Source: Pelagovum pacificum (lineage in GTDB: Bacteria; Pseudomonadota; Alphaproteobacteria; Rhodobacterales; Rhodobacteraceae). From it: 64,000 nt of DNA. The translations under genes and the position numbers were made by a program. Under the pieces are notes generated by a model, which ran no database searches, was not told where the DNA came from, and saw nothing but the letters and a program-made list of their open reading frames with translations. Positions within the stretch are counted from its first letter, which is position 1. Each line of letters starts with the position of its first letter. The DNA is taken from NCBI RefSeq assembly GCF_016134045.1, contig NZ_CP065915.1:1488001-1552000 (forward strand), read 5' to 3'. Shown piece by piece: positions 1-64,000 of this stretch.

Positions 1-1456
1 ACAGGTCGTTGATCTCGGCATTCGATGACAATTTGGAGGAGGCAGCCCCCAGAACGTTCAGAATTTTCCCCCGAAGCGGCAGCAGCGCCTGTGTCTTGCG
101 GTCTCGCGCCATCTTGGCAGAGCCGCCCGCCGAGTCGCCCTCGACGAGGAAGATCTCGGTGCCGTCCCGCGCCCCGTTGGAGCAGTCGACCAGCTTGCCG
201 GGAAGCCGCAGCTTCTTGGTGGCGGACTTGCGGGCCGTCTCCTTCTCCTGCCGGCGGCGGAGACGCTCTTCGGCGCGCAGCACGAGGAAGTCGAGGATCG
301 CGCCAGCGGACTTCGTGTCGGCGGCCAGCCAATTGTCGAAATGGTCGCGCACGGCGGATTCGACCAGCTTCGCGGCCTCCGTCGTGGCGAGGCGGTCCTT
401 GGTCTGACCGACGAACTCCGGCTCGCGGATGAAGCAGGAGACGAGCGCGCAGCCCCCCGTCAAAAGGTCTTCGCGCGAGATCTGCGCGGCCTTCTTGTTG
501 TTGACGAGCTCGCCATACGCCCGGATGCCCTTGAGGATCGCGGCCCAGAAGCCGGCCTCGTGGGTGCCGCCCTCCGGCGTCGGGACGGTGTTACAGTAGC
601 TCTGCAGGAACCCGTCGCGCGCCGGGGTCCAGTTGATCGCCCATTCGACCTTGCCGGGGACGGAGAAGCGGGACTGGAAATCGACCGTGCCCGCGAACGG
701 CTTGTCGGCGTAGGTCGAGGCGGAGCCGAGCGTCTCCTGCAGGTAGTCCGAAAGACCGCCGGGGAAGTGGAACGTCGCCTCCTGCGGTGTCTCGCCGTCG
801 TCGATCGCGGACTTCCAGCGGATCTCGACCCCCGAGAACAGGTAGGCCTTGGAACGCACCATCTTGAACAGCCGCGCGGGCTTGAACCGGTGGTGGCCGA
901 AGATTTCCTCGTCTGCGTGGAAGGTGGTCGTCGTGCCGCGCCGGTTGGGGGCGTTGCCGATCTCCTCCACCGGGCCGAGCGGGATGCCCCGGGAAAAGCG
1001 CTGTTCCACCAGCTTCCGGTCGCGCGCGACCTGAACGACCATGCTGTCCGACAGCGCGTTCACGACCGAGGCGCCGACGCCGTGCAGGCCACCCGACGTC
1101 TGGTAGGCCTTGCCGGAGAACTTGCCGCCCGCGTGCAGCGTGCAGAGGATCACCTCGAGCGCAGACTTCCCGGGAAATTTCGGGTGCGGATCGAACGGCA
1201 TACCCCGGCCATTGTCCGAGACGGCAACGGAATAGTCGGCCTGAAGCTCGATCTCGATCCGGTTGGCGTGGCCGGCGACGGCCTCGTCCATCGAGTTGTC
1301 GAGGATCTCCGCCACGAGGTGATGGAGCGCACGCTCGTCCGTGCCGCCGATATACATCCCCGGTCGCTTGCGCACAGGTTCCAGCCCCTCGAGGACCTCG
1401 ATGGAGGAGGCGTCGTAGCTGTCGGGACCGCTCCCGGTCAGGAGATCGTCAGGCAT
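1..1456 (-). CDS. parE: DNA topoisomerase IV subunit B (ParE), 5' part, cut by window edge
   Basis: ATPase subunit of topoisomerase IV, which with ParC decatenates daughter chromosomes. About 485 residues from the N-terminus are present and the C-terminus lies beyond the left edge. The N-terminal GHKL ATPase shows the N-box (EILDNSMDE, about residue 55) and the glycine box DNGRGMPFD. The TOPRIM acidic motif EGDSAGGSAK lies near the cut end, followed by MARDRKTQALLPLRGKILNV, which fits ParE better than GyrB. The ATG at 1456 begins MPDDLLTGSG and precedes the conserved VRKRPGMYIG. It is divergent from the oxygenase gene across about 280 bp. The family call is secure; total length cannot be seen. 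Confidence 0.95.
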   Translation of the reverse strand, partial: MPDDLLTGSGPDSYDASSIEVLEGLEPVRKRPGMYIGGTDERALHHLVAEILDNSMDEAVAGHANRIEIELQADYSVAVSDNGRGMPFDPHPKFPGKSALEVILCTLHAGGKFSGKAYQTSGGLHGVGASVVNALSDSMVVQVARDRKLVEQRFSRGIPLGPVEEIGNAPNRRGTTTTFHADEEIFGHHRFKPARLFKMVRSKAYLFSGVEIRWKSAIDDGETPQEATFHFPGGLSDYLQETLGSASTYADKPFAGTVDFQSRFSVPGKVEWAINWTPARDGFLQSYCNTVPTPEGGTHEAGFWAAILKGIRAYGELVNNKKAAQISREDLLTGGCALVSCFIREPEFVGQTKDRLATTEAAKLVESAVRDHFDNWLAADTKSAGAILDFLVLRAEERLRRRQEKETARKSATKKLRLPGKLVDCSNGARDGTEIFLVEGDSAGGSAKMARDRKTQALLPLRGKILNVLGAASSKLSSNAEINDL

Positions 1457-1735
1457 GCTCGCTGCTCTTTCTGGCGTTTTGATTGCCAGATATTGTGGCA
1501 GGCCAGACAGGGCAGGGCAATGGCTGCGTCGCGCTTGTCCACAGCCAACTCCGGGCCGAGAGCCGCGGGCGAGCCTGCGGGATTCCGGCTCCGCCCATTC
1601 GGCGGGCAGTCCGGTGCAGTCGCGTTGCGCCTGCTGCGGCATCTCGGCCTGATCGGCAGGTCCGCTCGCCCCTCGCGATTGACGGTGTGCCGGATTCGGG
1701 AAAAAGGTCGGGCAAGCGTTCGAGGGGTCAGGACC

Positions 1736-2689
1736 ATGTCGCATGTCGTCACGAACGTCCCGGTCATCGACCTGGGCGCATTCGAAGCGGGCACGCCGTC
1801 AGAGCGCCGTTCTCTGGCCTCCGCGGTCGACGAGGCCTGCCGCGAAACCGGATTCCTCACGATCTCCGGCCACGGGGTGCCGGACGCGGACATCGCGGCC
1901 GTGCGAGCTGCGGTCCGTGCTTTCTTCGACGGTCCGGCCGAGGCGAAAGTCGCGCTCAGACCGGGGCCCGGGCGGCCCTATGGCTACCTTGGCGTCGGCT
2001 CGGAAGCGCTGGCCAGATCGCGGGGCGAGGAGACTCCACCCGACCTGAAGGAGAGTTTCAACGGCGGTCCCCTGACCTGCCCGGCAGACGAGACCGATCG
2101 CGACGCGCTCGCCTTCTGCTATGCCCCGACGCCCTGGCCCGAGGTGCCGGGGTTCCGCGCCGCCTGGGAGACGTACTACGCCCATATGGAGGACCTCGCC
2201 GCGCGGATCATGGCGATGTTCGCGGTCGCGCTCGGCAAGCCGGAGGGCTTCTTCCAGCCCTATATCGACAGCCCGATCTCCGCCTTGAGGGCGCTGAACT
2301 ACCCGGCGACCGAAGGTCCGGCCGAGGCCGGGCAGCAGCGCGCCGGGGCGCATACGGACTATGGCTCGCTGACGATCCTGCTGCCCGACTCCGGCAGCCG
2401 CGGCCTCGAGATCCTGGCGCAGAGCGGAGACTGGGTGCCTGTCGACGCCCCCGAAGGCGTTTTCGTGATCAACATCGGCGACCTGATGGAGCTCTGGACC
2501 GGGGGGCGGTGGCGGTCGACCCTGCATCGGGTCGTGGTGCCGCCGGAACTGGCCGGCCAGCGGCGCGGCTCGCTCGCCTTCTTCCATCAACCGAACTGGC
2601 ATGCCGCGATCCGGCCGTTCGAGGGACGCGCCGACGCTGTGACCTCCGGGCCGTACCTGATGGGGAAATTCGCGGCCGCGACGGGCTGA
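1736..2689 (+). CDS. 2-oxoglutarate/Fe(II)-dependent oxygenase, isopenicillin N synthase-like
   Basis: 317-residue cytosolic non-haem iron oxygenase of the isopenicillin-N-synthase-like superfamily. The N-terminal DIOX_N region (VPVIDLGAF, then ETGFLTISGHGV) is followed by the double-stranded beta-helix. Iron ligands are visible as HTD (about residue 205) and the distal His in TLHRVV, and the co-substrate motif RxS appears as RRGSLAFF. The ATG at 1736 was chosen because the fold begins there; the open frame continues upstream only as the antisense of parE. The substrate is unknown; bacterial relatives act on small metabolites rather than making antibiotics. The SDR gene follows after 91 bp on the same strand, so they may be co-transcribed. 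Confidence 0.85.
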   Translation: MSHVVTNVPVIDLGAFEAGTPSERRSLASAVDEACRETGFLTISGHGVPDADIAAVRAAVRAFFDGPAEAKVALRPGPGRPYGYLGVGSEALARSRGEETPPDLKESFNGGPLTCPADETDRDALAFCYAPTPWPEVPGFRAAWETYYAHMEDLAARIMAMFAVALGKPEGFFQPYIDSPISALRALNYPATEGPAEAGQQRAGAHTDYGSLTILLPDSGSRGLEILAQSGDWVPVDAPEGVFVINIGDLMELWTGGRWRSTLHRVVVPPELAGQRRGSLAFFHQPNWHAAIRPFEGRADAVTSGPYLMGKFAAATG

Positions 2690-2780
2690 CGCGCGGCGCA
2701 GCGGGAAGAACGCGCGTGGCCCGGCTTGTCCTCGCCTGCGGGGGCGCTAGGCTCCGCAGCCTGACAAACGGGAGGACAAG

Positions 2781-3680
2781 ATGCGCATCTTTTTCACAGG
2801 CGGCAGCGGCAAGGCGGGACGGCACGTCGTCCCCTACCTGATCGAGCAGGGGCATAAGGTGGTGAACGCGGACCTCGTGCCGCTCGATCACCCCGGCGTG
2901 CAGAACCTGAAGGTCGACCTAACCGACGCCGGACAGGTCTATTCCGCCATCAACGGATGGGGCGGTTTCGAAGAGCTCGAGTCAGGCAACGGTGTGCCGA
3001 AGTACGACGCGATCGTGCATTTCGCCGCGATCCCCGCGATCCTCTTCCGCTCCGAAGGGGAGACTTACCGCAATAACGTGATGAGCACCTACAACATCAT
3101 GGAAGCGGCGGCGAATGCCGGGATCAAGAAAGTGATCTTCGCCTCGTCGGAGACGACCTACGGCATCTGTTTCCGGGACGGCGAGATCAAGCCGCAGTAC
3201 GTGCCGGTCGACGAAGAGCACCCCACGGTGCCGCAGGACAGCTACGCGATGTCCAAGGTGGTGAACGAGGTGACGGGGCGGTCCTTCCACGAGCGCACGG
3301 GCGACGACGTTTACGGCCTGCGGATCAACAACGTGATCGAGCCGCATGAATACGCTCAGAATTTTCCGGAATTCCTGAACAATCCGGGCAAGCGCCGTCG
3401 CAACATCTTCGCCTATATCGACGCACGCGATCTGGGCCACATGGTGGAGTGCTGCCTGAAGACCGATGGTCTTGGCTACGAGGTCTTCAACGTGGCGAAC
3501 CCGGACATGTCGACCGCCGCGAAGACGGACGACATCATTCGCGAATTCTACAAGGGTGTCGAGGTAAGACGCGAAATGGGCGCGGACGAGACGTTCTACG
3601 CCATCGCCAAGGCGCAGCGGTTGCTGGGCTTCTCGCCCAAGCATTCGTGGCGCGAGGTCCTCGACGACCCGAACGCGTAA
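2781..3680 (+). CDS. NAD-dependent epimerase/dehydratase (extended SDR)
   Basis: 299-residue extended short-chain dehydrogenase/reductase. The N-terminal Rossmann motif is GGSGKAG (residues 7-13). The catalytic region has SSETTYG (active-site Ser/Thr) and YAMSK (YxxxK), and a substrate-binding half follows. Such enzymes oxidise, epimerise or dehydrate sugar-nucleotide-like or uronate substrates; the actual substrate cannot be read here. AGGACA lies just before the ATG. It is the second gene of a probable two-gene unit with the upstream oxygenase and ends in two hairpins before the convergent transglycosylase gene. Confidence 0.85.
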   Translation: MRIFFTGGSGKAGRHVVPYLIEQGHKVVNADLVPLDHPGVQNLKVDLTDAGQVYSAINGWGGFEELESGNGVPKYDAIVHFAAIPAILFRSEGETYRNNVMSTYNIMEAAANAGIKKVIFASSETTYGICFRDGEIKPQYVPVDEEHPTVPQDSYAMSKVVNEVTGRSFHERTGDDVYGLRINNVIEPHEYAQNFPEFLNNPGKRRRNIFAYIDARDLGHMVECCLKTDGLGYEVFNVANPDMSTAAKTDDIIREFYKGVEVRREMGADETFYAIAKAQRLLGFSPKHSWREVLDDPNA

Positions 3681-3681
3681 A

Positions 3682-3725
3682 CGGATTTTCAAGGAAAATC
3701 CGATATCGATTTTTCGGCGAAAAAT
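3682..3725. terminator. Two adjacent TTTTC/GAAAA hairpins between convergent genes
   Basis: A perfect 9-bp inverted repeat (CGGATTTTC at 3682-3690, loop AAG, complement at 3694-3702) is followed at once by a 7-bp one (ATTTTTC at 3709-3715, loop GGC, complement to 3725). They lie between two converging genes, so bidirectional transcription termination is the likely role. Arms of this kind recur at 35124-35144. Confidence 0.55.
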
Positions 3726-3736
3726 TGTACGGAAAA

Positions 3737-4990
3737 TTAACCGAGGCGGGCCAGTAGCGCCCGGCTCGGGGTTCCCGTGACGGCCAAGCCGTTTGCGCGC
3801 TCGTACGCCTCGATTGCCGACGTCGTGTTGTCGCCGACCACGCCGTCGGGCGTTCCGGCATCGAACCCGGCCCGGTTCAGGCCGGCCTGCAGCGCCTTGC
3901 GATCGTTGAGCGTCAGCCCGTTGGCATCAGGCGGGAAGGCGGCCTGCAGCGGACCGCCGCCTGCAATCCGGTCGGACAGGTGTCCGACACCGATCATGTA
4001 GTTCACGGCATTGTTGTAGCGGCCGATGACTTCGAAGTTTCGCCATGTGACGAAGGCTGGCCCGCCTGGCTGCGGCACGAGGATCGCCGCCGCACCGTGA
4101 TCGGGCAGGGGCTGTCCGCCGAGCGTGCGCACGCCCGCCGCGTTCCACTCGCCCGTCGCGCGGCGGTTGCCGCGACCGATCCCGGAAAGTCCGGGGGGAA
4201 GCCGCACTTCCATCCCCCAGGGCTGTCCCGCCCGCCAGCCGTTCTCGGCGAAGTGGTTGGCGGTCGAGGCAAGCGAATCCGTCGGATCCGCAGACCAGAT
4301 GTCGCGCCGCCCGTCGCCGGTGAAGTCCACGGCATAGGCCTGGTAAGTCGTGGGGATGAACTGGGTGTGGCCCATGGCCCCGGCCCAGCTTCCGGTCATG
4401 TTCGCCGGCGAGGTGTCGCCATTTTGCAGGATACGCAGCGCGGCAAGGAGCTGGCTTTCGAAGAAATCACCGCGCCGGCCGTCGTAGGCCAGCGTCGATG
4501 TGGAGGACACGACCGGGATCAGGCCCTTGCGGTTTCCATAGTTGCTCTCCATCCCCCAGACAGCAGCGACCACATTGGCGGGCACGCCGAACCGCGACTG
4601 GATCGCCGACAAGGCGGACTGGTGCTGGGCGAACCGGGCACGGCCGTTGGAGACACGCTCGTCGTTCGCGGCGATGGCGAGGTAATCTTCCAGCGTGCGC
4701 GTGAACTCGGCCTGGTTGCGGTCGCGGCTGACGACGCCGGGCAGGAAGCCGGCGCCCCGGAAGGCGGTATCGAGGGTCGAGGACGAGATCCCGCGCGACG
4801 CGGCGCGGCCCTTGAAGCTGGCGACCCAAGCGTCCCAGCCCGCATTGGCCTGCGGCATCAGGTCGGGGGTAAGCGGAACTTCGCCTCCGCTGCTCGAGGC
4901 GCCGCCGCCGCCGACGCGCGGCGCGCCGCCGCAGGCGGTCAGCAGTCCGGCAGCAAGTCCGAGGGTGGCGTGGCGTCGGGTCAGTTTCAT
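3737..4990 (-). CDS. Lytic murein transglycosylase, MltB family, with peptidoglycan-binding domain
   Basis: 417-residue predicted lipoprotein that cleaves peptidoglycan glycan strands to 1,6-anhydro-muropeptides. The N-terminus has a charged start, a hydrophobic stretch and a lipobox-like LLTAC, pointing to lipid anchoring in the envelope. The MltB catalytic region is plain: VWGMESNYG carries the catalytic Glu, and MGHTQFIPTTY follows. The last 60 residues form a PG_binding_1 domain (NDRKALQAGLNRAGF, then TTSAIEAYERANGL). It is divergent from the MATE gene with about 158 bp between them. The family assignment is firm; which MltB paralogue it is cannot be decided. Confidence 0.92.
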   Translation of the reverse strand: MKLTRRHATLGLAAGLLTACGGAPRVGGGGASSSGGEVPLTPDLMPQANAGWDAWVASFKGRAASRGISSSTLDTAFRGAGFLPGVVSRDRNQAEFTRTLEDYLAIAANDERVSNGRARFAQHQSALSAIQSRFGVPANVVAAVWGMESNYGNRKGLIPVVSSTSTLAYDGRRGDFFESQLLAALRILQNGDTSPANMTGSWAGAMGHTQFIPTTYQAYAVDFTGDGRRDIWSADPTDSLASTANHFAENGWRAGQPWGMEVRLPPGLSGIGRGNRRATGEWNAAGVRTLGGQPLPDHGAAAILVPQPGGPAFVTWRNFEVIGRYNNAVNYMIGVGHLSDRIAGGGPLQAAFPPDANGLTLNDRKALQAGLNRAGFDAGTPDGVVGDNTTSAIEAYERANGLAVTGTPSRALLARLG

Positions 4991-5148
4991 GTCTCTGCTC
5001 TCATGGTCTCATCCTCTGGCGGGATGTGGTCCGGTCTGGCGCCGGGGACGGGCGCGGTCGGGACCAAGGATAAGGCGCGGGCCGCTCGGACGATAGCCCC
5101 CTCGTACGCACTGGACCTTTCGTCGCCCATTCGACTAAAGCCCGGAGC

Positions 5149-6546
5149 ATGACCGTTCTGCTGCCCAAAGACCCCAAAGGCCCCATGGCGACCGGTGCGC
5201 GCGGTCATGCGCGCGCGCTGTTGACGCTCGGCCTGCCGCTGGTCGGCTCGAACGTCGCGCAGATCATGATGGCGATGGCCGACACGCTGATGCTTGGCTG
5301 GTACGACGTTACGGCGCTCGCCGCTTCGACGCTCGCGGTGTCCTTGTGGATCCTGCTGTTCCTGCTGGGGGCCGGGTTCTCCAACGCCGTGATGACGCTC
5401 GTCGCCGCCGCGCTGGAGGAAGACGACGCCGTCACCGTCCGCCGGGTGACGCGGATGGGGCTCTGGCTGAGCCTGCTCTTCGCCCTGCCGTGCCTGCCGC
5501 TATTCTGGTGGTCGGAGCCGCTGTTCCTCGCCATGGGACAGGAGCCCGACGTTGCGGCGCTGGCGCAGGATTATCTTCGAATCCACGGCTTCAGCATGTT
5601 TCCGGCGATGGCGATCATGGCGCTCAGGGCGATCCTGACGGCGACGGAGCATACTCGGATTATCCTCTGGGGCACGATTGTCGCGGCGCTGCTCAACGCG
5701 GGCCTCAACTGGGTCCTGATCTTCGGCAACCTCGGCTTTCCCGAGCTCGGCATCCGGGGCGCCGCGATCGCGACGCTGATCCTGCAGATCGCCGGAGCAC
5801 TGCTCTTCGCCGTCTACGCGCTCGTTCGGATGCCGGAATACGATCTCTTCACGCGGCTCTGGAAGCCGGACTGGCCGATCTTCGCCCGGGTGTTCCGGCT
5901 GGGTGTGCCGATCGGGCTTACCACGCTGGCCGAGGCGGGACTGTTCAATGTCTCGGCCGTCATGATGGGCTGGATCGGAAAAGTGCCGCTCGCCGCGCAT
6001 GGCATCGTGATGGAGCTCACCTCGATGGCCTTCATGATCCACCTCGGCTTCAGCCAGGCCGCGACCGTGCGGGCGGGGCGCGCCTATGGCCGACGGGATG
6101 AAGCGCAGCTTCGCTCCGGCGCGACAGTCGCGCTGGCGATCACGGGCGGGCTGGTCGCGATTTCGATGTGCCTGTTCCTGCTGCTGCCGGCGCCGCTGGT
6201 CGGGTTGTTCGTCGATCCGGACGATCCGCTGCGGGACCAGATCCTCGCCACGGGCGTGACGCTGCTGGCGGTCGCCGCCTTGTTCCAGGCTGCGGACGCG
6301 GCGCAGGTGATGACGGTCGGGCTTCTCCGGGGCGTGCAGGACACGAGCGTGCCGATGGTCATCGCGATCGTCACCTACTGGGGCATCGGATTGCCTGCGG
6401 GCTACCTGTTCGCCTTCACCTTCGGTATGGGCGCAATCGGAGTCTGGCTCGGCATGGCGCTTGGCCTCATGTCGGCGGCGGTGGCGCTGTCGTGGCGGTT
6501 CTGGCGCAACACGAGGCGCTTCGCGACGCGTCCTCTCGTCGCCTAG
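5149..6546 (+). CDS. MATE family multidrug/metabolite efflux transporter
   Basis: 465-residue inner-membrane antiporter of the MATE family (NorM/DinF-like), exporting organic cations or drugs in exchange for Na+ or H+. The sequence has about twelve hydrophobic segments in two six-helix halves (first half to about residue 225). The first helix carries LGLPLVGSNVAQ, and QIMMAMADTLMLGWY follows, both typical of the family. ATG 5149 starts MTVLLPKDPKG, a short cytoplasmic tail before helix 1. The stop codon overlaps the stop of the convergent phosphatase gene. Substrate unknown. Confidence 0.9.
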   Translation: MTVLLPKDPKGPMATGARGHARALLTLGLPLVGSNVAQIMMAMADTLMLGWYDVTALAASTLAVSLWILLFLLGAGFSNAVMTLVAAALEEDDAVTVRRVTRMGLWLSLLFALPCLPLFWWSEPLFLAMGQEPDVAALAQDYLRIHGFSMFPAMAIMALRAILTATEHTRIILWGTIVAALLNAGLNWVLIFGNLGFPELGIRGAAIATLILQIAGALLFAVYALVRMPEYDLFTRLWKPDWPIFARVFRLGVPIGLTTLAEAGLFNVSAVMMGWIGKVPLAAHGIVMELTSMAFMIHLGFSQAATVRAGRAYGRRDEAQLRSGATVALAITGGLVAISMCLFLLLPAPLVGLFVDPDDPLRDQILATGVTLLAVAALFQAADAAQVMTVGLLRGVQDTSVPMVIAIVTYWGIGLPAGYLFAFTFGMGAIGVWLGMALGLMSAAVALSWRFWRNTRRFATRPLVA

Positions 6547-7253
6547 CCCTTAGGGACGGGCGGACAGGGGATCGGGCAACCGTTCCGGAACCCCGCTGTC
6601 AGCGCTTCGGGATCGTAGCCGGTGCGCACCCACTCCAGCAGTCCGATGCCGGTCTGTAGGTGGTGGTACTCGTAGAGGTCGAGGAAGTAGTCGAGGATCC
6701 CCGCGCTCGAGCGGCGAATATGAAGGTGGCGGAAGCTCAGGTGCCGCTTCGCCTCGGAAATCGGCACGCCCTCATGGAGGTGCATGTAGATGACCGAGGC
6801 CATGCCGGTCCGGTCGGCACCGCTTTTGCAATGCAGCAGCAGCGGACGCTCGGCGACTTCCAGCGCGGCGATCAGCTCTTCGATCTGGCTGACGAGGGGG
6901 GCACGGGTGGCCCGCATCTTCACGTCGATCAGATCGAGCCCGAGGCGCTCGCAATTTTCCTTCAGGAACAGGTAATGCGCGAAGACATCCTTGCCGCGCA
7001 GGTTCACGACCGTCTTCAGCCCGTGGCGCCGCTGCAGGTTGCGCAGCCGCCGCAGCGTCGGCTGGTTGGAGCGGAAGATCCCCGGGGCGATCTCGGCCTG
7101 ATTGTGCAGAAAACGCCGCCAGTGGGCGTGGTCGAGCCAGTTGTAATGCCAGAACGACTGCCGCCGCTCGAGGTCGCCGGTGATGTCCTGACCGAAGCCG
7201 CGACGCCAGTCGCGTTCCGCCTTCTCGAGATATTTGCGCAAGCCTTTTGCCAT
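6543..7253 (-). CDS. Tyrosine/dual-specificity phosphatase-like protein
   Basis: 236-residue cytosolic protein with the cysteine-phosphatase signature HCKSGADRTG: Cys142 is the predicted nucleophile and Arg148 the phosphate-binding Arg (HCX5R). The preceding FRSNQP and VVNLRGK blocks are typical of bacterial tyrosine phosphatases of the DSP/Siw14-like group. Substrates could be phosphotyrosine, inositol phosphates or phospholipids; none can be assigned. It converges on the MATE gene with a 4-bp stop overlap. The hypothetical gene upstream is 50 bp away on the same strand, so a two-gene unit is possible. Confidence 0.82.
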   Translation of the reverse strand: MAKGLRKYLEKAERDWRRGFGQDITGDLERRQSFWHYNWLDHAHWRRFLHNQAEIAPGIFRSNQPTLRRLRNLQRRHGLKTVVNLRGKDVFAHYLFLKENCERLGLDLIDVKMRATRAPLVSQIEELIAALEVAERPLLLHCKSGADRTGMASVIYMHLHEGVPISEAKRHLSFRHLHIRRSSAGILDYFLDLYEYHHLQTGIGLLEWVRTGYDPEALTAGFRNGCPIPCPPVPKG

Positions 7254-7303
7254 CGGCGGTCAGATGGCGCGGGGCGGGCGGGATTGCAAGGCAAAGCGCG
7301 GCG

Positions 7304-7723
7304 TCATTCGTCCGGCGCGCCGCGCTCCTTCAGCATCCGCTCGGCCTTCTTGCGCACCAGCACAGTTCGCAGGTCGTGCATGGCAAGCAGCAACGTGTCC
7401 GTTACCGCCTCCAGCTGCTCGTCGGCTGCGGTGGACTGGGCCCACTGTGTGGTCGCGTTCATGTAGTCGACCGCGCGGAAGATGTCGTCGATGTCGCGCT
7501 GCGCGAGGATCTCGGCCCGCTCGGCCATCCACGCTTCGATCTCGGCGAGGTCCTCGGGCGAAAGGGCACGGTCGCCGTGCGGCTTGATCTCGCCCTTCTT
7601 GAGATTGACGACGGCAATCTGGTCCATCTCGATCCGGCGCTGCCGGTTGGCGGTATCCACCCGGAAGACGAGGGCGCCGTTGTCACGCACCCGGAAATAA
7701 TAGTCGGGAAGGTCTGCTCCCAT
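7304..7723 (-). CDS. Conserved hypothetical protein
   Basis: 139-residue soluble protein of unknown function. It opens MGADLPDYYFRVRDNGALVF, a beta-rich start, and continues as charged alpha-helical sequence ending in an RKKAERMLKERG tail. The frame extends upstream to 7798, but ATG 7723 is preferred because the structured part starts there and the extra 25 residues are Arg-rich and non-conserved-looking. No catalytic motif, signal peptide or membrane segment is seen. It may be transcribed with the downstream phosphatase gene. Confidence 0.6.
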   Translation of the reverse strand: MGADLPDYYFRVRDNGALVFRVDTANRQRRIEMDQIAVVNLKKGEIKPHGDRALSPEDLAEIEAWMAERAEILAQRDIDDIFRAVDYMNATTQWAQSTAADEQLEAVTDTLLLAMHDLRTVLVRKKAERMLKERGAPDE

Positions 7724-7897
7724 GGATCGCCTGGCCCAGTTTTTGTCCTGTCCGAGCTTTCTAGCCGGTCGGGCGCGGTCCAGAAAGCCTGATTTCACCC
7801 TTTGTTATCCGATACCAAAGCGCCGAACTTGGATAGCGCGGGCACCTTGGGCCATGTCCCGGTCAGGCCGAAACAGGCAACAGACCGGAGTATTTCC

Positions 7898-8203
7898 ATG
7901 ACGTCCATTTACCTGACCGCAGGCGCGCTCGCGCTGTGCGGCGCGGTCGGACTCGGCGCCGTCGGCGCCTTCGACCTCGATGAATTCCTCGACCGATCGC
8001 CGACGCATTTCGACCGGGGGGCAGTGCCCTCGACTGCCGAGTTCCGGGAACTGCTCGATGGTGGTGCCTTCGACGGGCTGGAGCAGGACGACGGGCGGGC
8101 GTGGCTCGACCGCGTCGGCATGCCGTCGGGCGGCAGCTCTGTGACGCTCACCCACCCGACGGGCCAGACCTTCCGCGTGATCGACGGCAAGGTCGTGGAC
8201 TGA
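7898..8203 (+). CDS. Small hypothetical protein with N-terminal hydrophobic segment
   Basis: 101-residue protein. The first about 23 residues form a hydrophobic segment (ALALCGAVGLGAVGAF) that could be a signal anchor; an acidic soluble part with no known motif follows. ATG 7898 was chosen over an upstream in-frame start at 7802 because GGAG sits at 7887-7890 with normal spacing and the hydrophobic segment then lies at the N-terminus. It is convergent with the LysE gene, four bases apart. Function unknown. Confidence 0.55.
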   Translation: MTSIYLTAGALALCGAVGLGAVGAFDLDEFLDRSPTHFDRGAVPSTAEFRELLDGGAFDGLEQDDGRAWLDRVGMPSGGSSVTLTHPTGQTFRVIDGKVVD

Positions 8204-8207
8204 GCGT

Positions 8208-8807
8208 TCAGTGCGTCAGGATCGGGTAGAGCGTCGCGACGAGCAGCAACGCCATCGTGACGTTGAAGACCCGCTGGCGCCGCGCATTGGTGAGAAACCG
8301 GCGCATCTGCTGGCCGAGCGTCGTCCAGATCGCCGTCAGTGGCAGGCACACCAGCCCGAAGATCGCGGCCGCAACCATAAGCGAGGGCAGGGTGCGGTCG
8401 GGCAGGTAGGCCGTCGAGACCGTCAGCGCCATCGCCCAGGCCTTCGGGTTTACCCATTGGAACGCCGCTGCCTGCAGCGCGGTGAGCGGGCGTGCCTCGG
8501 CGGCGGGACCGTCGGCTGAGGGCGGCTTTGCCGCGCCGATCTTCCATGCGAGGTAGAGCAGGTAGACCAGCGCCGCGATCTTGAGCACGTCGAAGGCGGC
8601 CGGGTAGGCGTCGAACAGCTGCGACAGGCCGAGGCCGACAATCAGGATCAGCGACACGACCCCGAAGGCGATCCCCGCGATATGCGGCAGCGTCCGGCGC
8701 AGGCCGAAGTTCGCGCCACTGGCCATCAGCATCACGTTGTTCGGGCCGGGCGTGCCGGTCATCACGAAGGCGAAGGCGAAGATGGCGAGGACGATTTCAG
8801 GTGTCAT
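8208..8807 (-). CDS. LysE family amino-acid exporter
   Basis: 199-residue inner-membrane protein of the LysE/RhtB family, which export amino acids or their derivatives. The hallmark TGTPGPNNVMLM follows the first helix, and about six hydrophobic segments are present. ATG 8807 is used because MTPEIVLAIF is the normal family N-terminus; the open frame upstream would run across the divergent regulator. It is divergent from an Lrp/AsnC regulator 73 bp away, the classic arrangement in which the regulator senses an amino acid and controls the exporter. The exported amino acid is unknown. Confidence 0.9.
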   Translation of the reverse strand: MTPEIVLAIFAFAFVMTGTPGPNNVMLMASGANFGLRRTLPHIAGIAFGVVSLILIVGLGLSQLFDAYPAAFDVLKIAALVYLLYLAWKIGAAKPPSADGPAAEARPLTALQAAAFQWVNPKAWAMALTVSTAYLPDRTLPSLMVAAAIFGLVCLPLTAIWTTLGQQMRRFLTNARRQRVFNVTMALLLVATLYPILTH

Positions 8808-8880
8808 GGCGGCAGGATCGCGCGATCGCGGCGAAATGTGCTTGCAAAGTGGGGTGCTGAAGGCGCATTTCTCGCAATGA

Positions 8881-9333
8881 ATGAGCGAAATCGACGATAT
8901 AAGCCGCAGGATATTGCGTGTTCTGGCCCGCGATGGGCGGATCAGCAACCTCGACCTCGCCGCCGAGGTCGGGCTGTCGCCTTCCGCCTGTCTGCGTCGG
9001 GTGCAGGAGCTCGAGCGGCGGGGCGTCATCACCGGCTACCGTGCGCGGCTCGATCCGTTGCAGACGGGGCGGGGGTTTCTTGCCTACATCACGGTCGGGC
9101 TGGCTGAACATACCAAGCAGGCGCAGGAAGGGTTCGAGCGTGCGATGCGCGCCGCGCCCGAGGTGGTCGAGTGCCACAATGTCACCGGCGTGTTCGAATA
9201 TCTTCTGCGCGTGGAAACGGCGGACCTCGCCGCCTACAAGGCGTTTCACACCGACCGGCTGGGGACGGTGCCCCATGTCCGGTCGATCACCAGCTATATC
9301 GTGATGGGTTCCCCGAAAGACGACCGGACCTGA
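8881..9333 (+). CDS. Lrp/AsnC family transcriptional regulator
   Basis: 150-residue regulator. An N-terminal winged helix-turn-helix (DDISRRILRVLARDGRISN, then LAAEVGLSPSACLRRVQELE) is joined to a C-terminal RAM/AsnC effector domain (about residues 65-142, with CHNVTGVFEYLLRVE). Such proteins form dimers to octamers and bind an amino acid. Divergence from the LysE exporter strongly suggests that it controls that gene and its own. Ligand unknown. Confidence 0.92.
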   Translation: MSEIDDISRRILRVLARDGRISNLDLAAEVGLSPSACLRRVQELERRGVITGYRARLDPLQTGRGFLAYITVGLAEHTKQAQEGFERAMRAAPEVVECHNVTGVFEYLLRVETADLAAYKAFHTDRLGTVPHVRSITSYIVMGSPKDDRT

Positions 9334-9366
9334 GCGGGACGCCCGGACGGCTCTTGGGCGAGCCGT

Positions 9367-10644
9367 CTACTCCGCCGCCTGCGCCGACGCAGGGCGAGTG
9401 GCCTTTTTCGGCGCGGCCGCGTTCTGGTCGATGAAGCCCAGCACCAGCGGCCGGATGTTGTTCCGCCACGACCCGCCGGCGAAGATGCCGTAGTGACCCG
9501 CGCCCGGCTCGATGTGCCAGGCTTTCTTCGCATCGGGCAGGCCGGTCAGCAGGTCGAGGGCCGCGCGGCACTGGCCGGGGGCGGAGATGTCGTCCTCCTC
9601 GCCCTCGACGGTCTTCACGGCGACCGTGGTTATCTTGGAGAAGTCGACCGGCACGCCGTCGATGGTGAAGGCGTTGCGCGCCACTTCGCGGTTCTTGAAG
9701 ATCCGCTCGACTGTGGAGAGGTAGAACTCCGCCGGCATGTCCATGACCGCGAGGTATTCGTCGTAAAAGACGTTGTGGCGGTCCTGCTCGGACGCCTCAC
9801 CGTGGGCGACCCGGAAGATCTGGTCGGTGAAGGCCTTGGAGTGGGTGCCCATGTTCATCGAGATGAACGACGACAGTTGCAGCAGGCCCGGGTAGACCAT
9901 GCGGCCGACGCCGTCGTACTTGAAGCCGACCCGCTGGATCATCGTCTGTTCGAGCTGACCCATGGTGACCGAATTGCCGAAGTCGGTGACTTCGGTGTGG
10001 TTCGCCTCGGGGTCGACGGGGCCACCGATCAGCGTCAGCGAGCGCGGCTGCGCGTCCGGCTCTTCCTGCGCGAGGAATGCCGTGGCGGCCAGAACCAGCG
10101 GCGCGGGCTGGCAGATCGCGATCAGATGCAGATCGGGGCCGAGATGACGCATGAACTCGGCGCAATAAAGGGTATAGTCCTCGATATCGAACTTGCCGCA
10201 GGAGACGGGAATATCGCGGGCGTTCTTCCAGTCGGTCACGTAGACTTCGCAGTCAGGCAGCAGCGAGACCACGGTCTTGCGACAGAGCGTGGCGTAGTGG
10301 CCCGACATCGGCGCGACGAGCAGAACCCGGCGCTTGCGCGGCTTGCGGTCGACGACGTTGAAATGGATCAGGTTGCAGAACGGATGGTCGACGAGCGTCT
10401 CGATCTGGACGACGTGGTCCTTGCCGTCGTCACCAGTGATCGAGGGGATGCCCCAGTCGGGCTTCACGACCATACGTTCGAACGTGCGCTCCGTCACCTC
10501 GCCCCAGGCCTGCAGCCAGGTCGTCATTGGGGTCGGTACGGCGGCCATGGCAGGGTAGGAGCCGAGCGCCCGCGCCGTCGCGCCGAGCCACTGGTTCGTG
10601 TTCCGCGCCGTTTCCATCAGGTCGTAGGTGAACATGCTCTTCAT
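9367..10644 (-). CDS. phaZ: Intracellular polyhydroxyalkanoate depolymerase
   Basis: 425-residue cytoplasmic enzyme that mobilises native PHA granules by hydrolysing the polyester. It belongs to the PhaZ1-type intracellular depolymerases with an alpha/beta-hydrolase fold. The strand-nucleophile region reads LIAICQPAPLVL, with Cys178 in the place of the usual Ser; a Cys nucleophile is known for this family. ATG 10644 starts MKSMFTYDLMETARN, matching the family N-terminus, so the 15-residue upstream extension is discarded. It is divergent from phaC, with a candidate PhaR site between them. Confidence 0.92.
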   Translation of the reverse strand: MKSMFTYDLMETARNTNQWLGATARALGSYPAMAAVPTPMTTWLQAWGEVTERTFERMVVKPDWGIPSITGDDGKDHVVQIETLVDHPFCNLIHFNVVDRKPRKRRVLLVAPMSGHYATLCRKTVVSLLPDCEVYVTDWKNARDIPVSCGKFDIEDYTLYCAEFMRHLGPDLHLIAICQPAPLVLAATAFLAQEEPDAQPRSLTLIGGPVDPEANHTEVTDFGNSVTMGQLEQTMIQRVGFKYDGVGRMVYPGLLQLSSFISMNMGTHSKAFTDQIFRVAHGEASEQDRHNVFYDEYLAVMDMPAEFYLSTVERIFKNREVARNAFTIDGVPVDFSKITTVAVKTVEGEEDDISAPGQCRAALDLLTGLPDAKKAWHIEPGAGHYGIFAGGSWRNNIRPLVLGFIDQNAAAPKKATRPASAQAAE

Positions 10645-10726
10645 GCGAGGGGCCTCGATCGCGGGGTTGGCGCATCCGGCTCGAGGCACTATTCAATCGC
10701 CTGTTGCTCAGCGGGCCGTCGACGGA

Positions 10727-10742
10727 TGCTGCAACTGCAAAG
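10727..10742. promoter_or_regulatory. Candidate PhaR-binding site in the phaZ/phaC intergenic region
   Basis: TGCTGCAACTGCAAAG lies 20 bp before phaC. It has the CTGC-N(3-4)-GCA(G) pattern described for PhaR of Paracoccus and Rhodobacter. The match is shorter and less symmetrical than the site before phaP. Inferred from pattern only. Confidence 0.4.
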
Positions 10743-10761
10743 TTAGGGGGGGAGCAGCGAT

Positions 10762-12567
10762 ATGACAACCGAAAGTTCCGGAAATGGTGAAGCGGGCACG
10801 CCCGCCCTCGCCAATCTTGAAGCGAATATCGCGCGGATCGAGGAGCTCAGCCAACGGCTGGTGACCGCCCTGTCCAGCAAGCGATCGGTTCCGCAAGCCC
10901 TGCAGGCGCCGAGCGGCGAACTCTACATGAAGGCGGCGACGGCCTACTGGGCCGACATGATGCACAACCCCGCGAAACTGATCGAACATCAGGTCGGCTA
11001 CTGGGGCAAGACGCTCAAGCATTACGTCGAGGCACAGCAGGCTCTGGCGACCGGCAACCTCGTCGCGCCGCCGGACGAGACGCCGACCGACCGGCGCTTC
11101 TCCTCGCCGCTCTGGCAGACCCATCCCTATTTCAACTTCGTCAAGCAGCAGTACATGCTGAATGTCGAGGCGATCGATTCCGCGGTGCAGCAGATCGAGG
11201 GGATGGACCCGCGCGAAAAGCAGCGGCTCGAATATTTCTCGCGCCAGATCATCAACCTGTTCAGCCCGACCAACTTCCTCGGCACCAACCCCGAGGCGCT
11301 GTCCCGCGCGGTCGAGACGGAGGGGGAGAGCCTCGTGAAGGGGCTCGAGAACCTCGTCGCCGATCTTGAGGCGAACGAGGGCGAGATGGTCGTCTCGCTC
11401 GCCGATCGCGACGCGTTCAAGGTGGGCGAGAACATCGCCGCGACCGAGGGCGAGGTTGTCTGGCGCAACCACATGTTCGAGCTGATCCAGTACAGCCCGA
11501 CCACGGAAGAGGTGCACGAGACGCCGCTCATCATCTTCCCACCGTGGATCAACAAGTTCTACATCCTCGATTTGTCTGAGCGGAACAGCCTCATCAAGTG
11601 GATCGTCGATCAGGGCTACACGCTGTTCGTGGTAAGCTGGGTGAACCCCGACGCGACCTACCGCGACACGTCGATGACCGACTACGTGGAAGAGGGCTAC
11701 CTGACCGCGATCCGCGAGGTGAAGGCGATCTGCGACGTCAAGAAAGTCAACGTCGTCGGCTACTGCATCGCCGGCACAACGCTCGCCGCCACGCTCGGCG
11801 TGATGAAGAAGCGCAAGGATCGGTCGGTGAACTCCGCCACCTTCTTCACCACGCTCACCGACTTCTCCGATCAGGGGGAGGTCGGCGTCTTCCTCGACGA
11901 CGACTTCGTCGATGGGATCGAGGCCGAGGTCACGCGGTCGGGCTACCTAGACAGCTTCTACATGAGCCGGACCTTCAGCTTCCTGCGCAGCAACGACCTG
12001 ATCTATGCGCCGGCGATCCGGAACTACATGATGGGCGAGCGGCCGCCGGCCTTCGACCTGCTCTACTGGAATGGCGACGGCACGAACCTGCCCGCGAAGA
12101 TGGCGGTCGAGTACCTGCGCGGCCTCTGCCAGCAGGACAAGCTCGCCACGGTCGGCTTCGAGGTGGCGGGGGAGACGGTGACGACGCGCGACGTCGACGT
12201 GCCGCTCTGCGCCATCGCCTGCCAGACGGACCACATCGCCGCGTGGCGCAGCTCCTACCGTGGCATCGCGGGGATGGGGGCGAAGGACAAGACTTTCATC
12301 TTGTCCGAAAGCGGACACGTGGCCGGGATCGTCAATCCGCCGTCCAAGAAGAAATACGGCCACTACACGAACCCGGACCTGACGCTTGGCCCGGACGAGT
12401 GGCTGGAGGCGGCGGACAAGCACGAAGGCTCCTGGTGGCCGCGCTGGATCGCCTGGCTGACGGGCCGTTCGGGGAAGATGATTCCCGCGCGAGAGCCGGG
12501 AGACGAGGCGCATCCGCCGCTATCGCCCGCACCCGGGACCTACGTGGTTTCCTCTAAGGAAGCTTGA
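10762..12567 (+). CDS. phaC: Class I poly(3-hydroxyalkanoate) synthase
   Basis: 601-residue granule-bound polymerase joining (R)-3-hydroxyacyl-CoA units into polyester. The class I length and the lipase-like box GYCIAG at about 333-338 (catalytic Cys335) identify it. The N-terminal PhaC_N domain (about 110-280) holds the HPYFNFVKQQY and NFLGTNPEAL blocks. The catalytic His lies in SGHVAGIVNPP near residue 520. GGGGGGAGC precedes the ATG at 10762. It is divergent from phaZ and followed by phaP and phaR, giving a complete make/store/break/regulate cluster apart from phaA and phaB, which are not in this window. Confidence 0.97.
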   Translation: MTTESSGNGEAGTPALANLEANIARIEELSQRLVTALSSKRSVPQALQAPSGELYMKAATAYWADMMHNPAKLIEHQVGYWGKTLKHYVEAQQALATGNLVAPPDETPTDRRFSSPLWQTHPYFNFVKQQYMLNVEAIDSAVQQIEGMDPREKQRLEYFSRQIINLFSPTNFLGTNPEALSRAVETEGESLVKGLENLVADLEANEGEMVVSLADRDAFKVGENIAATEGEVVWRNHMFELIQYSPTTEEVHETPLIIFPPWINKFYILDLSERNSLIKWIVDQGYTLFVVSWVNPDATYRDTSMTDYVEEGYLTAIREVKAICDVKKVNVVGYCIAGTTLAATLGVMKKRKDRSVNSATFFTTLTDFSDQGEVGVFLDDDFVDGIEAEVTRSGYLDSFYMSRTFSFLRSNDLIYAPAIRNYMMGERPPAFDLLYWNGDGTNLPAKMAVEYLRGLCQQDKLATVGFEVAGETVTTRDVDVPLCAIACQTDHIAAWRSSYRGIAGMGAKDKTFILSESGHVAGIVNPPSKKKYGHYTNPDLTLGPDEWLEAADKHEGSWWPRWIAWLTGRSGKMIPAREPGDEAHPPLSPAPGTYVVSSKEA

Positions 12568-12602
12568 GCCTTTCTCAAGTCGTTGAAAAGGCGGCAGGCT
12601 TC

Positions 12603-12690
12603 TTGCTGCGATGCACTATTTTTCGCCGCAGTGCAGAGAAACCCTTGATTTGCTGCGGTGCAGCATGCATATTCCGTCGTGTCGCAGCAA
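12603..12690. promoter_or_regulatory. Cluster of PhaR-type sites upstream of phasin gene
   Basis: Four TGC/GCA-rich elements lie within 90 bp before phaP: TTGCTGCGATGCA (12603-12615), CCGCAGTGCAG (12626-12636), CTGCGGTGCAG (12653-12663, a perfect CTGC-N3-GCAG dyad) and an inverted TTGCTGC at about 12684-12690. PhaR is known to repress phaP by binding such CTGC-N3-GCAG sites and to leave DNA for nascent PHA. The spacing of the sites around the expected promoter supports repression. Confidence 0.6.
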
Positions 12691-12718
12691 ACTTTTTGCC
12701 ACTTAAGGGAGACCTCCA

Positions 12719-13174
12719 ATGGCCACGACGACCAAAACGCCCGACCTGACCACCATGTTCAAGGACATGATGGGTTCGTTCCCGGTTGACACGAAAGCCA
12801 TGGAAGACGCTTTCAAAACGCACACCACGCTCGCCGAGAAGCTTTCCGGCGTGTCGATCGACGCCGCTCAGAAGAGCACCGATCTGTCCGCCAAATGGGC
12901 CTCCGACACCTTCACCAAGATGTCGGCCCTGACCAAATCGAAGTCCGAGCCCGCCGACTACGCCAAGGCGATGACCGAGTTCGCGTCCGCCTCCGCCGAG
13001 TCCGCTGCCGAGCACATGGCCGCCTTCGCCGAGATCGCGAAGAAGGTTCAGACCGAGACGATGGAACTGATGCTCGCCGCCGGCAAGGACATGTCGGAAG
13101 AGATGACCGCCGCCGCCAAGAAGGCGACCGAGGACATGTCCTCCGCCGCGAAGAAGGCCGCGACCTCGAAATAA
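12719..13174 (+). CDS. phaP: Phasin (PHA granule-associated protein)
   Basis: 151-residue all-helical Ala/Lys-rich protein with the Phasin_2 pattern: an N-terminal KTPDLTTMFKDMMGSFPVD block, then long amphipathic helices (TEFASASAESAAEHMAAFAEI) and a Lys/Ala-rich tail. Phasins coat PHA granules, limit their size and keep the synthase and depolymerase active. AGGGAGACC precedes the ATG. PhaR-like sites upstream and a strong terminator downstream suggest a separately expressed, abundant product. Confidence 0.93.
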   Translation: MATTTKTPDLTTMFKDMMGSFPVDTKAMEDAFKTHTTLAEKLSGVSIDAAQKSTDLSAKWASDTFTKMSALTKSKSEPADYAKAMTEFASASAESAAEHMAAFAEIAKKVQTETMELMLAAGKDMSEEMTAAAKKATEDMSSAAKKAATSK

Positions 13175-13296
13175 TTCGAGCAGAACGGGCGACGGATCGG
13201 GACCCTCCCTGCCGGTCCGCCGCCCGCGTCTTTCCGGATCGTCACACCCATGTGGCCCGGGAAGGTGAAGGAAAGATCTCGGGGAGGGACAATCGC

Positions 13297-13325
13297 AACG
13301 CGGCCCACCGGGCCGCGTTTCGCTT
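13297..13325 (+). terminator. Rho-independent terminator after phaP
   Basis: A 10-bp perfect stem (AACGCGGCCC, loop ACC, complement ending at 13319) is followed by TTCGCTTTT. It lies 122 bp after the phasin stop. The rest of the 13175-13499 interval holds no open frame with support; the promoter of phaR should lie in its second half. Confidence 0.75.
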
Positions 13326-13499
13326 TTCGGCACACCGCCTTCCTGCTGCACGCGCAAGAGCGTGCCAGTTTGACGAAGATGCCCGGAAACCCGTCATAAG
13401 CACCCATTTCATGCAACCGATCACCGAGGGTTGTGCGTTAGAACTACGCGGCGTAGCATCGAATTCTGCGATGCCGCAAAGTGTCTGGGAGGACTGGGC

Positions 13500-14075
13500 T
13501 TGGCCGAAAGCACGAACAAACCGCTGCTGATCAAACGATATGCCAGCCGCCGTCTCTACAATACCGAGACTTCGGATTACGTGACGCTCGAGGATATCGC
13601 GACGTTCATCCGCGAAGGTCGCGAAGTTCAGATCGTCGACCTGAAATCCGGCGACGACCTCACGCGGCAATACCTCCTTCAGATCATCGCCGAGCATGAG
13701 AGCCGGGGGGAAAACATGCTGCCCGTCGAAGTGCTGACCGATCTGGTGCGCAGCTACACGACGCAATCCATGTCCGTCGTGCCGCAGTTTCTCTCGATGA
13801 GCTTCGACATGCTCCGGCAGGGGCAGGAGAAAATGATGGAGAACATGGGCACCATCAACCCGATGTCGCAGATGGGGGCGATGAATCCGCTAAGCCAGAT
13901 GCCGGGCTACGACGCCATGCGCAAGCAGCAGGAAACCTTCCTGAAGGCGATGACCGGCGGAATGATGGGCACGTCCGGCCCGGCGATGGAGCCGGGCGAA
14001 CGGGGTGACGACCTCGACGCGATCAAGAAGCAGCTCTCCGAACTGCAGGACAAGCTGAACAAGATGGGCAAGTAG
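13500..14075 (+). CDS. phaR: Polyhydroxyalkanoate synthesis repressor PhaR
   Basis: 191-residue DNA- and PHA-binding repressor of phasin and synthase genes. The conserved N-terminal PHB/PHA-accumulation-regulator domain is clear: LLIKRYASRRLYNTETSDYV, then REGREVQIVDLKSGDDLT. A PHB_acc repeat region follows, then a Met/Pro/Gly-rich middle and a C-terminal coiled coil (LDAIKKQLSELQDKLNKMGK). The start is a TTG at 13500, six bases after GGGAGGA (13487-13493); an upstream TTG at 13431 lacks a ribosome site. It converges on pyrC, eight bases away. Confidence 0.92.
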   Translation: MAESTNKPLLIKRYASRRLYNTETSDYVTLEDIATFIREGREVQIVDLKSGDDLTRQYLLQIIAEHESRGENMLPVEVLTDLVRSYTTQSMSVVPQFLSMSFDMLRQGQEKMMENMGTINPMSQMGAMNPLSQMPGYDAMRKQQETFLKAMTGGMMGTSGPAMEPGERGDDLDAIKKQLSELQDKLNKMGK

Positions 14076-14083
14076 CCCGGCGC

Positions 14084-15127
14084 TCAGCTGTCCTCGACGC
14101 GCCAGTGCAGCGGAAAGCCCGGATCGAAGATCGTTACCGGGCCTTCCCCCGTCTCGACCGATTTCGGCAGGTCGAGCGGTTCGCCCTTCACCATCGTGAT
14201 CGTCTCGTCATTGGCGGGCAGGCCATAGAAGCGCGGCCCGTTGAGCGAGGCGAAACGCTCCAACTCCTGCAATTTTCCGGCCACGTCGAACACTTCCGCA
14301 AGGCAGGACATCGTGACCGGGGCCGAATAGACGCCCGCGCAACCGCAGGGCTGCAGCTTCGCAGGATCGGTGTGCGGCGCGCTGTCGGTCCCGAGGAAGA
14401 AACGCCCGTCACCTGAGACCGCCGCCTCGACCAGGGCCACGCGGTGCTTCTCGCGCTTGGCGACCGGCAGGCAGTAATAGTGCGGCCGGATCCCCCCGGC
14501 GAGGATGTTGTTGCGGTTGATGATGAGGTGGTGAGTCGTGATCGTCGCGGCGAGCCGCTTGGGGTGGTCGCGGACGTACTCGACGGCGTCGGCCGTCGTC
14601 ACGTGCTCCATCACCACCTTCAGCTCGGGCAGCTGGCGTTTGAGCGGGTGAAGCACCTTCTCGATGAACACGGCCTCGCGGTCGAAAATGTCGACGTCCG
14701 CGTTCGTCACCTCGCCATGCATGCAGAGCGGCATGCCGATGTCGGCCATACGTTCGAGGACCGGGCGGACGGCGGTCATGTCCCGAACGCCGGAGGCGGA
14801 ATTCGTCGTGGCGCCGGCGGGGTAGAGCTTGACCGCCGTGGCGATCCCGTCGCGGAACGCACGCTCCACGTCGTCGGGGTCGGTCTGCTCGGTCAGGTAG
14901 AGCGTCATCAGCGGCTCGAAGCGCGCGCCCTCGGGCAGGGCGGCCATGATACGCTCCCGATAGGCGACGGCATCGGCGGCGGTCACCACCGGCGGCACCA
15001 GATTGGGCATCACGATCGCCCGCGCGAAATGGGCGGTTGTGCCGGGCAGGACGCCTTTCAGCATCTCCCCGTCTCTCAGGTGGAGGTGCCAGTCATCGGG
15101 GCGGCGCAGCGTGAGGCGATCTGTCAT
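14084..15127 (-). CDS. pyrC: Dihydroorotase (homodimeric class II)
   Basis: 347-residue zinc amidohydrolase catalysing the third step of pyrimidine synthesis (carbamoyl-aspartate to dihydroorotate). The N-terminal metal-binding HLHLRDG is intact, and the [29 protein letters not shown] and [10 protein letters not shown] blocks match PyrC. The length equals the E. coli enzyme. ATG 15127 ([16 protein letters not shown]) is preferred to an ATG five codons upstream. No pyr partner is adjacent. Confidence 0.95.
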
Positions 15128-15235
15128 GCGGTCCGATAGCACTCCCCGCCGGGCCAGACCAGATCCCCGAAGTCCTTGCGCGGTCGGGTCAGGCTTCCGA
15201 TATTGCGGGCAGGCTGATCCGAAAGGGGTACGAAG

Positions 15236-15520
15236 ATGCTGGGGTTCCTGGTCGCGTTGCTTGGCGGTTTCATCGCAACCAACATGGAAGAGACGCTCGC
15301 CCGCCCGGTGGCGCGTGCGCTCGCGCCCCGTATCGTGGTCGAGCCGGGCGAGATGAAGTTGCTGGCCTTCATGCTGACGATGCTGATCGTCGCGATCCTG
15401 CTGGCGATCTTCGACTGGGACTCGCCGGTCGGCTTCATGCTTGGCGGAACGCTCGGCTGGTTTGCCAACCGGATCGTCGCCGCCGTGCGCGCTGGCATCG
15501 ACAGCCGGTCCGAGGACTGA
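15236..15520 (+). CDS. Small membrane protein of unknown function
   Basis: 94-residue protein with a hydrophobic N-terminal segment ([14 protein letters not shown]), a strongly hydrophobic central segment ([18 protein letters not shown]) and a shorter third one ([17 protein letters not shown]), so probably two or three membrane passes. No family was recognised. Its stop codon abuts the stop of the convergent downstream gene. Upstream, divergent pyrC starts 108 bp away. Confidence 0.55.
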
Positions 15521-16462
15521 TCACTCCGCCGCGGTCACGTCGCCACGGTTTTCCAGCGCCTTGAGCTTGTTGCGGAACACCGGGCGGTTGGTGTGCTCGA
15601 TCCCCCAGCGACAGACGCGCTCGGTCAGGTCGATGCGCCCGGATTGCTGCGTATGGGTCAGCAGGCTGCGCAGGTAGGGCATGTAGCGGCGCCGCGCCCG
15701 GTAGAGCGACCGGAACCCGGCGGCATCCAGCGTGCCAAGCATCGCCCCGCGCAGGACATCATCGAGGATGTGCATCCCCTCAAGCGCGCGCTCCAGCTCG
15801 TCACCGAGGTGGGGACAGGGCAGGCGCAGCACGTTCGGCCGCCGGAACAGGGCGGCGTGCATGTCGTCGAGCGTCAGTTCGGGATCGAACAGCACGTAGG
15901 CCTGCCGCGCGGCGTCCAGCATGTCGGGCGCGAAGCCGTAGCGGCTCTCAAACTCCAGCCGCCGAGCGGGCAGGAAGCGCCGGTCCCACCGGGTCGTGTC
16001 GGGCGTCAGCGTCGCCTGCGGGCGCAGCGCCACGACCGCCGCGCCGGGCGCCGCGACCGAATAGGCCGCCGCCGCATAGCCGCCAGAGCCCGCGCCGTAG
16101 AACAGGACGTTGTCGTAGCTGTCGAAGAAACCGTCGTCGGTCATCCGGTCGATGAAGTCGTAGACCGCCGGATTGCGGAACCATGTCTCGGACGCGCTGA
16201 ACAGGGTGAGCGAGGTCCATCCTTCGGAGCGGGCGAGACGCCAGCCCCGCGGCTCGCGGCCCGGGTTCGCCTCCTGGACGCGCGGTATCACCTCGAACGC
16301 GACCATCAGGTTGCGGTTTCCCTCGATCAGGACGGCGTCGTGCGCGGGGCCGAGCGCTTCGTGGAACCCGAAGTCCCAGCCGGCCTCGCGTACTGCGTCG
16401 AGCCACGCCTTCCCCGAAAGTTCGGAGAGATCCACATCGAATTCCATCGTCTCTTCGACCAT
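15521..16462 (-). CDS. Conserved hypothetical protein, alpha/beta-hydrolase-like
   Basis: 313-residue soluble protein. The centre reads LFYGAGSGGYAAAAYS, which resembles an alpha/beta-hydrolase nucleophile elbow (GxGSGG) after a beta strand. FDPELTLDDMHAALF and a C-terminal helical region with RARRRYMPYLRSLL follow. ATG 16462 (MVEETMEFDVDLSELSGKAW) was preferred to 16549. Relatives in this family of bacteria are sometimes labelled PAPS reductase, but no such motif is present. Function unknown. Confidence 0.6.
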   Translation of the reverse strand: MVEETMEFDVDLSELSGKAWLDAVREAGWDFGFHEALGPAHDAVLIEGNRNLMVAFEVIPRVQEANPGREPRGWRLARSEGWTSLTLFSASETWFRNPAVYDFIDRMTDDGFFDSYDNVLFYGAGSGGYAAAAYSVAAPGAAVVALRPQATLTPDTTRWDRRFLPARRLEFESRYGFAPDMLDAARQAYVLFDPELTLDDMHAALFRRPNVLRLPCPHLGDELERALEGMHILDDVLRGAMLGTLDAAGFRSLYRARRRYMPYLRSLLTHTQQSGRIDLTERVCRWGIEHTNRPVFRNKLKALENRGDVTAAE

Positions 16463-16606
16463 CGCCCCCACGCCTCGCGACAGGTCCTGTCCGGCCAAGG
16501 TGGCCGGCGGTTCGGCAGCGAAAATGGCTCGTCGCGAGGCACCGCGCAACCCTCGACGCCGCGGTGCCGCAAGCGCCCGGACCCTGCGGAATTGCTGAAA
16601 TGCCAG

Positions 16607-16621
16607 TTAATCAAGGCTTAA
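16607..16621. promoter_or_regulatory. Candidate CtrA-binding box (TTAA-N7-TTAA)
   Basis: TTAATCAAGGCTTAA matches the alphaproteobacterial CtrA consensus TTAA-N7-TTAA exactly and is followed by C. It lies in the 360-bp divergent region between the hypothetical gene starting at 16462 and the MoxR gene at 16823. No other element was recognised in this interval. Confidence 0.45.
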
Positions 16622-16822
16622 CCGCCGCCGCACAAATGACAGATTTGAACCAGTGGTTTCACAATGTTGTCGCCATTCATGGCTCATGCTGTGACGGTCG
16701 GGACAGGGACAGCCGATTGTTTCCCTCCATGGGAGAATCTCGCGCCATGAAGAGTCGCCGCCGGACAGCGCCACCTTGACCCCTGCTGCGCCAAGTGCAG
16801 CTATGGCCTGAGGAGGCCGCCC

Positions 16823-17719
16823 ATGAACACGATCGAAGACGTAGAGAGCGCACTCGCCGGTCAGGACTACATCTGCGACCGGCCGCTCGCGACGGTGCTG
16901 TTCCTCGCCCTCCGGCTTGGCCGTCCGCTGTTTCTCGAAGGGGAGGCGGGGACCGGCAAGACGGAGATCGCAAAGGCGATGGCGGCGGCGCTCGGCCGGC
17001 GGCTGATCCGGCTTCAGTGCTACGAGGGGCTCGACGCGTCCTCTGCCGTCTACGAGTGGAACTTCGCGGCGCAGATGATCGCGATCCGGACGGCCGAGGC
17101 GGCGGGTGGCACGGATCGCGCCGGCCTGCAATCCGAGCTGTTCGGCGAGGACTTCCTGATCGAACGTCCCCTGCTGGAAGCGATGCGACCCCAGCCCGGC
17201 GGCCCGCCCGTTCTGCTGATCGACGAACTCGACCGCACGGATGAGCCGTTCGAGGCGTTCCTGCTCGAAGCGCTGTCCGACTTCCAGGTCACGATCCCGG
17301 AACTCGGCACGATCAAGGCGCCCGAACCGCCGATCGTGATCCTGACGTCCAACCGCACCCGCGAAGTGCACGACGCGCTCAAGCGGCGCTGTCTCTATCA
17401 CTGGGTGGATTACCCGAGCGCGGAGCGTGAGATCGAGATCCTGCGCGCCCGTGTGCCAGAGGCGGCGGACGCTTTGTCGCGCAACATCGTCGCCTTTGTG
17501 CAGCGCCTGCGGACGGAGGACCTGTTCAAGAAGCCGGGCGTGGCGGAGACGATCGACTGGGCCAAGTGCCTGCTCGCCCTCGATGTCATCGACCTGTCGC
17601 CCGAGGTCATCAGCGACACGCTCGGCGCGATCCTGAAGTACCAGGACGACATCCAGCGGATCGAGACGTCGGTGACCAAGCAGCTGTTGGAGGAGGCGCG
17701 GACCGCCGCGGCCGTCTAG
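16823..17719 (+). CDS. MoxR family AAA+ ATPase (CoxD-like)
   Basis: 298-residue AAA+ chaperone-type ATPase. Walker A is GEAGTGKTE (about residues 40-48) and Walker B is LLIDELDRTDEPFEAFLLE; the sensor-1 Asn lies in VILTSNRTREVHDALKRRC. MoxR ATPases act with VWA-domain partners to insert metal or otherwise mature enzyme complexes. The partner VWA gene lies 712 bp downstream on the same strand, with an antisense gene between. The pair resembles coxD/coxE of carbon-monoxide dehydrogenase clusters, but no coxMSL is present in the window. AGGAGG precedes the ATG. Confidence 0.9.
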   Translation: MNTIEDVESALAGQDYICDRPLATVLFLALRLGRPLFLEGEAGTGKTEIAKAMAAALGRRLIRLQCYEGLDASSAVYEWNFAAQMIAIRTAEAAGGTDRAGLQSELFGEDFLIERPLLEAMRPQPGGPPVLLIDELDRTDEPFEAFLLEALSDFQVTIPELGTIKAPEPPIVILTSNRTREVHDALKRRCLYHWVDYPSAEREIEILRARVPEAADALSRNIVAFVQRLRTEDLFKKPGVAETIDWAKCLLALDVIDLSPEVISDTLGAILKYQDDIQRIETSVTKQLLEEARTAAAV

Positions 17720-18396
17720 CGTTGGCGGCGCAGGCGCTCCACGTAGTCGACGAGGTCCTCGACCGTCGCGACTTCCCACGGCTCTTCCGGCGTTCCCGAC
17801 CCGTAGGTCAGGCGGATGACGTAGTAGTAGGGCTCCGGCCCGAGCAGGCGGATCAGGACATGGTCGGCGTCCGGTTTCACCGGCTCGGCGATGCCGATCA
17901 CGTTGAAGCGCCCGGTGCGCAGCACGGAGGTCGCGGGCTGTTCGCGCCGGACCTGACCGACCATGCGGGCCGCGACGACGCCTTCGACCACGGTCCAGCC
18001 CTCGGGGAGCGGCTGGTCGTCGAGGTCGTGGGGCATGTCGCGGCTTGGGTCGAACAGCCGTTCGAGTTCCGCCAGCGACCGGATTGCGCGGATCATCGGC
18101 GCGCGCTCGGTGCGTTTCGGGCGACGGCGCAGGCGTTGAAGCAATCCGCGCAGGGGACTGCGGCGCGGCGGCTCGCTCCAGTCGAGCTCGATCACGAAGA
18201 ACGGGGCGCCCCAGCCGTCGATCTCGAACACCGCTTCGTTGCCGTTGCGCGCGGCGCCGATGCAGGTGATCGGATGCCGGAAGATCGGATCGCGGGTATC
18301 GCGCTGACGGCGAAGCTGGCGCACCGCCCTTTCCGCGCTGTCCGCAGTAACCGGACCCCACCCGGGGGGCCATTCGCGATCGACCACTTCGCTCAT
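17716..18396 (-). CDS. Conserved hypothetical protein between moxR and VWA genes
   Basis: 226-residue soluble protein on the strand opposite to its neighbours. It opens MSEVVDREWPPGWGPV. A beta-rich stretch (NGNEAVFEIDGWGAPFFVIEL) precedes an Arg-rich linker, and the C-terminus has VLIRLLGPEPYYYVIRLTYG. No family was recognised. Its stop overlaps the moxR stop by four bases, and its start is 34 bp from the divergent VWA gene, so it shares that promoter region. Its position suggests a link to the MoxR/VWA function, but this is inference. Confidence 0.6.
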   Translation of the reverse strand: MSEVVDREWPPGWGPVTADSAERAVRQLRRQRDTRDPIFRHPITCIGAARNGNEAVFEIDGWGAPFFVIELDWSEPPRRSPLRGLLQRLRRRPKRTERAPMIRAIRSLAELERLFDPSRDMPHDLDDQPLPEGWTVVEGVVAARMVGQVRREQPATSVLRTGRFNVIGIAEPVKPDADHVLIRLLGPEPYYYVIRLTYGSGTPEEPWEVATVEDLVDYVERLRRQR

Positions 18397-18430
18397 TTTC
18401 GCACGTTAACAACTGATCGGGAGGGGAGAT

Positions 18431-19681
18431 ATGCCTGACATCTCCGTGCTCGATATTCCGCCAGATGGCAAGCTGGTCCGCAACATCGTCCACTTCGCGC
18501 GGGCGCTGAACCGGGCCGGTGTGCCGATCGGATCGGGCCGTGTCGCTGATGCGGTGCGCGCGGTCGAGGCGGCGGGCTTCACCGACCGGGCCGACTTCTA
18601 CTGGACGCTGCACGCCTGTTTCGTCTCGCGGCCCGAGCATCGTGCGATCTTCGCGCAGATCTTCCGTCTTTATTGGCGCGATCCGCGGTTTCTCGAACAG
18701 ATGATGTCGATGATGCTGCCGATGGTGCGCGGCACGCAGGAAGAGCGCAAGGCGCGGGCGGCGGAGCGTCGCGCCGCCGAGGCGCTGCTCGACGGACGCG
18801 GACCCGAGCCGCCGGCAGAGGAGGAAGAGCCGGAGGAGGTCGAGATCGAGATCGACGCGTCGCAGACCGCCTCCGCGCAGGAAAAGCTACGCTCGCTCGA
18901 TTTCGAACAGATGTCCGTCGACGAGATGGCCGCCGCCCGCCGCATCCTCGCGACGCTCGACCTGCCGGTGCGACCGATCGCGACCCGACGGCTGGTCGGC
19001 GCGCCGCGCGGCGATCGGGTCGACTGGCGCGGCACGATCCGCCGCTCGCTGCGCACCGGCGGCGACATACGCGACATCGCCCGACGAAAGCGGCGCACGC
19101 GGATGCCGAACCTCGTCGTGCTGTGCGACATATCCGGGTCCATGTCGCACTATTCTCGGGCCGTTCTGCACTTCGTCCATTCCGTCGCCAACCGGCGCGG
19201 GCAGGGTTGGGCGCGCGTGCATGCCTTCACCATCGGAACGCGGCTGACCAACATCACCCGGCACCTCGCCACGCGTGATGTCGATGCCGCGCTCGCAGCC
19301 GCCGGGCAGGAGGCGCGGGACTGGGAGGGGGGGACGCGGCTCGGCGCGTGCCTGACCGCCTTCAACCGCGACTGGTCGCGGCGGGTCATGGGGCAGGGCG
19401 CGGTCGTGCTGCTCATCACCGACGGGTTGGAGCGGGACGTCGACAGCGGCCTCTCCGCCGCGATGGAGCGGTTGAGCCTGTCCGCGCGGGAGGTCATCTG
19501 GCTGAACCCGCTGCTGCGTTTTGACGGTTTCGCGCCACGCGCCGAGGGGATCCGGGCGATCTTGCCCCATGTCGACCAGCTTCGGGCCGGTCACAACATC
19601 GCCGCGCTCGAAGGGCTGGCGCAAGCGCTGGCAGACCCGCGCGGCTCTGGCGAAAAGGCCCGGATGATGGCGATGCTCTGA
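18431..19681 (+). CDS. VWA domain-containing protein (CoxE family)
   Basis: 416-residue protein with a C-terminal von Willebrand factor A domain. The metal-ion-dependent adhesion site is visible as DISGSMSHYS (DxSxS, about residue 236), then GGTRLGACL (Thr) and LLITDGLERD (Asp). The N-terminal half is helical, with an acidic Glu-rich linker at about residues 118-150. Proteins of this family work with MoxR ATPases in maturation of enzymes such as CO dehydrogenase. GGGAGGGGAG precedes the ATG. No transmembrane segment or signal peptide is seen. Confidence 0.88.
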   Translation: MPDISVLDIPPDGKLVRNIVHFARALNRAGVPIGSGRVADAVRAVEAAGFTDRADFYWTLHACFVSRPEHRAIFAQIFRLYWRDPRFLEQMMSMMLPMVRGTQEERKARAAERRAAEALLDGRGPEPPAEEEEPEEVEIEIDASQTASAQEKLRSLDFEQMSVDEMAAARRILATLDLPVRPIATRRLVGAPRGDRVDWRGTIRRSLRTGGDIRDIARRKRRTRMPNLVVLCDISGSMSHYSRAVLHFVHSVANRRGQGWARVHAFTIGTRLTNITRHLATRDVDAALAAAGQEARDWEGGTRLGACLTAFNRDWSRRVMGQGAVVLLITDGLERDVDSGLSAAMERLSLSAREVIWLNPLLRFDGFAPRAEGIRAILPHVDQLRAGHNIAALEGLAQALADPRGSGEKARMMAML

Positions 19682-19690
19682 CGCGGGTGC

Positions 19691-21094
19691 TCAGGTGCCG
19701 CAGAAGGTTCGGGTGACGCGCTCATCCTCCGCTGGCGGATGTGTCCAGTCGGAGTTTTCTATATTTGGATCATATGGTTGGACGACGATCTTCAGAAGTT
19801 TCTCGAACTTCGAGTAGTCGCCGGACTGACCCGCCTGAATGGCTTCTTCAATCCTGTGGAGCCGTGGGATGACCACCGGGTTCACGTCGGCCATCAGCGT
19901 TGTATCGGGCGACATTGACTGCCAACGTACCTTCCACTCGTCGAACTTTTCGCGCTCGATGAACTGGTCGCGTGCATCCTCGTGCGGCAGGCGGCGGAAG
20001 GTATTGGTGAAATCCGCGCCGTCCGTCGCCATCAAGGTCAGCAGGTCCTCGACCAGCGTGGGCTCTTCCAGCGCCGGCAGACCGAGCTTCTGGCCGAACA
20101 GCCGTAGCCATTCGGCCTGGTAGACTTCGGGGAACCGGTGGACGATGTCGGTGAAGTCCCGGATCGCGGCATCTCGATCCTCCATCAGCGGGATCAGACA
20201 TGTCGCGAATTGCGCGACGTTCCAGACGCCGATCTGCGGCTGCTGCGCATAGGCGTAGCGGCCGAACTGGTCGATGGAGGAAAAGACCGTATCCGGGTGA
20301 TAGGTGTCCATGAAAGCGCAGGGGCCATAGTCGATCGTCTCGCCGGAGATCGTCATGTTGTCCGTGTTCATCACGCCGTGGATGAAGCCGACGGACATCC
20401 AGAGCGCGATCAGGCGTGCTTGACGTTCCATCATCTTTTCAAGGAGTTCCGGGACGGACTTCACGGCCGGGTAGTGCCGCTCGATAACGTGGGTGACAAG
20501 CGCAGAGAGCGCCTCGGTGTCCTCGCGCGCGGCGAAGAACTGGAAGGTGCCGACCCGGATGTGCGAGGCCGCGACGCGCGTCAGGACTGCGCCGGGCAGC
20601 GTCGTCTCTCGGTAGACCTCGTCCCCCGTCAGAACAGCGGCGAGCGCACGGGTCGTGGGAATGCCGAGAGCGTCCATCGCCTCGCTCATCACGTATTCAC
20701 GGATCACCGGGCCAAGCGCCGCCCGCCCGTCACCCATCCGGGAATAGGGGGTGGGGCCAGAGCCCTTCAGTTGCAGATCGACCCGGCCCTTCAGCGTCGC
20801 TATCTCGCCCAGCAGGATCGCCCGACCGTCGCCCAGCTGGGGGTTCCAGTTGCCGAACTGGTGTCCGGCATAGACCTGCGCGAGGGGCGAGGCGCCGTCG
20901 GGAATTTCATTTCCTGAGAACAGTTTGGCGAGCTCTGTTGATGTCAGGCCGCCGGTGTTGATGCCGAGCTCTTCCGCGAGTGACGTGTTGAACGCCAACA
21001 CCTCCGGCGCGGTCACGGGCGTCGGGTTCAGCGCGGTGAAGAAGCGCTTCGGCAGGCGGGCATAGGAATTGTCGAAGGGGATCGCGAGGGTCAT
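19691..21094 (-). CDS. selO: Protein adenylyltransferase SelO (YdiU family)
   Basis: 467-residue pseudokinase-fold enzyme that transfers AMP to Ser/Thr/Tyr of target proteins and is linked to redox stress in other bacteria. Family blocks are clear: QVYAGHQFGNWNPQLGDGRA, then LQLKGSGPTPYSRMGDGRAA (nucleotide binding), and HGVMNTDNMTISGETIDYGP (metal and catalytic Asp region). The C-terminus has TFCGT, where some homologues carry Cys or selenocysteine. It is convergent with the VWA gene and divergent from the ArsR-type regulator across 111 bp that hold a long inverted repeat. Confidence 0.92.
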   Translation of the reverse strand: MTLAIPFDNSYARLPKRFFTALNPTPVTAPEVLAFNTSLAEELGINTGGLTSTELAKLFSGNEIPDGASPLAQVYAGHQFGNWNPQLGDGRAILLGEIATLKGRVDLQLKGSGPTPYSRMGDGRAALGPVIREYVMSEAMDALGIPTTRALAAVLTGDEVYRETTLPGAVLTRVAASHIRVGTFQFFAAREDTEALSALVTHVIERHYPAVKSVPELLEKMMERQARLIALWMSVGFIHGVMNTDNMTISGETIDYGPCAFMDTYHPDTVFSSIDQFGRYAYAQQPQIGVWNVAQFATCLIPLMEDRDAAIRDFTDIVHRFPEVYQAEWLRLFGQKLGLPALEEPTLVEDLLTLMATDGADFTNTFRRLPHEDARDQFIEREKFDEWKVRWQSMSPDTTLMADVNPVVIPRLHRIEEAIQAGQSGDYSKFEKLLKIVVQPYDPNIENSDWTHPPAEDERVTRTFCGT

Positions 21095-21136
21095 GCGTCT
21101 TATCTAAGTGCTGCTCGACCGGGCGCAACTCCGCAC

Positions 21137-21176
21137 AAACCACAAAGAATCCTTTGCGGAGATTTCTTTGTGGTTT
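21137..21176. promoter_or_regulatory. 13-bp perfect inverted repeat, probable operator
   Basis: AAACCACAAAGAA at 21137-21149 is repeated in perfect inverse complement at 21164-21176, 14 bases apart. It lies between divergent selO and the ArsR-type gene, 30 bp before that gene's start. Autoregulation by the adjacent regulator is the natural reading; a structured 5' leader is the alternative. Confidence 0.55.
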
Positions 21177-21205
21177 AGGTGGGTGCCAATCCCGGAGGTG
21201 AACAC

Positions 21206-21790
21206 ATGCCCGAACTGCGCAAGGTCCGGCCCGATGCGGCCACGCTCAAAGCCTTGGCCCATCCCGTCCGGCTCCGGATGCTGGGCCTGCTGCGGCTGGA
21301 AGGGCCGGACACCGCGACAGGACTGGCCGAGCGCATGGGCCTGAACTCCGGCGCGACAAGCTATCACCTTCGCCAGCTCGAGAAGCACGGCCTGATTGAG
21401 CAGGACACCGAGCGCGGCAACAAGCGCGAGCGATGGTGGATGGCCGCGCATGACAGCACGGTGCTCGACGTCGACAGCCCCCTCGGAACGCCCGAGGCGG
21501 AGGCGGGCTTCGGTCTGATCCGGTCGATCGTGACGCTTCATATCGCGCAGATCGAGCGCGCGATGGAGGTGGCGCCGACCTTGCCCGCGGAGTGGTGGCA
21601 GGCTTCGACCTCCAGCGACGCCACGGTGCGGCTGACGGCAGCGGAGGCGAAGGATCTGAATGAGCGGATGTATGCGCTGCTGGCCGAGGCAAAGGAGATG
21701 GAGCTCGCCCGGCAGGGCGCAGAGCCCGACGGCGCGCGGCCCTATACGGTCCTTCTGCACGGCTTCCCTTACGTGGGGCTGACGGAATGA
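21206..21790 (+). CDS. ArsR-type winged-helix transcriptional regulator
   Basis: 194-residue regulator. The N-terminal ArsR-like winged helix runs from LKALAHPVRLRMLGLLRLEG to YHLRQLEKHGLIEQ, with recognition helix SGATSYHLRQL. The rest is helical with an unknown sensing domain; no CxC metal site of metal-sensing ArsR proteins is seen. ATG 21206 follows GGAGGTG. The stop overlaps a further ATG (ATGA) that now leads only to a 20-residue frame, suggesting a lost translationally coupled partner, probably an MFS exporter. Confidence 0.85.
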   Translation: MPELRKVRPDAATLKALAHPVRLRMLGLLRLEGPDTATGLAERMGLNSGATSYHLRQLEKHGLIEQDTERGNKRERWWMAAHDSTVLDVDSPLGTPEAEAGFGLIRSIVTLHIAQIERAMEVAPTLPAEWWQASTSSDATVRLTAAEAKDLNERMYALLAEAKEMELARQGAEPDGARPYTVLLHGFPYVGLTE

Positions 21791-21849
21791 GCCGCCGTCC
21801 GCTCTACGGGCTGATCGCGCGGCCGCCGGCTACAGCCAGCGCGACATGA
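21787..21849 (+). pseudogene. Remnant of a gene once coupled to the ArsR-type regulator (possible MFS N-terminus)
   Basis: An ATG overlapping the regulator's stop (ATGA) opens MSRRPLYGLIA, which looks like the first residues of an MFS transporter, then stops after 20 codons where it runs into the 3' end of the convergent GNAT gene. A deletion joining this start to the GNAT end would explain it. The evidence is thin: eleven suggestive residues and the overlap. Confidence 0.35.
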
Positions 21850-22276
21850 GGCAATAGCGGTCCCGAAGCTTGTAGCCGTCCCTGGCATAGAGCCTGTGCG
21901 TCGCCTCGTTCTCGCGGTCGACCTCCAGGTGGATCGCCTTCACGCCGCCATCGCGCAGGCTGACGGACAGCGCATGAAGCGCCTGCGTGGCGATACCACG
22001 ACCGCGCACGGAGGGGCGGACGTAGATCTCGTCGAGGAATGCATCCATGCCGCCAAGCTCGATCGACCAAGTGAAGCTGACGATCATGTAGCCGAGCGGC
22101 GCGCGCGCCGGGCCGAACAGCCAGACGGCCCCGTGGGGCGAGCCCTCGAGCAGCGGCATGAGCGCGGCCTCCCGGTGAGCATCGTCCGCGGCGATCCCGT
22201 ATTCCTCGTGGAAGCGGGCGACCAGCGACAGCACCGCGGGCGCGTCGTCGGCGGAGGCGAGGCGGATCGGGGTCAT
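21830..22276 (-). CDS. GNAT family N-acetyltransferase
   Basis: 148-residue acetyl-CoA-dependent acetyltransferase. Motif A (FLDEIYVRPSVRGRGIATQA, about residues 84-103) holds the RxxGxG/A pyrophosphate-binding signature, and motif B has NEATHRLYARDGYK. The ATG at 22276 overlaps the stop of the nucleoside hydrolase gene (ATGA), so the two are translationally coupled. The long open frame further upstream is the hydrolase read in another frame. Substrate unknown. Confidence 0.88.
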   Translation of the reverse strand: MTPIRLASADDAPAVLSLVARFHEEYGIAADDAHREAALMPLLEGSPHGAVWLFGPARAPLGYMIVSFTWSIELGGMDAFLDEIYVRPSVRGRGIATQALHALSVSLRDGGVKAIHLEVDRENEATHRLYARDGYKLRDRYCLMSRWL

Positions 22277-23211
22277 AGCTTGCCGATCCGGTCCGCCAGC
22301 AGGGCGAAGAAACGGTCGGTATCGATGTCCTTGAGGAATGTCGCGTTGGCGGGCCGGTCGGTGACGCGCCACCAGTCGGCGACGGTCATGCCAAGGGTCA
22401 GCTCGGAGCTCGTCTCGATCTCGACATTGATATGACGCCCCGACATCAGCGAGCGGTCGATCAGGTAGGCGATCACGCAGGGATCGTGCAGCGGCGCGCC
22501 TTCCGATCCGTACTTCTCCTTGTCGAACCGTTCGAAGAAGTCGGTCCAGGCGGCGATCGTGTCGCCCACTTTCGTTCCCATCTCGCGAAACGGGCGGATG
22601 CGTTCGGGCGAGGTCAGCGCTTGGTGCGTGAGGTCGAGCGGCACCACGGTGATCGCGACGCCCGACTTGAAGACGACATCGGCGGCCTCGGGGTCGACGT
22701 AGATGTTGAACTCGGCGGCCGGGGTGATGTTGCCGACTTCGAAGTAGGCGCCGCCCATCAGGACGATTTCCTTCACCCGGCCCACGACGTCGGGCGCCCG
22801 CTGGAATGCCGTCGCGATATTCGTCAGCGGCCCGAGAGGGCAGAGCGTCACCGTGCCCTCCGGCTCCTCGCGCAAGGTGTCGATGATGTAGTCGACGCCG
22901 TGCTTGTCCTGCAGCGGCATCGTCGGCTCTTCCATCGGCGGCCCGTCGAGGCCGGTGGTGCCGTGCACATGCTCCGCCGTGATGAGCGGGCGCGAAATGG
23001 GCGCGTCGCAGCCGGCATAGACGGGTACGTCGGTGCGGCCGGCAAGCTCGCAGACGATGCGGGCGTTGCGCTCGGTCAGTGGCAGGGGGACGTTGCCGGC
23101 AACGGCGACGATGCCGAGCACGTCGAGCTCTTCCGGTGCGGCGAGGGCGAGGAGAATCGCGACCGCGTCGTCCTGTCCCGGATCGGTATCTATGATGATC
23201 TTCTGTGTCAT
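22273..23211 (-). CDS. Nucleoside hydrolase (inosine/uridine-preferring type)
   Basis: 312-residue cytosolic enzyme splitting ribonucleosides into base and ribose for salvage. The N-terminal calcium-binding motif is IIIDTDPGQDDAVA (DTDPGxDD). VTLCPLGPLTNIA and AEFNIYVDPEAA (NxxxDPEA, metal and ribose contacts) are intact. HDPCVIAYLID completes the site near the C-terminus. It is the first gene of a coupled pair with a GNAT acetyltransferase. Base specificity cannot be read from sequence. Confidence 0.93.
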   Translation of the reverse strand: MTQKIIIDTDPGQDDAVAILLALAAPEELDVLGIVAVAGNVPLPLTERNARIVCELAGRTDVPVYAGCDAPISRPLITAEHVHGTTGLDGPPMEEPTMPLQDKHGVDYIIDTLREEPEGTVTLCPLGPLTNIATAFQRAPDVVGRVKEIVLMGGAYFEVGNITPAAEFNIYVDPEAADVVFKSGVAITVVPLDLTHQALTSPERIRPFREMGTKVGDTIAAWTDFFERFDKEKYGSEGAPLHDPCVIAYLIDRSLMSGRHINVEIETSSELTLGMTVADWWRVTDRPANATFLKDIDTDRFFALLADRIGKL

Positions 23212-23348
23212 GTTGGGGCGACAAGATCAGCAAGCGCGGGTGAGGTCCAGAGCGGTCATGCCGCGCCGCTCACCAAACCGTGAGGGAACGGTGATCGGGG
23301 GGGCGTCGGTTGGTGGGGCAGACACGCAAACGAAATGAGGAGGATCAC

Positions 23349-23621
23349 ATGACCTATCTCAAGACGACTATGGCCGCCCTGATCGCAACTCTGCCCGCCG
23401 CTGCGTTCGCGCAGACCGACGCGCTCGAGAACGAGATCGAGATGGACGGACCGATGACCTTCGAACAGGTCAGCGAAATGTATCCCGACGTCGAGATGAC
23501 GGAATTCGCGGCTGTCGACACCAACGGTGATGGTATGCTCGACGAAGCCGAGTTCGAGGACTTTGAAGAGCTCGACATCGACGACGATGACGACGTCGAC
23601 GGCGGCGACAACGACGACTGA
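23349..23621 (+). CDS. Small secreted EF-hand-like acidic protein
   Basis: 90-residue protein with a signal peptide (MTYLKTTMAALIATLPAAAFA, cleavage after AFA) and a very acidic mature part. One canonical EF-hand loop is visible: DTNGDGMLDEAEF (about residues 57-69). The tail is almost all Asp, with a degenerate second loop. Periplasmic calcium binding or buffering is a reasonable guess. AGGAGGATC precedes ATG 23349; an upstream in-frame start at 23310 would bury the signal peptide. Confidence 0.7.
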   Translation: MTYLKTTMAALIATLPAAAFAQTDALENEIEMDGPMTFEQVSEMYPDVEMTEFAAVDTNGDGMLDEAEFEDFEELDIDDDDDVDGGDNDD

Positions 23622-23649
23622 TCTTCCCCGTTTTGCATTCCCGGGGAGA

Positions 23650-23679
23650 GGCCCGTGCCATTCGGCACGGGCCTTTTTT
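23650..23679 (+). terminator. Rho-independent terminator after EF-hand gene
   Basis: A perfect 10-bp stem (GGCCCGTGCC, loop ATTC) followed by six T lies 28 bp after the stop codon. The opposite strand has no T run after the stem, so it serves the plus-strand gene. Confidence 0.88.
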
Positions 23680-23694
23680 GTTATGGGAACGCGG

Positions 23695-24258
23695 TCAGGT
23701 GGCGCCGCGGCTCAACGCGGCGACGCCGGTGCGGGCCACCTCGTTCAGGCCGAGCGGGCGCATCAGCTCCGCGAAGGCGTCGATCTTCTCCGGCGTGCCG
23801 GTGATCTCGAAGACAAAGCTTTCGAGCGTGCTGTCCACCACGTTGGCGCGGAAGATGTCGGCCAGACGCAGCGCTTCGACCCGCGCGTCGCCCTTGCCGG
23901 CGACCTTGAAGAGCGCCAGTTCGCGTTCGACCGCGCGGCCTTCGACGGTCAGGTCCTGCACTTCGTGAACCGGGACGATCCGTCCGAGCTGCGCCTTGAT
24001 CTGTTCGATCACCTGCGGCGTGCCGGTGGTGACGATGGTGATCCGCGACAGGTGCCCGGTATGATCCACCTCCGCCACGGTGAGGCTTTCGATATTGTAG
24101 CCCCGGCCCGAGAACAGGCCGATCACGCGGGCCAGAACGCCCGGTTCGTTCTCCACCAGCACCGCGAGCGTGTGCTTCTCCTGCACGTCCGAGAAGGTCG
24201 GCCGGAGATTGTAGGCGGAGTGGCTGGTGGAGCCTTGCTGGATGTTGAGCGGTGACAT
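23695..24258 (-). CDS. ilvH: Acetolactate synthase small (regulatory) subunit
   Basis: 187-residue regulatory subunit that raises the activity of the IlvB catalytic subunit and makes it sensitive to valine. The N-terminal ACT domain is plain (HTLAVLVENEPGVLARVIGL, then FSGRGYNIESLTV) and is followed by the C-terminal ALS_ss domain (ELALFKVAGKG). It is the last gene of a unit ilvB-parD-parE-ilvH; only 3 bp separate it from the toxin stop. Confidence 0.95.
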   Translation of the reverse strand: MSPLNIQQGSTSHSAYNLRPTFSDVQEKHTLAVLVENEPGVLARVIGLFSGRGYNIESLTVAEVDHTGHLSRITIVTTGTPQVIEQIKAQLGRIVPVHEVQDLTVEGRAVERELALFKVAGKGDARVEALRLADIFRANVVDSTLESFVFEITGTPEKIDAFAELMRPLGLNEVARTGVAALSRGAT

Positions 24259-24261
24259 GGG

Positions 24262-24588
24262 TCAGGCCTCGTCAGGTTGGGGCGACCAGGCGGCCAGATC
24301 GCGCCGCCGGTGCAGGATGTCGATGATGTCAATGCGAAGAGTCAGGCGCTTGAAGACCAGAAGGTGCTGACCTGCGATGACAGTGTCATAGTCCGCGTGC
24401 CGGTTCAGGCCGGTTATCGCAGTCAGGTTCCTGACGTGGACACGGCTTTCGGCCAGCGCGGTTATTCTCTCGTTCAGCATGTCTTCGTAGGCGTGTGCCT
24501 GCTCCGTTCCGAATGTGTCCGTGGTCCAGTTCGCTATCTCGGTCAGTCTGCGTGCGGCTGCCGGAGCGAAGCTGATCTCAAGTGCCAT
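24262..24588 (-). CDS. RelE/ParE family toxin
   Basis: 108-residue predicted type II toxin. ParE/RelE-fold features are seen: ISFAPAAARRLTEIANWTTD at the start, a central AITGLNRHADYDTV, and LLVFKRLTLRIDIIDILHRRRD at the end, the usual basic C-terminal strand. ATG 24588 overlaps the antitoxin end by 11 bp, typical of coupled toxin/antitoxin genes. ParE proteins usually inhibit gyrase, RelE proteins cut mRNA; which applies here is unknown. It sits inside the ilv operon. Confidence 0.85.
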   Translation of the reverse strand: MALEISFAPAAARRLTEIANWTTDTFGTEQAHAYEDMLNERITALAESRVHVRNLTAITGLNRHADYDTVIAGQHLLVFKRLTLRIDIIDILHRRRDLAAWSPQPDEA

Positions 24589-24862
24589 TGCCGCCCGTCT
24601 TGTCCTCGTACTTTGCCCGCGCCTCTGCAAAGGCGCGTCGGATCGTTACTTCGGCCGGTTCATCCAACGCGCCATGCTTTTCGTAGTCGGCGATGACGTC
24701 GTCGATGCGATCGGCAAGCCGCGCCATCCGAGCCTCATCCTCTTCCAGCATCCGCAGCCCCGCCCGCATCGCTTCGGAGGCGTTCTGGTAGCGGCCGGAT
24801 GCGACGAGCCGGTCGAGAAGCTCGGACTGGTGATCGGTCAGCACGACGTTGCGGGTGGGCAT
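24578..24862 (-). CDS. ParD-type ribbon-helix-helix antitoxin
   Basis: 94-residue antitoxin. The N-terminal ribbon-helix-helix reads MPTRNVVLTDHQSELLDRLV, then SGRYQNASEAMRAGLRMLEE, the classic ParD/CC2985-type sequence; the C-terminal half would wrap the toxin. It is transcribed before the toxin, with overlapping genes. It starts 58 bp after the ilvB stop. A short AT-rich palindrome (TTGGCAGTATATGCCAA at about 24888-24904) lies just upstream and may be its own operator, allowing expression apart from ilvB. Confidence 0.88.
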   Translation of the reverse strand: MPTRNVVLTDHQSELLDRLVASGRYQNASEAMRAGLRMLEEDEARMARLADRIDDVIADYEKHGALDEPAEVTIRRAFAEARAKYEDKTGGNGT

Positions 24863-24887
24863 GGGCGATCCTCCGGCAGGGCCTGTT

Positions 24888-24904
24888 GGCAGTATATGCC
24901 AACA
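24888..24904 (-). promoter_or_regulatory. Palindrome upstream of parD, probable antitoxin operator
   Basis: TTGGCAGTATATGCCAA is a near-perfect dyad (TTGGCA...TGCCAA) 25 bp before parD. Ribbon-helix-helix antitoxins repress their own genes through such dyads, and the TATA core could form part of a promoter. Inferred from position and symmetry. Confidence 0.5.
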
Positions 24905-24920
24905 GGCCGCCGTCGCAATG

Positions 24921-26675
24921 TCAGACCAGCACGGAGCCCTTGGCGTCGATGACGCCCTGGGTCTCTGCGTCGCCCATCAGCATCTCGTTGTGGGCCTTGC
25001 CCGACGGGATCATGGGGAAGCAGTTCTCGTGCTTCTCGACGAGGCAGTCGAAGATCACCGGACCATCGTGGTTCAGCATCTCCATGATCGCGTCGTCGAG
25101 GTCGGCGGGGTCGGAGCAGACGATGCCCTTCGCGCCGAAGGCCTCGGCCAGCTTCACGAAATCGGGCAGGGCCTCGGACCAGCTTTGCGAGTAGCGCTCG
25201 CCATGCAGCAATTCCTGCCACTGGCGGACCATGCCGAGCCGCTCGTTGTTCAGGATGAACTGCTTGACCGGCAGGCGGTACTGAACCGCGGTGCCCATCT
25301 CCTGCATGTTCATCAGCCACGAGGCCTCGCCCGCGACGTTGATGACCAGCGCATCGGGGTGCGCCAGCTGAACGCCGATCGAGGCGGGGTGACCGTAGCC
25401 CATGGTGCCGAGCCCGCCGGAGGTCATCCAGCGGTTCGGCGCCTCGAAGCCGAGGAACTGCGCGGCCCACATCTGGTGCTGACCGACTTCGGTCGTGATG
25501 TAGCGGTCGTAGTCCTTGGTCAGTGCCTCGAGCCGCTCCAGTGCGTACTGCGGCTTGATCGAGGTTTTGCTGCGTTTGTAGGACAGGCAGTTCACCTTCC
25601 GCCATTGCTCGATCTGGTGCCACCAGAGCGACAGCCCCTCGCGGTCGGTCTTGCGACCGCGCGACTTCCAGACCTTGAGGATGTCCTCGAGCACGTGGCC
25701 GACATCGCCGATGATCGGCAGCTCGACATGGATCACCTTGTTGATCGACGAAGGGTCGATATCGATATGCGCCTTGACCGAGCCGGGCGAGAAAGCGTCG
25801 ATCCTCCCGGTGATCCGGTCGTCGAAGCGGGCGCCGACGTTGATCATCAGGTCGCAGTCATGCATCGCCATGTTGGCCTCGTAGAGACCGTGCATCCCGA
25901 GCATCCCCAGCCATTTGTCGCCCGACGCCGGGTAGGCGCCCAGCCCCATCAGCGAGGAGGTGATCGGAAAGCCGGTCGCCTCGACCAGTTCGCGCAGCAG
26001 CTGGCTGGCCGCCGGGCCGGAGTTGATGACGCCGCCGCCGGTATAGAAGACGGGACGCTTCGCCGTCTCCATCGCCTCGACCAGCGCCGTGATGACCGCC
26101 ATGTCGCCTTTCAGCTGCGGGGCATAGTGGCTCTTCGGGCCTTTCGTCGGCTCCTTGTAGGTGCCGTCGGCGAACTGGACGTCCTTGGGAACGTCGATCA
26201 GCACCGGGCCGGGACGGCCCGAGGTCGCGACGTGGAACGCCTCGTGGATCGTTTCCGACAGGCGGTCGGGGTCCTTCACCAGCCAGTTGTGCTTGGTGCA
26301 GGGGCGGGTGATGCCGACGGTGTCGGCCTCCTGGAACGCGTCCGAGCCGATCGCGAAGGTCGGGACCTGACCCGAGAGCACGATGATCGGGATGCTGTCC
26401 ATCAGCGCGTCCGTCAGGCCGGTAACCGCGTTGGTCGCGCCGGGGCCGGAGGTCACGATGGCGACGCCGGGTTTGCCGGTCGATCGGGCGTAACCTTCCG
26501 CTGCGTGAACCGCGCCCTGTTCGTGGCGGACCAGGATGTGGCGGATGTCGTTCTGCTGGAAGATCTCGTCATAGATCGGAAGAACGGCACCGCCGGGATA
26601 TCCGAATACCGTGTCCACACCCTGATCCCGCAGGGCCTGAACCACCATTTTCGCTCCGGTCATCTGACGTGTCAT
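24921..26675 (-). CDS. ilvB: Acetolactate synthase large (catalytic) subunit
   Basis: 584-residue ThDP enzyme, first common step of Val/Leu/Ile synthesis. The N-terminal ThDP domain has FGYPGGAVLPIYD and the catalytic Glu in RHEQGAVHAAEGYAR; the middle FAD domain and the C-terminal ThDP-binding domain (WMTSGGLGTMGYG) are complete. The metal motif, usually GDGS or GDAS, reads GEAS (VAGEASWLMNMQEMGTA). ATG 26675 follows GGAGAG; the 19 codons above it read through leader sequence. A leader-peptide attenuator lies upstream. Confidence 0.95.
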   Translation of the reverse strand: MTRQMTGAKMVVQALRDQGVDTVFGYPGGAVLPIYDEIFQQNDIRHILVRHEQGAVHAAEGYARSTGKPGVAIVTSGPGATNAVTGLTDALMDSIPIIVLSGQVPTFAIGSDAFQEADTVGITRPCTKHNWLVKDPDRLSETIHEAFHVATSGRPGPVLIDVPKDVQFADGTYKEPTKGPKSHYAPQLKGDMAVITALVEAMETAKRPVFYTGGGVINSGPAASQLLRELVEATGFPITSSLMGLGAYPASGDKWLGMLGMHGLYEANMAMHDCDLMINVGARFDDRITGRIDAFSPGSVKAHIDIDPSSINKVIHVELPIIGDVGHVLEDILKVWKSRGRKTDREGLSLWWHQIEQWRKVNCLSYKRSKTSIKPQYALERLEALTKDYDRYITTEVGQHQMWAAQFLGFEAPNRWMTSGGLGTMGYGHPASIGVQLAHPDALVINVAGEASWLMNMQEMGTAVQYRLPVKQFILNNERLGMVRQWQELLHGERYSQSWSEALPDFVKLAEAFGAKGIVCSDPADLDDAIMEMLNHDGPVIFDCLVEKHENCFPMIPSGKAHNEMLMGDAETQGVIDAKGSVLV

Positions 26676-26712
26676 CTGTCTCTCCGTTCGCTGACGTCCG
26701 TCGTTTACGCAT

Positions 26713-26738
26713 AAAAAAACCCCCGAGGTCATCGGGGG
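26713..26738 (-). terminator. Attenuator terminator of the ilv operon
   Basis: On the minus strand a 7-bp perfect stem (CCCCCGA, loop TGACC, TCGGGGG) is followed by seven T. It lies 28 bp downstream of the leader peptide stop and 38 bp before ilvB, so it would stop transcription before the structural genes. A competing 10-bp pairing (26773-26782 with 26737-26746) would use the first bases of its stem. Confidence 0.88.
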
Positions 26739-26765
26739 CGCATGGGGAACCGTTATGGTCTGCCG

Positions 26766-26813
26766 TTACCGGCCCATGCGCCACGTTCCTACAAGTACGA
26801 GAATGCTGTTCAT
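26766..26813 (-). CDS. ilv operon leader peptide (attenuator peptide)
   Basis: 15-residue frame MNSILVLVGTWRMGR with five consecutive branched-chain codons (Ile-Leu-Val-Leu-Val). GAGG lies six bases before the ATG at 26813; an in-frame ATG at 26825 would give 19 residues but has no ribosome site. The codons right after the Val (TGG CGC ATG GG) form the 5' arm of a 10-bp antiterminator. Ribosome stalling at Ile/Leu/Val codons would favour the antiterminator and read-through into ilvB. The frame is too short for ordinary gene calling. Confidence 0.85.
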   Translation of the reverse strand: MNSILVLVGTWRMGR

Positions 26814-26837
26814 CGGAAGCCTCATGCGTGTTCGCGC

Positions 26838-26866
26838 TATATGCACCCCGACTCGGACAGGGTCAA
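26838..26866 (-). promoter_or_regulatory. Sigma-70-type promoter of the ilv leader
   Basis: TTGACC (26861-26866) and CATATA (26838-26843) with 17 bases between on the minus strand. The start of transcription would fall near 26831, about 18 bases before the leader peptide ATG. Confidence 0.65.
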
Positions 26867-27287
26867 CCGCGTTTGTGGAGAAAATTGCCGCAAGCGGTAT
26901 CGGCGCGAAACAATATTGCGAGAGCTTGTGTGCGCAGGCGGAGGGCTTTGGGCCTCTCTCTGACCACTTCAGGCTCTAGTCCTTTGTCCCATCGAGGTAA
27001 ATGAGTCCTTGGCCAACGGGCAGCGCTGTTCCCTGTTGGCCTGACGTCGTTCAGGCAATTGCACGCGGGTGCATTTGGCCGAGACTTCTAATGAGGTCTT
27101 TGTATCGCAACAGGTCGAGACCGCCCGGAGCGAGCCCGTCACCACGGCCGGCGTGCTGCGCCATTTCGTCTGGATGGTGGAAGAGGGGCGGACACCTAGG
27201 TCATCTCGCGCGCCATGGTCGGGGCCGACGACATGGTGACGTCCGGATGGTTCGAGAGACTCGGTCAGAGCCTCACGGTCTTGGCTG

Positions 27288-27485
27288 ATCGCCGGCGGCG
27301 ACGACGGGAGCCATCGCTTCGAGGCGGGCACCGACCTCATCGACCTCACTGGAATGCGCCTCTCTATCGACGACCTGCTCCTGACCGTCGAGGACAGCGA
27401 AACCCGGATCGCGGCGGAGGATCTGCGGCTGAGAATCACCCTCGACGGGCACGAAGCGTTCGGCGAAAGCAGCATTCTGATCTGA
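27288..27485 (+). pseudogene. Decayed C-terminus of an RTX/type I-secreted protein
   Basis: An open frame without start reads GGDDGSHRFEAGTDLIDLTG and continues to LRLRITLDGHEAFGESSILI before the stop at 27483. This is the pattern of the C-terminal secretion region of RTX calcium-binding proteins and parallels the end of the intact RTX gene downstream (GEDKIEIAG ... LQIRLEGVD ... DFMFI). Immediately upstream, another frame (27215-27287, MVGADDMVTSGWFERLGQ) may be the preceding part after a frameshift. The rest of 26867-27707 shows no intact gene, only a 7-bp inverted repeat (27011-27041). Confidence 0.5.
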
Positions 27486-27707
27486 CCTGACGCCGGTTGG
27501 ATAGGCAGCTTGGCCCCGAAAATTCCCCCTTAGATTGTATTTGGTTGGATCGCTGGAAACAATGATGGCCGGGACACGCATTCGTCCCAGCCGCTGGCGA
27601 TTTTTCCCAACTTTCTTTTTCAAATTGCCGCAATTCCGCCAATATCCCGCCAGTGGGAGATGCCGCGCCGCGTGGCATCCAGTTCGGAATCCTTTGGGGG
27701 GGATGCC

Positions 27708-29657
27708 ATGCCAGACGCCATTCAGGCCTTTATCGACCTGTTGCTTTCGGGAAATCCCGATGCGGCAGCGACATCCACCGAGCTTGCCGACGGCAGCTAT
27801 CTCGTCACCTGGTTCGGTCCGGCAAGCGAGGGCAGCGCCCCCGTGCTCGGCCAGCTGTTCACCGAAGCCGGTGACACCCTCGGCGAAGAGATCGAGATCG
27901 CCGAGTCCGCCGTCTTGACCAGCGGCATCGACGCCGCCGCCGTGGGCGAAGGTGCGACGGTATTCTACGAAGGCCCCGAAGGTGAGATGGCCGCGATGGT
28001 CGACCTCCCGGAGGAGGCGACCGATGTCCCTTTAGACGGGGGCGTGGCGGTCACGGCTGACGAGCCGGCCGCCGAGCCTCTGATCTACACCGGTGTCCTG
28101 CAGCGCGAGACGGTCGAGGGCACCGAGGGTGACGACACATTCGAGACCTACGGCGGCGACGACACGATCTACGCTGGCGACGGCAACGACACGATCGACT
28201 CCGGCAAGGACGGCGACCACGTCTATGGCGGCGACGGCGACGATTCCATCAACGGCAGCTTCGGCAACGACTTCATCTACGGCGGCGACGGCAACGACCT
28301 GATCGAAGGCAGCTGGGGCAACGAGTTCATCAGCGGCGGCGCCGGCGACGATGAGATCTACGGCGGCGAGAACAAGGACACGATCTACGGCGGCGAGGGC
28401 AACGACGCGCTCTACGGCGGCGACAACAATGACACGATCTGGGGCCGCGACGGCGACGACACCATCTACGGCGATGCCGGCAACGACCTGCTGCGCGGGT
28501 TCGACGGCGACGACACCATCCTCGGTGGCGACCGGGACGACGACATCCGCGGCGGCTCGGGCAACGACTCCCTGCACGGCAACGCGGGCGACGACAATGT
28601 TCGCGGCAACGGCGGTGACGATACGGTTCGCGGTGGCGACGGCGACGATGAAGTGCGCGGCGGTGCGGGCAACGACTTCGTCATCGGCGGCGACGGCAAC
28701 GACCTCGTGATCGGCAATGCCGGCAACGACACTGTCGACGGCGCGCTGGGCGACGACCGGGTCCACGGCGGCTTCGGCGACGACGAGCTGCGCGGCGGCG
28801 GCGGGGACGACACCGTCTGGGGCGGTGGCGGCGACGACATCGCGACCGGCGGCGACGGCAACGACGTCATCTACGGCGGCGAAGGCGACGACATCATCGA
28901 AGCCTCCGGCAACGTGATCGACATCCCGCTGCCCGGCGGAGGTTTCCAGTCCCTGTCCGGCACGCCGAACCGTGGCTACGACGGCCTCTTCGAAGCGGAC
29001 CAGAACCCCGCCGACGACGAGGACTCGGTGCGTGGCGGTGAAGGCAACGACATCATCACCACGGGCGACGACAACGACACCGTCCGGGGCGGCGAGGGCG
29101 ACGACTTCATCGACGGCGGCTTCGACGACGACAGCCTCGCGGGGAACTGCGGCGACGACACGATCATCGGCGGCGAAGGCTCCGACCTGATCCGGGGCGG
29201 TCAGGGCGACGACCTGATCTACGGCGGCCTCGACCCGCGCTTCCCGGACGAGCTGAACGTCGACGATGCCTCTGACCTCGTGCTCGATAACGGCGATGAC
29301 GTGATCTACGGCAACGAAGGCAACGACACGATCTACGGTGAGGACGACAACGACGAGATCTACGGCGGCGAAGGCGACGACTGGATCAACGGCGGCAAAG
29401 ACGACGACATGCTGACCGGTGACGCCGGCAACGACATCTTCTCCTTTGACGAGGACGGCGCCACCGACACGGTCGCCGACTTCACCAAGGGCGAGGACAA
29501 GATCGAGATTGCCGGTGTCGAGGATGTCGACGAGTTCGCCGACCTGTTCCTCAGCCAGGACGACAGCACGGCCGTGATCGAGGCGGGCGCGCTGCAGATC
29601 AGGCTCGAAGGGGTCGACTCCGCCGATCTGGACGAGACGGACTTCATGTTCATCTGA
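27708..29657 (+). CDS. RTX (hemolysin-type) calcium-binding protein, probable type I secretion substrate
   Basis: 649-residue acidic extracellular protein. Residues 1-130 include one LADGSYLVTWFGPASEG repeat, a type seen at the start of many RTX adhesin-like proteins. From about 145 to 400 there are roughly 27 consecutive GGxGxDxUx nonapeptides forming a calcium beta-roll; after a 38-residue insert about a dozen more follow. The C-terminal 60 residues (DTVADFTKGEDKIEIAG to DFMFI) are the usual uncleaved secretion signal. ATG 27708 follows GGGGGGGA. No ABC/membrane-fusion secretion genes lie nearby, so export must rely on genes elsewhere. A strong terminator follows. Its role is unknown. Confidence 0.9.
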   Translation: MPDAIQAFIDLLLSGNPDAAATSTELADGSYLVTWFGPASEGSAPVLGQLFTEAGDTLGEEIEIAESAVLTSGIDAAAVGEGATVFYEGPEGEMAAMVDLPEEATDVPLDGGVAVTADEPAAEPLIYTGVLQRETVEGTEGDDTFETYGGDDTIYAGDGNDTIDSGKDGDHVYGGDGDDSINGSFGNDFIYGGDGNDLIEGSWGNEFISGGAGDDEIYGGENKDTIYGGEGNDALYGGDNNDTIWGRDGDDTIYGDAGNDLLRGFDGDDTILGGDRDDDIRGGSGNDSLHGNAGDDNVRGNGGDDTVRGGDGDDEVRGGAGNDFVIGGDGNDLVIGNAGNDTVDGALGDDRVHGGFGDDELRGGGGDDTVWGGGGDDIATGGDGNDVIYGGEGDDIIEASGNVIDIPLPGGGFQSLSGTPNRGYDGLFEADQNPADDEDSVRGGEGNDIITTGDDNDTVRGGEGDDFIDGGFDDDSLAGNCGDDTIIGGEGSDLIRGGQGDDLIYGGLDPRFPDELNVDDASDLVLDNGDDVIYGNEGNDTIYGEDDNDEIYGGEGDDWINGGKDDDMLTGDAGNDIFSFDEDGATDTVADFTKGEDKIEIAGVEDVDEFADLFLSQDDSTAVIEAGALQIRLEGVDSADLDETDFMFI

Positions 29658-29680
29658 CGCGGGTCATACCGCTCGAGTGA

Positions 29681-29710
29681 AAGGCCCCGGCACCAACCGG
29701 GGCCTTTTTT
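29681..29710 (+). terminator. Rho-independent terminator after RTX gene
   Basis: A perfect 10-bp stem (AAGGCCCCGG, loop CACCAA) with six T, 24 bp after the stop codon. Confidence 0.9.
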
Positions 29711-30241
29711 CGTCACGGTCGCCCTGCGGCTGCCTCGCGCGCCGGCAGGTCGATGCAGAGACGCACCCCTTGGGATCCGGCATTCGTCGATGCGGCTAGA
29801 GCCCGACGACCTGCGCCTCGCTAGGATGCGGACCAGGCTTTGATGGCCTTCTTTGATGGCATGCAGCCGAGCCTGGCCGGTGTCGGGGTTACGTCGCTGG
29901 CCGCGCCGGGTCTTCAACTCGAGATCGCGATGGTCTTGAACATCCCGGCGAGATCGAATGGGTGAGGACCTGCAGGTCGCGCCGAATGTCCTGGCCACCG
30001 AGAGGGGCGGCGAATCGATGCGAATCGATTCACCGTAACTTTTAGGAAGGGCACCTAAGGTGAAGCGGCAAAAGATGATTCTCCCGCTTCTTGTGCTGCA
30101 AATTCGGACTCTGACGCTGCGGATTGCCGACGAATTGCCCGACCTTAGCTATGGCGCGATCAAGCCGATGTGAGTAGATTTCCGCTACTTCGGATGCCCG
30201 CACCGTGGGAAGGCGTGGGCGCGAACCAATGGGAGGATACC
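29711..30241. other. Gene-free stretch between RTX gene and TRAP operon
   Basis: About 530 bp with no supported gene. Short frames on both strands show no family resemblance and may be debris of old insertions. A tandem 10-bp repeat (GCGAATCGAT twice, 30009-30028) is the only ordered element seen. The promoter of the TRAP operon should lie in the last 200 bp. Confidence 0.5.
30009..30028. repeat. Tandem 10-bp repeat GCGAATCGAT x2
   Basis: Two abutting copies of GCGAATCGAT, followed by TC so that GAATCGATTC is also palindromic. It is 214 bp before the TRAP operon and could be a regulator site; no proof. Confidence 0.4.
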
Positions 30242-31327
30242 TTGGATAGACGTTCATTCCTGACGAAGGGTGCCGTCGGCGGCACCGCTGCGGCTGCGTC
30301 CGCGCTCGCCGCTCCGGCCTATGCGCAAGGCAACCGCACGCTGACGCTCGTCACCACCTGGGGCCGTGGCCTCGCCGGTGTGCATGACAGCGCGCAGTAT
30401 GTCGCCGATGCGATCACCGCCATGACCGACGGCCAGCTCACGGTCGAGCTTCGCGCCGCCGGTGAACTCGTCGGCGCCTTCGAGGTGTTCGACGCCGTCT
30501 CCGCCGGCCAGGCCGACATGTACCACGGCGTCGACTACTACTTCCTTGGCCAGCATCCGGCCCTGTCGTTCTTCAGCCAGATTCCGTTCGGCATGAACTT
30601 CCAGGAGTTCAACAACTGGTTCTACCACGACGGCGGCAGCGAGCTGTCCGACGAACTCTACTCGATCTTCGGCCTGAAGGCCTTCCCGGCCGGCAACACC
30701 GGCCCGCAGTCCGGCGGCTGGTTCGCCAGCGAGATGAACTCGCCCTCCGACTTCCAGGGCCTGCGCTTCCGCATGCCGGGGCAGGGTGGCCAGGTGCTCG
30801 GCAAGCTCGGCGCGTCCGTTCAGAACCTTCCGGGTGCCGAAGTGTACCAGGCGCTGTCGTCGGGTGCGATCGACGGGACGGAGTGGATCGGCCCCTGGGC
30901 TGACGAGACCGCCGGTTTCCAGGAGATCACCAACTTCTACTACACCGCCGGTTTCCACGAGCCGGGCCCGAACCTCAACCTCACGATGAACCTCGACGTG
31001 TTCGAGAGCTTCACGCCCGCGCAGCAGGCGATCGTCGAGAACGCGGCCCGCGCCAGCAACCTCTGGACCATGTCGCTGTTCATGGCGAACAACTCGGCCG
31101 CGCTTCAGCGTCTGCAGTCCGGTGGCGTGCAGGTTCTCGAGTTCTCTGACGAGATCTGGGATGCCTTCGGCACCGCCGCGCAGGAAGTCATCGAGGAGTC
31201 AATGGGCGACGAGCTCTACGCGCGCACCTACGAAAGCTACATGGCTTCGCTGACCAGCTCCGCCAACTGGGGCAGCCGCTCCGAAGGGGCCTTCTCGGCT
31301 CAGCGCAACCGGGTCATGGGGCTCTGA
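30242..31327 (+). CDS. TRAP transporter solute-binding protein (DctP/TakP type), Tat-exported
   Basis: 361-residue periplasmic binding protein that feeds a TRAP secondary transporter. It starts with a twin-arginine signal (DRRSFLTKGAVGG, cleavage after AYAQ). The mature part matches the TakP/mannitol-chloroaromatic TRAP subgroup: TLVTTWGRGLAGVHDSAQYV, FRMPGQGGQVLGKLGASVQN (with the conserved binding Arg) and LSSGAIDGTEWIGPW. The start is a TTG at 30242, five bases after GGGAGG; the open frame to 30170 adds 24 residues ahead of the signal and has no ribosome site. Ligands of this group are 2-oxoacids, lactate or similar organic acids; here unknown. Confidence 0.9.
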   Translation: MDRRSFLTKGAVGGTAAAASALAAPAYAQGNRTLTLVTTWGRGLAGVHDSAQYVADAITAMTDGQLTVELRAAGELVGAFEVFDAVSAGQADMYHGVDYYFLGQHPALSFFSQIPFGMNFQEFNNWFYHDGGSELSDELYSIFGLKAFPAGNTGPQSGGWFASEMNSPSDFQGLRFRMPGQGGQVLGKLGASVQNLPGAEVYQALSSGAIDGTEWIGPWADETAGFQEITNFYYTAGFHEPGPNLNLTMNLDVFESFTPAQQAIVENAARASNLWTMSLFMANNSAALQRLQSGGVQVLEFSDEIWDAFGTAAQEVIEESMGDELYARTYESYMASLTSSANWGSRSEGAFSAQRNRVMGL

Positions 31328-31335
31328 TCCCGCCT

Positions 31336-31402
31336 CCCGCGCGGCACCCCGCAGAGGGGACCGCGCGGGGGCAAGGTGGCAGGCGCCTCCGGGCGCCGCC
31401 AC
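31336..31402 (+). promoter_or_regulatory. Two strong stem-loops between dctP and dctQ
   Basis: First stem: CCCGCGCGG (31336-31344) pairs with CCGCGCGGG (31361-31369), with an inner CCCC/GGGG pairing. Second stem: GTGGC(A)GGCGCC (31376-31387) pairs with GGCGCCGCCAC (31392-31402). Neither has a T run. Such structures in transporter operons protect the binding-protein mRNA or cause partial termination, so that the binding protein exceeds the permease. Confidence 0.65.
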
Positions 31403-31477
31403 TGACGGGCAAGGGCGGCGCTTACCTGACAGGGCCGGCGCCGCGCCTCCTTTTCTGACAGAGGGAAGAGGTCGAGG

Positions 31478-32548
31478 ATGGAAGACGAGGTCGTGGCCGA
31501 AAGCGGCGGGTTCTGGTCCACCTACGAAAACGGGTTCACGCGCTGGGTCGAGCGGCTGCAAGGCAACGCTCCCGAGGGTGCGGAGCCGTTGCCGCCGGCC
31601 GGCAATTTCTTCGCCGGGCTGTGGGACGCGATCCTCTGGGTCGTCGGCAACATGTTCGAGGCGGTCTACAACATCCTCTTCGCGATCACGCACCCCGGCC
31701 TCTGGCTGGCGTGGGTGCCGCACATCCAGCTCAGCGGCAGCATGCCAGATCTGACGATCGGCGAGTCGCTGATGCGCTTCATCTATTACGGCGGCTCGGT
31801 CGAGCTGTTCTTCGCGCTGTTCCTCATCGTGCTCTGCCTCACGGTGGCGGGCATGATCTACAAGCCGTTGATGTGGGGCTGCGTGCGCGTGCTGGAGACC
31901 TTCGCCAACGGCGTCGGCCGCTTCATGGCGTGGGCGGGCCTGCTCATGGTGCTGCAGCAGATCCTGATTGTCTTCATGCAGCGCGTCTTTGCGGTCTCCG
32001 AGATCTCGCTCGGCTTCGGGGCGACCTTCGCCAAGGACGTCTCCTGGTGGTCGGAGGAGCTGAAGCTCTGGAACGCGCTGATCGTCTGTCTCTGCGTGTC
32101 CTACACCTTCGTACAGGGCGGACACGTGCGGGTCGACCTGATCTACAGCGCCGTCAGCGAGAAGACGAAGCGGATGATCGACATGGTCGGGTCCATCATC
32201 TTCATCCTGCCGGCAGCGATCCTGACGTGGCTGTTCGCGTGGTTCTTCCTGTGGCGTCACCTCGTCACGCCGAACCCGTCGGCCTCGGAAAGCCTCGACC
32301 GGCTTCTGAACAAGGCGCGCGCCGTGCGCTGGAACGTCGAGACCATCGGCTTCAGCCCCAACGGGTTCGATGCCTACTTCCTCTTCAAGCTGCTGCTCTG
32401 CGGCTTCGCGGGGATGATCATGCTGCAGGCCGTGGCCTTCTTCTACCGATCCTACCTCGAATGGTCCGAGGGCGAGGCGAGCTACGGCAAGTACCTCGAC
32501 CGCGACACGCTCGGCGAGGGTGAAGAAGCCTACGAAGGCACCCACTAG
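31478..32548 (+). CDS. TRAP transporter small permease subunit (DctQ type), enlarged
   Basis: 356-residue inner-membrane protein with at least five hydrophobic segments. Ordinary DctQ subunits have about 170-200 residues and four helices. The core is recognisable in the second half (WNALIVCLCVSYTFVQGGHV, then RVDLIYSAVSEKTKRMIDMV), while residues 1-170 add an N-terminal membrane region. Enlargement is typical of the mannitol/chloroaromatic TRAP subgroup. It lies between the binding protein and the large permease; 21 bp separate it from dctM. Confidence 0.87.
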   Translation: MEDEVVAESGGFWSTYENGFTRWVERLQGNAPEGAEPLPPAGNFFAGLWDAILWVVGNMFEAVYNILFAITHPGLWLAWVPHIQLSGSMPDLTIGESLMRFIYYGGSVELFFALFLIVLCLTVAGMIYKPLMWGCVRVLETFANGVGRFMAWAGLLMVLQQILIVFMQRVFAVSEISLGFGATFAKDVSWWSEELKLWNALIVCLCVSYTFVQGGHVRVDLIYSAVSEKTKRMIDMVGSIIFILPAAILTWLFAWFFLWRHLVTPNPSASESLDRLLNKARAVRWNVETIGFSPNGFDAYFLFKLLLCGFAGMIMLQAVAFFYRSYLEWSEGEASYGKYLDRDTLGEGEEAYEGTH

Positions 32549-32569
32549 GACGAGAGCGGGGACAGGGAC

Positions 32570-34918
<2,349 letters not shown>

Positions 34919-35241
34919 CGCGCAACTGTGGGCGGACCAGGTCCGCTGCAACCACCGGTGGGCTGGCCGACAGGCCGGCCCGATTTGGCAAAGACGGCGT
35001 GGCAGTTGGCCACGAGGGCAGGGCCGACAGCTGTCATTGAGGGGCCCTCAGAACGTGGCGACGACGGGCGCACAGCGACGATGTGCTCGATCGCAGACAG
35101 ACGAGCCGCAAAGCACGTGACCCCAAATTTTCGCCGAAAATTTGATAACAGCGGCAAGGTTGAGAAACGGTTCACGCCCGAGCGCCGAACTCTCTGCAAG
35201 TCGCTACAAATGTCGTAGATGCGATCGCCGCTGCGGTCACC
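34919..35241. other. Intergenic region after TRAP operon, with hairpins
   Basis: 323 bp without a supported gene between convergent dctM and the VOC gene. A short palindrome (GCGGACCAGGTCCGC, about 34931-34945) follows the dctM stop and may terminate transcription. The AT-rich hairpin at 35124-35144 is listed separately. Nothing else was recognised. Confidence 0.55.
35124..35144. terminator. TTTTC/GAAAA hairpin (copy of the type at 3682-3725)
   Basis: Perfect 9-bp arms (CAAATTTTC, loop GCC, complement). AT-rich arms round a GC loop give U-rich tails on both strands, which suits a bidirectional terminator between convergent genes. Confidence 0.5.
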
Positions 35242-35595
35242 TCAACGAAACGACAGCAGGTCCCACCGATTGCCGAACGGGTCCCGGAATACCGCGACCT
35301 TGCCGTAGATTTCCTCGCGCGGGGCTTCCTCGAACGTCACACCGGCTGCTGTCATCCGCGCGAATGTCGCGTCGAAGTCCTCGACCTTCAGGAAGAAGCC
35401 AACCCGTCCGCCGGTCTGGTTGCCGATGGCGGCCTCCTGCGCTGCTCCGACGCCCTTGGCCAGAAGCAGCGCCGCATCGCCGCCCGGCGGAGCGACCAGC
35501 ACCCAGCGTTTCTCCTCCGACAGTCGGGTATCCTCGACCAGCGTGAAGCCGAGCTTGCCGACATAGAAGTCGATCCCCGCGTCGTAGTCGGGCAC
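35242..35595 (-). CDS. VOC (glyoxalase/bleomycin-resistance) family protein
   Basis: 117-residue VOC-fold protein as called from the GTG at 35595. It has the paired beta-alpha-beta-beta-beta units, with FYVGKLGFTLVEDTRL, WVLVAPPGGDAALLLAKG and the C-terminal VAVFRDPFGNRWDLLSF (metal-ligand Glu position is Asp here). Codons just upstream (LQLHAVTIV) look like the missing first strand, so translation may start at a CTG at 35622, nine bases after GAGG. It follows bpt by a few bases and is probably co-transcribed with it. Substrate unknown. Confidence 0.82.
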   Translation of the reverse strand: MPDYDAGIDFYVGKLGFTLVEDTRLSEEKRWVLVAPPGGDAALLLAKGVGAAQEAAIGNQTGGRVGFFLKVEDFDATFARMTAAGVTFEEAPREEIYGKVAVFRDPFGNRWDLLSFR

Positions 35596-35626
35596 GACGA
35601 TCGTGACGGCGTGGAGTTGCAGCGGG

Positions 35627-36472
35627 TCAGTCCTCGCGGCGTGTCGGACGGGTGTCCGGCAGGCTGATGCGCGCGACCTGTTCTGCGATCGGGGCGACCG
35701 ACAACGGATGGGTGTCGGCGTTGAACGTCTCCGGATCGTCGAGCGGCGTCCACTCGGCCTTGTAATAGACTTCGAGCCCCGAAAACCGCGCCTTGTACCC
35801 CATCTTGCTGCTGCCCGGCACCCAGTAGCCGAGGTAGACGTAGGGCAGACCCATCTCCTGCGCGAGGCGGATATGGTCGAGGATCACGTATGTGCCGAGA
35901 GAACTCTTTTCCTTCTCGGTGTCGAAGAAGGAGTAGACGAGGCTCAGCCCGTCATCGAGCACGTCCGTCAGGCACACCGCCTCGAGCCCCTCGTAGGGCG
36001 CACCGCGCGGCGCGGCGGGGTCGTGATACTCGATGATGCGCGACCGGATCGGGGTCTCCTCGATCATCGCGGCGAACTCGAAGATGTCCATGTCGGCCAT
36101 CCCGCCGGTCGCGTGGCGCGAGTCGAGGTAGTCGCGGAACAGGTCGAATTGCTCTTCCGTCGCCCACGGCGCGAGCGCACGACGCGCGAGGTGCGCGTTC
36201 CGGCGCAGCACCCGGCGCTGGCTCTTCGTGGCGGCAAAGCGCGACACGTCGATCCGCGCCGACAGGCAGGCGGAACATTCGGCGCAGGACGGCCGGTAGA
36301 GCACGTTCTGGCTGCGGCGGAAGCCCTGCTTGGACAGGGCGTCGTTCAGTTGCTCGGCGCTCTCGCCCTGCAGGGCGGTGAACAGCTTACGCTCCATCCG
36401 CCCCTCGAGATAGGGGCAGGGCTGCGGGGCCGTGACATAGAACTGTGGCGCGAGCGGAAGTGTATGGCGCAT
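35627..36472 (-). CDS. bpt: Arginyl/leucyl-tRNA-protein transferase (Bpt type)
   Basis: 281-residue enzyme that adds Leu (Bpt) or Arg to N-terminal Asp/Glu of proteins and so marks them for ClpAP degradation by the N-degron route. The N-terminal ATE_N domain has the CPYLEGR motif and the CAECSAC-type Cys pair; the C-terminal ATE_C domain (GNAT fold) has [23 protein letters not shown] 36472 ([20 protein letters not shown]) is the normal family start; the 18-residue upstream extension is discarded. The bacterial enzyme normally uses leucyl-tRNA, hence the Bpt call. Confidence 0.93.
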
Positions 36473-36560
36473 GAGTGTGTTGCGTCTCCTCGGGGCGACG
36501 TTAGCAACCGTGTCCGGGGACGCCAAGTGTCGAGTCGGGCCCCCGCAAGGAGGGACCCGC

Positions 36561-37031
36561 TCAGAGCGGACGGCAGATTGCCGCGGTGCCCAGCATATGG
36601 TCGGTGAGACCCTGCTTGCGGCGTCCCGTCAGCATCATCAGGACCGAGACCGCCTGCAATACGAAGAACGCGATAGAGACCTGGTAGCCGAACGTGTGCA
36701 GCATGGCCGCGCGATTCGACAGCTGCTGCCCCTGGCTGTCGCGGATCTGGATGCCGGTGATGAGCATCCCCAGCGTGGCCGAGGCATTGGCCAGCATCGT
36801 CCAGCGGTAGAAGAACCCGATCACCAGCATCATCAGTGGGAAGAAGAAGATGCCGGTGAAGGCGGTGAAGGGCAACATGACGACCGCCACGATCGTCACC
36901 AGCGTCACGTCGACGAACCAAGCCAGCAAGCGCCGCAGCGGCACGCTGTCGTAGAAGTCCGGCCGCACGTCGGGGTCGGGCAGGCGGGTGGTCTGGTCGG
37001 GGTAAGCGTACATCTGTGTGCTTTCGATCAT
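36561..37031 (-). CDS. RDD family membrane protein
   Basis: 156-residue integral membrane protein with the RDD pattern. [15 protein letters not shown] carries the Arg-Asp signature of helix 1; two further hydrophobic segments follow ([19 protein letters not shown] and [20 protein letters not shown]), with [15 protein letters not shown] between. Function of the family is unsettled; some members transport ions or solutes. It stands upstream of bpt on the same strand, 88 bp apart. Confidence 0.85.
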
Positions 37032-37073
37032 GCGTCCGGCGGTCCCCTGACAGGGGACCGGCCGGGACGGCGT

Positions 37074-37658
37074 TCAGCGTTCGAGGTGGTGATCCGAGCC
37101 TTCGGCTGCAACCCGTGCGGCGCGCGCATCGAGGAAGTCGTCGAACTCGGAGGCGTCCTTGGCCGCGCGCAGGCGGACGAGGAAGGCCTCGAAGTTCGCG
37201 CGCTCCTGCTCAAGCCGGCGCAACGTGTCGTCGCGGTAGGCGTCGAAGGCGCTGTTGCCGGTTGGGGCCGGGACCTTCGGCCCCTCGTCGCGGACGTCGG
37301 CAGCCGTATCCCCGGAGGCTCCGAAGCGGGTGAAGCCGCGCCAGATGAAGTAGATTGCGAGCGCGACGCCGGATGGCGGCAGGAACACGAAGCCGAGGAT
37401 CGTGGCGACGGTGGCGAAGCCGGAGAAGGCGATGAAGGACAAGGCGCGCAGGCCGAACCGCTCTTCGGTGAGGAAGATCTCGTCAAAGCCTTTCCAGGCG
37501 ACGAGCGCAGCGATCACGACGCCGGCAGGCGGAATGAAGACGAAGCCCAGCACCGTGGCAACGATCGAGAAGCCGGTGAAAAACACGATGCGCAGGGCCT
37601 TCAGGGCAAAGTCGCCGGACTGGTCCTCGCGGGGCCGGGCGTATTCTGAAATGGACAT
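37074..37658 (-). CDS. Membrane protein with DUF2852-type tail and duplicated helix hairpin
   Basis: 194-residue protein. Two similar membrane hairpins stand in tandem: FSIVATVLGFVFIPPAGVV and FATVATILGFVFLPPSGVA, each followed by a basic/aromatic turn. The C-terminal region GNSAFDAYRDDTLRRLEQE continues as an amphipathic helix (ANFEAFLVRLRAAKDASEFD) almost identical in pattern to the adjacent DUF2852 protein. It is therefore a tandem paralogue with an internal duplication of the membrane part. Function unknown; envelope location likely. Confidence 0.75.
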   Translation of the reverse strand: MSISEYARPREDQSGDFALKALRIVFFTGFSIVATVLGFVFIPPAGVVIAALVAWKGFDEIFLTEERFGLRALSFIAFSGFATVATILGFVFLPPSGVALAIYFIWRGFTRFGASGDTAADVRDEGPKVPAPTGNSAFDAYRDDTLRRLEQERANFEAFLVRLRAAKDASEFDDFLDARAARVAAEGSDHHLER

Positions 37659-37730
37659 GGGGCCGAAACCGTCAGCTGGAGGTGAATACGGACCGGGCCG
37701 GCGCGATGCCGGCCCGGAGCGGGAAACAGA

Positions 37731-38192
37731 TCAGGCGGTTGCCTCGGTGCCGTCGTCGCCCTCGCGGGCCTTGCGGGCACGGTCTTCCATGAACTGGTCG
37801 AACTCCGCCTTGTCCTTGGCGTCACGAAGCCGCTCGAGGAAGGCCTCGAAGTTGGCCTGCTCGTCTTCCAGACGGCGCAGCGTGTCGGCCTTGTAGGCGT
37901 CGAACGCGCTGTTGCCGGAAGATTTCATCGCGGCGCGGAAGGCTTGGTGGGTGGCGTTGCCGCGGCGGTAGCCACGGCTGCAGCTGCGGGAGAACATGCG
38001 CTTGCTCCAGATCATGTAGAAGAGGATGGCGAGACCGACGGGCCAGACGAAGACGAAGCCAAGCACCATGGCCGCGATCCACGCGCCCTTGCCTTTTTCG
38101 TCGAGCCAGGCCTCGGCCTTCGAGAACCATCCCAGGTCGTCCCGGTCCCGGATGGAACGCGTGGGATAGTTTTGGGCGGTACTGTCGGACAT
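37731..38192 (-). CDS. DUF2852 domain-containing membrane protein
   Basis: 153-residue protein with one membrane hairpin (AWIAAMVLGFVFVWPVGLA, then ILFYMIW) and the DUF2852 C-terminal helix region (SSGNSAFDAYKADTLRRLED, then FEAFLERLRDAKDKAEFDQF). The role of DUF2852 is unknown. It stands upstream of its paralogue on the same strand with 72 bp between. A heat-shock-like promoter and a TGTGAA/TTCACA dyad lie directly upstream. Confidence 0.82.
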   Translation of the reverse strand: MSDSTAQNYPTRSIRDRDDLGWFSKAEAWLDEKGKGAWIAAMVLGFVFVWPVGLAILFYMIWSKRMFSRSCSRGYRRGNATHQAFRAAMKSSGNSAFDAYKADTLRRLEDEQANFEAFLERLRDAKDKAEFDQFMEDRARKAREGDDGTEATA

Positions 38193-38220
38193 TTCGAACT
38201 CCTCTCGGGGTGGGTTTCAA

Positions 38221-38272
38221 TGTGAATGCGTTTCACATCACCCGATATGAGACTCGGGGTCCGACCCTTCAA
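38221..38272 (-). promoter_or_regulatory. Promoter (RpoH-like) with TGTGAA dyad before DUF2852 gene
   Basis: On the minus strand TTGAAG (38267-38272) and CATATC (38244-38249) are 17 bases apart, resembling alphaproteobacterial RpoH promoters (TTGAA, then CATAT) as well as a weak sigma-70 promoter. TGTGAATGCGTTTCACA (38221-38237), a perfect 6-bp dyad, sits just after the predicted start, where a bound repressor would block transcription. Confidence 0.5.
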
Positions 38273-38350
38273 GGGTTCATGTTAAAGATTTTCACATCGC
38301 CCGTCGCGGAGTTTTTCGCAGCGGTTCGCCGGATGGGCCGCAGATCCTTG

Positions 38351-38821
38351 TCAGGCGGTGAAATTTCCCGCTTCGGCCCCGGTGATGCGCAGCAGCTCGT
38401 CCGGCGCGATCGGAAAGATATGCTGCGGCGTGCCCGCGGCTGCATAGACCGTCGCGAAGTCCGAAATCCGTGGATCCCAGTACATCCGGGGCGGCGAGAG
38501 GTGCCCGACGGGCGAGACGCCACCGATCGCGAAGCCGGTCCGCTCGCGCACCAGCGCGGCGTCCGCGCGGCCAACCGGCTCCCCCGCGACGGCGGCGGCG
38601 CGGTCGGGATCGACGCGGTTGCCGCCGGCGGTGAGAAACAGGATCACATCGCCTGACGTCTCGCCCTGGAAGATGATGGACTTCACGATCTGGTCGAGCT
38701 CGCAGCCTGCGGCGTCCGCCGCATCCTGCGCCGTGCGCGTGCCGGCCTCCATGTGCAGTACGTCGCCGTCCAGCCCCGCGTCCTGCAGGGCCTTCACCAC
38801 GCGCTTCAGACTCTTGCTCAT
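38351..38821 (-). CDS. YbaK/EbsC family aminoacyl-tRNA deacylase
   Basis: 156-residue editing protein that hydrolyses mischarged tRNA (Cys-tRNA-Pro or Ala-tRNA-Pro type). YbaK-fold blocks are seen: TAQDAADAAGCELDQIVKSI (with the conserved Lys), VILFLTAGGNRVD, and the loop FAIGGVSPVGH (GGxxPxG). ATG 38821 was chosen because MSKSLKRVVKALQDAG is a normal family start; the long frame upstream is antisense to glnE. It is divergent from glnE with 84 bp between. Confidence 0.9.
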   Translation of the reverse strand: MSKSLKRVVKALQDAGLDGDVLHMEAGTRTAQDAADAAGCELDQIVKSIIFQGETSGDVILFLTAGGNRVDPDRAAAVAGEPVGRADAALVRERTGFAIGGVSPVGHLSPPRMYWDPRISDFATVYAAAGTPQHIFPIAPDELLRITGAEAGNFTA

Positions 38822-38905
38822 GTCGACCGTCCTTTCCGTTGCGGGGCGCACATTAGCGATCCGCGGCTTGTTGACCAGTCGCCGCTTCGGACCGATGGTC
38901 CGCGC

Positions 38906-41653
38906 ATGAGTTTCGAAGCCCGCATCACCCGCTGCCCCGACCCGTTCGACAAGGACAAGGGGGAGGAAATCGCCGCCGAACTCGGCGACACCGGCCCCGC
39001 CGTCGCTGACCTTCTCAAAGGGACTGCAGGGTGCAGCCCCTACCTCGCCGGCCTGATCCGGCGCGAGCAGGACTGGCTGCTCCCCGCGCTCGACGATCCC
39101 GAAGCCGCGCTCGGGGCCGCGCTCGACGCGCCAGGCGAGGCTGAGACGGACGACCTGGGCGCCGCGCTTCGGCAGGCAAAGCGCCGCGTCGCGCTGCTCA
39201 CCGCACTCGCCGATCTTGGCGGGGTCTGGTCGCTGGAGGAGGTGACCGGTGCCATCTCCCGGCTTGCCGACCGCGCCGTCGACCTCGGCCTGAAGCGCCT
39301 GCTCGCCACCGAGGCAGAGCGCGGGCGCCTGCCGGAGAAACACGGCATGTTCGTGCTCGCCATGGGGAAGGGCGGTGCGTTCGAGCTGAACTACTCCAGC
39401 GACATCGACCTGATCGTCCTGTTCGACGAGACCCAGCACGACGCGGACGCCTACGACGAAGTGCGCGCCGGTTTCGTGAAGGTCACGAAGCGGCTGGTCT
39501 CCCTGCTGTCGGATCAGCGCTCGGACGGCTACGTCTTCCGCACCGACCTGCGGCTGCGGCCCGATGCCTCCGTGACCCCCGTCTGCATCGCGGCGGGTGC
39601 GGCCGAGACCTACTACGAGAGCGTCGGCCGCACCTGGGAGCGGGCGGCCTACATCAAGGCGCGCGCCTGTGCCGGCGACATCGCGGCGGGCGAGCGCTTC
39701 CTGAAGACCCTGCGCCCCTTCGTCTGGCGCAAGCACCTCGACTTTGCTGCGATCCAGGATGCGCATGACATGCGGCTCAGGATTCGGGATCACAAGGGCT
39801 TTGGCCGGTCGGCCGCGCTGCCGGGCCACGACATGAAGCTCGGCCGGGGCGGCATCCGCGAGATCGAGTTCTTCACCCAGACCCGCCAGCTGATCGCGGG
39901 TGGGCGCGACCCGTCGCTGCAGGTGCGCGGCACGGTGGAGGGGCTTTCCGCCCTCGCCGCCGCCGGCTGGGTGGGGGAGGACGTCGCGACGTCGCTCACC
40001 CATCACTACCGCCAGCACCGCGAAGTGGAGCACCGGCTTCAGATGATCGGCGACGCCCAGACCCACAGCCTGCCGACAAACGACGAAGGGTTCGACCGGC
40101 TCGCCGCCTTCATGGGCACCGACCGCGCCACGCTGAAGCGTGACTTGTCCGACCGGCTGGAGGCCGTGGATTCACTCACCGAGGGCTTCTTCGCGCCCGG
40201 TGCGACCCCGCCCGCGGCGACCCGTTTCGACAGCGCGGTGTCGGAACGCTGGCAGACCTATCCCGCCCTGCGCTCGCGCCGTGCGCAGGAAATCTTCAAG
40301 CGGATCGAGCCCAAGCTCTACGCACAGCTTCAGGAGGCCGCCCGCCCGGAGGAAGCGCTGTCCCAGTTCGACGGGTTCCTGCGCGGCCTTCCGGCAGGCG
40401 TGCAGCTGTTCTCGCTGTTCGACGCCAATCCGCAGCTGCTCGGCCTGATCGCGGACATCTGTTCGACGGCGCCCGCGCTCGCCGCCTACCTGTCGCGCAA
40501 CGCCGGTGTGCTCGACGCGGTGATCGGGGGCGACTTCTTTTCGCCCTGGCCGGGCGTGGAGCATCTGTCGAAGGACATGTCGGAGGAAATCGGGCGCGCG
40601 ACCGATTACGAAGCGGCGCTCGACGCGGCGCGGCGGTGGGCGAAGGAATGGCACTTCCGCGTCGGGGTGCATCACCTGCGCGGCCTCGTCGGGGCCGAGG
40701 AGGTGGGCAAGGATTACGCCGACCTTGCCGAGGCCGTGGTCGCCGGCATCTGGCCCCATGTCGTCGCCGAAGTCACCCGCCGGCACGGGCCGCCGCCGGG
40801 CCATGGCGCGGTCGTGCTGGGCATGGGGTCGCTCGGCGCGCGGCGGCTGAATGCGACCTCCGACCTCGACCTGATCGTGATCTACGACGCCGACGGGGCC
40901 GAAAGCTCCGACGGCCCGCGCCCCCTGACCTCGCGCGCCTACTACGCCAAGCTGACGCAGGCGCTCGTCACCGCCTTGTCGGCCGCGATGGCGGAAGGGC
41001 GGCTCTACGAGGTCGACATGCGGCTGCGGCCTTCGGGGCGGCAGGGCCCGGTGGCGACGGCGCTCTCCGCGTTCGAGACCTACCAGTTGACGGAAGCCTG
41101 GACGTGGGAGCATCTCGCCCTGACCCGCGCGCGCACCATCGCCGGTGACCCGGCGCTGGCCAAGGATGTCGAGGCTGTCCGCTGCAAGGTGCTCGCCGAC
41201 CGGGGTGGCAGCCGGGACGTGCGCGCCGATGTCGCCGAGATGCGCGGCCGGATCGCCGCCGCCAAGGCCCCGCAAGGCCAGTACGACGCCAAGATCGGGC
41301 GGGGTCGCCTGCAGGACATCGAACTCTGCGCGCAGGCCGCGACGCTGCTCTCGGGCGGCTCTGCGCGGGAAGTGCCCGACCAGCTCGCGCTCGGCGCGAC
41401 GGCGGGGATCCTGACCGACGATCAGGCCGCGACGCTGCAACGCGCCTCCGCTCTGTTCTGGTCGCTGCAGTCCGCCTCGCGCCTGCTGACCGGGGCGCCG
41501 CTCGATCTCGACGCCGTGGGCGAGGGCGGCTTGCGCCTCATCCTGCGTGAGACGGGTATGGAAAGCGTCGACGCGCTGCGCCAGACTATGACCGAGCTCG
41601 GAGACGCCGCCGCCGCGGCCATCGACGAGGTGCTGGGAGGGGAACATGCGTGA
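38906..41653 (+). CDS. glnE: Bifunctional glutamine synthetase adenylyltransferase/deadenylase
   Basis: 915-residue enzyme that attaches AMP to glutamine synthetase to switch it off and removes it again under control of PII. Two nucleotidyltransferase domains are present, as the family requires: the deadenylase at about 150-230 (ELNYSSDIDLIVLFD) and the adenylyltransferase at about 630-710 (RLNATSDLDLIVIYD), with the linker helical region between. ATG 38906 (MSFEARITRCPDPFDKDKGE) precedes the conserved part; the frame upstream is antisense to the YbaK gene. It overlaps the next gene by 8 bp. Confidence 0.95.
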   Translation: MSFEARITRCPDPFDKDKGEEIAAELGDTGPAVADLLKGTAGCSPYLAGLIRREQDWLLPALDDPEAALGAALDAPGEAETDDLGAALRQAKRRVALLTALADLGGVWSLEEVTGAISRLADRAVDLGLKRLLATEAERGRLPEKHGMFVLAMGKGGAFELNYSSDIDLIVLFDETQHDADAYDEVRAGFVKVTKRLVSLLSDQRSDGYVFRTDLRLRPDASVTPVCIAAGAAETYYESVGRTWERAAYIKARACAGDIAAGERFLKTLRPFVWRKHLDFAAIQDAHDMRLRIRDHKGFGRSAALPGHDMKLGRGGIREIEFFTQTRQLIAGGRDPSLQVRGTVEGLSALAAAGWVGEDVATSLTHHYRQHREVEHRLQMIGDAQTHSLPTNDEGFDRLAAFMGTDRATLKRDLSDRLEAVDSLTEGFFAPGATPPAATRFDSAVSERWQTYPALRSRRAQEIFKRIEPKLYAQLQEAARPEEALSQFDGFLRGLPAGVQLFSLFDANPQLLGLIADICSTAPALAAYLSRNAGVLDAVIGGDFFSPWPGVEHLSKDMSEEIGRATDYEAALDAARRWAKEWHFRVGVHHLRGLVGAEEVGKDYADLAEAVVAGIWPHVVAEVTRRHGPPPGHGAVVLGMGSLGARRLNATSDLDLIVIYDADGAESSDGPRPLTSRAYYAKLTQALVTALSAAMAEGRLYEVDMRLRPSGRQGPVATALSAFETYQLTEAWTWEHLALTRARTIAGDPALAKDVEAVRCKVLADRGGSRDVRADVAEMRGRIAAAKAPQGQYDAKIGRGRLQDIELCAQAATLLSGGSAREVPDQLALGATAGILTDDQAATLQRASALFWSLQSASRLLTGAPLDLDAVGEGGLRLILRETGMESVDALRQTMTELGDAAAAAIDEVLGGEHA

Positions 41654-41909
41654 CGCCGACGATCCGAAGGGCCTGATCCGGGAGGCCTACGCCATCGAGG
41701 GGATCAGGGATCCGGAATGCCGGTCGATCTTCCTCGACTGGTATCTGTCCATGGCGGAGGGGGAGGACCCCCGGCCCGCCATCGAACGCCTGCTGGCAAA
41801 GTACGGGCAGGGCCGCGACGATCACCCGATGACGCTGACCCTGAAGGAAGGACTCGCGGCGCCGCCTGAGCCGAAGCGCCGGGGTGGCCGGGCAGGGAGG
41901 CTCGGATGA
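41646..41909 (+). CDS. Small conserved hypothetical protein downstream of glnE
   Basis: 87-residue soluble protein with acidic helices (AYAIEGIRDPECRSIFLDWY, then LSMAEGEDPRPAIERLLAKY) and a basic tail (PKRRGGRAGR). It overlaps glnE by eight bases and the next gene by four, so it is translated as part of the glnE unit. No family function is known to me; the context suggests co-regulation with nitrogen metabolism at most. Confidence 0.68.
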   Translation: MRDADDPKGLIREAYAIEGIRDPECRSIFLDWYLSMAEGEDPRPAIERLLAKYGQGRDDHPMTLTLKEGLAAPPEPKRRGGRAGRLG

Positions 41910-42322
41910 GGGGCCTTGGTCTTGGAACCCTGATCGCGCTGCTGGCGGGAACTGCGCAGGCGGCGCTGCCTCCATGTGTCTATGACGACCTCGTCCGCGA
42001 GGCGCCGCTGGTCTTTCACATGAGCGTCGACCGGGTCGACGGGCCGGACGCGACGGGGCTCTGCTTCGTGCGCGGCCACATCGCGACGGTCTTCCGGGGC
42101 GAGGCGGACGCCGCGCAGCCCGCGACCGTGCGGGTGGCCTGCGCCAATCCCGACAATCTCGTCGGGCCGACGATCTTCTGGGACCGGGACGCCCTGGCCG
42201 CCACGCCGTTCCTCGAAGTCCACGGCGCGCCGGGGAAGGGCGTGGCCGGCCATGGCGCCGGCCTTGTCCTTCTCGATACGCCGACGGGCCGGATCGAATG
42301 GCAGCCCGAATGTGGCGGCTGA
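41906..42322 (+). CDS. Hypothetical secreted protein
   Basis: 138-residue protein with a signal peptide (MRGLGLGTLIALLAGTAQAA, cleavage after AQA) and three Cys in the mature part (PPCVYDD, TGLCFVRG, RVACANPD) plus one near the end, enough for two disulfides in the periplasm. A beta-rich fold is suggested by GHIATVFRGEAD and GAGLVLLDTPTGRIEW. It overlaps the preceding gene by ATGA and converges on eda with one base between. Confidence 0.65.
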   Translation: MRGLGLGTLIALLAGTAQAALPPCVYDDLVREAPLVFHMSVDRVDGPDATGLCFVRGHIATVFRGEADAAQPATVRVACANPDNLVGPTIFWDRDALAATPFLEVHGAPGKGVAGHGAGLVLLDTPTGRIEWQPECGG

Positions 42323-42323
42323 C

Positions 42324-42965
42324 CTAGCGGACCAGCTTCGCCGCCTCAGCGGCCAGCGCGGTGATCGCGTCCCAATCACCCGCGGCGACCTTGTCCGCAG
42401 GGGCGACCCAGCTGCCGCCGACGCAGACGGTGTTAGACAGGGCGAGGTATTCCGGCGCGTTGGCGAGGCTGACGCCGCCCGTGGGACAGAAGCGGACCTG
42501 GGGGATCGGCGCGCCGATCGCCTTCAGCGCCTTTACGCCGCCGTTCGCCTCGGCGGGGAAGAACTTCTGGACGGTGTAGCCGCGCTCCAGCAGGGCCATC
42601 GCCTCGGACGCGGTGGCCGCGCCGGGCAGCAGCGGCAGGTCGTTCGCCTCGCAGGCATCCAGAAGGCGGTCCGTCGCACCGGGCGAAACCCCGAAGGTCG
42701 CGCCGGCGGCCTTGGCCTTCTCCACGTCCTCGGGCGTCAGCAGCGTGCCGGCGCCGACGACGCCGCCCTTGACCTTCGCCATCTCGGTGATCGCCTCGAG
42801 CGCGGCGGGCGTGCGCAACGTGACTTCCAGCGCGGGCAGACCGCCCGCGACGAGCGCGGCGGCAAGATCGCCGGCCGTCGCGGCATCGTCGATCACCAGC
42901 ACCGGCACCACGGGGGCGAGGTTGCAGACCTTCAGGGTCAGTTCGGAGGCATGTTCGGGGGTCAT
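42324..42965 (-). CDS. eda: 2-dehydro-3-deoxy-phosphogluconate (KDPG) aldolase
   Basis: 213-residue class I aldolase cleaving KDPG to pyruvate and glyceraldehyde-3-phosphate, the last Entner-Doudoroff step. Family marks are LAPVVPVLVIDD at the start, GLPALEVTLRTPAALEAI (catalytic Glu) and VQKFFPAEANGGVKALKAIG with the Schiff-base Lys in KFFPAE. VRFCPTGGVSLANAPEYLAL forms the phosphate site. It stands downstream of edd on the same strand, with a long inverted repeat in the 149-bp gap. Confidence 0.95.
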   Translation of the reverse strand: MTPEHASELTLKVCNLAPVVPVLVIDDAATAGDLAAALVAGGLPALEVTLRTPAALEAITEMAKVKGGVVGAGTLLTPEDVEKAKAAGATFGVSPGATDRLLDACEANDLPLLPGAATASEAMALLERGYTVQKFFPAEANGGVKALKAIGAPIPQVRFCPTGGVSLANAPEYLALSNTVCVGGSWVAPADKVAAGDWDAITALAAEAAKLVR

Positions 42966-43006
42966 CTCATCTTCTCCTTGCCGGGGCGCCCGGCCTGTCC
43001 GTCGGA

Positions 43007-43089
43007 GCCTCCGGCGGGAGGTATTTCGGGCCAGATGACAGGGAGGTCGCTCTCCTCATCTGGCCGATAAATACCTCCCGCCGGCAGGC
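43007..43089. repeat. Long inverted repeat (REP-like) between edd and eda
   Basis: The left arm (GCCTCCGGCGGGAGGTATTT, then GGGCCAGATGA, 43007-43038) is matched by its near-complement (TCATCTGGCC, then AAATACCTCCCGCCGGC, 43056-43086) around a 17-bp centre. A related single arm lies at 54620-54650. The element seems to be a member of a dispersed intergenic repeat family found in Rhodobacteraceae; it could also stabilise or attenuate the edd-eda mRNA. Confidence 0.65.
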
Positions 43090-43114
43090 GGAATTCGCGT
43101 CTGTCGCGCCGTCC

Positions 43115-44917
43115 TCAGACGACCACGGCGGCGCCGTCGGCGGCAAGGCCGACATTGTTGCGGAAGGCGGCGAACAGCTCGCGCCCGACTCCGGTGCCGT
43201 TGCCCGAAAGGTCGGCCTCGGCCGGGGTGCGGCCTTCGAGGTCCTCGAGGCATTCCAGCGTGCCCGCCGTCGCGTCGAGACGCATCCGGTCGCCGTCGCG
43301 CAGCAGCGCGATCGGCCCGCCATCGGCGGCCTCGGGGCAGACGTGGATCGCGGCGGGCACCTTGCCGGACGCGCCCGACATCCGGCCGTCGGTCACCAGC
43401 GCCACCTTCAGCCCCCGGTCCTGCAGTACCGCGAGCGAAGGCGTCAGCCCGTGCAGTTCGGGCATGCCGTTCGACTTCGGACCCTGGAAGCGGACCACGA
43501 CGATCGTGTCCTCGGTGAACTCGCCCGCCTTGAAGGCGGTCTTCACCGCTTCCTGGTCGTGGAAGACGCGGGCCTTCGCCTCGATCACCTGCCGTTCGGG
43601 GGCGACGGCGGAGACCTTGATCACCCCGCGGCCGAGGTTGCCCGACAGCTGCACGAGGCCACCGGTCTTCTGGAACGGGTCGCTCGCGGGGCGCAGGATC
43701 TTGTCGTTGTGGCTCTTGCCGTCGGACTTTTCGTAGGTGATCCCGGCATCCGACAGTTTCGGCTCGTGGGTATAGAGCTCGAGCCCGTCGCCCGCGACCG
43801 TCTTGGTGTCGTCGTGCAGCATCCCGGCGTTCAGAAGCTCGCCGATCATGTATTGCAGCCCGCCCGCGGCGTGGAAGTGGTTCACGTCGGCGAGGCCGTT
43901 GGGATAGACCTTCGCCATCAGCGGAATGACCGACGAGATGTCCGCGAAATCCTGCAGATCGAGGATGACGCCGGCAGCGCGCGCCATCGCCGGCAGGTGG
44001 AGGACGAGGTTGGTCGACCCCCCCGTCGCCATCAGTCCGACGATGCCGTTCACGAAGGCCTTCTCGTCGAGGATGTCCGACACCGGGCGATAATCGTTGC
44101 CGAGCGCCGTGATCTCAAGCGCCCGCTCGGTCCCGGCGACCGTCAGCGCGTCGCGCAGGTCGGTGTTGGGGTTGATGAAGCTCGCGCCGGGCAGGTGGAG
44201 GCCCATGAACTCCATCAGCATCTGGTTGGTGTTGGCGGTGCCGTAGAAGGTGCAGGTGCCGGGGCCGTGGTAGCTTTCCATCTCGGCCTTCATCAGCGCG
44301 TCGCGGCCGACTTCGCCGGTGGCGTACTTCTGGCGGACCTTGGCCTTTTCGTCGTTCGGCAGGCCACTGGTCATCGGCCCGGCGGGCAGGAACACGGCGG
44401 GGATGTAGCCGAAGGTCGCGGCGGCCATCACGAGGCCGGGCACGATCTTGTCGCAGACCCCGAGGTAGAGCGCGCTGTCATAGACATTGTGGGACAGCCC
44501 GACACCGGCGGCGAGCGCGATCACGTCCCGCGAGAACAGCGACAGCTCCATCCCGGTCTGGCCCTGAGTGACCCCGTCGCACATCGCCGGAACGCCGCCC
44601 GCCACCTGCGCCGTGGCGCCCGCCGCCCGGGCGGCGTCGCGGATCAGCTGAGGGTAGCGCTCGAACGGCTGGTGGGCCGAGAGCATGTCGTTGTAGGCCG
44701 TGATGATCCCGATGTTCGGGGTCTTCTCGGCGACCAGCGCATCCTTGTCGGTCCCCATGGCGGCATAGGCATGCGCCTGGTTGGAACAGCTCATGTGGCT
44801 GCGCTTGGGCCCTTCGGCCGCGGCGGCGGCCATCGTGTCCATGTACTTGCGGCGCGGTCCCTCGGAGCGGGCAATGATCCTGTCGGTGACGGCGGCGATG
44901 GTCGGATGGAGGCTCAT
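43115..44917 (-). CDS. edd: Phosphogluconate dehydratase
   Basis: 600-residue Fe-S dehydratase turning 6-phosphogluconate into KDPG, first step of the Entner-Doudoroff path. The IlvD/Edd family signatures are present: the cluster ligand in [20 protein letters not shown] and the downstream [19 protein letters not shown]; the conserved [16 protein letters not shown] lies in the first third. The length matches Edd rather than IlvD, and eda follows, which settles the choice. A LacI-type operator candidate lies 45 bp upstream. Confidence 0.96.
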
Positions 44918-44961
44918 GAGTCGTCCTTTCCTCGCGTTCCCGGCGAAGCCTTAGCAGCTTC

Positions 44962-44975
44962 CGTTACCGCTAACA
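44962..44975 (-). promoter_or_regulatory. Candidate LacI-family operator upstream of edd
   Basis: On the minus strand TGTTAGCGGTAACG, an imperfect dyad close to the TGTTAnCGnTAACA consensus of sugar-acid LacI/GntR repressors, 45 bp before the edd ATG. No LacI gene is in this window. Inferred by pattern. Confidence 0.4.
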
Positions 44976-45152
44976 AACACTCCGTTTGCCGCGATATGTA
45001 AAGGTTTCGGGGGCTTTTTCGGGGCAGCAAACCCGAAATGGCGCGGGTTTGACCACATTTTTGCCCTCCTGCCTACCGAAGCTTTCCTCAAGGGCAGGAG
45101 GAGCCCGTGTTCGTTCCGATGCGTCGGGACCTGTTTAGCAAAGGTGATGGAT

Positions 45153-45749
45153 ATGAGAACATCCCGATTGATTTCCCTGCTGGCGATCAGTGCCGCCGTC
45201 GCGGGCTGTGCCAACGTCGATACGGTGACGCGGGCCACCGGCATGCAGACGACCACGCTCGGCGCCGCCGCGCCGTTCGTGCAGCGAAACTACGACGTGG
45301 TCGACGTCCGGGTGGATATCCCGGCCTCGCTGACCGTCTCCGAGGCGAACAGTTTCTACCCCAACGCCGACATCGTCTGGCGCGGTGACCCGCTGGGCGA
45401 CCGCCGGGCGCAGATCGCCGCGATCTTCGAAAGCGCCTTCGACCGTGGCACCGCGGGCTTCGCCGGCGACCGACCGGTCGTGGTCAACATCACGGTCGAG
45501 CGATTCCATGCCCTGACCGAGCGCACGCGCTACACGGTGGGCGGCACGCACTCGATCGACTTCTACATGTCGGTGACGGATGCCGAGACCGGCGCCGTGA
45601 TCGAGCCGCCGCGCCTGATCGACGCCAGCCTCGTCGGCCTCGGCGGGCAGGCGGCCATCAATGCCGATGCGCAGGGCCAGACGCAGAAGGTGCGGATCAC
45701 CGACCACCTGACGGCCATCGCCGCGCGCGAGCTTGCGCCGACCGTCTGA
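45153..45749 (+). CDS. Lipoprotein, DUF6778-like
   Basis: 198-residue predicted lipoprotein: MRTSRLISLLAISAAVAGC ends in a lipobox Cys (residue 19). The mature part has two domains worth of alternating beta and helix, including DVVDVRVDIPASLTVSEAN and VNITVERFHALTERTRYTVG. It resembles a lipoprotein family common in Rhodobacterales (DUF6778). AAAGGTG precedes ATG 45153; two earlier in-frame starts (45144, 45147) are possible. A 9-bp inverted repeat (CCTCCTGCC/GGCAGGAGG, about 45065-45101) lies upstream and may be a terminator or leader structure. Confidence 0.7.
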   Translation: MRTSRLISLLAISAAVAGCANVDTVTRATGMQTTTLGAAAPFVQRNYDVVDVRVDIPASLTVSEANSFYPNADIVWRGDPLGDRRAQIAAIFESAFDRGTAGFAGDRPVVVNITVERFHALTERTRYTVGGTHSIDFYMSVTDAETGAVIEPPRLIDASLVGLGGQAAINADAQGQTQKVRITDHLTAIAARELAPTV

Positions 45750-45805
45750 TACCGTTCGTCTGATCCGGCTTTTCCCGGACGACCGAAGTCTTTAAGGGGG
45801 CGGCC

Positions 45806-47005
45806 ATGCTGCCGCCCTCCGACATCCCGACCGTCCGTCTCCTGCCGAAAGCCGAAGCCCGCGCAATCCGGCACGGTTTCCCGTGGGTCTATTCCAACGA
45901 GCTCGTCCTCGACCGGCGCACCAAGGCGCTGGAGCCGGGAACGCTGGCCCTCCTCGAGGATGCCGAGCGGCGGCCCATGGGGATCGTCGGGTTCAACCCG
46001 GCCTCCAAGATCGCCGCCCGGATGCTGGAGACCAATCTAGAGCTGCCGATCGACGCCGCGTGGTTCGAGGCCAAGTTCGCCCGCGCACTGGCGCACCGCT
46101 CGCTGCTCTACCCCGATCCGTTCTACCGGCTGGTCCATGCCGAATCCGACGGCCTGCCGGGCGTCGTGATCGACCGCTTCGGCGATATCGCGGTGATTCA
46201 GCCCAATGCCGCGTGGTCCGAGCGCCTGCTCGAACCGATGGTCGAGGCGCTGGTCCGGGTCACCGGTGTCACCACGGTCATCAAGAACGCCTCCGGCCGG
46301 TCGCGCGCGCTCGAAGGACTCGACGACGTGACGCAGGTTCTGCGGGGCGAAATGCCGGCGGCGCCGGTTCCGGTTCCTATGAACGGCGCGACCTACCTCG
46401 CCGACGTCGGGGGCGGGCAGAAGACGGGCCTGTTCTACGATCAGCGACCGAACCACGCCTTCGCCGCGACGCTGGCGAAGGGAGCACGTGTGCTCGACGT
46501 CTTCTCCCATGTCGGGGGCTTCTCGCTCGCCGCGCTGGCCGCCGGTGCGGAGAGCGCCGTCGCCGTCGACGGCTCGACCCCCGCGCTGGAGCTCGCGCGT
46601 GGCGGGGCGGAGGCGACCGGCGTGTCTGACCGGTTGACGCTGCGCTCGGGCGATGCGTTCGACCAGCTCGCCGCGTTGCAGGGCGAGGGCGCCCAGTTCG
46701 AAGTCGTGGTCTGCGACCCGCCCGCCTTCGCGCCGAACCGGCAGTCGCTCGAAGCGGGCCTTCGTGCGTATGAGCGGATTGCCCGGCTCGCCGCGCCGCT
46801 GGTCGCGCCGGACGGCTACCTCGTGCTCTGTTCCTGCTCCCATGCCGCCGACCTGTCGCGGTTCCGCGCGGCCTCGGCCCGGGGGATCGGCAAAGGCGGC
46901 CGCCGGGGGCAGCTGATCCATACGGGCTTCGCCGGGCCGGACCATCCGCAATTGCCGCAGCTTGCCGAAAGCGGCTACCTCAAGGCGCTGTTCTTCCGGC
47001 TATGA
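45806..47005 (+). CDS. Class I SAM-dependent rRNA methyltransferase (RlmI/YccW type)
   Basis: 399-residue methyltransferase. The N-terminal PUA-type RNA-binding domain (VRLLPKAEARAIRHGFPWVY) is followed by a linker and a Rossmann methyltransferase: SAM motif I VLDVFSHVGGFSLAALAAGA, catalytic VCDPPAF, and the final CSCSHAAD block. The E. coli relative RlmI methylates C1962 of 23S rRNA. ATGA overlap with the PIN-domain gene downstream shows coupling. Confidence 0.88.
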   Translation: MLPPSDIPTVRLLPKAEARAIRHGFPWVYSNELVLDRRTKALEPGTLALLEDAERRPMGIVGFNPASKIAARMLETNLELPIDAAWFEAKFARALAHRSLLYPDPFYRLVHAESDGLPGVVIDRFGDIAVIQPNAAWSERLLEPMVEALVRVTGVTTVIKNASGRSRALEGLDDVTQVLRGEMPAAPVPVPMNGATYLADVGGGQKTGLFYDQRPNHAFAATLAKGARVLDVFSHVGGFSLAALAAGAESAVAVDGSTPALELARGGAEATGVSDRLTLRSGDAFDQLAALQGEGAQFEVVVCDPPAFAPNRQSLEAGLRAYERIARLAAPLVAPDGYLVLCSCSHAADLSRFRAASARGIGKGGRRGQLIHTGFAGPDHPQLPQLAESGYLKALFFRL

Positions 47006-47565
47006 GCGGTCCCCGCCTGCTGGTCGACGCTTGCGTGCTCTACCCGACGGTGATGCGGGAAGTGGTGCTCGGCGTCGCTGCGGAAGGGCTGTTCGACCCT
47101 CGCTGGAGCACCCGGCTGCTGGAAGAATGGGCCCGCGCCGCCCGCAAGCTCGGCCCGGCCGGGGAAGAGCAGGCCCGCGCCGAAGTCGCGCAGGTGCGCG
47201 CGCGCTTTCCGGCAGCGGAGATCGCGGTGCCCGACGGGCTGGAGCGCCGGCTCTGGCTGCCCGACCCGGACGACATCCACGTCCTTGCGACGGCAATCGG
47301 CGGCTCCTGCGACGGCATCATGACGGTCAACGCCAAGGATTTCCCGCGCGGCCTGCTGGCCGAGGAGGGGCTGGAGCGGGTCGATCCCGACGGCTTCCTG
47401 ATGACCTGCTTCGCCGAGGCGCCCGACCGGGTGGCGCGGGTCGGCGCCGCCGTGCTGGACGAGGCGCGGCGGCTCTCGGGCGAGGCGTGGGAGATGCGCG
47501 GCCTGATGCGCAAGGCGCGGCTGCCACGGCTCGGCAAGGCGCTCGCAGGGGCCGGGACGACCTGA
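47002..47565 (+). CDS. PIN domain-containing protein
   Basis: 187-residue PIN-fold protein. The N-terminal strand with the first acidic residue is RLLVDACVLYP; WLPDPDDIHVLATAIG (acidic pair) and MTVNAKDFP complete the usual metal site. PIN proteins are Mg-dependent ribonucleases. Unlike VapC toxins it is longer and has no antitoxin upstream; instead it is coupled (ATGA) to the rRNA methyltransferase gene. It belongs to a free-standing PIN family common in Rhodobacterales; target unknown. Confidence 0.8.
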   Translation: MSGPRLLVDACVLYPTVMREVVLGVAAEGLFDPRWSTRLLEEWARAARKLGPAGEEQARAEVAQVRARFPAAEIAVPDGLERRLWLPDPDDIHVLATAIGGSCDGIMTVNAKDFPRGLLAEEGLERVDPDGFLMTCFAEAPDRVARVGAAVLDEARRLSGEAWEMRGLMRKARLPRLGKALAGAGTT

Positions 47566-47642
47566 CGCTTTGGTGACATCGGCCCGGAATCGGGCCCGCT
47601 GCCCTTGCCCCCAAGGCAGTTTTCGGGCACGGACAGGCGCCG

Positions 47643-48194
47643 TTGGCTCACCTTATTATGCCCGCCGCATTTCATTCGCCGGACTTGCCGGCCCGAACCC
47701 GCGTTCTGGACGCTCCGCTTGTGCTGACCTCCATCTGGACCGACTACATCGCACCGATGCTGCGACGGCCGCCCCGTTTCCAGGTGGCCGCGCTCTGCCA
47801 TCGCGCGGGCGATGCCGGGCCGGAAGTCCTGATGATCACCTCGCGCGAGACCAAGCGCTGGATCCTGCCCAAGGGCTGGCCGAAGAAGGGTTACGACGCC
47901 GCCGGCGCCGCGCTCGAGGAAGCGTGGGAAGAGGCGGGCGTCAAGTCGCGCCCGGCCACGCCGCGCCGGATTGGCGACTACCGTTACACCAAGCGCCTGA
48001 CCGGCGGCGTTCCGGTCGAGACGCAGGTCGCGGTCTTTGCCATCGAGGTCGACAAGCTCTATGAGCAGTTTCCGGAAGTATCCGAGCGTGAACGTCGCTG
48101 GTACGACCATGCCGAAGCGGCGGACCTGGTGGACGAGGACGGCCTCCGGGACCTGCTGCGCGATCTGCCCGCGCTGATCGGGACGAGCCACTGA
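47643..48194 (+). CDS. Nudix hydrolase
   Basis: 183-residue protein from a TTG at 47643; a GTG at 47721 (VLTSIWTDYIAPML) would give 157 residues and is at least as likely. The Nudix core reads LPKGWPKKGYDAAGAAL, then EEAWEEAGV. The catalytic EEAWEEAG is intact, but two canonical positions differ (Tyr for the first Glu, Glu for the Arg), a pattern shared with the diphosphoinositol/diadenosine polyphosphate branch seen in these bacteria. Substrate unknown. Confidence 0.82.
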   Translation: MAHLIMPAAFHSPDLPARTRVLDAPLVLTSIWTDYIAPMLRRPPRFQVAALCHRAGDAGPEVLMITSRETKRWILPKGWPKKGYDAAGAALEEAWEEAGVKSRPATPRRIGDYRYTKRLTGGVPVETQVAVFAIEVDKLYEQFPEVSERERRWYDHAEAADLVDEDGLRDLLRDLPALIGTSH

Positions 48195-48219
48195 GCGGCC
48201 GCCCGGCCGGGGAGAGACC

Positions 48220-49698
48220 TTGAGCGAGCAGGACCAGTCCCAGCAATGGAAGACGCTTGACCACGACCTCAACCGGCTGAGCCGGGTCGAGGCGGCGGCC
48301 ATGTATTCGACCCGGCCCCTGGTCGGCGTCGGCGTCTCGCTCGCCTTCCTGACGCTTGCCGGGATCGCCGCCGCGTTGTTGACCGGCGCGTCGCCGGGCG
48401 CACTCGCCGTGATCGTCGCGGCGGTGTTCGGCGCCTACATGGCGCTCAACATCGGGGCCAACGACGTTGCCAACAACATGGGCCCTGCCGTCGGGGCCAA
48501 GGCCGTCTCGATGGCCGGCGCAATCGCCATCGCGGCGGTCTGCGAAAGCGCGGGCGCGCTGATCGCGGGGGGCGAGGTCGTCTCCACCATCTCAAAGGGA
48601 ATCATCGCCCCCGAGAGCCTCGCCACCGGGCAGGTGTTCATCTGGGCGATGCTGGCCGCGCTGCTCTCCGCCGCCGTCTGGGTCAATATCGCGACATGGA
48701 TCGGTGCGCCGGTCTCGACCACCCAGTCCGTCGTCGGCGGCGTGATGGGGGCAGGGATCGCGGCCGCCGGCCTCTCGGCGGTCAGCTGGTCGACCATGGG
48801 CTCGATCGCGGCAAGCTGGGTGATCTCGCCGCTGCTCGGCGGGGTGCTTGCCGCGCTGATGCTGGCCTTCATCACCGCGCGCATCACGTCGGTCGAGGAC
48901 AAGCTGACGGCCGCGCGCCGGTGGGTGCCGGTGCTGATCGGCCTGATGGCGGCGGCCTTCGGTATGTATCTCGCCATGAAGGGCTTCAGCCACGTCGCAG
49001 AGATCGGCGCGGGCACGGCGATCCTGATCGGCCTCGCTTCCGGCCTGCTGTTCTGGGCCCTGTCGATGCCCCACGTCCGCCGCCTGTCGGAGGGGATGGA
49101 AAACCGCAATCGCTCGATCAAGCAGCTCTTCCGGTTGCCGCTCGTCATCTCCGCCGGCCTGCTCTCCTTCGCCCACGGTGCCAACGACGTGGCGAACGCG
49201 GTCGGCCCGCTTGCGGCGGTGGTCTATGCGCAGCAGACGGCCTCGGTCTCTTCCGAGGTGGCGATCCCGATCTGGGTGATCCTGATCGGCGCACTCGGCA
49301 TCTCGGTCGGGCTGATCCTGTTCGGCCCGCGCCTGATCGGCATGGTCGGCAGCCAGATCACCCGTCTGAACCCGATGCGCGCCTATTGCGTCGCGCTCTC
49401 GGCGGCGGTGACGGTGATTGCCGCCTCGTGGCTTGGCCTGCCGGTCAGCTCGACCCACATCGCGGTCGGCGGCGTTTTCGGCGTCGGTTTCTACCGCGAA
49501 TGGCAGGAAGAGCGCCGTGCCCGGCGCCTCCACCGCACGAAACTCGGCCCCCGGATGGCGCGGGAAGAACGCAAGCGCCGCAAGCTCGTCCGCCGCTCGC
49601 ACTTCATGACCATCGTCGCCGCGTGGCTCGTGACCGTGCCCGCCGCCGCGCTGCTCTCCGCGCTCTGCTTCTTCCTGCTGTCGGCCATCTCCGGCTGA
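48220..49698 (+). CDS. Inorganic phosphate transporter, PiT family
   Basis: 492-residue inner-membrane phosphate:cation symporter. The two diagnostic repeats are present, GANDVANNMGPAVGAKA (about residue 78) and GANDVANAVGPLAAV (about 320), in inverted membrane halves separated by a cytoplasmic loop. About eleven hydrophobic segments are seen. The start is a TTG (MSEQDQSQQW) seven bases after GGGGAGAG. It stands 25 bp after the Nudix gene. No Pho box was recognised. Confidence 0.93.
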   Translation: MSEQDQSQQWKTLDHDLNRLSRVEAAAMYSTRPLVGVGVSLAFLTLAGIAAALLTGASPGALAVIVAAVFGAYMALNIGANDVANNMGPAVGAKAVSMAGAIAIAAVCESAGALIAGGEVVSTISKGIIAPESLATGQVFIWAMLAALLSAAVWVNIATWIGAPVSTTQSVVGGVMGAGIAAAGLSAVSWSTMGSIAASWVISPLLGGVLAALMLAFITARITSVEDKLTAARRWVPVLIGLMAAAFGMYLAMKGFSHVAEIGAGTAILIGLASGLLFWALSMPHVRRLSEGMENRNRSIKQLFRLPLVISAGLLSFAHGANDVANAVGPLAAVVYAQQTASVSSEVAIPIWVILIGALGISVGLILFGPRLIGMVGSQITRLNPMRAYCVALSAAVTVIAASWLGLPVSSTHIAVGGVFGVGFYREWQEERRARRLHRTKLGPRMAREERKRRKLVRRSHFMTIVAAWLVTVPAAALLSALCFFLLSAISG

Positions 49699-49771
49699 CC
49701 TTCCGCGAAGTCGCGACGGAACCGCCCCCTGATCCTCCGGGTTTTCCCGGCAAGGAAGAAAGGAGGCGCTG

Positions 49772-50005
49772 ATGGCCGAAAGACATCGCTCCCAGGACCA
49801 CGAACGCGAAACCGACGACTTCATCGAGGACGACCTCGGCACGCCGGGCCAGCAGGGCCGCGCGCAGGGCAATCTCGAGCGTCAGGTCGGCACGCGGGAC
49901 GAAGAGAAACAAGCCGAGAAAGGTGCGGGCAAGACCCGCGTCACCAAGTCCGACGAAGCGGGCGAGGGCGATCTCGGCGGACACCACGGCACCGGAAAGG
50001 ACTGA
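49772..50005 (+). CDS. Small hydrophilic hypothetical protein
   Basis: 77-residue, highly charged, Gly/Glu/Lys/Asp-rich protein without hydrophobic core (for example DEEKQAEKGAGKTRVTKSDE), so probably disordered; stress-related hydrophilin-like proteins look like this. AGGAGG stands six bases before the ATG. The next gene starts 5 bp after its stop, so both are in one unit. Confidence 0.65.
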   Translation: MAERHRSQDHERETDDFIEDDLGTPGQQGRAQGNLERQVGTRDEEKQAEKGAGKTRVTKSDEAGEGDLGGHHGTGKD

Positions 50006-50010
50006 ACCAG

Positions 50011-50466
50011 ATGAGCGCGCACTTGGACAACGGAACCTGGGTCATGATCGCCGACGGCGAGAAGGCCCTCTTCCTCGAGAACCTCACCGACGCCGAGAAC
50101 CCGAATCTCGAAGTCGTCCGCAAGAAGGAGCAGGAGAACCCCTCCGACCGCGAGCAGGGCGCCAACCGCCCCGGTCGTCGCAGTGACAACGGCACCGGCC
50201 AGCGCTCCGCGATGGATGACACGGACTGGCACGAGCTGGCCAAGGAGCGCTTCGCCGACGACCTCGCCGACCTGCTCTACACGATGGCGCACAAGCACCG
50301 GTTCGAGAAGATCGTGCTGGTCGCCGCGCCGAACGTACTGGGCGAGATCCGGGGCAAGCTTCACAAGGAAGTCGAGTCCCGCGTCGTCGCCGAGATTCCG
50401 AAGACGCTGACGAACCATCCGATCGACGAGGTCGAGAAGATCCTGACGTCCGAACTCGCGGACTGA
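50011..50466 (+). CDS. Host attachment protein family (baeRF-like)
   Basis: 151-residue protein of the family named after an Agrobacterium protein needed for attachment to host cells (AtsE). It has the release-factor eRF1-like fold pattern: WVMIADGEKALFLENL at the start, a basic disordered middle, and FADDLADLLYTMAHKHRF with KIVLVAAPNVLGEIRGKLH at the end. The family may act on ribosomes or stress rather than adhesion. It is coupled to the small hydrophilic protein upstream and followed by a GC-rich hairpin. Confidence 0.85.
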   Translation: MSAHLDNGTWVMIADGEKALFLENLTDAENPNLEVVRKKEQENPSDREQGANRPGRRSDNGTGQRSAMDDTDWHELAKERFADDLADLLYTMAHKHRFEKIVLVAAPNVLGEIRGKLHKEVESRVVAEIPKTLTNHPIDEVEKILTSELAD

Positions 50467-50474
50467 TCAATACC

Positions 50475-50502
50475 AAGCGCGGCCGCATCGCGGGCCGCGC
50501 TT
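50475..50502 (+). terminator. GC-rich hairpin after host-attachment gene
   Basis: A perfect 10-bp stem (AAGCGCGGCC, 8-base loop, complement ending in CTT) nine bases after the stop codon. The downstream T run is weak, so termination may be partial. Confidence 0.6.
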
Positions 50503-50536
50503 GTCCCGCCCGCCGCGACGTGATTATTGCGGCGGC

Positions 50537-51439
50537 ATGACCGACGCGCATCGCGGCGTACTCTCGATGGTTGCGGCCTGCACCATCTGGGGGCTGTCGC
50601 CGCTCTATTATCACAACCTGGACCATGTCCCCGCGGCCGAAGTGCTGGCGCACCGGACACTGTGGTCGCTCGCCTTCTTCGCGATGGTCCTGTTCGTGCA
50701 GGGCCGCATCCGTGAGTTGCCGCGCTCCGTAGCCCGTCCAAGGCAGGCGGGCAGGATCCTCGCCGCCGGGCTCTGCATCGGCTGCAACTGGTTCGGCTTC
50801 ATCTACGCCATCCACAACGGATACGCGCTCGAAGCATCGCTCGGCTATTACATCTTTCCGCTGCTCGCGGTGCTTCTGGGCCGGTTCCTGTTCGCCGAGT
50901 GGCTGTCGACCCTGCAGTGGTTCGCCGTCGCCTTGGCCGGCGTGGCGGTGGTCACCCTGACCATCGGCCTCGGCGTGCCGCCATGGATCGCGCTGATGCT
51001 GGCGTCGACCTTCGCGGGCTACGGCATCTTCAAAAAGCGTCTGGACCTGCCGCCCGTCGTCTCCGTCACGGCGGAGGTCATGCTGCTGTCGCCGATCGCG
51101 ATCACGTTCCTCGCGCTGCAGGGTCACGTCTGGACGGCGGGGACGTTCATCCTGCTTGCCCTGTCGGGTCCGATCACCGCCGCGCCGCTGATCCTGTTCA
51201 GCTACGCGTCGCGCCGGGTGCGGCTCTCGACCGTCGGCATCGTGCAATACCTCAACCCGACGCTGCAGTTCCTCTGCGCGGTCATGGTCTTTGCCGAACC
51301 TTTCACGCCCTGGCACCAGATCGCCTTCGCGATGATCTGGACCGCGCTCGCGCTCTACTCGGTCAGTGCCTTCGGTCAGGAAAGGGCGCTGCGCAGGGCC
51401 TCTTCCAGCGCCGCGCTGTCGGGCACCGCGCGGATGTAA
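50537..51439 (+). CDS. rarD: EamA family transporter RarD
   Basis: 300-residue ten-helix drug/metabolite transporter of the RarD group. Family marks: GVLSMVAACTIWGLSPLYYH in helix 1, GCNWFGFIYAIHNGYALEAS, and SYASRRVRLSTVGIVQYLNP near the end. ATG 50537 (MTDAHRGVLSM) is preferred to a start 12 codons upstream. Physiological substrate unknown; RarD proteins were first linked to chloramphenicol sensitivity. Its last 64 bp overlap the 3' end of the convergent LOG gene. Confidence 0.9.
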   Translation: MTDAHRGVLSMVAACTIWGLSPLYYHNLDHVPAAEVLAHRTLWSLAFFAMVLFVQGRIRELPRSVARPRQAGRILAAGLCIGCNWFGFIYAIHNGYALEASLGYYIFPLLAVLLGRFLFAEWLSTLQWFAVALAGVAVVTLTIGLGVPPWIALMLASTFAGYGIFKKRLDLPPVVSVTAEVMLLSPIAITFLALQGHVWTAGTFILLALSGPITAAPLILFSYASRRVRLSTVGIVQYLNPTLQFLCAVMVFAEPFTPWHQIAFAMIWTALALYSVSAFGQERALRRASSSAALSGTARM

Positions 51440-51933
51440 TCGCGCAGGCTTTCGCCGGCGAACCCCTCGGCGATGACGTGGTCGATCAGTGTAAGGACCG
51501 GATCCCAGTAGCCTTCGACGTTCAGAAGCAGGATCGGCTTGTCATGCAGGCCAAGCTGGCGCCATGTGATGACCTCGAACAGCTCGTCGAGCGATCCGGC
51601 CCCGCCGGGCAGAACCACGATCGCGTGCGCGTTCATGAACATCACCTTCTTCCGCTCGTGCATCGTCTCGGTGATGATGAACCGGTCGAGGTCGCGCTTG
51701 CCGACCTCGAGCTCGAGCAGGTGCGTCGGGATCACGCCAAGTGTCTCGCCGCCGCTTGCCTTCGCCGCACGGGCCACTTCGCCCATCAGCCCGACGTCGC
51801 CGGCGCCGTAGACAAGGCGCCAGCCGTTGCGCGCCAGCAGCCGCCCGGTCTCCGCCGCTTCGGTCACGTAGGAGGACCGGACGCCGGGGCGGGACCCGCA
51901 ATAGACGCAGACGGCAGAGGTATTGGCTGACAT
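51376..51933 (-). CDS. LOG family nucleotide phosphoribohydrolase (TIGR00730)
   Basis: 185-residue Rossmann-fold enzyme of the Lonely Guy family, which releases the base from (cytokinin) nucleoside 5'-monophosphates. The signature VLPGGAGSLDELFEVITW (PGGxGTxxE with Ser for Thr) and the preceding MHERKKVMFMNAHA are clear; SAVCVYCGSRPG is the usual start. ATG 51933 was chosen. In bacteria it may act on AMP or modified nucleotides rather than hormones. It ends inside the rarD coding region on the other strand. Confidence 0.92.
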   Translation of the reverse strand: MSANTSAVCVYCGSRPGVRSSYVTEAAETGRLLARNGWRLVYGAGDVGLMGEVARAAKASGGETLGVIPTHLLELEVGKRDLDRFIITETMHERKKVMFMNAHAIVVLPGGAGSLDELFEVITWRQLGLHDKPILLLNVEGYWDPVLTLIDHVIAEGFAGESLRDYIRAVPDSAALEEALRSALS

Positions 51934-52064
51934 GGGCTGACCTTTCGGGACGGGGAGGGTGGCCCGAAGGCCTGCTTTTGACCGGTGATAGCGCCGCTGG
52001 TATTGTCCCTCAACCGCCTCGGGGCTATGGCGGAGCGAACAATTCAACGAAGGGCGACGCTGCC

Positions 52065-54596
52065 ATGCCCATTCCGCTTTGGAAGGTCCTTGCCTATTCC
52101 GCCGGGGCGCTCGTCGCCACCGGGACAGGCGTCGCCGTCTTTCAGCCCGAACTTCTGAGCCGCCCGACCGTCGAGACGCCCGGTGAAGAGGGCGCGGAGG
52201 AAAGCACCGCCGCCGCTGACGCAACCACCGAGGCACCCTCTGCGGCACCCTCCGACGCGCCGGTCGAGGCCGCCTCCACCGAAGATCCCGACCCGTCCGA
52301 CGATGAGGCCGCCGAGGCTGAAGCTGCCGGGGACATCGCAGCCCCCAGTTTCGACGTTGTCCGGATCGAGCCCGACGGCTCCGGCCTTGTCGCCGGTCAG
52401 GCCGAACCGGGCGAGGCCATCTCGATCCTGCTCAACGGCTCCGAAACGATCCGGGCGGAGGCCGACGGTTCCGGCCGCTTCGTCGCTTTCCTCGACCTGC
52501 CGCCCTCCGACCAGCCGCGCACGCTTGCGCTGCTCGCCGACCCCGAAGGCGCGGGGCGCCGTTCCGACCAGACCGTCATGGTTTCCCCCTTCACCGGCGA
52601 GCAGGTGGCCGCTGCCGAAGTGGAGGGCAGTTCCGACGACGGCGAGACCGTCGACCTCGCGCTCGCGGATGTAGGCGCAGACGACGCGGAGCTTTCCGGG
52701 CCAGCTGGCGGCGAGCAACCCGTCGCCGCAACGGAGGTCGAGCCTGAGACCGCCACGGACGCAGTCCAGCCCGACGAGGACGGCTTAGTCAGTGGCAGTC
52801 GCGCGACGGTGGACAGTGCGGCCCCCGAAGCTGAAGGCACCGACATCGCGAGTGGTTCAACGGCAGACGGCGCTGCTGGCGAGACGGGCGCTCGTGACCA
52901 GACTGCGGACAACGAAGACCCGGCCGACGTCGACGTCGACGTCGCGGCGTCTATGGAGCCGTCCGATGCCGGGCAATCGACCGATACCGAACAGGCGTCG
53001 GACATCGAACAACTCGCCGAAGCCGATCAGCCGACCGAGAGCGGACAGCTGGTCGAAACCGGTCCGGCTGCCGAAGCCGTTGCGACCGAAGGCGACTCGT
53101 CTGACGTCGCCAATGCAGACCAGCCGACCGACAGCGACACCGCGGCCGAGCTCGCGCAGAACGCCACGACCGGCGACGCGGTCACGGAACCCGACGCGGC
53201 AGCAGTCGACGCGACCGCCGCAGCTGCCGTCGATGCCGACAGCGCTCCGGTGGCTGAGGAGCTTGCTCTCACCGAAACAGACGAGGGTCCGGAAACGGAC
53301 AGCGCGTCGCAAGGTGATGTCCTGGCGATGATCGAAGAGACGGCGCCGATCGGTCAGGTGTCCGAAAGTGAAGTCTTGTCCGAGCAGGGCTCCGATCTTG
53401 GGCCGGTTTCCGGCGGCAATGTCCTTGGACTGAGCGCTCATCAGAGCCTGCCGGACGGCGAGACGGCGACGAACCCGACCGTCGCGCAGCCGAGCCCGAC
53501 GGGAGCGGACAAAGGGACCGACGCGACAGGCCCGCAACCGGCAAGTGACGATCCTACCGGTGCTCAAGTCGCGGAATCCGCCGGCGAGATCGAAGCACAG
53601 CCGGAAACCTTTGAAACGGCTGACGCTGCGACCGAGGTGACTGAAGCGCCGTTGAACGCCGCCGAGACGACTGACGCGCAGCCGGACTCCGGCGAGATGA
53701 CGGACCCACAATCCGATGTCGCCGACGCCAGCGACCCGCGACCCACGACGAGCGAACCGACCCCGGACGCCGCCGCGACCGACATCGCGCCCGAGGTGGC
53801 CGGCGGACCGGCGCCGGACGCTCCGCCGCTGCCGGGCACGGGTGTCGCCGATGCCGGCACCACGACGGTCGGTGCGGCACCCGAGGAGGGCGACGTCGCC
53901 GCGCTCGCCGAGGCCGCACCGGGCGAGGAAGTGCCCCAAGCCGAGCAGGCGACCGCGCCGCAACCGCCCGAAAGCGAACCGCCCGAGGGCGGCGAAGCCC
54001 CGCAAGTCGCCGAGACCGCCGGCACTGCGCCGAGCGCGCCGTCGGTCATCGTCGCCGATCAGGACGGCGTGCGCGTCCTGCAGGCGGCACGTGGCGGTGA
54101 TGCGGCACCGGATGTGATGTCGAGCGTCGCGCTCGACTCGATCACCTACGACCCCGAGGGCGACGTCGCGATCGCGGGCCGGGCCGGGGACGAGGGCTTC
54201 GTGCGCATCTACCTCGACAACGCGCCGATCACGACGAGCCGCATCCGCGAGGACGGCGTCTGGCGCACCACGCTCCCCGAGATCGACACCGGCGTCTACA
54301 CGCTGCGGGTCGATGAAGTCTCCGCCGACGGCGAGGTGCTGAGCCGGATCGAGACGCCGTTTCGCCGCGAAGCACCCGAGACGGTGGCCCGCGTCATGGC
54401 GGAGGAGACGTCCCGTGCGGACTTCTCCGTCGCCGTGCGCACGGTGCAGCCGGGCTCTACCCTCTGGGCGATCGCCGAGGACCGCTATGGCGAGGGCATT
54501 CTCTACGTGAAGGTGTTCGAGGCGAACCGCGACCTGATCCGCGACCCCAACCTGATCTATCCCGGACAGGTCTTCCGGCTGCCCGAAGACGGCTGA
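52065..54596 (+). CDS. Large acidic LysM-domain protein
   Basis: 843-residue protein. Residues 5-28 form a hydrophobic segment (VLAYSAGALVATGTGVAVF), probably a membrane anchor. A first Ig-like unit (VRIEPDGSGLVAGQAEPGEA) lies at about 105-190. About 480 residues of Ala/Glu/Asp/Thr/Pro-rich low-complexity sequence follow. Then a second Ig-like unit (YDPEGDVAIAGRAGDEGFVR) and a C-terminal LysM domain (VQPGSTLWAIAEDRYGEGIL to YPGQVFRLPED, about 788-840) close it. It looks like a periplasmic spacer arm holding a peptidoglycan-binding head away from the inner membrane. ATG 52065 follows the only plausible ribosome site. Confidence 0.82.
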   Translation: MPIPLWKVLAYSAGALVATGTGVAVFQPELLSRPTVETPGEEGAEESTAAADATTEAPSAAPSDAPVEAASTEDPDPSDDEAAEAEAAGDIAAPSFDVVRIEPDGSGLVAGQAEPGEAISILLNGSETIRAEADGSGRFVAFLDLPPSDQPRTLALLADPEGAGRRSDQTVMVSPFTGEQVAAAEVEGSSDDGETVDLALADVGADDAELSGPAGGEQPVAATEVEPETATDAVQPDEDGLVSGSRATVDSAAPEAEGTDIASGSTADGAAGETGARDQTADNEDPADVDVDVAASMEPSDAGQSTDTEQASDIEQLAEADQPTESGQLVETGPAAEAVATEGDSSDVANADQPTDSDTAAELAQNATTGDAVTEPDAAAVDATAAAAVDADSAPVAEELALTETDEGPETDSASQGDVLAMIEETAPIGQVSESEVLSEQGSDLGPVSGGNVLGLSAHQSLPDGETATNPTVAQPSPTGADKGTDATGPQPASDDPTGAQVAESAGEIEAQPETFETADAATEVTEAPLNAAETTDAQPDSGEMTDPQSDVADASDPRPTTSEPTPDAAATDIAPEVAGGPAPDAPPLPGTGVADAGTTTVGAAPEEGDVAALAEAAPGEEVPQAEQATAPQPPESEPPEGGEAPQVAETAGTAPSAPSVIVADQDGVRVLQAARGGDAAPDVMSSVALDSITYDPEGDVAIAGRAGDEGFVRIYLDNAPITTSRIREDGVWRTTLPEIDTGVYTLRVDEVSADGEVLSRIETPFRREAPETVARVMAEETSRADFSVAVRTVQPGSTLWAIAEDRYGEGILYVKVFEANRDLIRDPNLIYPGQVFRLPEDG

Positions 54597-54619
54597 TCCG
54601 GCCGGCTGCTCAACCGGCT

Positions 54620-54650
54620 GCCTCCGGCCATAGTATTTTGGGCCAGATGA
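54620..54650. repeat. REP-like single arm
   Basis: GCCTCCGGCCATAGTATTTT followed by GGGCCAGATGA shares its layout and most bases with the arm at 43007-43038. It lies in the gap between the LysM gene and the ABC gene. Confidence 0.55.
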
Positions 54651-54729
54651 GCGAGCGGGACGCGGTGCGCAGTTGAACAGGTGCGTCGCCGTGGGTGGTC
54701 TTTCGCGCGGCAGCGCTTAAGTTCGCGTC

Positions 54730-56547
54730 ATGCGTCGACTTCCCAAAACCTCGGCCAATCTCAACAACGAGCGTGTCAGCGGCCTGCGTACCGTGCGCAA
54801 GGTCGCGCCCTACCTGTGGCCGGATGGCGAGGGCTGGGTGAAGCGCCGCGTCGTGCTGGCGCTCGCCGTGCTGTTCGTCGCCAAGCTCGTCGCTGTCGGA
54901 ACGCCCTTGTTCTACAAGGGCGCGGTCGACTCTCTGTCGGGCGAGGGGGAGGGATTCTACCTCGCCCTTGGCGCCATCGGTCTGACGTTGGCATACGGCG
55001 GCGCCCGGCTGTTGAACGTCGGCTTCCAGCAGCTGCGCGACGTGATCTTCGCCAAGGTCGGGCAACGGGCGTTGCGTCAGCTCGCGCTCGAGACCTTCAG
55101 CCACATCCACCGGCTGTCGATGCGGTATCACCTGACGCGCAAGACCGGGGGCCTGTCGCGGATCATCGAGCGCGGGGTGAAGGGCGTGGAGTTCCTGCTC
55201 CGCTTCCTGCTGTTCTCCATCGGGCCGCTACTGCTCGAGCTCTTGATGATCGGTGTCGTGCTCTTCTTCATGTTCGACATCTGGTATCTGGTCGTCGTCG
55301 CGGCGGTGATCGGCCTGTATATCTGGTTCACCTTCGCGGTCACCGAGTGGCGGGTGAAGATCCGCAAGGTGATGAACGATCAGGACACGGACGCGAACCA
55401 GAAGGCGATCGACAGCCTGCTCAACTTCGAAACGGTCAAGTATTTCGGCGCCGAGGCGCGCGAGAGCCGCCGGTACGACGGCGCGATGCGGGCCTATGTC
55501 GATGCCGCGCTCAAGACCTCCTACTCGCTGGCGTTCCTGAACTTCGGCCAGTCGGTCATCATCACCGGGGGTCTGGCCGGGGTCATGGTGATGGCCGCGA
55601 TCGGCGTGCAGAACGGCGCGATGACGGTCGGCGACTTCGTCATGGTCAACGCCTACATGATCCAGATCACCATGCCGCTGAACTTCCTCGGCACGGTCTA
55701 CCGCGAGATCCGGCAGGCGCTGATCGACATGGGCGACATGTTCGACCTGCTCGAACAGCCGCCCGAGGTCGAGGACAAGCCGGACGCGAAAACCCTCCGG
55801 GTGACCGGCGGCGAAGTGCGCCTCGAAGGCGTCGCCTTTGGCTATGATCCGGAGCGGCCGATACTGAAGGGGATTGATCTGACGGTCCCGGCAGGGCACA
55901 CCGTGGCACTGGTCGGATCGTCGGGTGCGGGCAAGTCCACCATCGGACGGCTGCTGTTCCGCTTCTACGACGTCACGGAGGGGCGGCTCCTGATCGACGG
56001 GCAGGATGTGCGCGATGTCACGCAGGACAGCCTGCACGACCAGATCGGCGTCGTGCCGCAGGACACGGTGCTGTTCAACGATACGATCTATTACAACATC
56101 GCCTACGGGAAGGACGTCTCCACCCGCGAAGAGGTTGAGGCCGCCGCGCGTGCTGCCTCCATCCACGACTTCATCCTGTCGCTGCCGCAGGGCTACGACA
56201 CGCAGGTCGGCGAACGGGGCCTGAAACTGTCGGGCGGCGAGAAGCAGCGCGTCGGTATCGCGCGCACGCTCCTGAAGAACCCGGCGATCCTGCTGCTGGA
56301 CGAGGCGACCTCGGCACTCGACACCGATACCGAGCGCGAGATCCAGGGTGAGCTGCGCGAGATGTCGGAGGGGCGCACGGTCATCACCATCGCGCACCGC
56401 CTGTCGACCGTGGCGGATGCCGACCGGATCGTCGTGCTGGAGCATGGCGAAATCGTCGAGGAAGGCAGTCACGAGATGCTCCTCGCGCGGCGTGGCCGCT
56501 ATGCGCAGCTCTGGGACCGGCAGGCGGCGGAAGAGGAAGCCGCCTGA
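54730..56547 (+). CDS. ABC exporter of the Atm1/HMT1 type
   Basis: 605-residue half-transporter with fused membrane (about 30-320) and ATPase (about 350-590) domains. Walker A is GSSGAGKST, the signature LSGGEKQR and Walker B ILLLDEATSALD. The membrane domain has the Atm1-group blocks LRQLALETFSHIHRLSMRYH and LLNFETVKYFGAEARE (glutathione-binding region in homologues). Such exporters move glutathione-linked metals or sulfur compounds; NaAtm1 of Novosphingobium, an alphaproteobacterium, is the best-known relative. It is monocistronic here. Confidence 0.92.
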   Translation: MRRLPKTSANLNNERVSGLRTVRKVAPYLWPDGEGWVKRRVVLALAVLFVAKLVAVGTPLFYKGAVDSLSGEGEGFYLALGAIGLTLAYGGARLLNVGFQQLRDVIFAKVGQRALRQLALETFSHIHRLSMRYHLTRKTGGLSRIIERGVKGVEFLLRFLLFSIGPLLLELLMIGVVLFFMFDIWYLVVVAAVIGLYIWFTFAVTEWRVKIRKVMNDQDTDANQKAIDSLLNFETVKYFGAEARESRRYDGAMRAYVDAALKTSYSLAFLNFGQSVIITGGLAGVMVMAAIGVQNGAMTVGDFVMVNAYMIQITMPLNFLGTVYREIRQALIDMGDMFDLLEQPPEVEDKPDAKTLRVTGGEVRLEGVAFGYDPERPILKGIDLTVPAGHTVALVGSSGAGKSTIGRLLFRFYDVTEGRLLIDGQDVRDVTQDSLHDQIGVVPQDTVLFNDTIYYNIAYGKDVSTREEVEAAARAASIHDFILSLPQGYDTQVGERGLKLSGGEKQRVGIARTLLKNPAILLLDEATSALDTDTEREIQGELREMSEGRTVITIAHRLSTVADADRIVVLEHGEIVEEGSHEMLLARRGRYAQLWDRQAAEEEAA

Positions 56548-56680
56548 ACAGCACTGCCCCATTTGGCGGCAACTGCGCGCGCGTGCAGCATTGCACAGCC
56601 CGGACGCGGGCCTGCCGGGTTGCGCGACGGAAACCGGAGGCGTAGGGGCAGGGTAATTCCTCCCTCCGGAGTCCCCTCAG

Positions 56681-57883
56681 ATGAACCTGTTCAAGACTGG
56701 CCTCGTCCTTGGCCTGCTGTCCGCCGTCGGTCCGTTCACGATCGACATGTATCTCCCCGCGCTGCCCGAGATCGGCCGGGACCTCGATGCAAGCGTGACG
56801 CAGGTGCAGATGACGCTCTCCGCCTTCTTCATCGCCTTCGGCCTGTCCCAGCTGTTCTGGGGCCCGTGGGCCGACCAAGTCGGACGCAAACTGCCGATCT
56901 ACGTCGGCATCGGCATCTTCGCGATCGGCACGATCGGCTGCGCTCTCGCCCCGTCGATCGGGATGCTGGTCGCGATGCGCGTGGTGCAGGGCGTCGGCGC
57001 GGCCGTCGTCATGGTGGTGCCGCGCGCGATCATCCGCGACATGTTCACCGGCCCGCAGGGCACACGCCTGATGGCGATGGTCATGCTCGTCATCTCGGTC
57101 TCTCCGATGCTCGCCCCGCTCGCCGGCAGCGGGCTGCTGGCGTTCGGCGGCTGGCGGCTTTTGTTCTGGATGCTGGCGGTCGTGGCGGTCGGCTCGATCT
57201 TCGTCACGTCGTTCGCTCTGAAGGAGACGCTGCCGGTCGAGCGGCGCCGCGCGATCAATCTCGCCAGCCTGCGGGCAGGCGCGAAGACGCTGCTGAGCGA
57301 CCCGATCTTCCTCGGCCTGACCTTCATCGGCGGCTTCGGGATGGCGAGCTTCTTCGTCTTCATTTCCTCGGCGAGCTTCGTTTACACCGAGCAGTTCGGG
57401 CTCACCGAGGTGCAGTTCTCGCTGGCCTTCGCGGCGAACGCCATCGGCTTCTTCGGGGCGAGCCAGCTCGCCGCGCCCATCAGCGAGCGGTTCGGCGTCG
57501 TTCCGGTGATCCGCGTCGCGGTCGGTATCTTCGCCTTCTTCACCACCGCGCTGCTGTTGGTGGCGCTGGCGGGCGGCGCGACGCTCTGGACGATCATGGC
57601 GCTGCTGTTCTGCGGGAACGCCGGGCTCGGCTTCGTCATTCCGACCACGATGGTCATGGCCCTCGACGAACATGGCGAGATCGCGGGCCTGGCCTCGTCG
57701 CTCGGCGGGACGTTGCAGATGGTCGCGGGCGGGCTGATGATCGCGGTCTCCTCGCCGTTCTTCGACGGCACCGCGACGCCGATGATCGCGGCCATCGCCG
57801 TCTGTGGCTGGGTGGCGATGATCCTGACGCTGATCGTGCTGCCCAAGATCACCGCGCGCGACAGGTTCGCCGCCGCGACCTGA
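56681..57883 (+). CDS. Bcr/CflA family multidrug efflux MFS transporter
   Basis: 400-residue twelve-helix proton antiporter. GPFTIDMYLPALPEIGRDLD in helix 1, LSQLFWGPWADQVGRK (MFS motif A) and RVVQGVGAAVVMVVPRAIIR (motif C-like) are diagnostic of the Bcr/CflA group, which exports drugs such as bicyclomycin or chloramphenicol, and cysteine. GGAGTCC lies before the ATG. No regulator is adjacent. Confidence 0.92.
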   Translation: MNLFKTGLVLGLLSAVGPFTIDMYLPALPEIGRDLDASVTQVQMTLSAFFIAFGLSQLFWGPWADQVGRKLPIYVGIGIFAIGTIGCALAPSIGMLVAMRVVQGVGAAVVMVVPRAIIRDMFTGPQGTRLMAMVMLVISVSPMLAPLAGSGLLAFGGWRLLFWMLAVVAVGSIFVTSFALKETLPVERRRAINLASLRAGAKTLLSDPIFLGLTFIGGFGMASFFVFISSASFVYTEQFGLTEVQFSLAFAANAIGFFGASQLAAPISERFGVVPVIRVAVGIFAFFTTALLLVALAGGATLWTIMALLFCGNAGLGFVIPTTMVMALDEHGEIAGLASSLGGTLQMVAGGLMIAVSSPFFDGTATPMIAAIAVCGWVAMILTLIVLPKITARDRFAAAT

Positions 57884-58237
57884 CGGTTGGTTCGATCGAG
57901 CCAGTGTGCTCTCAGGGCGCTGCGACCTACGCGAGAAACGTCAGCAGCGCCCTGTTCACGTCTTGAGGCCGTTGCTGCGGCGCGCGGTGACCGCGCAATC
58001 ATCGAGGAAGACCGGCTCGCTGCAGCCTGACGGCCAGGTCGTCCGGTGGAGGGAGCGGTGAACCGCTCCCTGACCGAAATCGAGAGCGACGCGGCGCGCC
58101 GGATGCTTGCGCGCTAAGAGGGCCCCAGCCTTGGCGTCGTCGCCCGGATGGCCACGGACGGCAGTTGACGGCGCGAGGTGCGTCAATGTCGGGATCAGCG
58201 GCTCCGGTCGGTCGGGCTTGACCCGGCCGACCTTCGA
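57884..58237. other. Intergenic region between convergent Bcr and RND genes, with hairpins and possible gene debris
   Basis: 354 bp without an intact gene. A 10-bp inverted repeat (CAGGGCGCTG at 57913-57922, complement at 57945-57954) follows the Bcr stop, and a 9-bp hairpin (GGGAGCGGT/ACCGCTCCC, 58051-58070) lies farther on; neither has a T run. On the minus strand codons before a stop at 57927 read APQQRPQDVNRALLTFLA, like the end of an alpha/beta hydrolase, with an in-frame stop shortly upstream. Confidence 0.45.
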
Positions 58238-61200
58238 TCACTCGGCAGCGCGCAGCGGCAGCATCGGCTGCCCGGTCACGTCGCGCGGGCCGGCAGGGGC
58301 CACTTCGTCCGGCGTCCAGATGATCTCGGGGTGCTTGATGCGTCGTGCCTCGCGGTTCAGCGCCCAGTCCTGCGCCGCCTTGCTGCCGCGGCCGAAGGAC
58401 AGCCGGGCAAGGAACCGGGCGATCCAGCGGGCGTAGGTCGTCGCCCAGACCCGCAGCGCCAGCATGGACGGCGTGAAGATCAGCGTCAGCACCGTCGCGA
58501 TACCAAGGCCGAACACGACCGCGGTCGCAAGCTGCGTCCACCAGAGCGCCGTCGGCGAGCCGAGCGAGTAGCCACCCCCGAAGAAGTCGATCGACAGGCC
58601 GAACATCATCGGCGTCAGGCCCGCCATCGTGGTGATAGTGGTCAGCAGCACCGGACGCAGACGTTCTTCGGCGGTGCGCACGATGGCCTGGATACGGGGC
58701 ATGTAGGCCGCGTATTCCTGGTAGGTGTCGATCAGCACGATGTTGTTGTTCACCACGATCCCCGCGAGCGCGACGATCCCGGTGCCGGTCATGATGATCG
58801 AGAAGGCCTGGTCCATGACCAGCATCCCGATCAGCACGCCGGTGGTCGACAGCACGACCGCCAGCAGCACCAGCACGGCGTTGTAGAACGAGTTGAACTG
58901 CGCGAGCAGGATGATGAACATCAGCCCCATGGCGCCTGCAAAGGCCACGACGAGGAACTGCTGGCTCTCTTCCTGGTCGGCCTGGTCGCCTGCCCACTCG
59001 TAGGAGATGTCGCCGGGCAGCGCCTCGTCCCCGTCGAGCCAGGTCGTCAGCTCTCCGATCCGTTCGTTCGGGTTCACCGGCACGAAGCGCGCGTCGCCGC
59101 CGATCGCCTCTTCCAGCTGGGCAAGGGTCACGCCGTCGTTGAGGTGGGAAAGCTGATACTGCACGCCGTCGGGGGCGGTCAGCACGGGCTGGCCGTTGTC
59201 GCGGATGCGCACGTCGCCCTCGATCCGGCGCACGAAGCCGAGCGCCCCGTCGCTACCCTCGGGCAGGTCGGAGGCCGCTTCCGGCGGGAGCGTGACCTTG
59301 AAGAAGCCGGGCTCCACGTCTGCGCGGACCTCGAAGTAGCGCTCCTGGTCGATCCGGTCGATCTGGGCGAGCTTCTCGACCGGGGTGCGGGTGATGAAGT
59401 TCGACAGCGGCACGAGGCCGTCGGCCGTGCGGACGCGCAGCGTGTCGAGGGTGGACAGCGTGCGGTCCTGCTCTGGGAAGCGGACGCGGATCTCGACTTC
59501 TTCGTCGGAACTGTCGACGCGCATCGTGTCGAGCAGGATCCCCCGCGTGACGAGCTGGACCATTGCGCCCACGGCGGCAACGTTGGCGCCGAACTGGCCG
59601 GCACGTTCGACGTCGACGTCGATCTGCCAGTCGATGCCGGGCAGGGGGAGCGTATCCTCGATCGCGATAAGGCCGGGCATCGACTCGAACCGGGCGCGCG
59701 CCTCTTCGGTCGCGGCGGTCAGCTCTTCCCAGTCCTCTCCCTTCAGGCGCAGACTCACCGGCTTGGCGGAGCCGGGGCCCATGGCGAGGTTCAGGATCTC
59801 GGTACGGATGCCGGGGATTTCGTCGAGCTTGGCCTTCAGGTTGTCCATCACGACGTTGCCGTCGAGCTCGTCGATGGTGACGCCCTCGTGGGTGCGCACC
59901 CAGTCCGGGCGGTCTTCCCAGGGCACGAGTTCGAGCTGAAGCTGGCCGATCGTGTCGGCCGGGCCGCTCGCGCCCGCGGTGTTGGAGTTCAGACCGCCAT
60001 CACCAGCGAAGGCGAAGACGGTCTTGACGCCGGTGGTATCCAGCGCGGCGAGTTCGGCCTGCCGGACCAGCGCGTCCTTCTCGGCAAGCGAAAGGTTGCC
60101 GCGGGCCTGCACGTAGACGATCGACTGTTCCGGTTCGCTGTCTGCGAAGAACTCCACGCCGTTCGAATTCTGGCCGAAGTAGGTGAAGGTGCCGACGACG
60201 AAGGCCATCACGGCGCCGATGGCGACGAGCGGCATGATCGGGTTGCCGGTCAGGAACTGGATCAGCCAGCCGAAGGGCGTGTGGCCGCGCTTGGTCGAGA
60301 TCTTCTTGGGCTGGCGATGGATCGCCGCCGCATCCAGCGTGATGGACAGCAGGATCGCCCCGGCGAGGAACATCGCGATGCCCGGGAGGCTGTCGACGAT
60401 GCCACCGGTCTGCACCGCGCCCCCGGTCAGCCAGAGCGGGTTCAGCGTCGTCATTGCCCCCGCGAAGGTCAGCGCGGCGGCGGCGGGTACGAGCAGGGCC
60501 CGCACGACCCAGGGCAGCGCGCGACGCAGCCCGTCGGCCGCATGGCCGAAGCTGCGCGACATGCGGCCCGTGATGCCGCCCATCACGGGCAGGAACACCA
60601 GCGCCACGATCAGCGAGGCGCAGAGCACGAAGATCAGCGTCACGGGGAGCATCCCCATGAATTCGCCCACGACGCCGGGCCAGAAGAGCATCGGCAGAAA
60701 GGCGCAGAGCGTCGTCGCGGTGGAGGAGACGACCGGCCAGAACATCCGCTTCGCCGCCTCGGTGTAGGCGTGCATCGGGCCGACGCCCTCGGAGATGCGC
60801 TTGTCCGCATATTCGACGACGACGATGGCCCCGTCGACCAGCATCCCCACGGCAAGGATCAGGCCGAACATCACGATGTTGGAGATCGTGACCTCCATGA
60901 TCGCGAGGAACGCGAAGCAGAGCAGGAACGACGTCGGGATCGCGAAACCCATCAGCAGGGCAGGGCGGGTGCCGAGCGCGGCGAGCACGACGATCATGAC
61001 GAGCGCGATGGCCGTCAGCACCGAGCCTTCGAGCTGGCTGACCATCGAGGCGATGGTGCGGCTCTGGTCGTTCGAGGTTCCGACCTGGATCGCGTTGCGC
61101 AATTCCTCGGGCCAGCCGGCGCGTTCGGCTTCGACTTCCTCCATCACGAGCGCGGAGGTGTCGATGATGTTGAAGCCCTTGCGCTTCACCACCTGCAGCG

Positions 61201-62038
61201 CGACCGTGTTGACCCCGTCGAACCGCGCGGTGGAGGTGCGGTCCTCGAAGGTGAGGCGGATGTCGGCGAGTTCGCCCAGCGTGACCTGCCGGTCGCCGTC
61301 GCTTTTCACGACGAGGTCGTAGACATCCTGCGGCTCGTCAAAGCTCGACGGGATCTTCAGCGAGAAGGCCCCCTGGTCGGTCTCGATCTCGCCCGCGGCG
61401 ATCAGCTGGTTGTTCTGCACGACCACGTCGACCAGCTCATTTGCGGTGACGTTGTAGGTCTCGAGACGCAGCGGGTCGATCGTGACCTCGAGCATCTCGT
61501 CGCGCTGGCCGGTCATGCTGGCCGAGAGAACCGGCTCCAGCCCCTCGAGACGATCCTGCAGGTCCTTGGCGACGCGCAGCAGCGTCCGCTCCGGCACGCG
61601 GCCGGTCAGGTTCACGATGAGGATCGGGAATTCGGAGAAGTTGATCTCGTTGATCGTGTAGTTGTCGGCGCCTTCGGGGAAGGACCCTTCGGCGGCGTTC
61701 ATCGCGTCGCGCACGTCCGACATGGTCTGGGTCTTGTCCCAGCCGAACTCGAACTCCAGCGAGACACCGGCATATCCCTCCGACGCGGTGGAGGTCATGG
61801 TCTTCAGGCCGTCGAGGTTCGACAGCTCGGTTTCCATCGGCTTGACCAGCAGCGTCTCGCTGTCCTCGGCGGAGATGCCCTGGAACGGCACCGACACGAA
61901 GAGCGCGGGGATCTCGATGTCGGGCTCACCTTCCTTGGGAAGGCCGACGTAGGCTGCCGCACCGGCCAGGATGGAAAGCAGGATGAAGGCAATGACCATC
62001 CTCGCACGCGAGGCGGCCCAGTCGATGATGCCGGTCAA
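58238..62038 (-). CDS. RND efflux transporter permease subunit
   Basis: 1266-residue inner-membrane pump of the AcrB/MexB superfamily, powered by protons and working with a membrane fusion protein and an outer-membrane channel. FILLSILAGAAAYVGLPKEG in helix 1, GMLVDGAIVVVEYADKRISE in helix 4 (proton relay Asp region) and IVALAGIVVNNNIVLIDTYQ in the second half are typical. It is about 200 residues longer than AcrB: extra hydrophobic and charged sequence sits between the two repeats (about 505-620). It overlaps the adaptor gene by ATGA. No outer-membrane channel gene is adjacent, so a shared TolC-like protein is likely. Confidence 0.94.
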   Translation of the reverse strand: MTGIIDWAASRARMVIAFILLSILAGAAAYVGLPKEGEPDIEIPALFVSVPFQGISAEDSETLLVKPMETELSNLDGLKTMTSTASEGYAGVSLEFEFGWDKTQTMSDVRDAMNAAEGSFPEGADNYTINEINFSEFPILIVNLTGRVPERTLLRVAKDLQDRLEGLEPVLSASMTGQRDEMLEVTIDPLRLETYNVTANELVDVVVQNNQLIAAGEIETDQGAFSLKIPSSFDEPQDVYDLVVKSDGDRQVTLGELADIRLTFEDRTSTARFDGVNTVALQVVKRKGFNIIDTSALVMEEVEAERAGWPEELRNAIQVGTSNDQSRTIASMVSQLEGSVLTAIALVMIVVLAALGTRPALLMGFAIPTSFLLCFAFLAIMEVTISNIVMFGLILAVGMLVDGAIVVVEYADKRISEGVGPMHAYTEAAKRMFWPVVSSTATTLCAFLPMLFWPGVVGEFMGMLPVTLIFVLCASLIVALVFLPVMGGITGRMSRSFGHAADGLRRALPWVVRALLVPAAAALTFAGAMTTLNPLWLTGGAVQTGGIVDSLPGIAMFLAGAILLSITLDAAAIHRQPKKISTKRGHTPFGWLIQFLTGNPIMPLVAIGAVMAFVVGTFTYFGQNSNGVEFFADSEPEQSIVYVQARGNLSLAEKDALVRQAELAALDTTGVKTVFAFAGDGGLNSNTAGASGPADTIGQLQLELVPWEDRPDWVRTHEGVTIDELDGNVVMDNLKAKLDEIPGIRTEILNLAMGPGSAKPVSLRLKGEDWEELTAATEEARARFESMPGLIAIEDTLPLPGIDWQIDVDVERAGQFGANVAAVGAMVQLVTRGILLDTMRVDSSDEEVEIRVRFPEQDRTLSTLDTLRVRTADGLVPLSNFITRTPVEKLAQIDRIDQERYFEVRADVEPGFFKVTLPPEAASDLPEGSDGALGFVRRIEGDVRIRDNGQPVLTAPDGVQYQLSHLNDGVTLAQLEEAIGGDARFVPVNPNERIGELTTWLDGDEALPGDISYEWAGDQADQEESQQFLVVAFAGAMGLMFIILLAQFNSFYNAVLVLLAVVLSTTGVLIGMLVMDQAFSIIMTGTGIVALAGIVVNNNIVLIDTYQEYAAYMPRIQAIVRTAEERLRPVLLTTITTMAGLTPMMFGLSIDFFGGGYSLGSPTALWWTQLATAVVFGLGIATVLTLIFTPSMLALRVWATTYARWIARFLARLSFGRGSKAAQDWALNREARRIKHPEIIWTPDEVAPAGPRDVTGQPMLPLRAAE

Positions 62039-63423
62039 CCGTCAGCCTCCCGATAGGTGGGCTCCACCGGAACCCCGTCCGTCACGTATTCCTGCCCGAC
62101 GACGATGATGTCGACCTGATCGGGCAACCCGGTGAGCCAGACCCCGTCGGCGCTGTCGCGCACCATCCGGGCCGGCATGAAGAGCGCGGTGCGGTCGTCG
62201 GCGACGGTGCGCACGCCGAGCTCTCCCTCGTCGTTCAGCGTAAGAGCCGATTGGGGCACCAGGTGGGCGTCGCGGCCGTCGGCCTGGATCAGGATCTCCG
62301 CCGTCTCGCCGTCGCTGATCGACAGGTCCTCGTTGGGCACCGTGACCTCGATGCGGAAAGTGCGGGTCATCTCGTCGGCGGAGCGGCTGACGAAGGTGAC
62401 TTCGCCGCGCACGTCCTGCCCGGAGGACAGCCGCGCACCTGCCGTCGCCCCGATATGGATCTTGGAGACGTTGGCCTCAGGCACGAACCCGACGAGGCGG
62501 ATCGGCTCGAGCTGGATGATCGTCGCGCAAAGCCCGCCGACCTGCACCAGCGAGCCGCGCTCTGCCGTATCTGTTTCCGTCAGGCCACCGAACGGGGCGG
62601 TGATGGTCAGGCGCGTGATCTCACGCTCCGCCGCGGCGACGGAGGCCTGCGCGGACTGGATCGTCGCCTGGGCACCTTCGACACCGGCCTGCGCGCCCTC
62701 GATCCCGGCCTCTGCACTGGCGACTCCGGCGCTCGCGGCGACCAGCGTCGCCTGCGCGGAGGAGACGGAGGCACGGGCGCTCTCGAGCGCGGCTTCGGCA
62801 TTGGCGAGCTGGGTCTCGGAGGTGTAGCCGTCCTCGCTCAGCCGGCTGGCGGCGTTGTAGTTGATCTGCGCTTCCGACAGGCGGGCACGGGCCTCTGCGA
62901 CACGGGCTTCGGCCTCCGCCACGCGGGATTCGGCTTCGGCGCGGCCGGCTTCGGCCTCGGGTATGCGGGCGCGGGATTCCGGCAGGCGGGCGCGCGCCTC
63001 GGCAAGGCGGCCCTGTGCCTCTTCCAGCGATGCGGTCCGGGTGCCGGGGTCGAGCTCGCAGAGCACGTCACCCTCTTCCACGGTCGATCCCTTGGGAAGC
63101 GGTTCGGAAATCACCTGGCCGGAGGTTTCGGCCCGCACCTCGACAGTGCGGGCGGCCTCGGTGCGGCCCCGCAGGACGACGGCATCGTCGATCGTCTGGG
63201 TCTGGGAGGCGAGGGCGACGACCTTCACGCGGCCGATCTCGATCTCACCGTCGGTCACGAGTCCGCCATCGTCTTCGGCGGTAGCCTCGTCAGCGGCGGT
63301 CTTGGCCTGCACTTCTTCGACGGTTTCGCCGCGTGCGAACGCCATCAACTGATCGCGCTGAACGATAATGAAATAGAGCGCGACCGTTACCAGGATCGCA
63401 GAAATAATGGGCATGAGGCGCAT
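62035..63423 (-). CDS. RND efflux periplasmic adaptor (membrane fusion protein)
   Basis: 462-residue adaptor. An N-terminal membrane anchor (MRLMPIISAILVTVALYFII) is followed by an acidic linker, a lipoyl half-motif (ETSGQVISEPLPKGSTVEEG), a very long Ala/Glu coiled-coil hairpin (about 120-275) built of heptads, the second lipoyl half (ITAPFGGLTETDTAERGSLV) and beta-barrel and membrane-proximal domains. The hairpin is longer than in AcrA. It is the first gene of the adaptor/pump operon; the 279-bp upstream gap contains a promoter with an internal dyad. Confidence 0.93.
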   Translation of the reverse strand: MRLMPIISAILVTVALYFIIVQRDQLMAFARGETVEEVQAKTAADEATAEDDGGLVTDGEIEIGRVKVVALASQTQTIDDAVVLRGRTEAARTVEVRAETSGQVISEPLPKGSTVEEGDVLCELDPGTRTASLEEAQGRLAEARARLPESRARIPEAEAGRAEAESRVAEAEARVAEARARLSEAQINYNAASRLSEDGYTSETQLANAEAALESARASVSSAQATLVAASAGVASAEAGIEGAQAGVEGAQATIQSAQASVAAAEREITRLTITAPFGGLTETDTAERGSLVQVGGLCATIIQLEPIRLVGFVPEANVSKIHIGATAGARLSSGQDVRGEVTFVSRSADEMTRTFRIEVTVPNEDLSISDGETAEILIQADGRDAHLVPQSALTLNDEGELGVRTVADDRTALFMPARMVRDSADGVWLTGLPDQVDIIVVGQEYVTDGVPVEPTYREADG

Positions 63424-63512
63424 ATCGTAGAGCCTGTTCCTGCACTGCGGCGTTCCGAACTTGTCCGTTCACTTAGCGACTTGCCGAAAGACCGCAACCT
63501 TTCCGTGAACAC

Positions 63513-63542
63513 ATTTAAACTGAACTGACCGGTTTAGTCCAG
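63513..63542 (-). promoter_or_regulatory. Promoter of RND operon with internal dyad (TetR-type operator candidate)
   Basis: On the minus strand TGGACT (63536-63541) and TTAAAT (63513-63518) are 17 bases apart. An imperfect 23-bp dyad (CTGAACTGACC... to ...CAG, 63520-63542) lies between and over them, the usual place for a TetR-family repressor of efflux genes. No tetR gene is in this window. Confidence 0.45.
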
Positions 63543-63701
63543 TCGAGAGGCATTTTCGCCGCACATGCCAAGGCTTTTGTGCATGCGGCCCGCTTTACGG
63601 GCAGTCTGTGAACACTTCGGGCGGGGTCTTGTCCTGCTTCTCCGCTTCACGATAAGAGACGCCAGACAAATTCGGCCGTGATGCGGCGTCGGGGAGGCTT
63701 T

Positions 63702-64000
63702 GTGAGCAACAACGACAGTTTTGTTGAAGAAGTGAGCGAGGCCGTTCGTCGGGACCGCCTGTTCGCCACCTTCAGAAAGTACGGCTGGATCGCCGGCCTC
63801 GTGGTGATCGCGATCGTCGGCGGTGCCGCATGGTCGGAATACACCAAGGCCCGCGACGCGGCCGAGGCCGAAGCGCTCGGCGATGCGCTGCTCGTTGCGA
63901 ACGAGGCCGACGACGCCGAGGAACGCGCCGCCGCGCTGACCCAGGTCGAGGCCGACGGCGGTGCCCGTGCCGTGGCCGGAATGCTGTCCGCCGGCGCCCT
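63702..64000 (+). CDS. YfgM-like TPR protein, 5' part, cut by window edge
   Basis: First 99 residues of a membrane-anchored TPR_21/YfgM-type protein; the rest lies past the right edge. It opens with a cytoplasmic part (SFVEEVSEAVRRDRLFATFR), then one transmembrane helix (YGWIAGLVVIAIVGGAAWSE) and the start of a helical periplasmic repeat region rich in Ala/Glu. YfgM assists periplasmic chaperones at the Sec translocon. The start is a GTG at 63702, four bases after GGGGAGG (63691-63697). In many genomes bamB and der follow; not visible here. Confidence 0.85.
   Translation, partial: MSNNDSFVEEVSEAVRRDRLFATFRKYGWIAGLVVIAIVGGAAWSEYTKARDAAEAEALGDALLVANEADDAEERAAALTQVEADGGARAVAGMLSAGA

Follow-up and report, generated by a model that had tools for sequence, protein, structure and literature searches.

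The ilvB gene of Pelagovum pacificum is probably preceded by a ribosome-mediated transcription attenuator that would sense the charging of isoleucine, leucine and valine tRNAs. Attenuation as such, to which the comparison with related leaders points, is very likely; a GCC triplet shared by antiterminator and terminator is put forward as the decisive step on a slight balance of probability. Such an element would be a readable switch for the central branched-chain pathway of a large bacterial family. The window, which is the whole stretch of 64,000 nucleotides of contig NZ_CP065915.1 that was analysed, contains the following features:

26866-26861 and 26843-26838, minus strand: promoter TTGACC/CATATA with a 17-base spacer (sequence)
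26823-26820, minus strand: GAGG ribosome-binding site (sequence)
26813 (ATG) to 26768-26766 (stop codon TAA), minus strand: leader frame MNSILVLVGTWRMGR (sequence)
26804-26790, minus strand: five consecutive control codons ATT CTC GTA CTT GTA (codon conservation in leaders)
26782-26773, minus strand: 5' arm of the antiterminator stem P1, GGCGCATGGG, within the leader frame (alignment, covariation)
26772-26763, minus strand: hairpin P2, CCG-GTAA-CGG, with the stop codon in a GNRA-type loop (hairpin counts, covariation)
26760-26748, minus strand: hairpin P3, GACC/GGTT, weakly conserved (predicted fold)
26746-26737, minus strand: 3' arm of P1, CCCATGCGCC (alignment, covariation)
26739-26737, minus strand: GCC common to P1 and the terminator stem (sequence; alternative folds within 1.4 kcal/mol)
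26739-26719 (stem) and 26719-26713 (T7), minus strand: intrinsic terminator GCCCCCGA-TGACC-TCGGGGGT followed by seven T (sequence, terminator scan, alignment)
24921-26675, minus strand: ilvB, acetolactate synthase large subunit, the gene thought to be controlled (three TPP-enzyme Pfam domains; start placed by alignment to relatives)
23695-24258, minus strand: ilvN, acetolactate synthase small subunit, downstream of ilvB (Pfam ALS_ss_C and ACT)

The promoter, GAGG site, leader frame, P1 arms and terminator were found where the original prediction had placed them when the minus strand was reread; Ile-Leu-Val-Leu-Val in the 15-codon leader corresponds to the five control codons, and the terminator with seven T was also returned by the terminator scan. 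The two P1 arms are complementary over ten bases each, and, counted from the A of the leader, P1 occupies positions 32-77 and the terminator 75-95. The leader promoter was absent from the output of a consensus promoter scan of the window. The product of ilvB is the first common enzyme of the branched-chain amino acid pathway, which is in favour of the attenuator explanation. A toxin-antitoxin pair of the parD/parE type (24262-24862, minus strand; Pfam PF03693 and PF05016) is located between ilvB and ilvN and, given this placement, may be transcribed from the attenuated promoter.

The comparison is based on 173 ilvB upstream regions, namely 113 from 33 loci and 80 named genome contigs (including Ruegeria, Roseovarius and Leisingera; these two sets may contain the same genome twice) and 60 further stretches from the lower-identity end of the family. 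A filter requiring the core within five or fewer mismatches and a T-run was passed by 147 regions, and 145 leaders were left without L130 and L135; codon counts were made on 144, as L144 has no start codon under the rule used. Alignment A1 comprises 104 leaders, the 107 dereplicated ones minus L043, L130 and L135, which were removed by hand. Among the 28 regions outside the 145-leader set, 12 match the model based on A1 at E 0.003 or better, while in eight (L067, L115, L116, L117, L121, L126, L134 and L140) inspection by eye revealed no attenuator. By eye, the layout is kept with another P1 sequence in family members L091, L095, L118, L122, L125, L127, L132, L133, L145 and L149.

A lack of conserved branched-chain codons or pairing in relatives had been named at the outset as evidence that would speak against the element; inspection of the relatives revealed conserved codons, frame, P1, stop-codon hairpin and terminator. 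Codons -8 to -4 specify Ile, Leu or Val in 96, 100, 94, 91 and 90% of 144 leaders, respectively. Across 145 leaders, the in-frame total at these five positions is 684/725 (0.943), compared with 92/725 (0.127) and 6/725 (0.008) in the other two frames. In 130 of 144 leaders the start codon is placed 11 codons ahead of the arginine codon of P1, and any of six SD-like 4-mers precedes it in 133 of 144 (a raw count). GTA makes up 216 of the 379 Val codons in leaders versus 151 of 3343 in 74 ilvB genes, and CTA makes up 75 of 199 Leu codons versus 54 of 3442, these 74 genes, not whole genomes, serving as background; in the 104 dereplicated leaders the shares are 144/260 and 41/154. This enrichment agrees with the theory that control codons are selected for sensitivity (PMC1183508, in excerpt). 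In 144 of the 145 leaders TTGAC precedes P1 by 36-120 bases, and the -10 region is weak, the best hexamer agreeing with TATAAT at three of six positions in 112 leaders, at four in 31 and at two in one. As expected of an amino-acid attenuator, the leader frame is translatable and rich in codons for the products of the pathway.

In the 104 aligned sequences, P1 and P2 are paired in 94.2% of cells and 7 of the 13 pairs have a two-sided change somewhere; none of 500 column shuffles reaches these pairing measures, and slid versions reach at most four such pairs. Two-sided changes occur in 13 of 18 pairs when 33 more diverse leaders, of synthase and efflux genes, are taken in an alignment fitted to the model, and again no shuffle out of 500 attains the pairing measures; the covariation counts follow sequences, not evolutionary events. 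In one leader (L052) a G-C pair of P1 is replaced by A-U with pairing retained and the peptide becomes HMGR, which argues that the RNA rather than the peptide is what is kept there. Another (L171) deviates at the shared GCC together with both pairing partners. A local hairpin encloses the stop codon in 143 of 145 leaders, with a GTAA or GTGA loop in 134, although both counts are biased since the leaders were picked by likeness to the core. The terminator pairs are present in 103-104 of the 104 leaders at seven of eight positions, and this intrinsic terminator lies between the leader and the structural gene, as in attenuators generally. The comparison shows conservation of the leader frame, of the control codons with their bias to rare codons, of P1, P2 and the terminator, and of the spacing, and the attenuation originally proposed is supported by these conserved parts and by their compensatory changes in relatives.

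In the proposed mechanism, when amino acids are ample, the ribosome would pass the five control codons, reach the stop codon and cover the 5' arm of P1. The terminator could then form to its base, and transcription would stop about 40 bases before ilvB. During shortage, the ribosome would stall on the control codons and leave P1 free. A ribosome reaches about 10-11 bases downstream of its A site, and the last control codon begins 10-11 bases ahead of P1; thus P1 would be just free during a stall and covered when the ribosome is at the stop codon. The free P1 would form first, take the GCC at the terminator base and leave two unpaired G before the T-run, so that the weakened base would allow RNA polymerase to read through into ilvB. 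We infer the ribosome position, the order of folding and the sufficiency of losing the bottom pairs.

The stems were originally described as mutually exclusive. It holds that P1 is real and that bases are shared, but strict exclusion is rejected, since only three bases (26739-26737) are common to P1 and the terminator and the stems coexist in the predicted fold. The best fold predicted for the window leader retains both, P1 with 8 bp and the terminator with 6 bp, at -34.7 kcal/mol; with P1 held at its full 10 bp the energy is -33.3, and with the terminator held at 8 bp it is -33.8 kcal/mol, costs of 1.4 and 0.9 kcal/mol. Two partners are available to the shared bases, 26782-26780 and 26721-26719, the outermost pair being G-U. 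For the window leader, equilibrium folding gives the base next to the T-run a pairing of 1.00, which drops to 0.31 once P1 is allowed to form, a point in favour of the proposed switch. Averaged over 145 leaders, this pairing is 1.00 when P1 is covered and 0.73 when it is free, and 21% of leaders lose more than 0.3 when P1 is free. Across the 145 leaders, equilibrium folding loosens the terminator base and no more, which counts against the proposed mechanism, and the predicted exclusion is weak in most of them.

A switch of this kind has been described in Corynebacterium glutamicum, where the 'fast' attenuator of ilvBNC (ilvB-II motif) has, like the window, a 15-residue leader with Ile/Leu/Val codons and an adjacent antiterminator and terminator that overlap by GCC, before the same target gene (PMC11857589, PMC10272879, both in excerpt). 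The window contains the boundary GCC triplet that belongs to the definition of such attenuators in the available part of PMC11857589, and may work by a similar boundary switch. Because the shared boundary triplet of C. glutamicum is supported there by point mutations, base sharing is regarded, by analogy, as the likeliest switch for the window; it is not claimed as demonstrated. C. glutamicum belongs to a different phylum and was compared by description, not by DNA; its authors also describe a third, anti-antiterminator hairpin over the leader start, for which a single-sequence fold was viewed in the window. The available portions of the two papers mention no efflux-gene copies.

A credible though less probable alternative retains the same sensing but needs no shared bases: P1, as a three-way junction with P2 and P3, would block termination by bulk, because a stiff helix lying only a few bases from the terminator base would leave the terminator hairpin no room beside it in the RNA exit channel. 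The exit-channel argument follows from general knowledge of intrinsic termination. The weak exclusion at equilibrium is in favour of this alternative, as is the retention of P1 while its distance to the G+C part of the terminator ranges from three shared bases to a nine-base gap. Ten rhizobial-type loci have 7-9 bases between P1 and that G+C part; when the weak A-U pairs are counted, as in the Rfam structure, about four bases separate the stems and none is shared. Since P1 and the terminator have no common bases in these relatives, they cannot use the shared-triplet switch, which counts against that mechanism. The spacer GGTAAGCA between P1 and the terminator is conserved in the gapped leaders L236, L242, L245, L248 and L261. 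On the other hand, the three-base overlap is uniform in the Rhodobacteraceae majority, as if selected, and the C. glutamicum mutations favour base sharing (PMC11857589, in excerpt), which remains the preferred reading for the window. The natural series from three shared bases to a nine-base gap lets one ask how much overlap attenuation needs.

The ilv, leu and trp attenuators of enterobacteria likewise consist of a leader peptide, control codons and a terminator. Their antiterminator occupies a large part of the terminator stem, whereas that of the window takes only the bottom three terminator bases. There is a precedent within the class of the window, the Alphaproteobacteria: branched-chain attenuation has been described for ilvBN of Caulobacter crescentus, whose ilv leader has tandem Ile and Val codons before a terminator (PMC4117421, in excerpt, citing Tarleton 1994); this likeness is one of description, not sequence. 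According to the accessible text of PMC6123439, Vitreschak 2004 predicted candidate leaders and terminators ahead of genes of this kind in a range of Gram-negative species. The Rhodobacterales cysS leader uORFC-8-2 is a candidate ribosome-mediated attenuator from the same order, but with cysteine codons and a cysS gene, and the ilvB motif in the available part of that paper comes from Leptospira (PMC8632094). A literature search, mostly of titles and abstract openings and with few subscription journals, returned no description of the Rhodobacteraceae ilvB leader, of the Rfam family Atu_C8 as an attenuator or of an ilvB-type leader on an efflux gene, and word look-up in the accessible text of PMC3738593, PMC3927594 and PMC2965389 returned no ilv passage. 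Attenuation of this kind is already described; the literature searched yielded nothing on the conserved core, on its occurrence before a second gene or on a link to Atu_C8.

Of 292 genomes of the order, a sample that includes the model-building genomes, 263 have a match to the model built from the 104 leaders, and among the matches listed every genome with the element belongs to Rhodobacteraceae. The unmatched genomes number 29, of which at least 12, among 20 listed, belong to a single genus (g24); no leader was seen by eye in a region from this genus (L134). A missing match need not mean a missing leader, as L137, whose genome is among the unmatched, resembles a variant on visual inspection. 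A class-wide distribution of the ilv leader is rejected: a strict detector, positive in 148 of 171 regions of the family set and in 1 of 420 shuffles, was positive in 2 of 84 ilvB upstream regions of the class, and the lack of the element from most such regions counts against the attenuator explanation. A looser detector found one of 86 class regions, by eye without the core, and L273 is a possible further case among the 29 of these 86 viewed. Ten weaker model matches in the genome of P. pacificum (E 0.04 or worse) were rejected as further attenuators, the seven that were read being ordinary-looking terminators. Phage records gave no match to the element.

When applied to 289 genomes of the class, the model has matches in 20 at E 1e-3 or better: four in the family, six in other families (E 1e-18 to 2e-6) and ten weak ones (2.5e-5 to 9.5e-4) that resemble plain terminators. 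The last (L202-L211) are by eye ordinary terminators and were rejected as attenuators; the gene behind L206 presumably encodes a methionine-pathway enzyme. All six matches in other families precede an MFS gene. Four MFS proteins, from three of these six and from L212, were compared with NCBIfam, and three pass the Bcr/CflA efflux cut-off while one is 5.6 bits short. In Rhodobacteraceae genomes, a Bcr/CflA-type MFS gene likewise follows four strong second copies; two weaker second matches in family genomes (L216 and L217) were discarded as efflux leaders, the transporter not being behind them. The core is found before the same MFS gene six times in family f107 and twice in f161. In total, near-copies before Bcr/CflA-type MFS genes, partly on plasmids, were recorded in alpha- and betaproteobacteria as L196-L201, L212-L215, L236 and L242-L246, with further ones as L248-L250, L252, L253, L257, L260, L261, L377 and L378.

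Fifteen plasmid records were examined, 14 of them chosen for the transporter, and eight of these 14 have the core before it: Rhizobium (three), Burkholderia (two), Roseobacter, Phaeobacter and Leisingera, the last three being typed as conjugative. The other six contain no intact core within the stretch read. In the fifteenth record, from Sinorhizobium meliloti, the core precedes acetolactate synthase (L262). Two matches of 31 bases were found on Pseudomonas plasmids. In the class search the core is present at 7 of 18 transporter places, within the bases viewed, and the genome of P. pacificum encodes a 42%-identical transporter without the core. Val accounts for 69 of 89 Ile/Leu/Val codons in 21 rows of efflux leaders, where the frame was mostly picked for most such codons, and for 379 of 737 in 144 ilvB leaders. 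If an efflux gene is under an amino-acid switch, export would be tied to the sensing of starvation.

At curated cut-offs the window has no match in Rfam. Against RF02502 ('Rhizobiales sRNA Atu_C8') it scores 31.4 bits over the whole model, below the gathering cut-off of 50 bits; the E values of 1.3e-4 in a 351-base and 5e-5 in a 141-base stretch are low because the stretches are short, and a search of its whole genome gave no match at E 0.001. The ilvB leaders of two other genomes (G153 and G595) reach E 2e-4, and the efflux leader L225 scores 98.8 bits. The cut-off is passed on efflux leaders in 6 of 36 genomes of the order of L225, and in 1 of 289 genomes of the class sample. The RF02502 consensus line reads MIILVVGPRMG in frame, and its alignment has the P1 arms GCGCAUGGG/CCCAUGCGC after an in-frame Ile/Leu/Val run. 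The P1 core is the same as in the window in an alignment over the whole model; unlike in the window, P1 and the terminator share no bases, and the family is annotated as an sRNA, not an attenuator. From L225, L236 and the window (26703-26814) we infer that the Atu_C8 'sRNA' is the terminated leader of the same attenuator family; if so, a catalogued small RNA gains a function.

A wider reading, offered tentatively and considered rather doubtful, is that a single transferable module serves two unrelated genes, one for acetolactate synthase and one for a Bcr/CflA-type pump, in both alpha- and betaproteobacteria, conjugative plasmids included; it would block termination with no need for shared bases, and Atu_C8 would be its terminated product. 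The output part of the attenuator would be the three-way junction, gated by the ribosome, with a nearly fixed P1 and a hairpin loop that contains the stop codon; the codon run would have been retuned from Ile/Leu/Val to mostly Val, and the target of P1 may be RNA polymerase or the exit channel of the enzyme. If this were true, valine shortage would switch the pump on, for example under a pathway inhibitor.

That the short terminated RNA or its peptide acts in trans is unlikely. The element has the position, frame and codons expected of a cis attenuator and P1 differs among branches, although Rfam lists the rhizobial relative as an sRNA (the RF02502 matches) and both RNA and peptide of the S. 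meliloti trp attenuator, rnTrpL/peTrpL, act in trans (PMC7298713, PMC10117765, in excerpt). The P1 sequence is also near-invariant in the family, more conserved than pairing alone requires, which could also reflect direct binding of a protein or small molecule by the three-way junction, as in a riboswitch, with the small frame secondary. The GNRA-type loop fits such binding, as does the greater frequency of the exact 3' arm of P1, found in 22 of 33 rows versus 13 for the 5' arm (ten rows keep the 3' arm alone and one the 5' arm alone; p 0.012, the rows being related). The five in-frame control codons, the rare-codon bias, the fixed spacing and the variation of the sequence across branches make this explanation improbable. 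An ordinary terminator next to an accidental small frame is barely credible. What speaks for it is the unremarkable fold of the leader taken singly (z -1.04), so the case for an attenuator rests on comparison; against it, the frame, codons and pairing are conserved in relatives. The ribosome-mediated attenuator remains the preferred explanation of the window.

A candidate RNA polymerase pause signal, TGC|G, is present in the 3' arm of P1, with G at -10 or -11 in 103 of 143 leaders, which is suggestive only. The T-run is followed by ATGC, a candidate for an additional pairing partner, in 42 of 141 leaders. A frame in divergent orientation nearby, at 27660-29657 on the plus strand, encodes RTX calcium-binding repeats (Pfam PF00353, 16 stretches).
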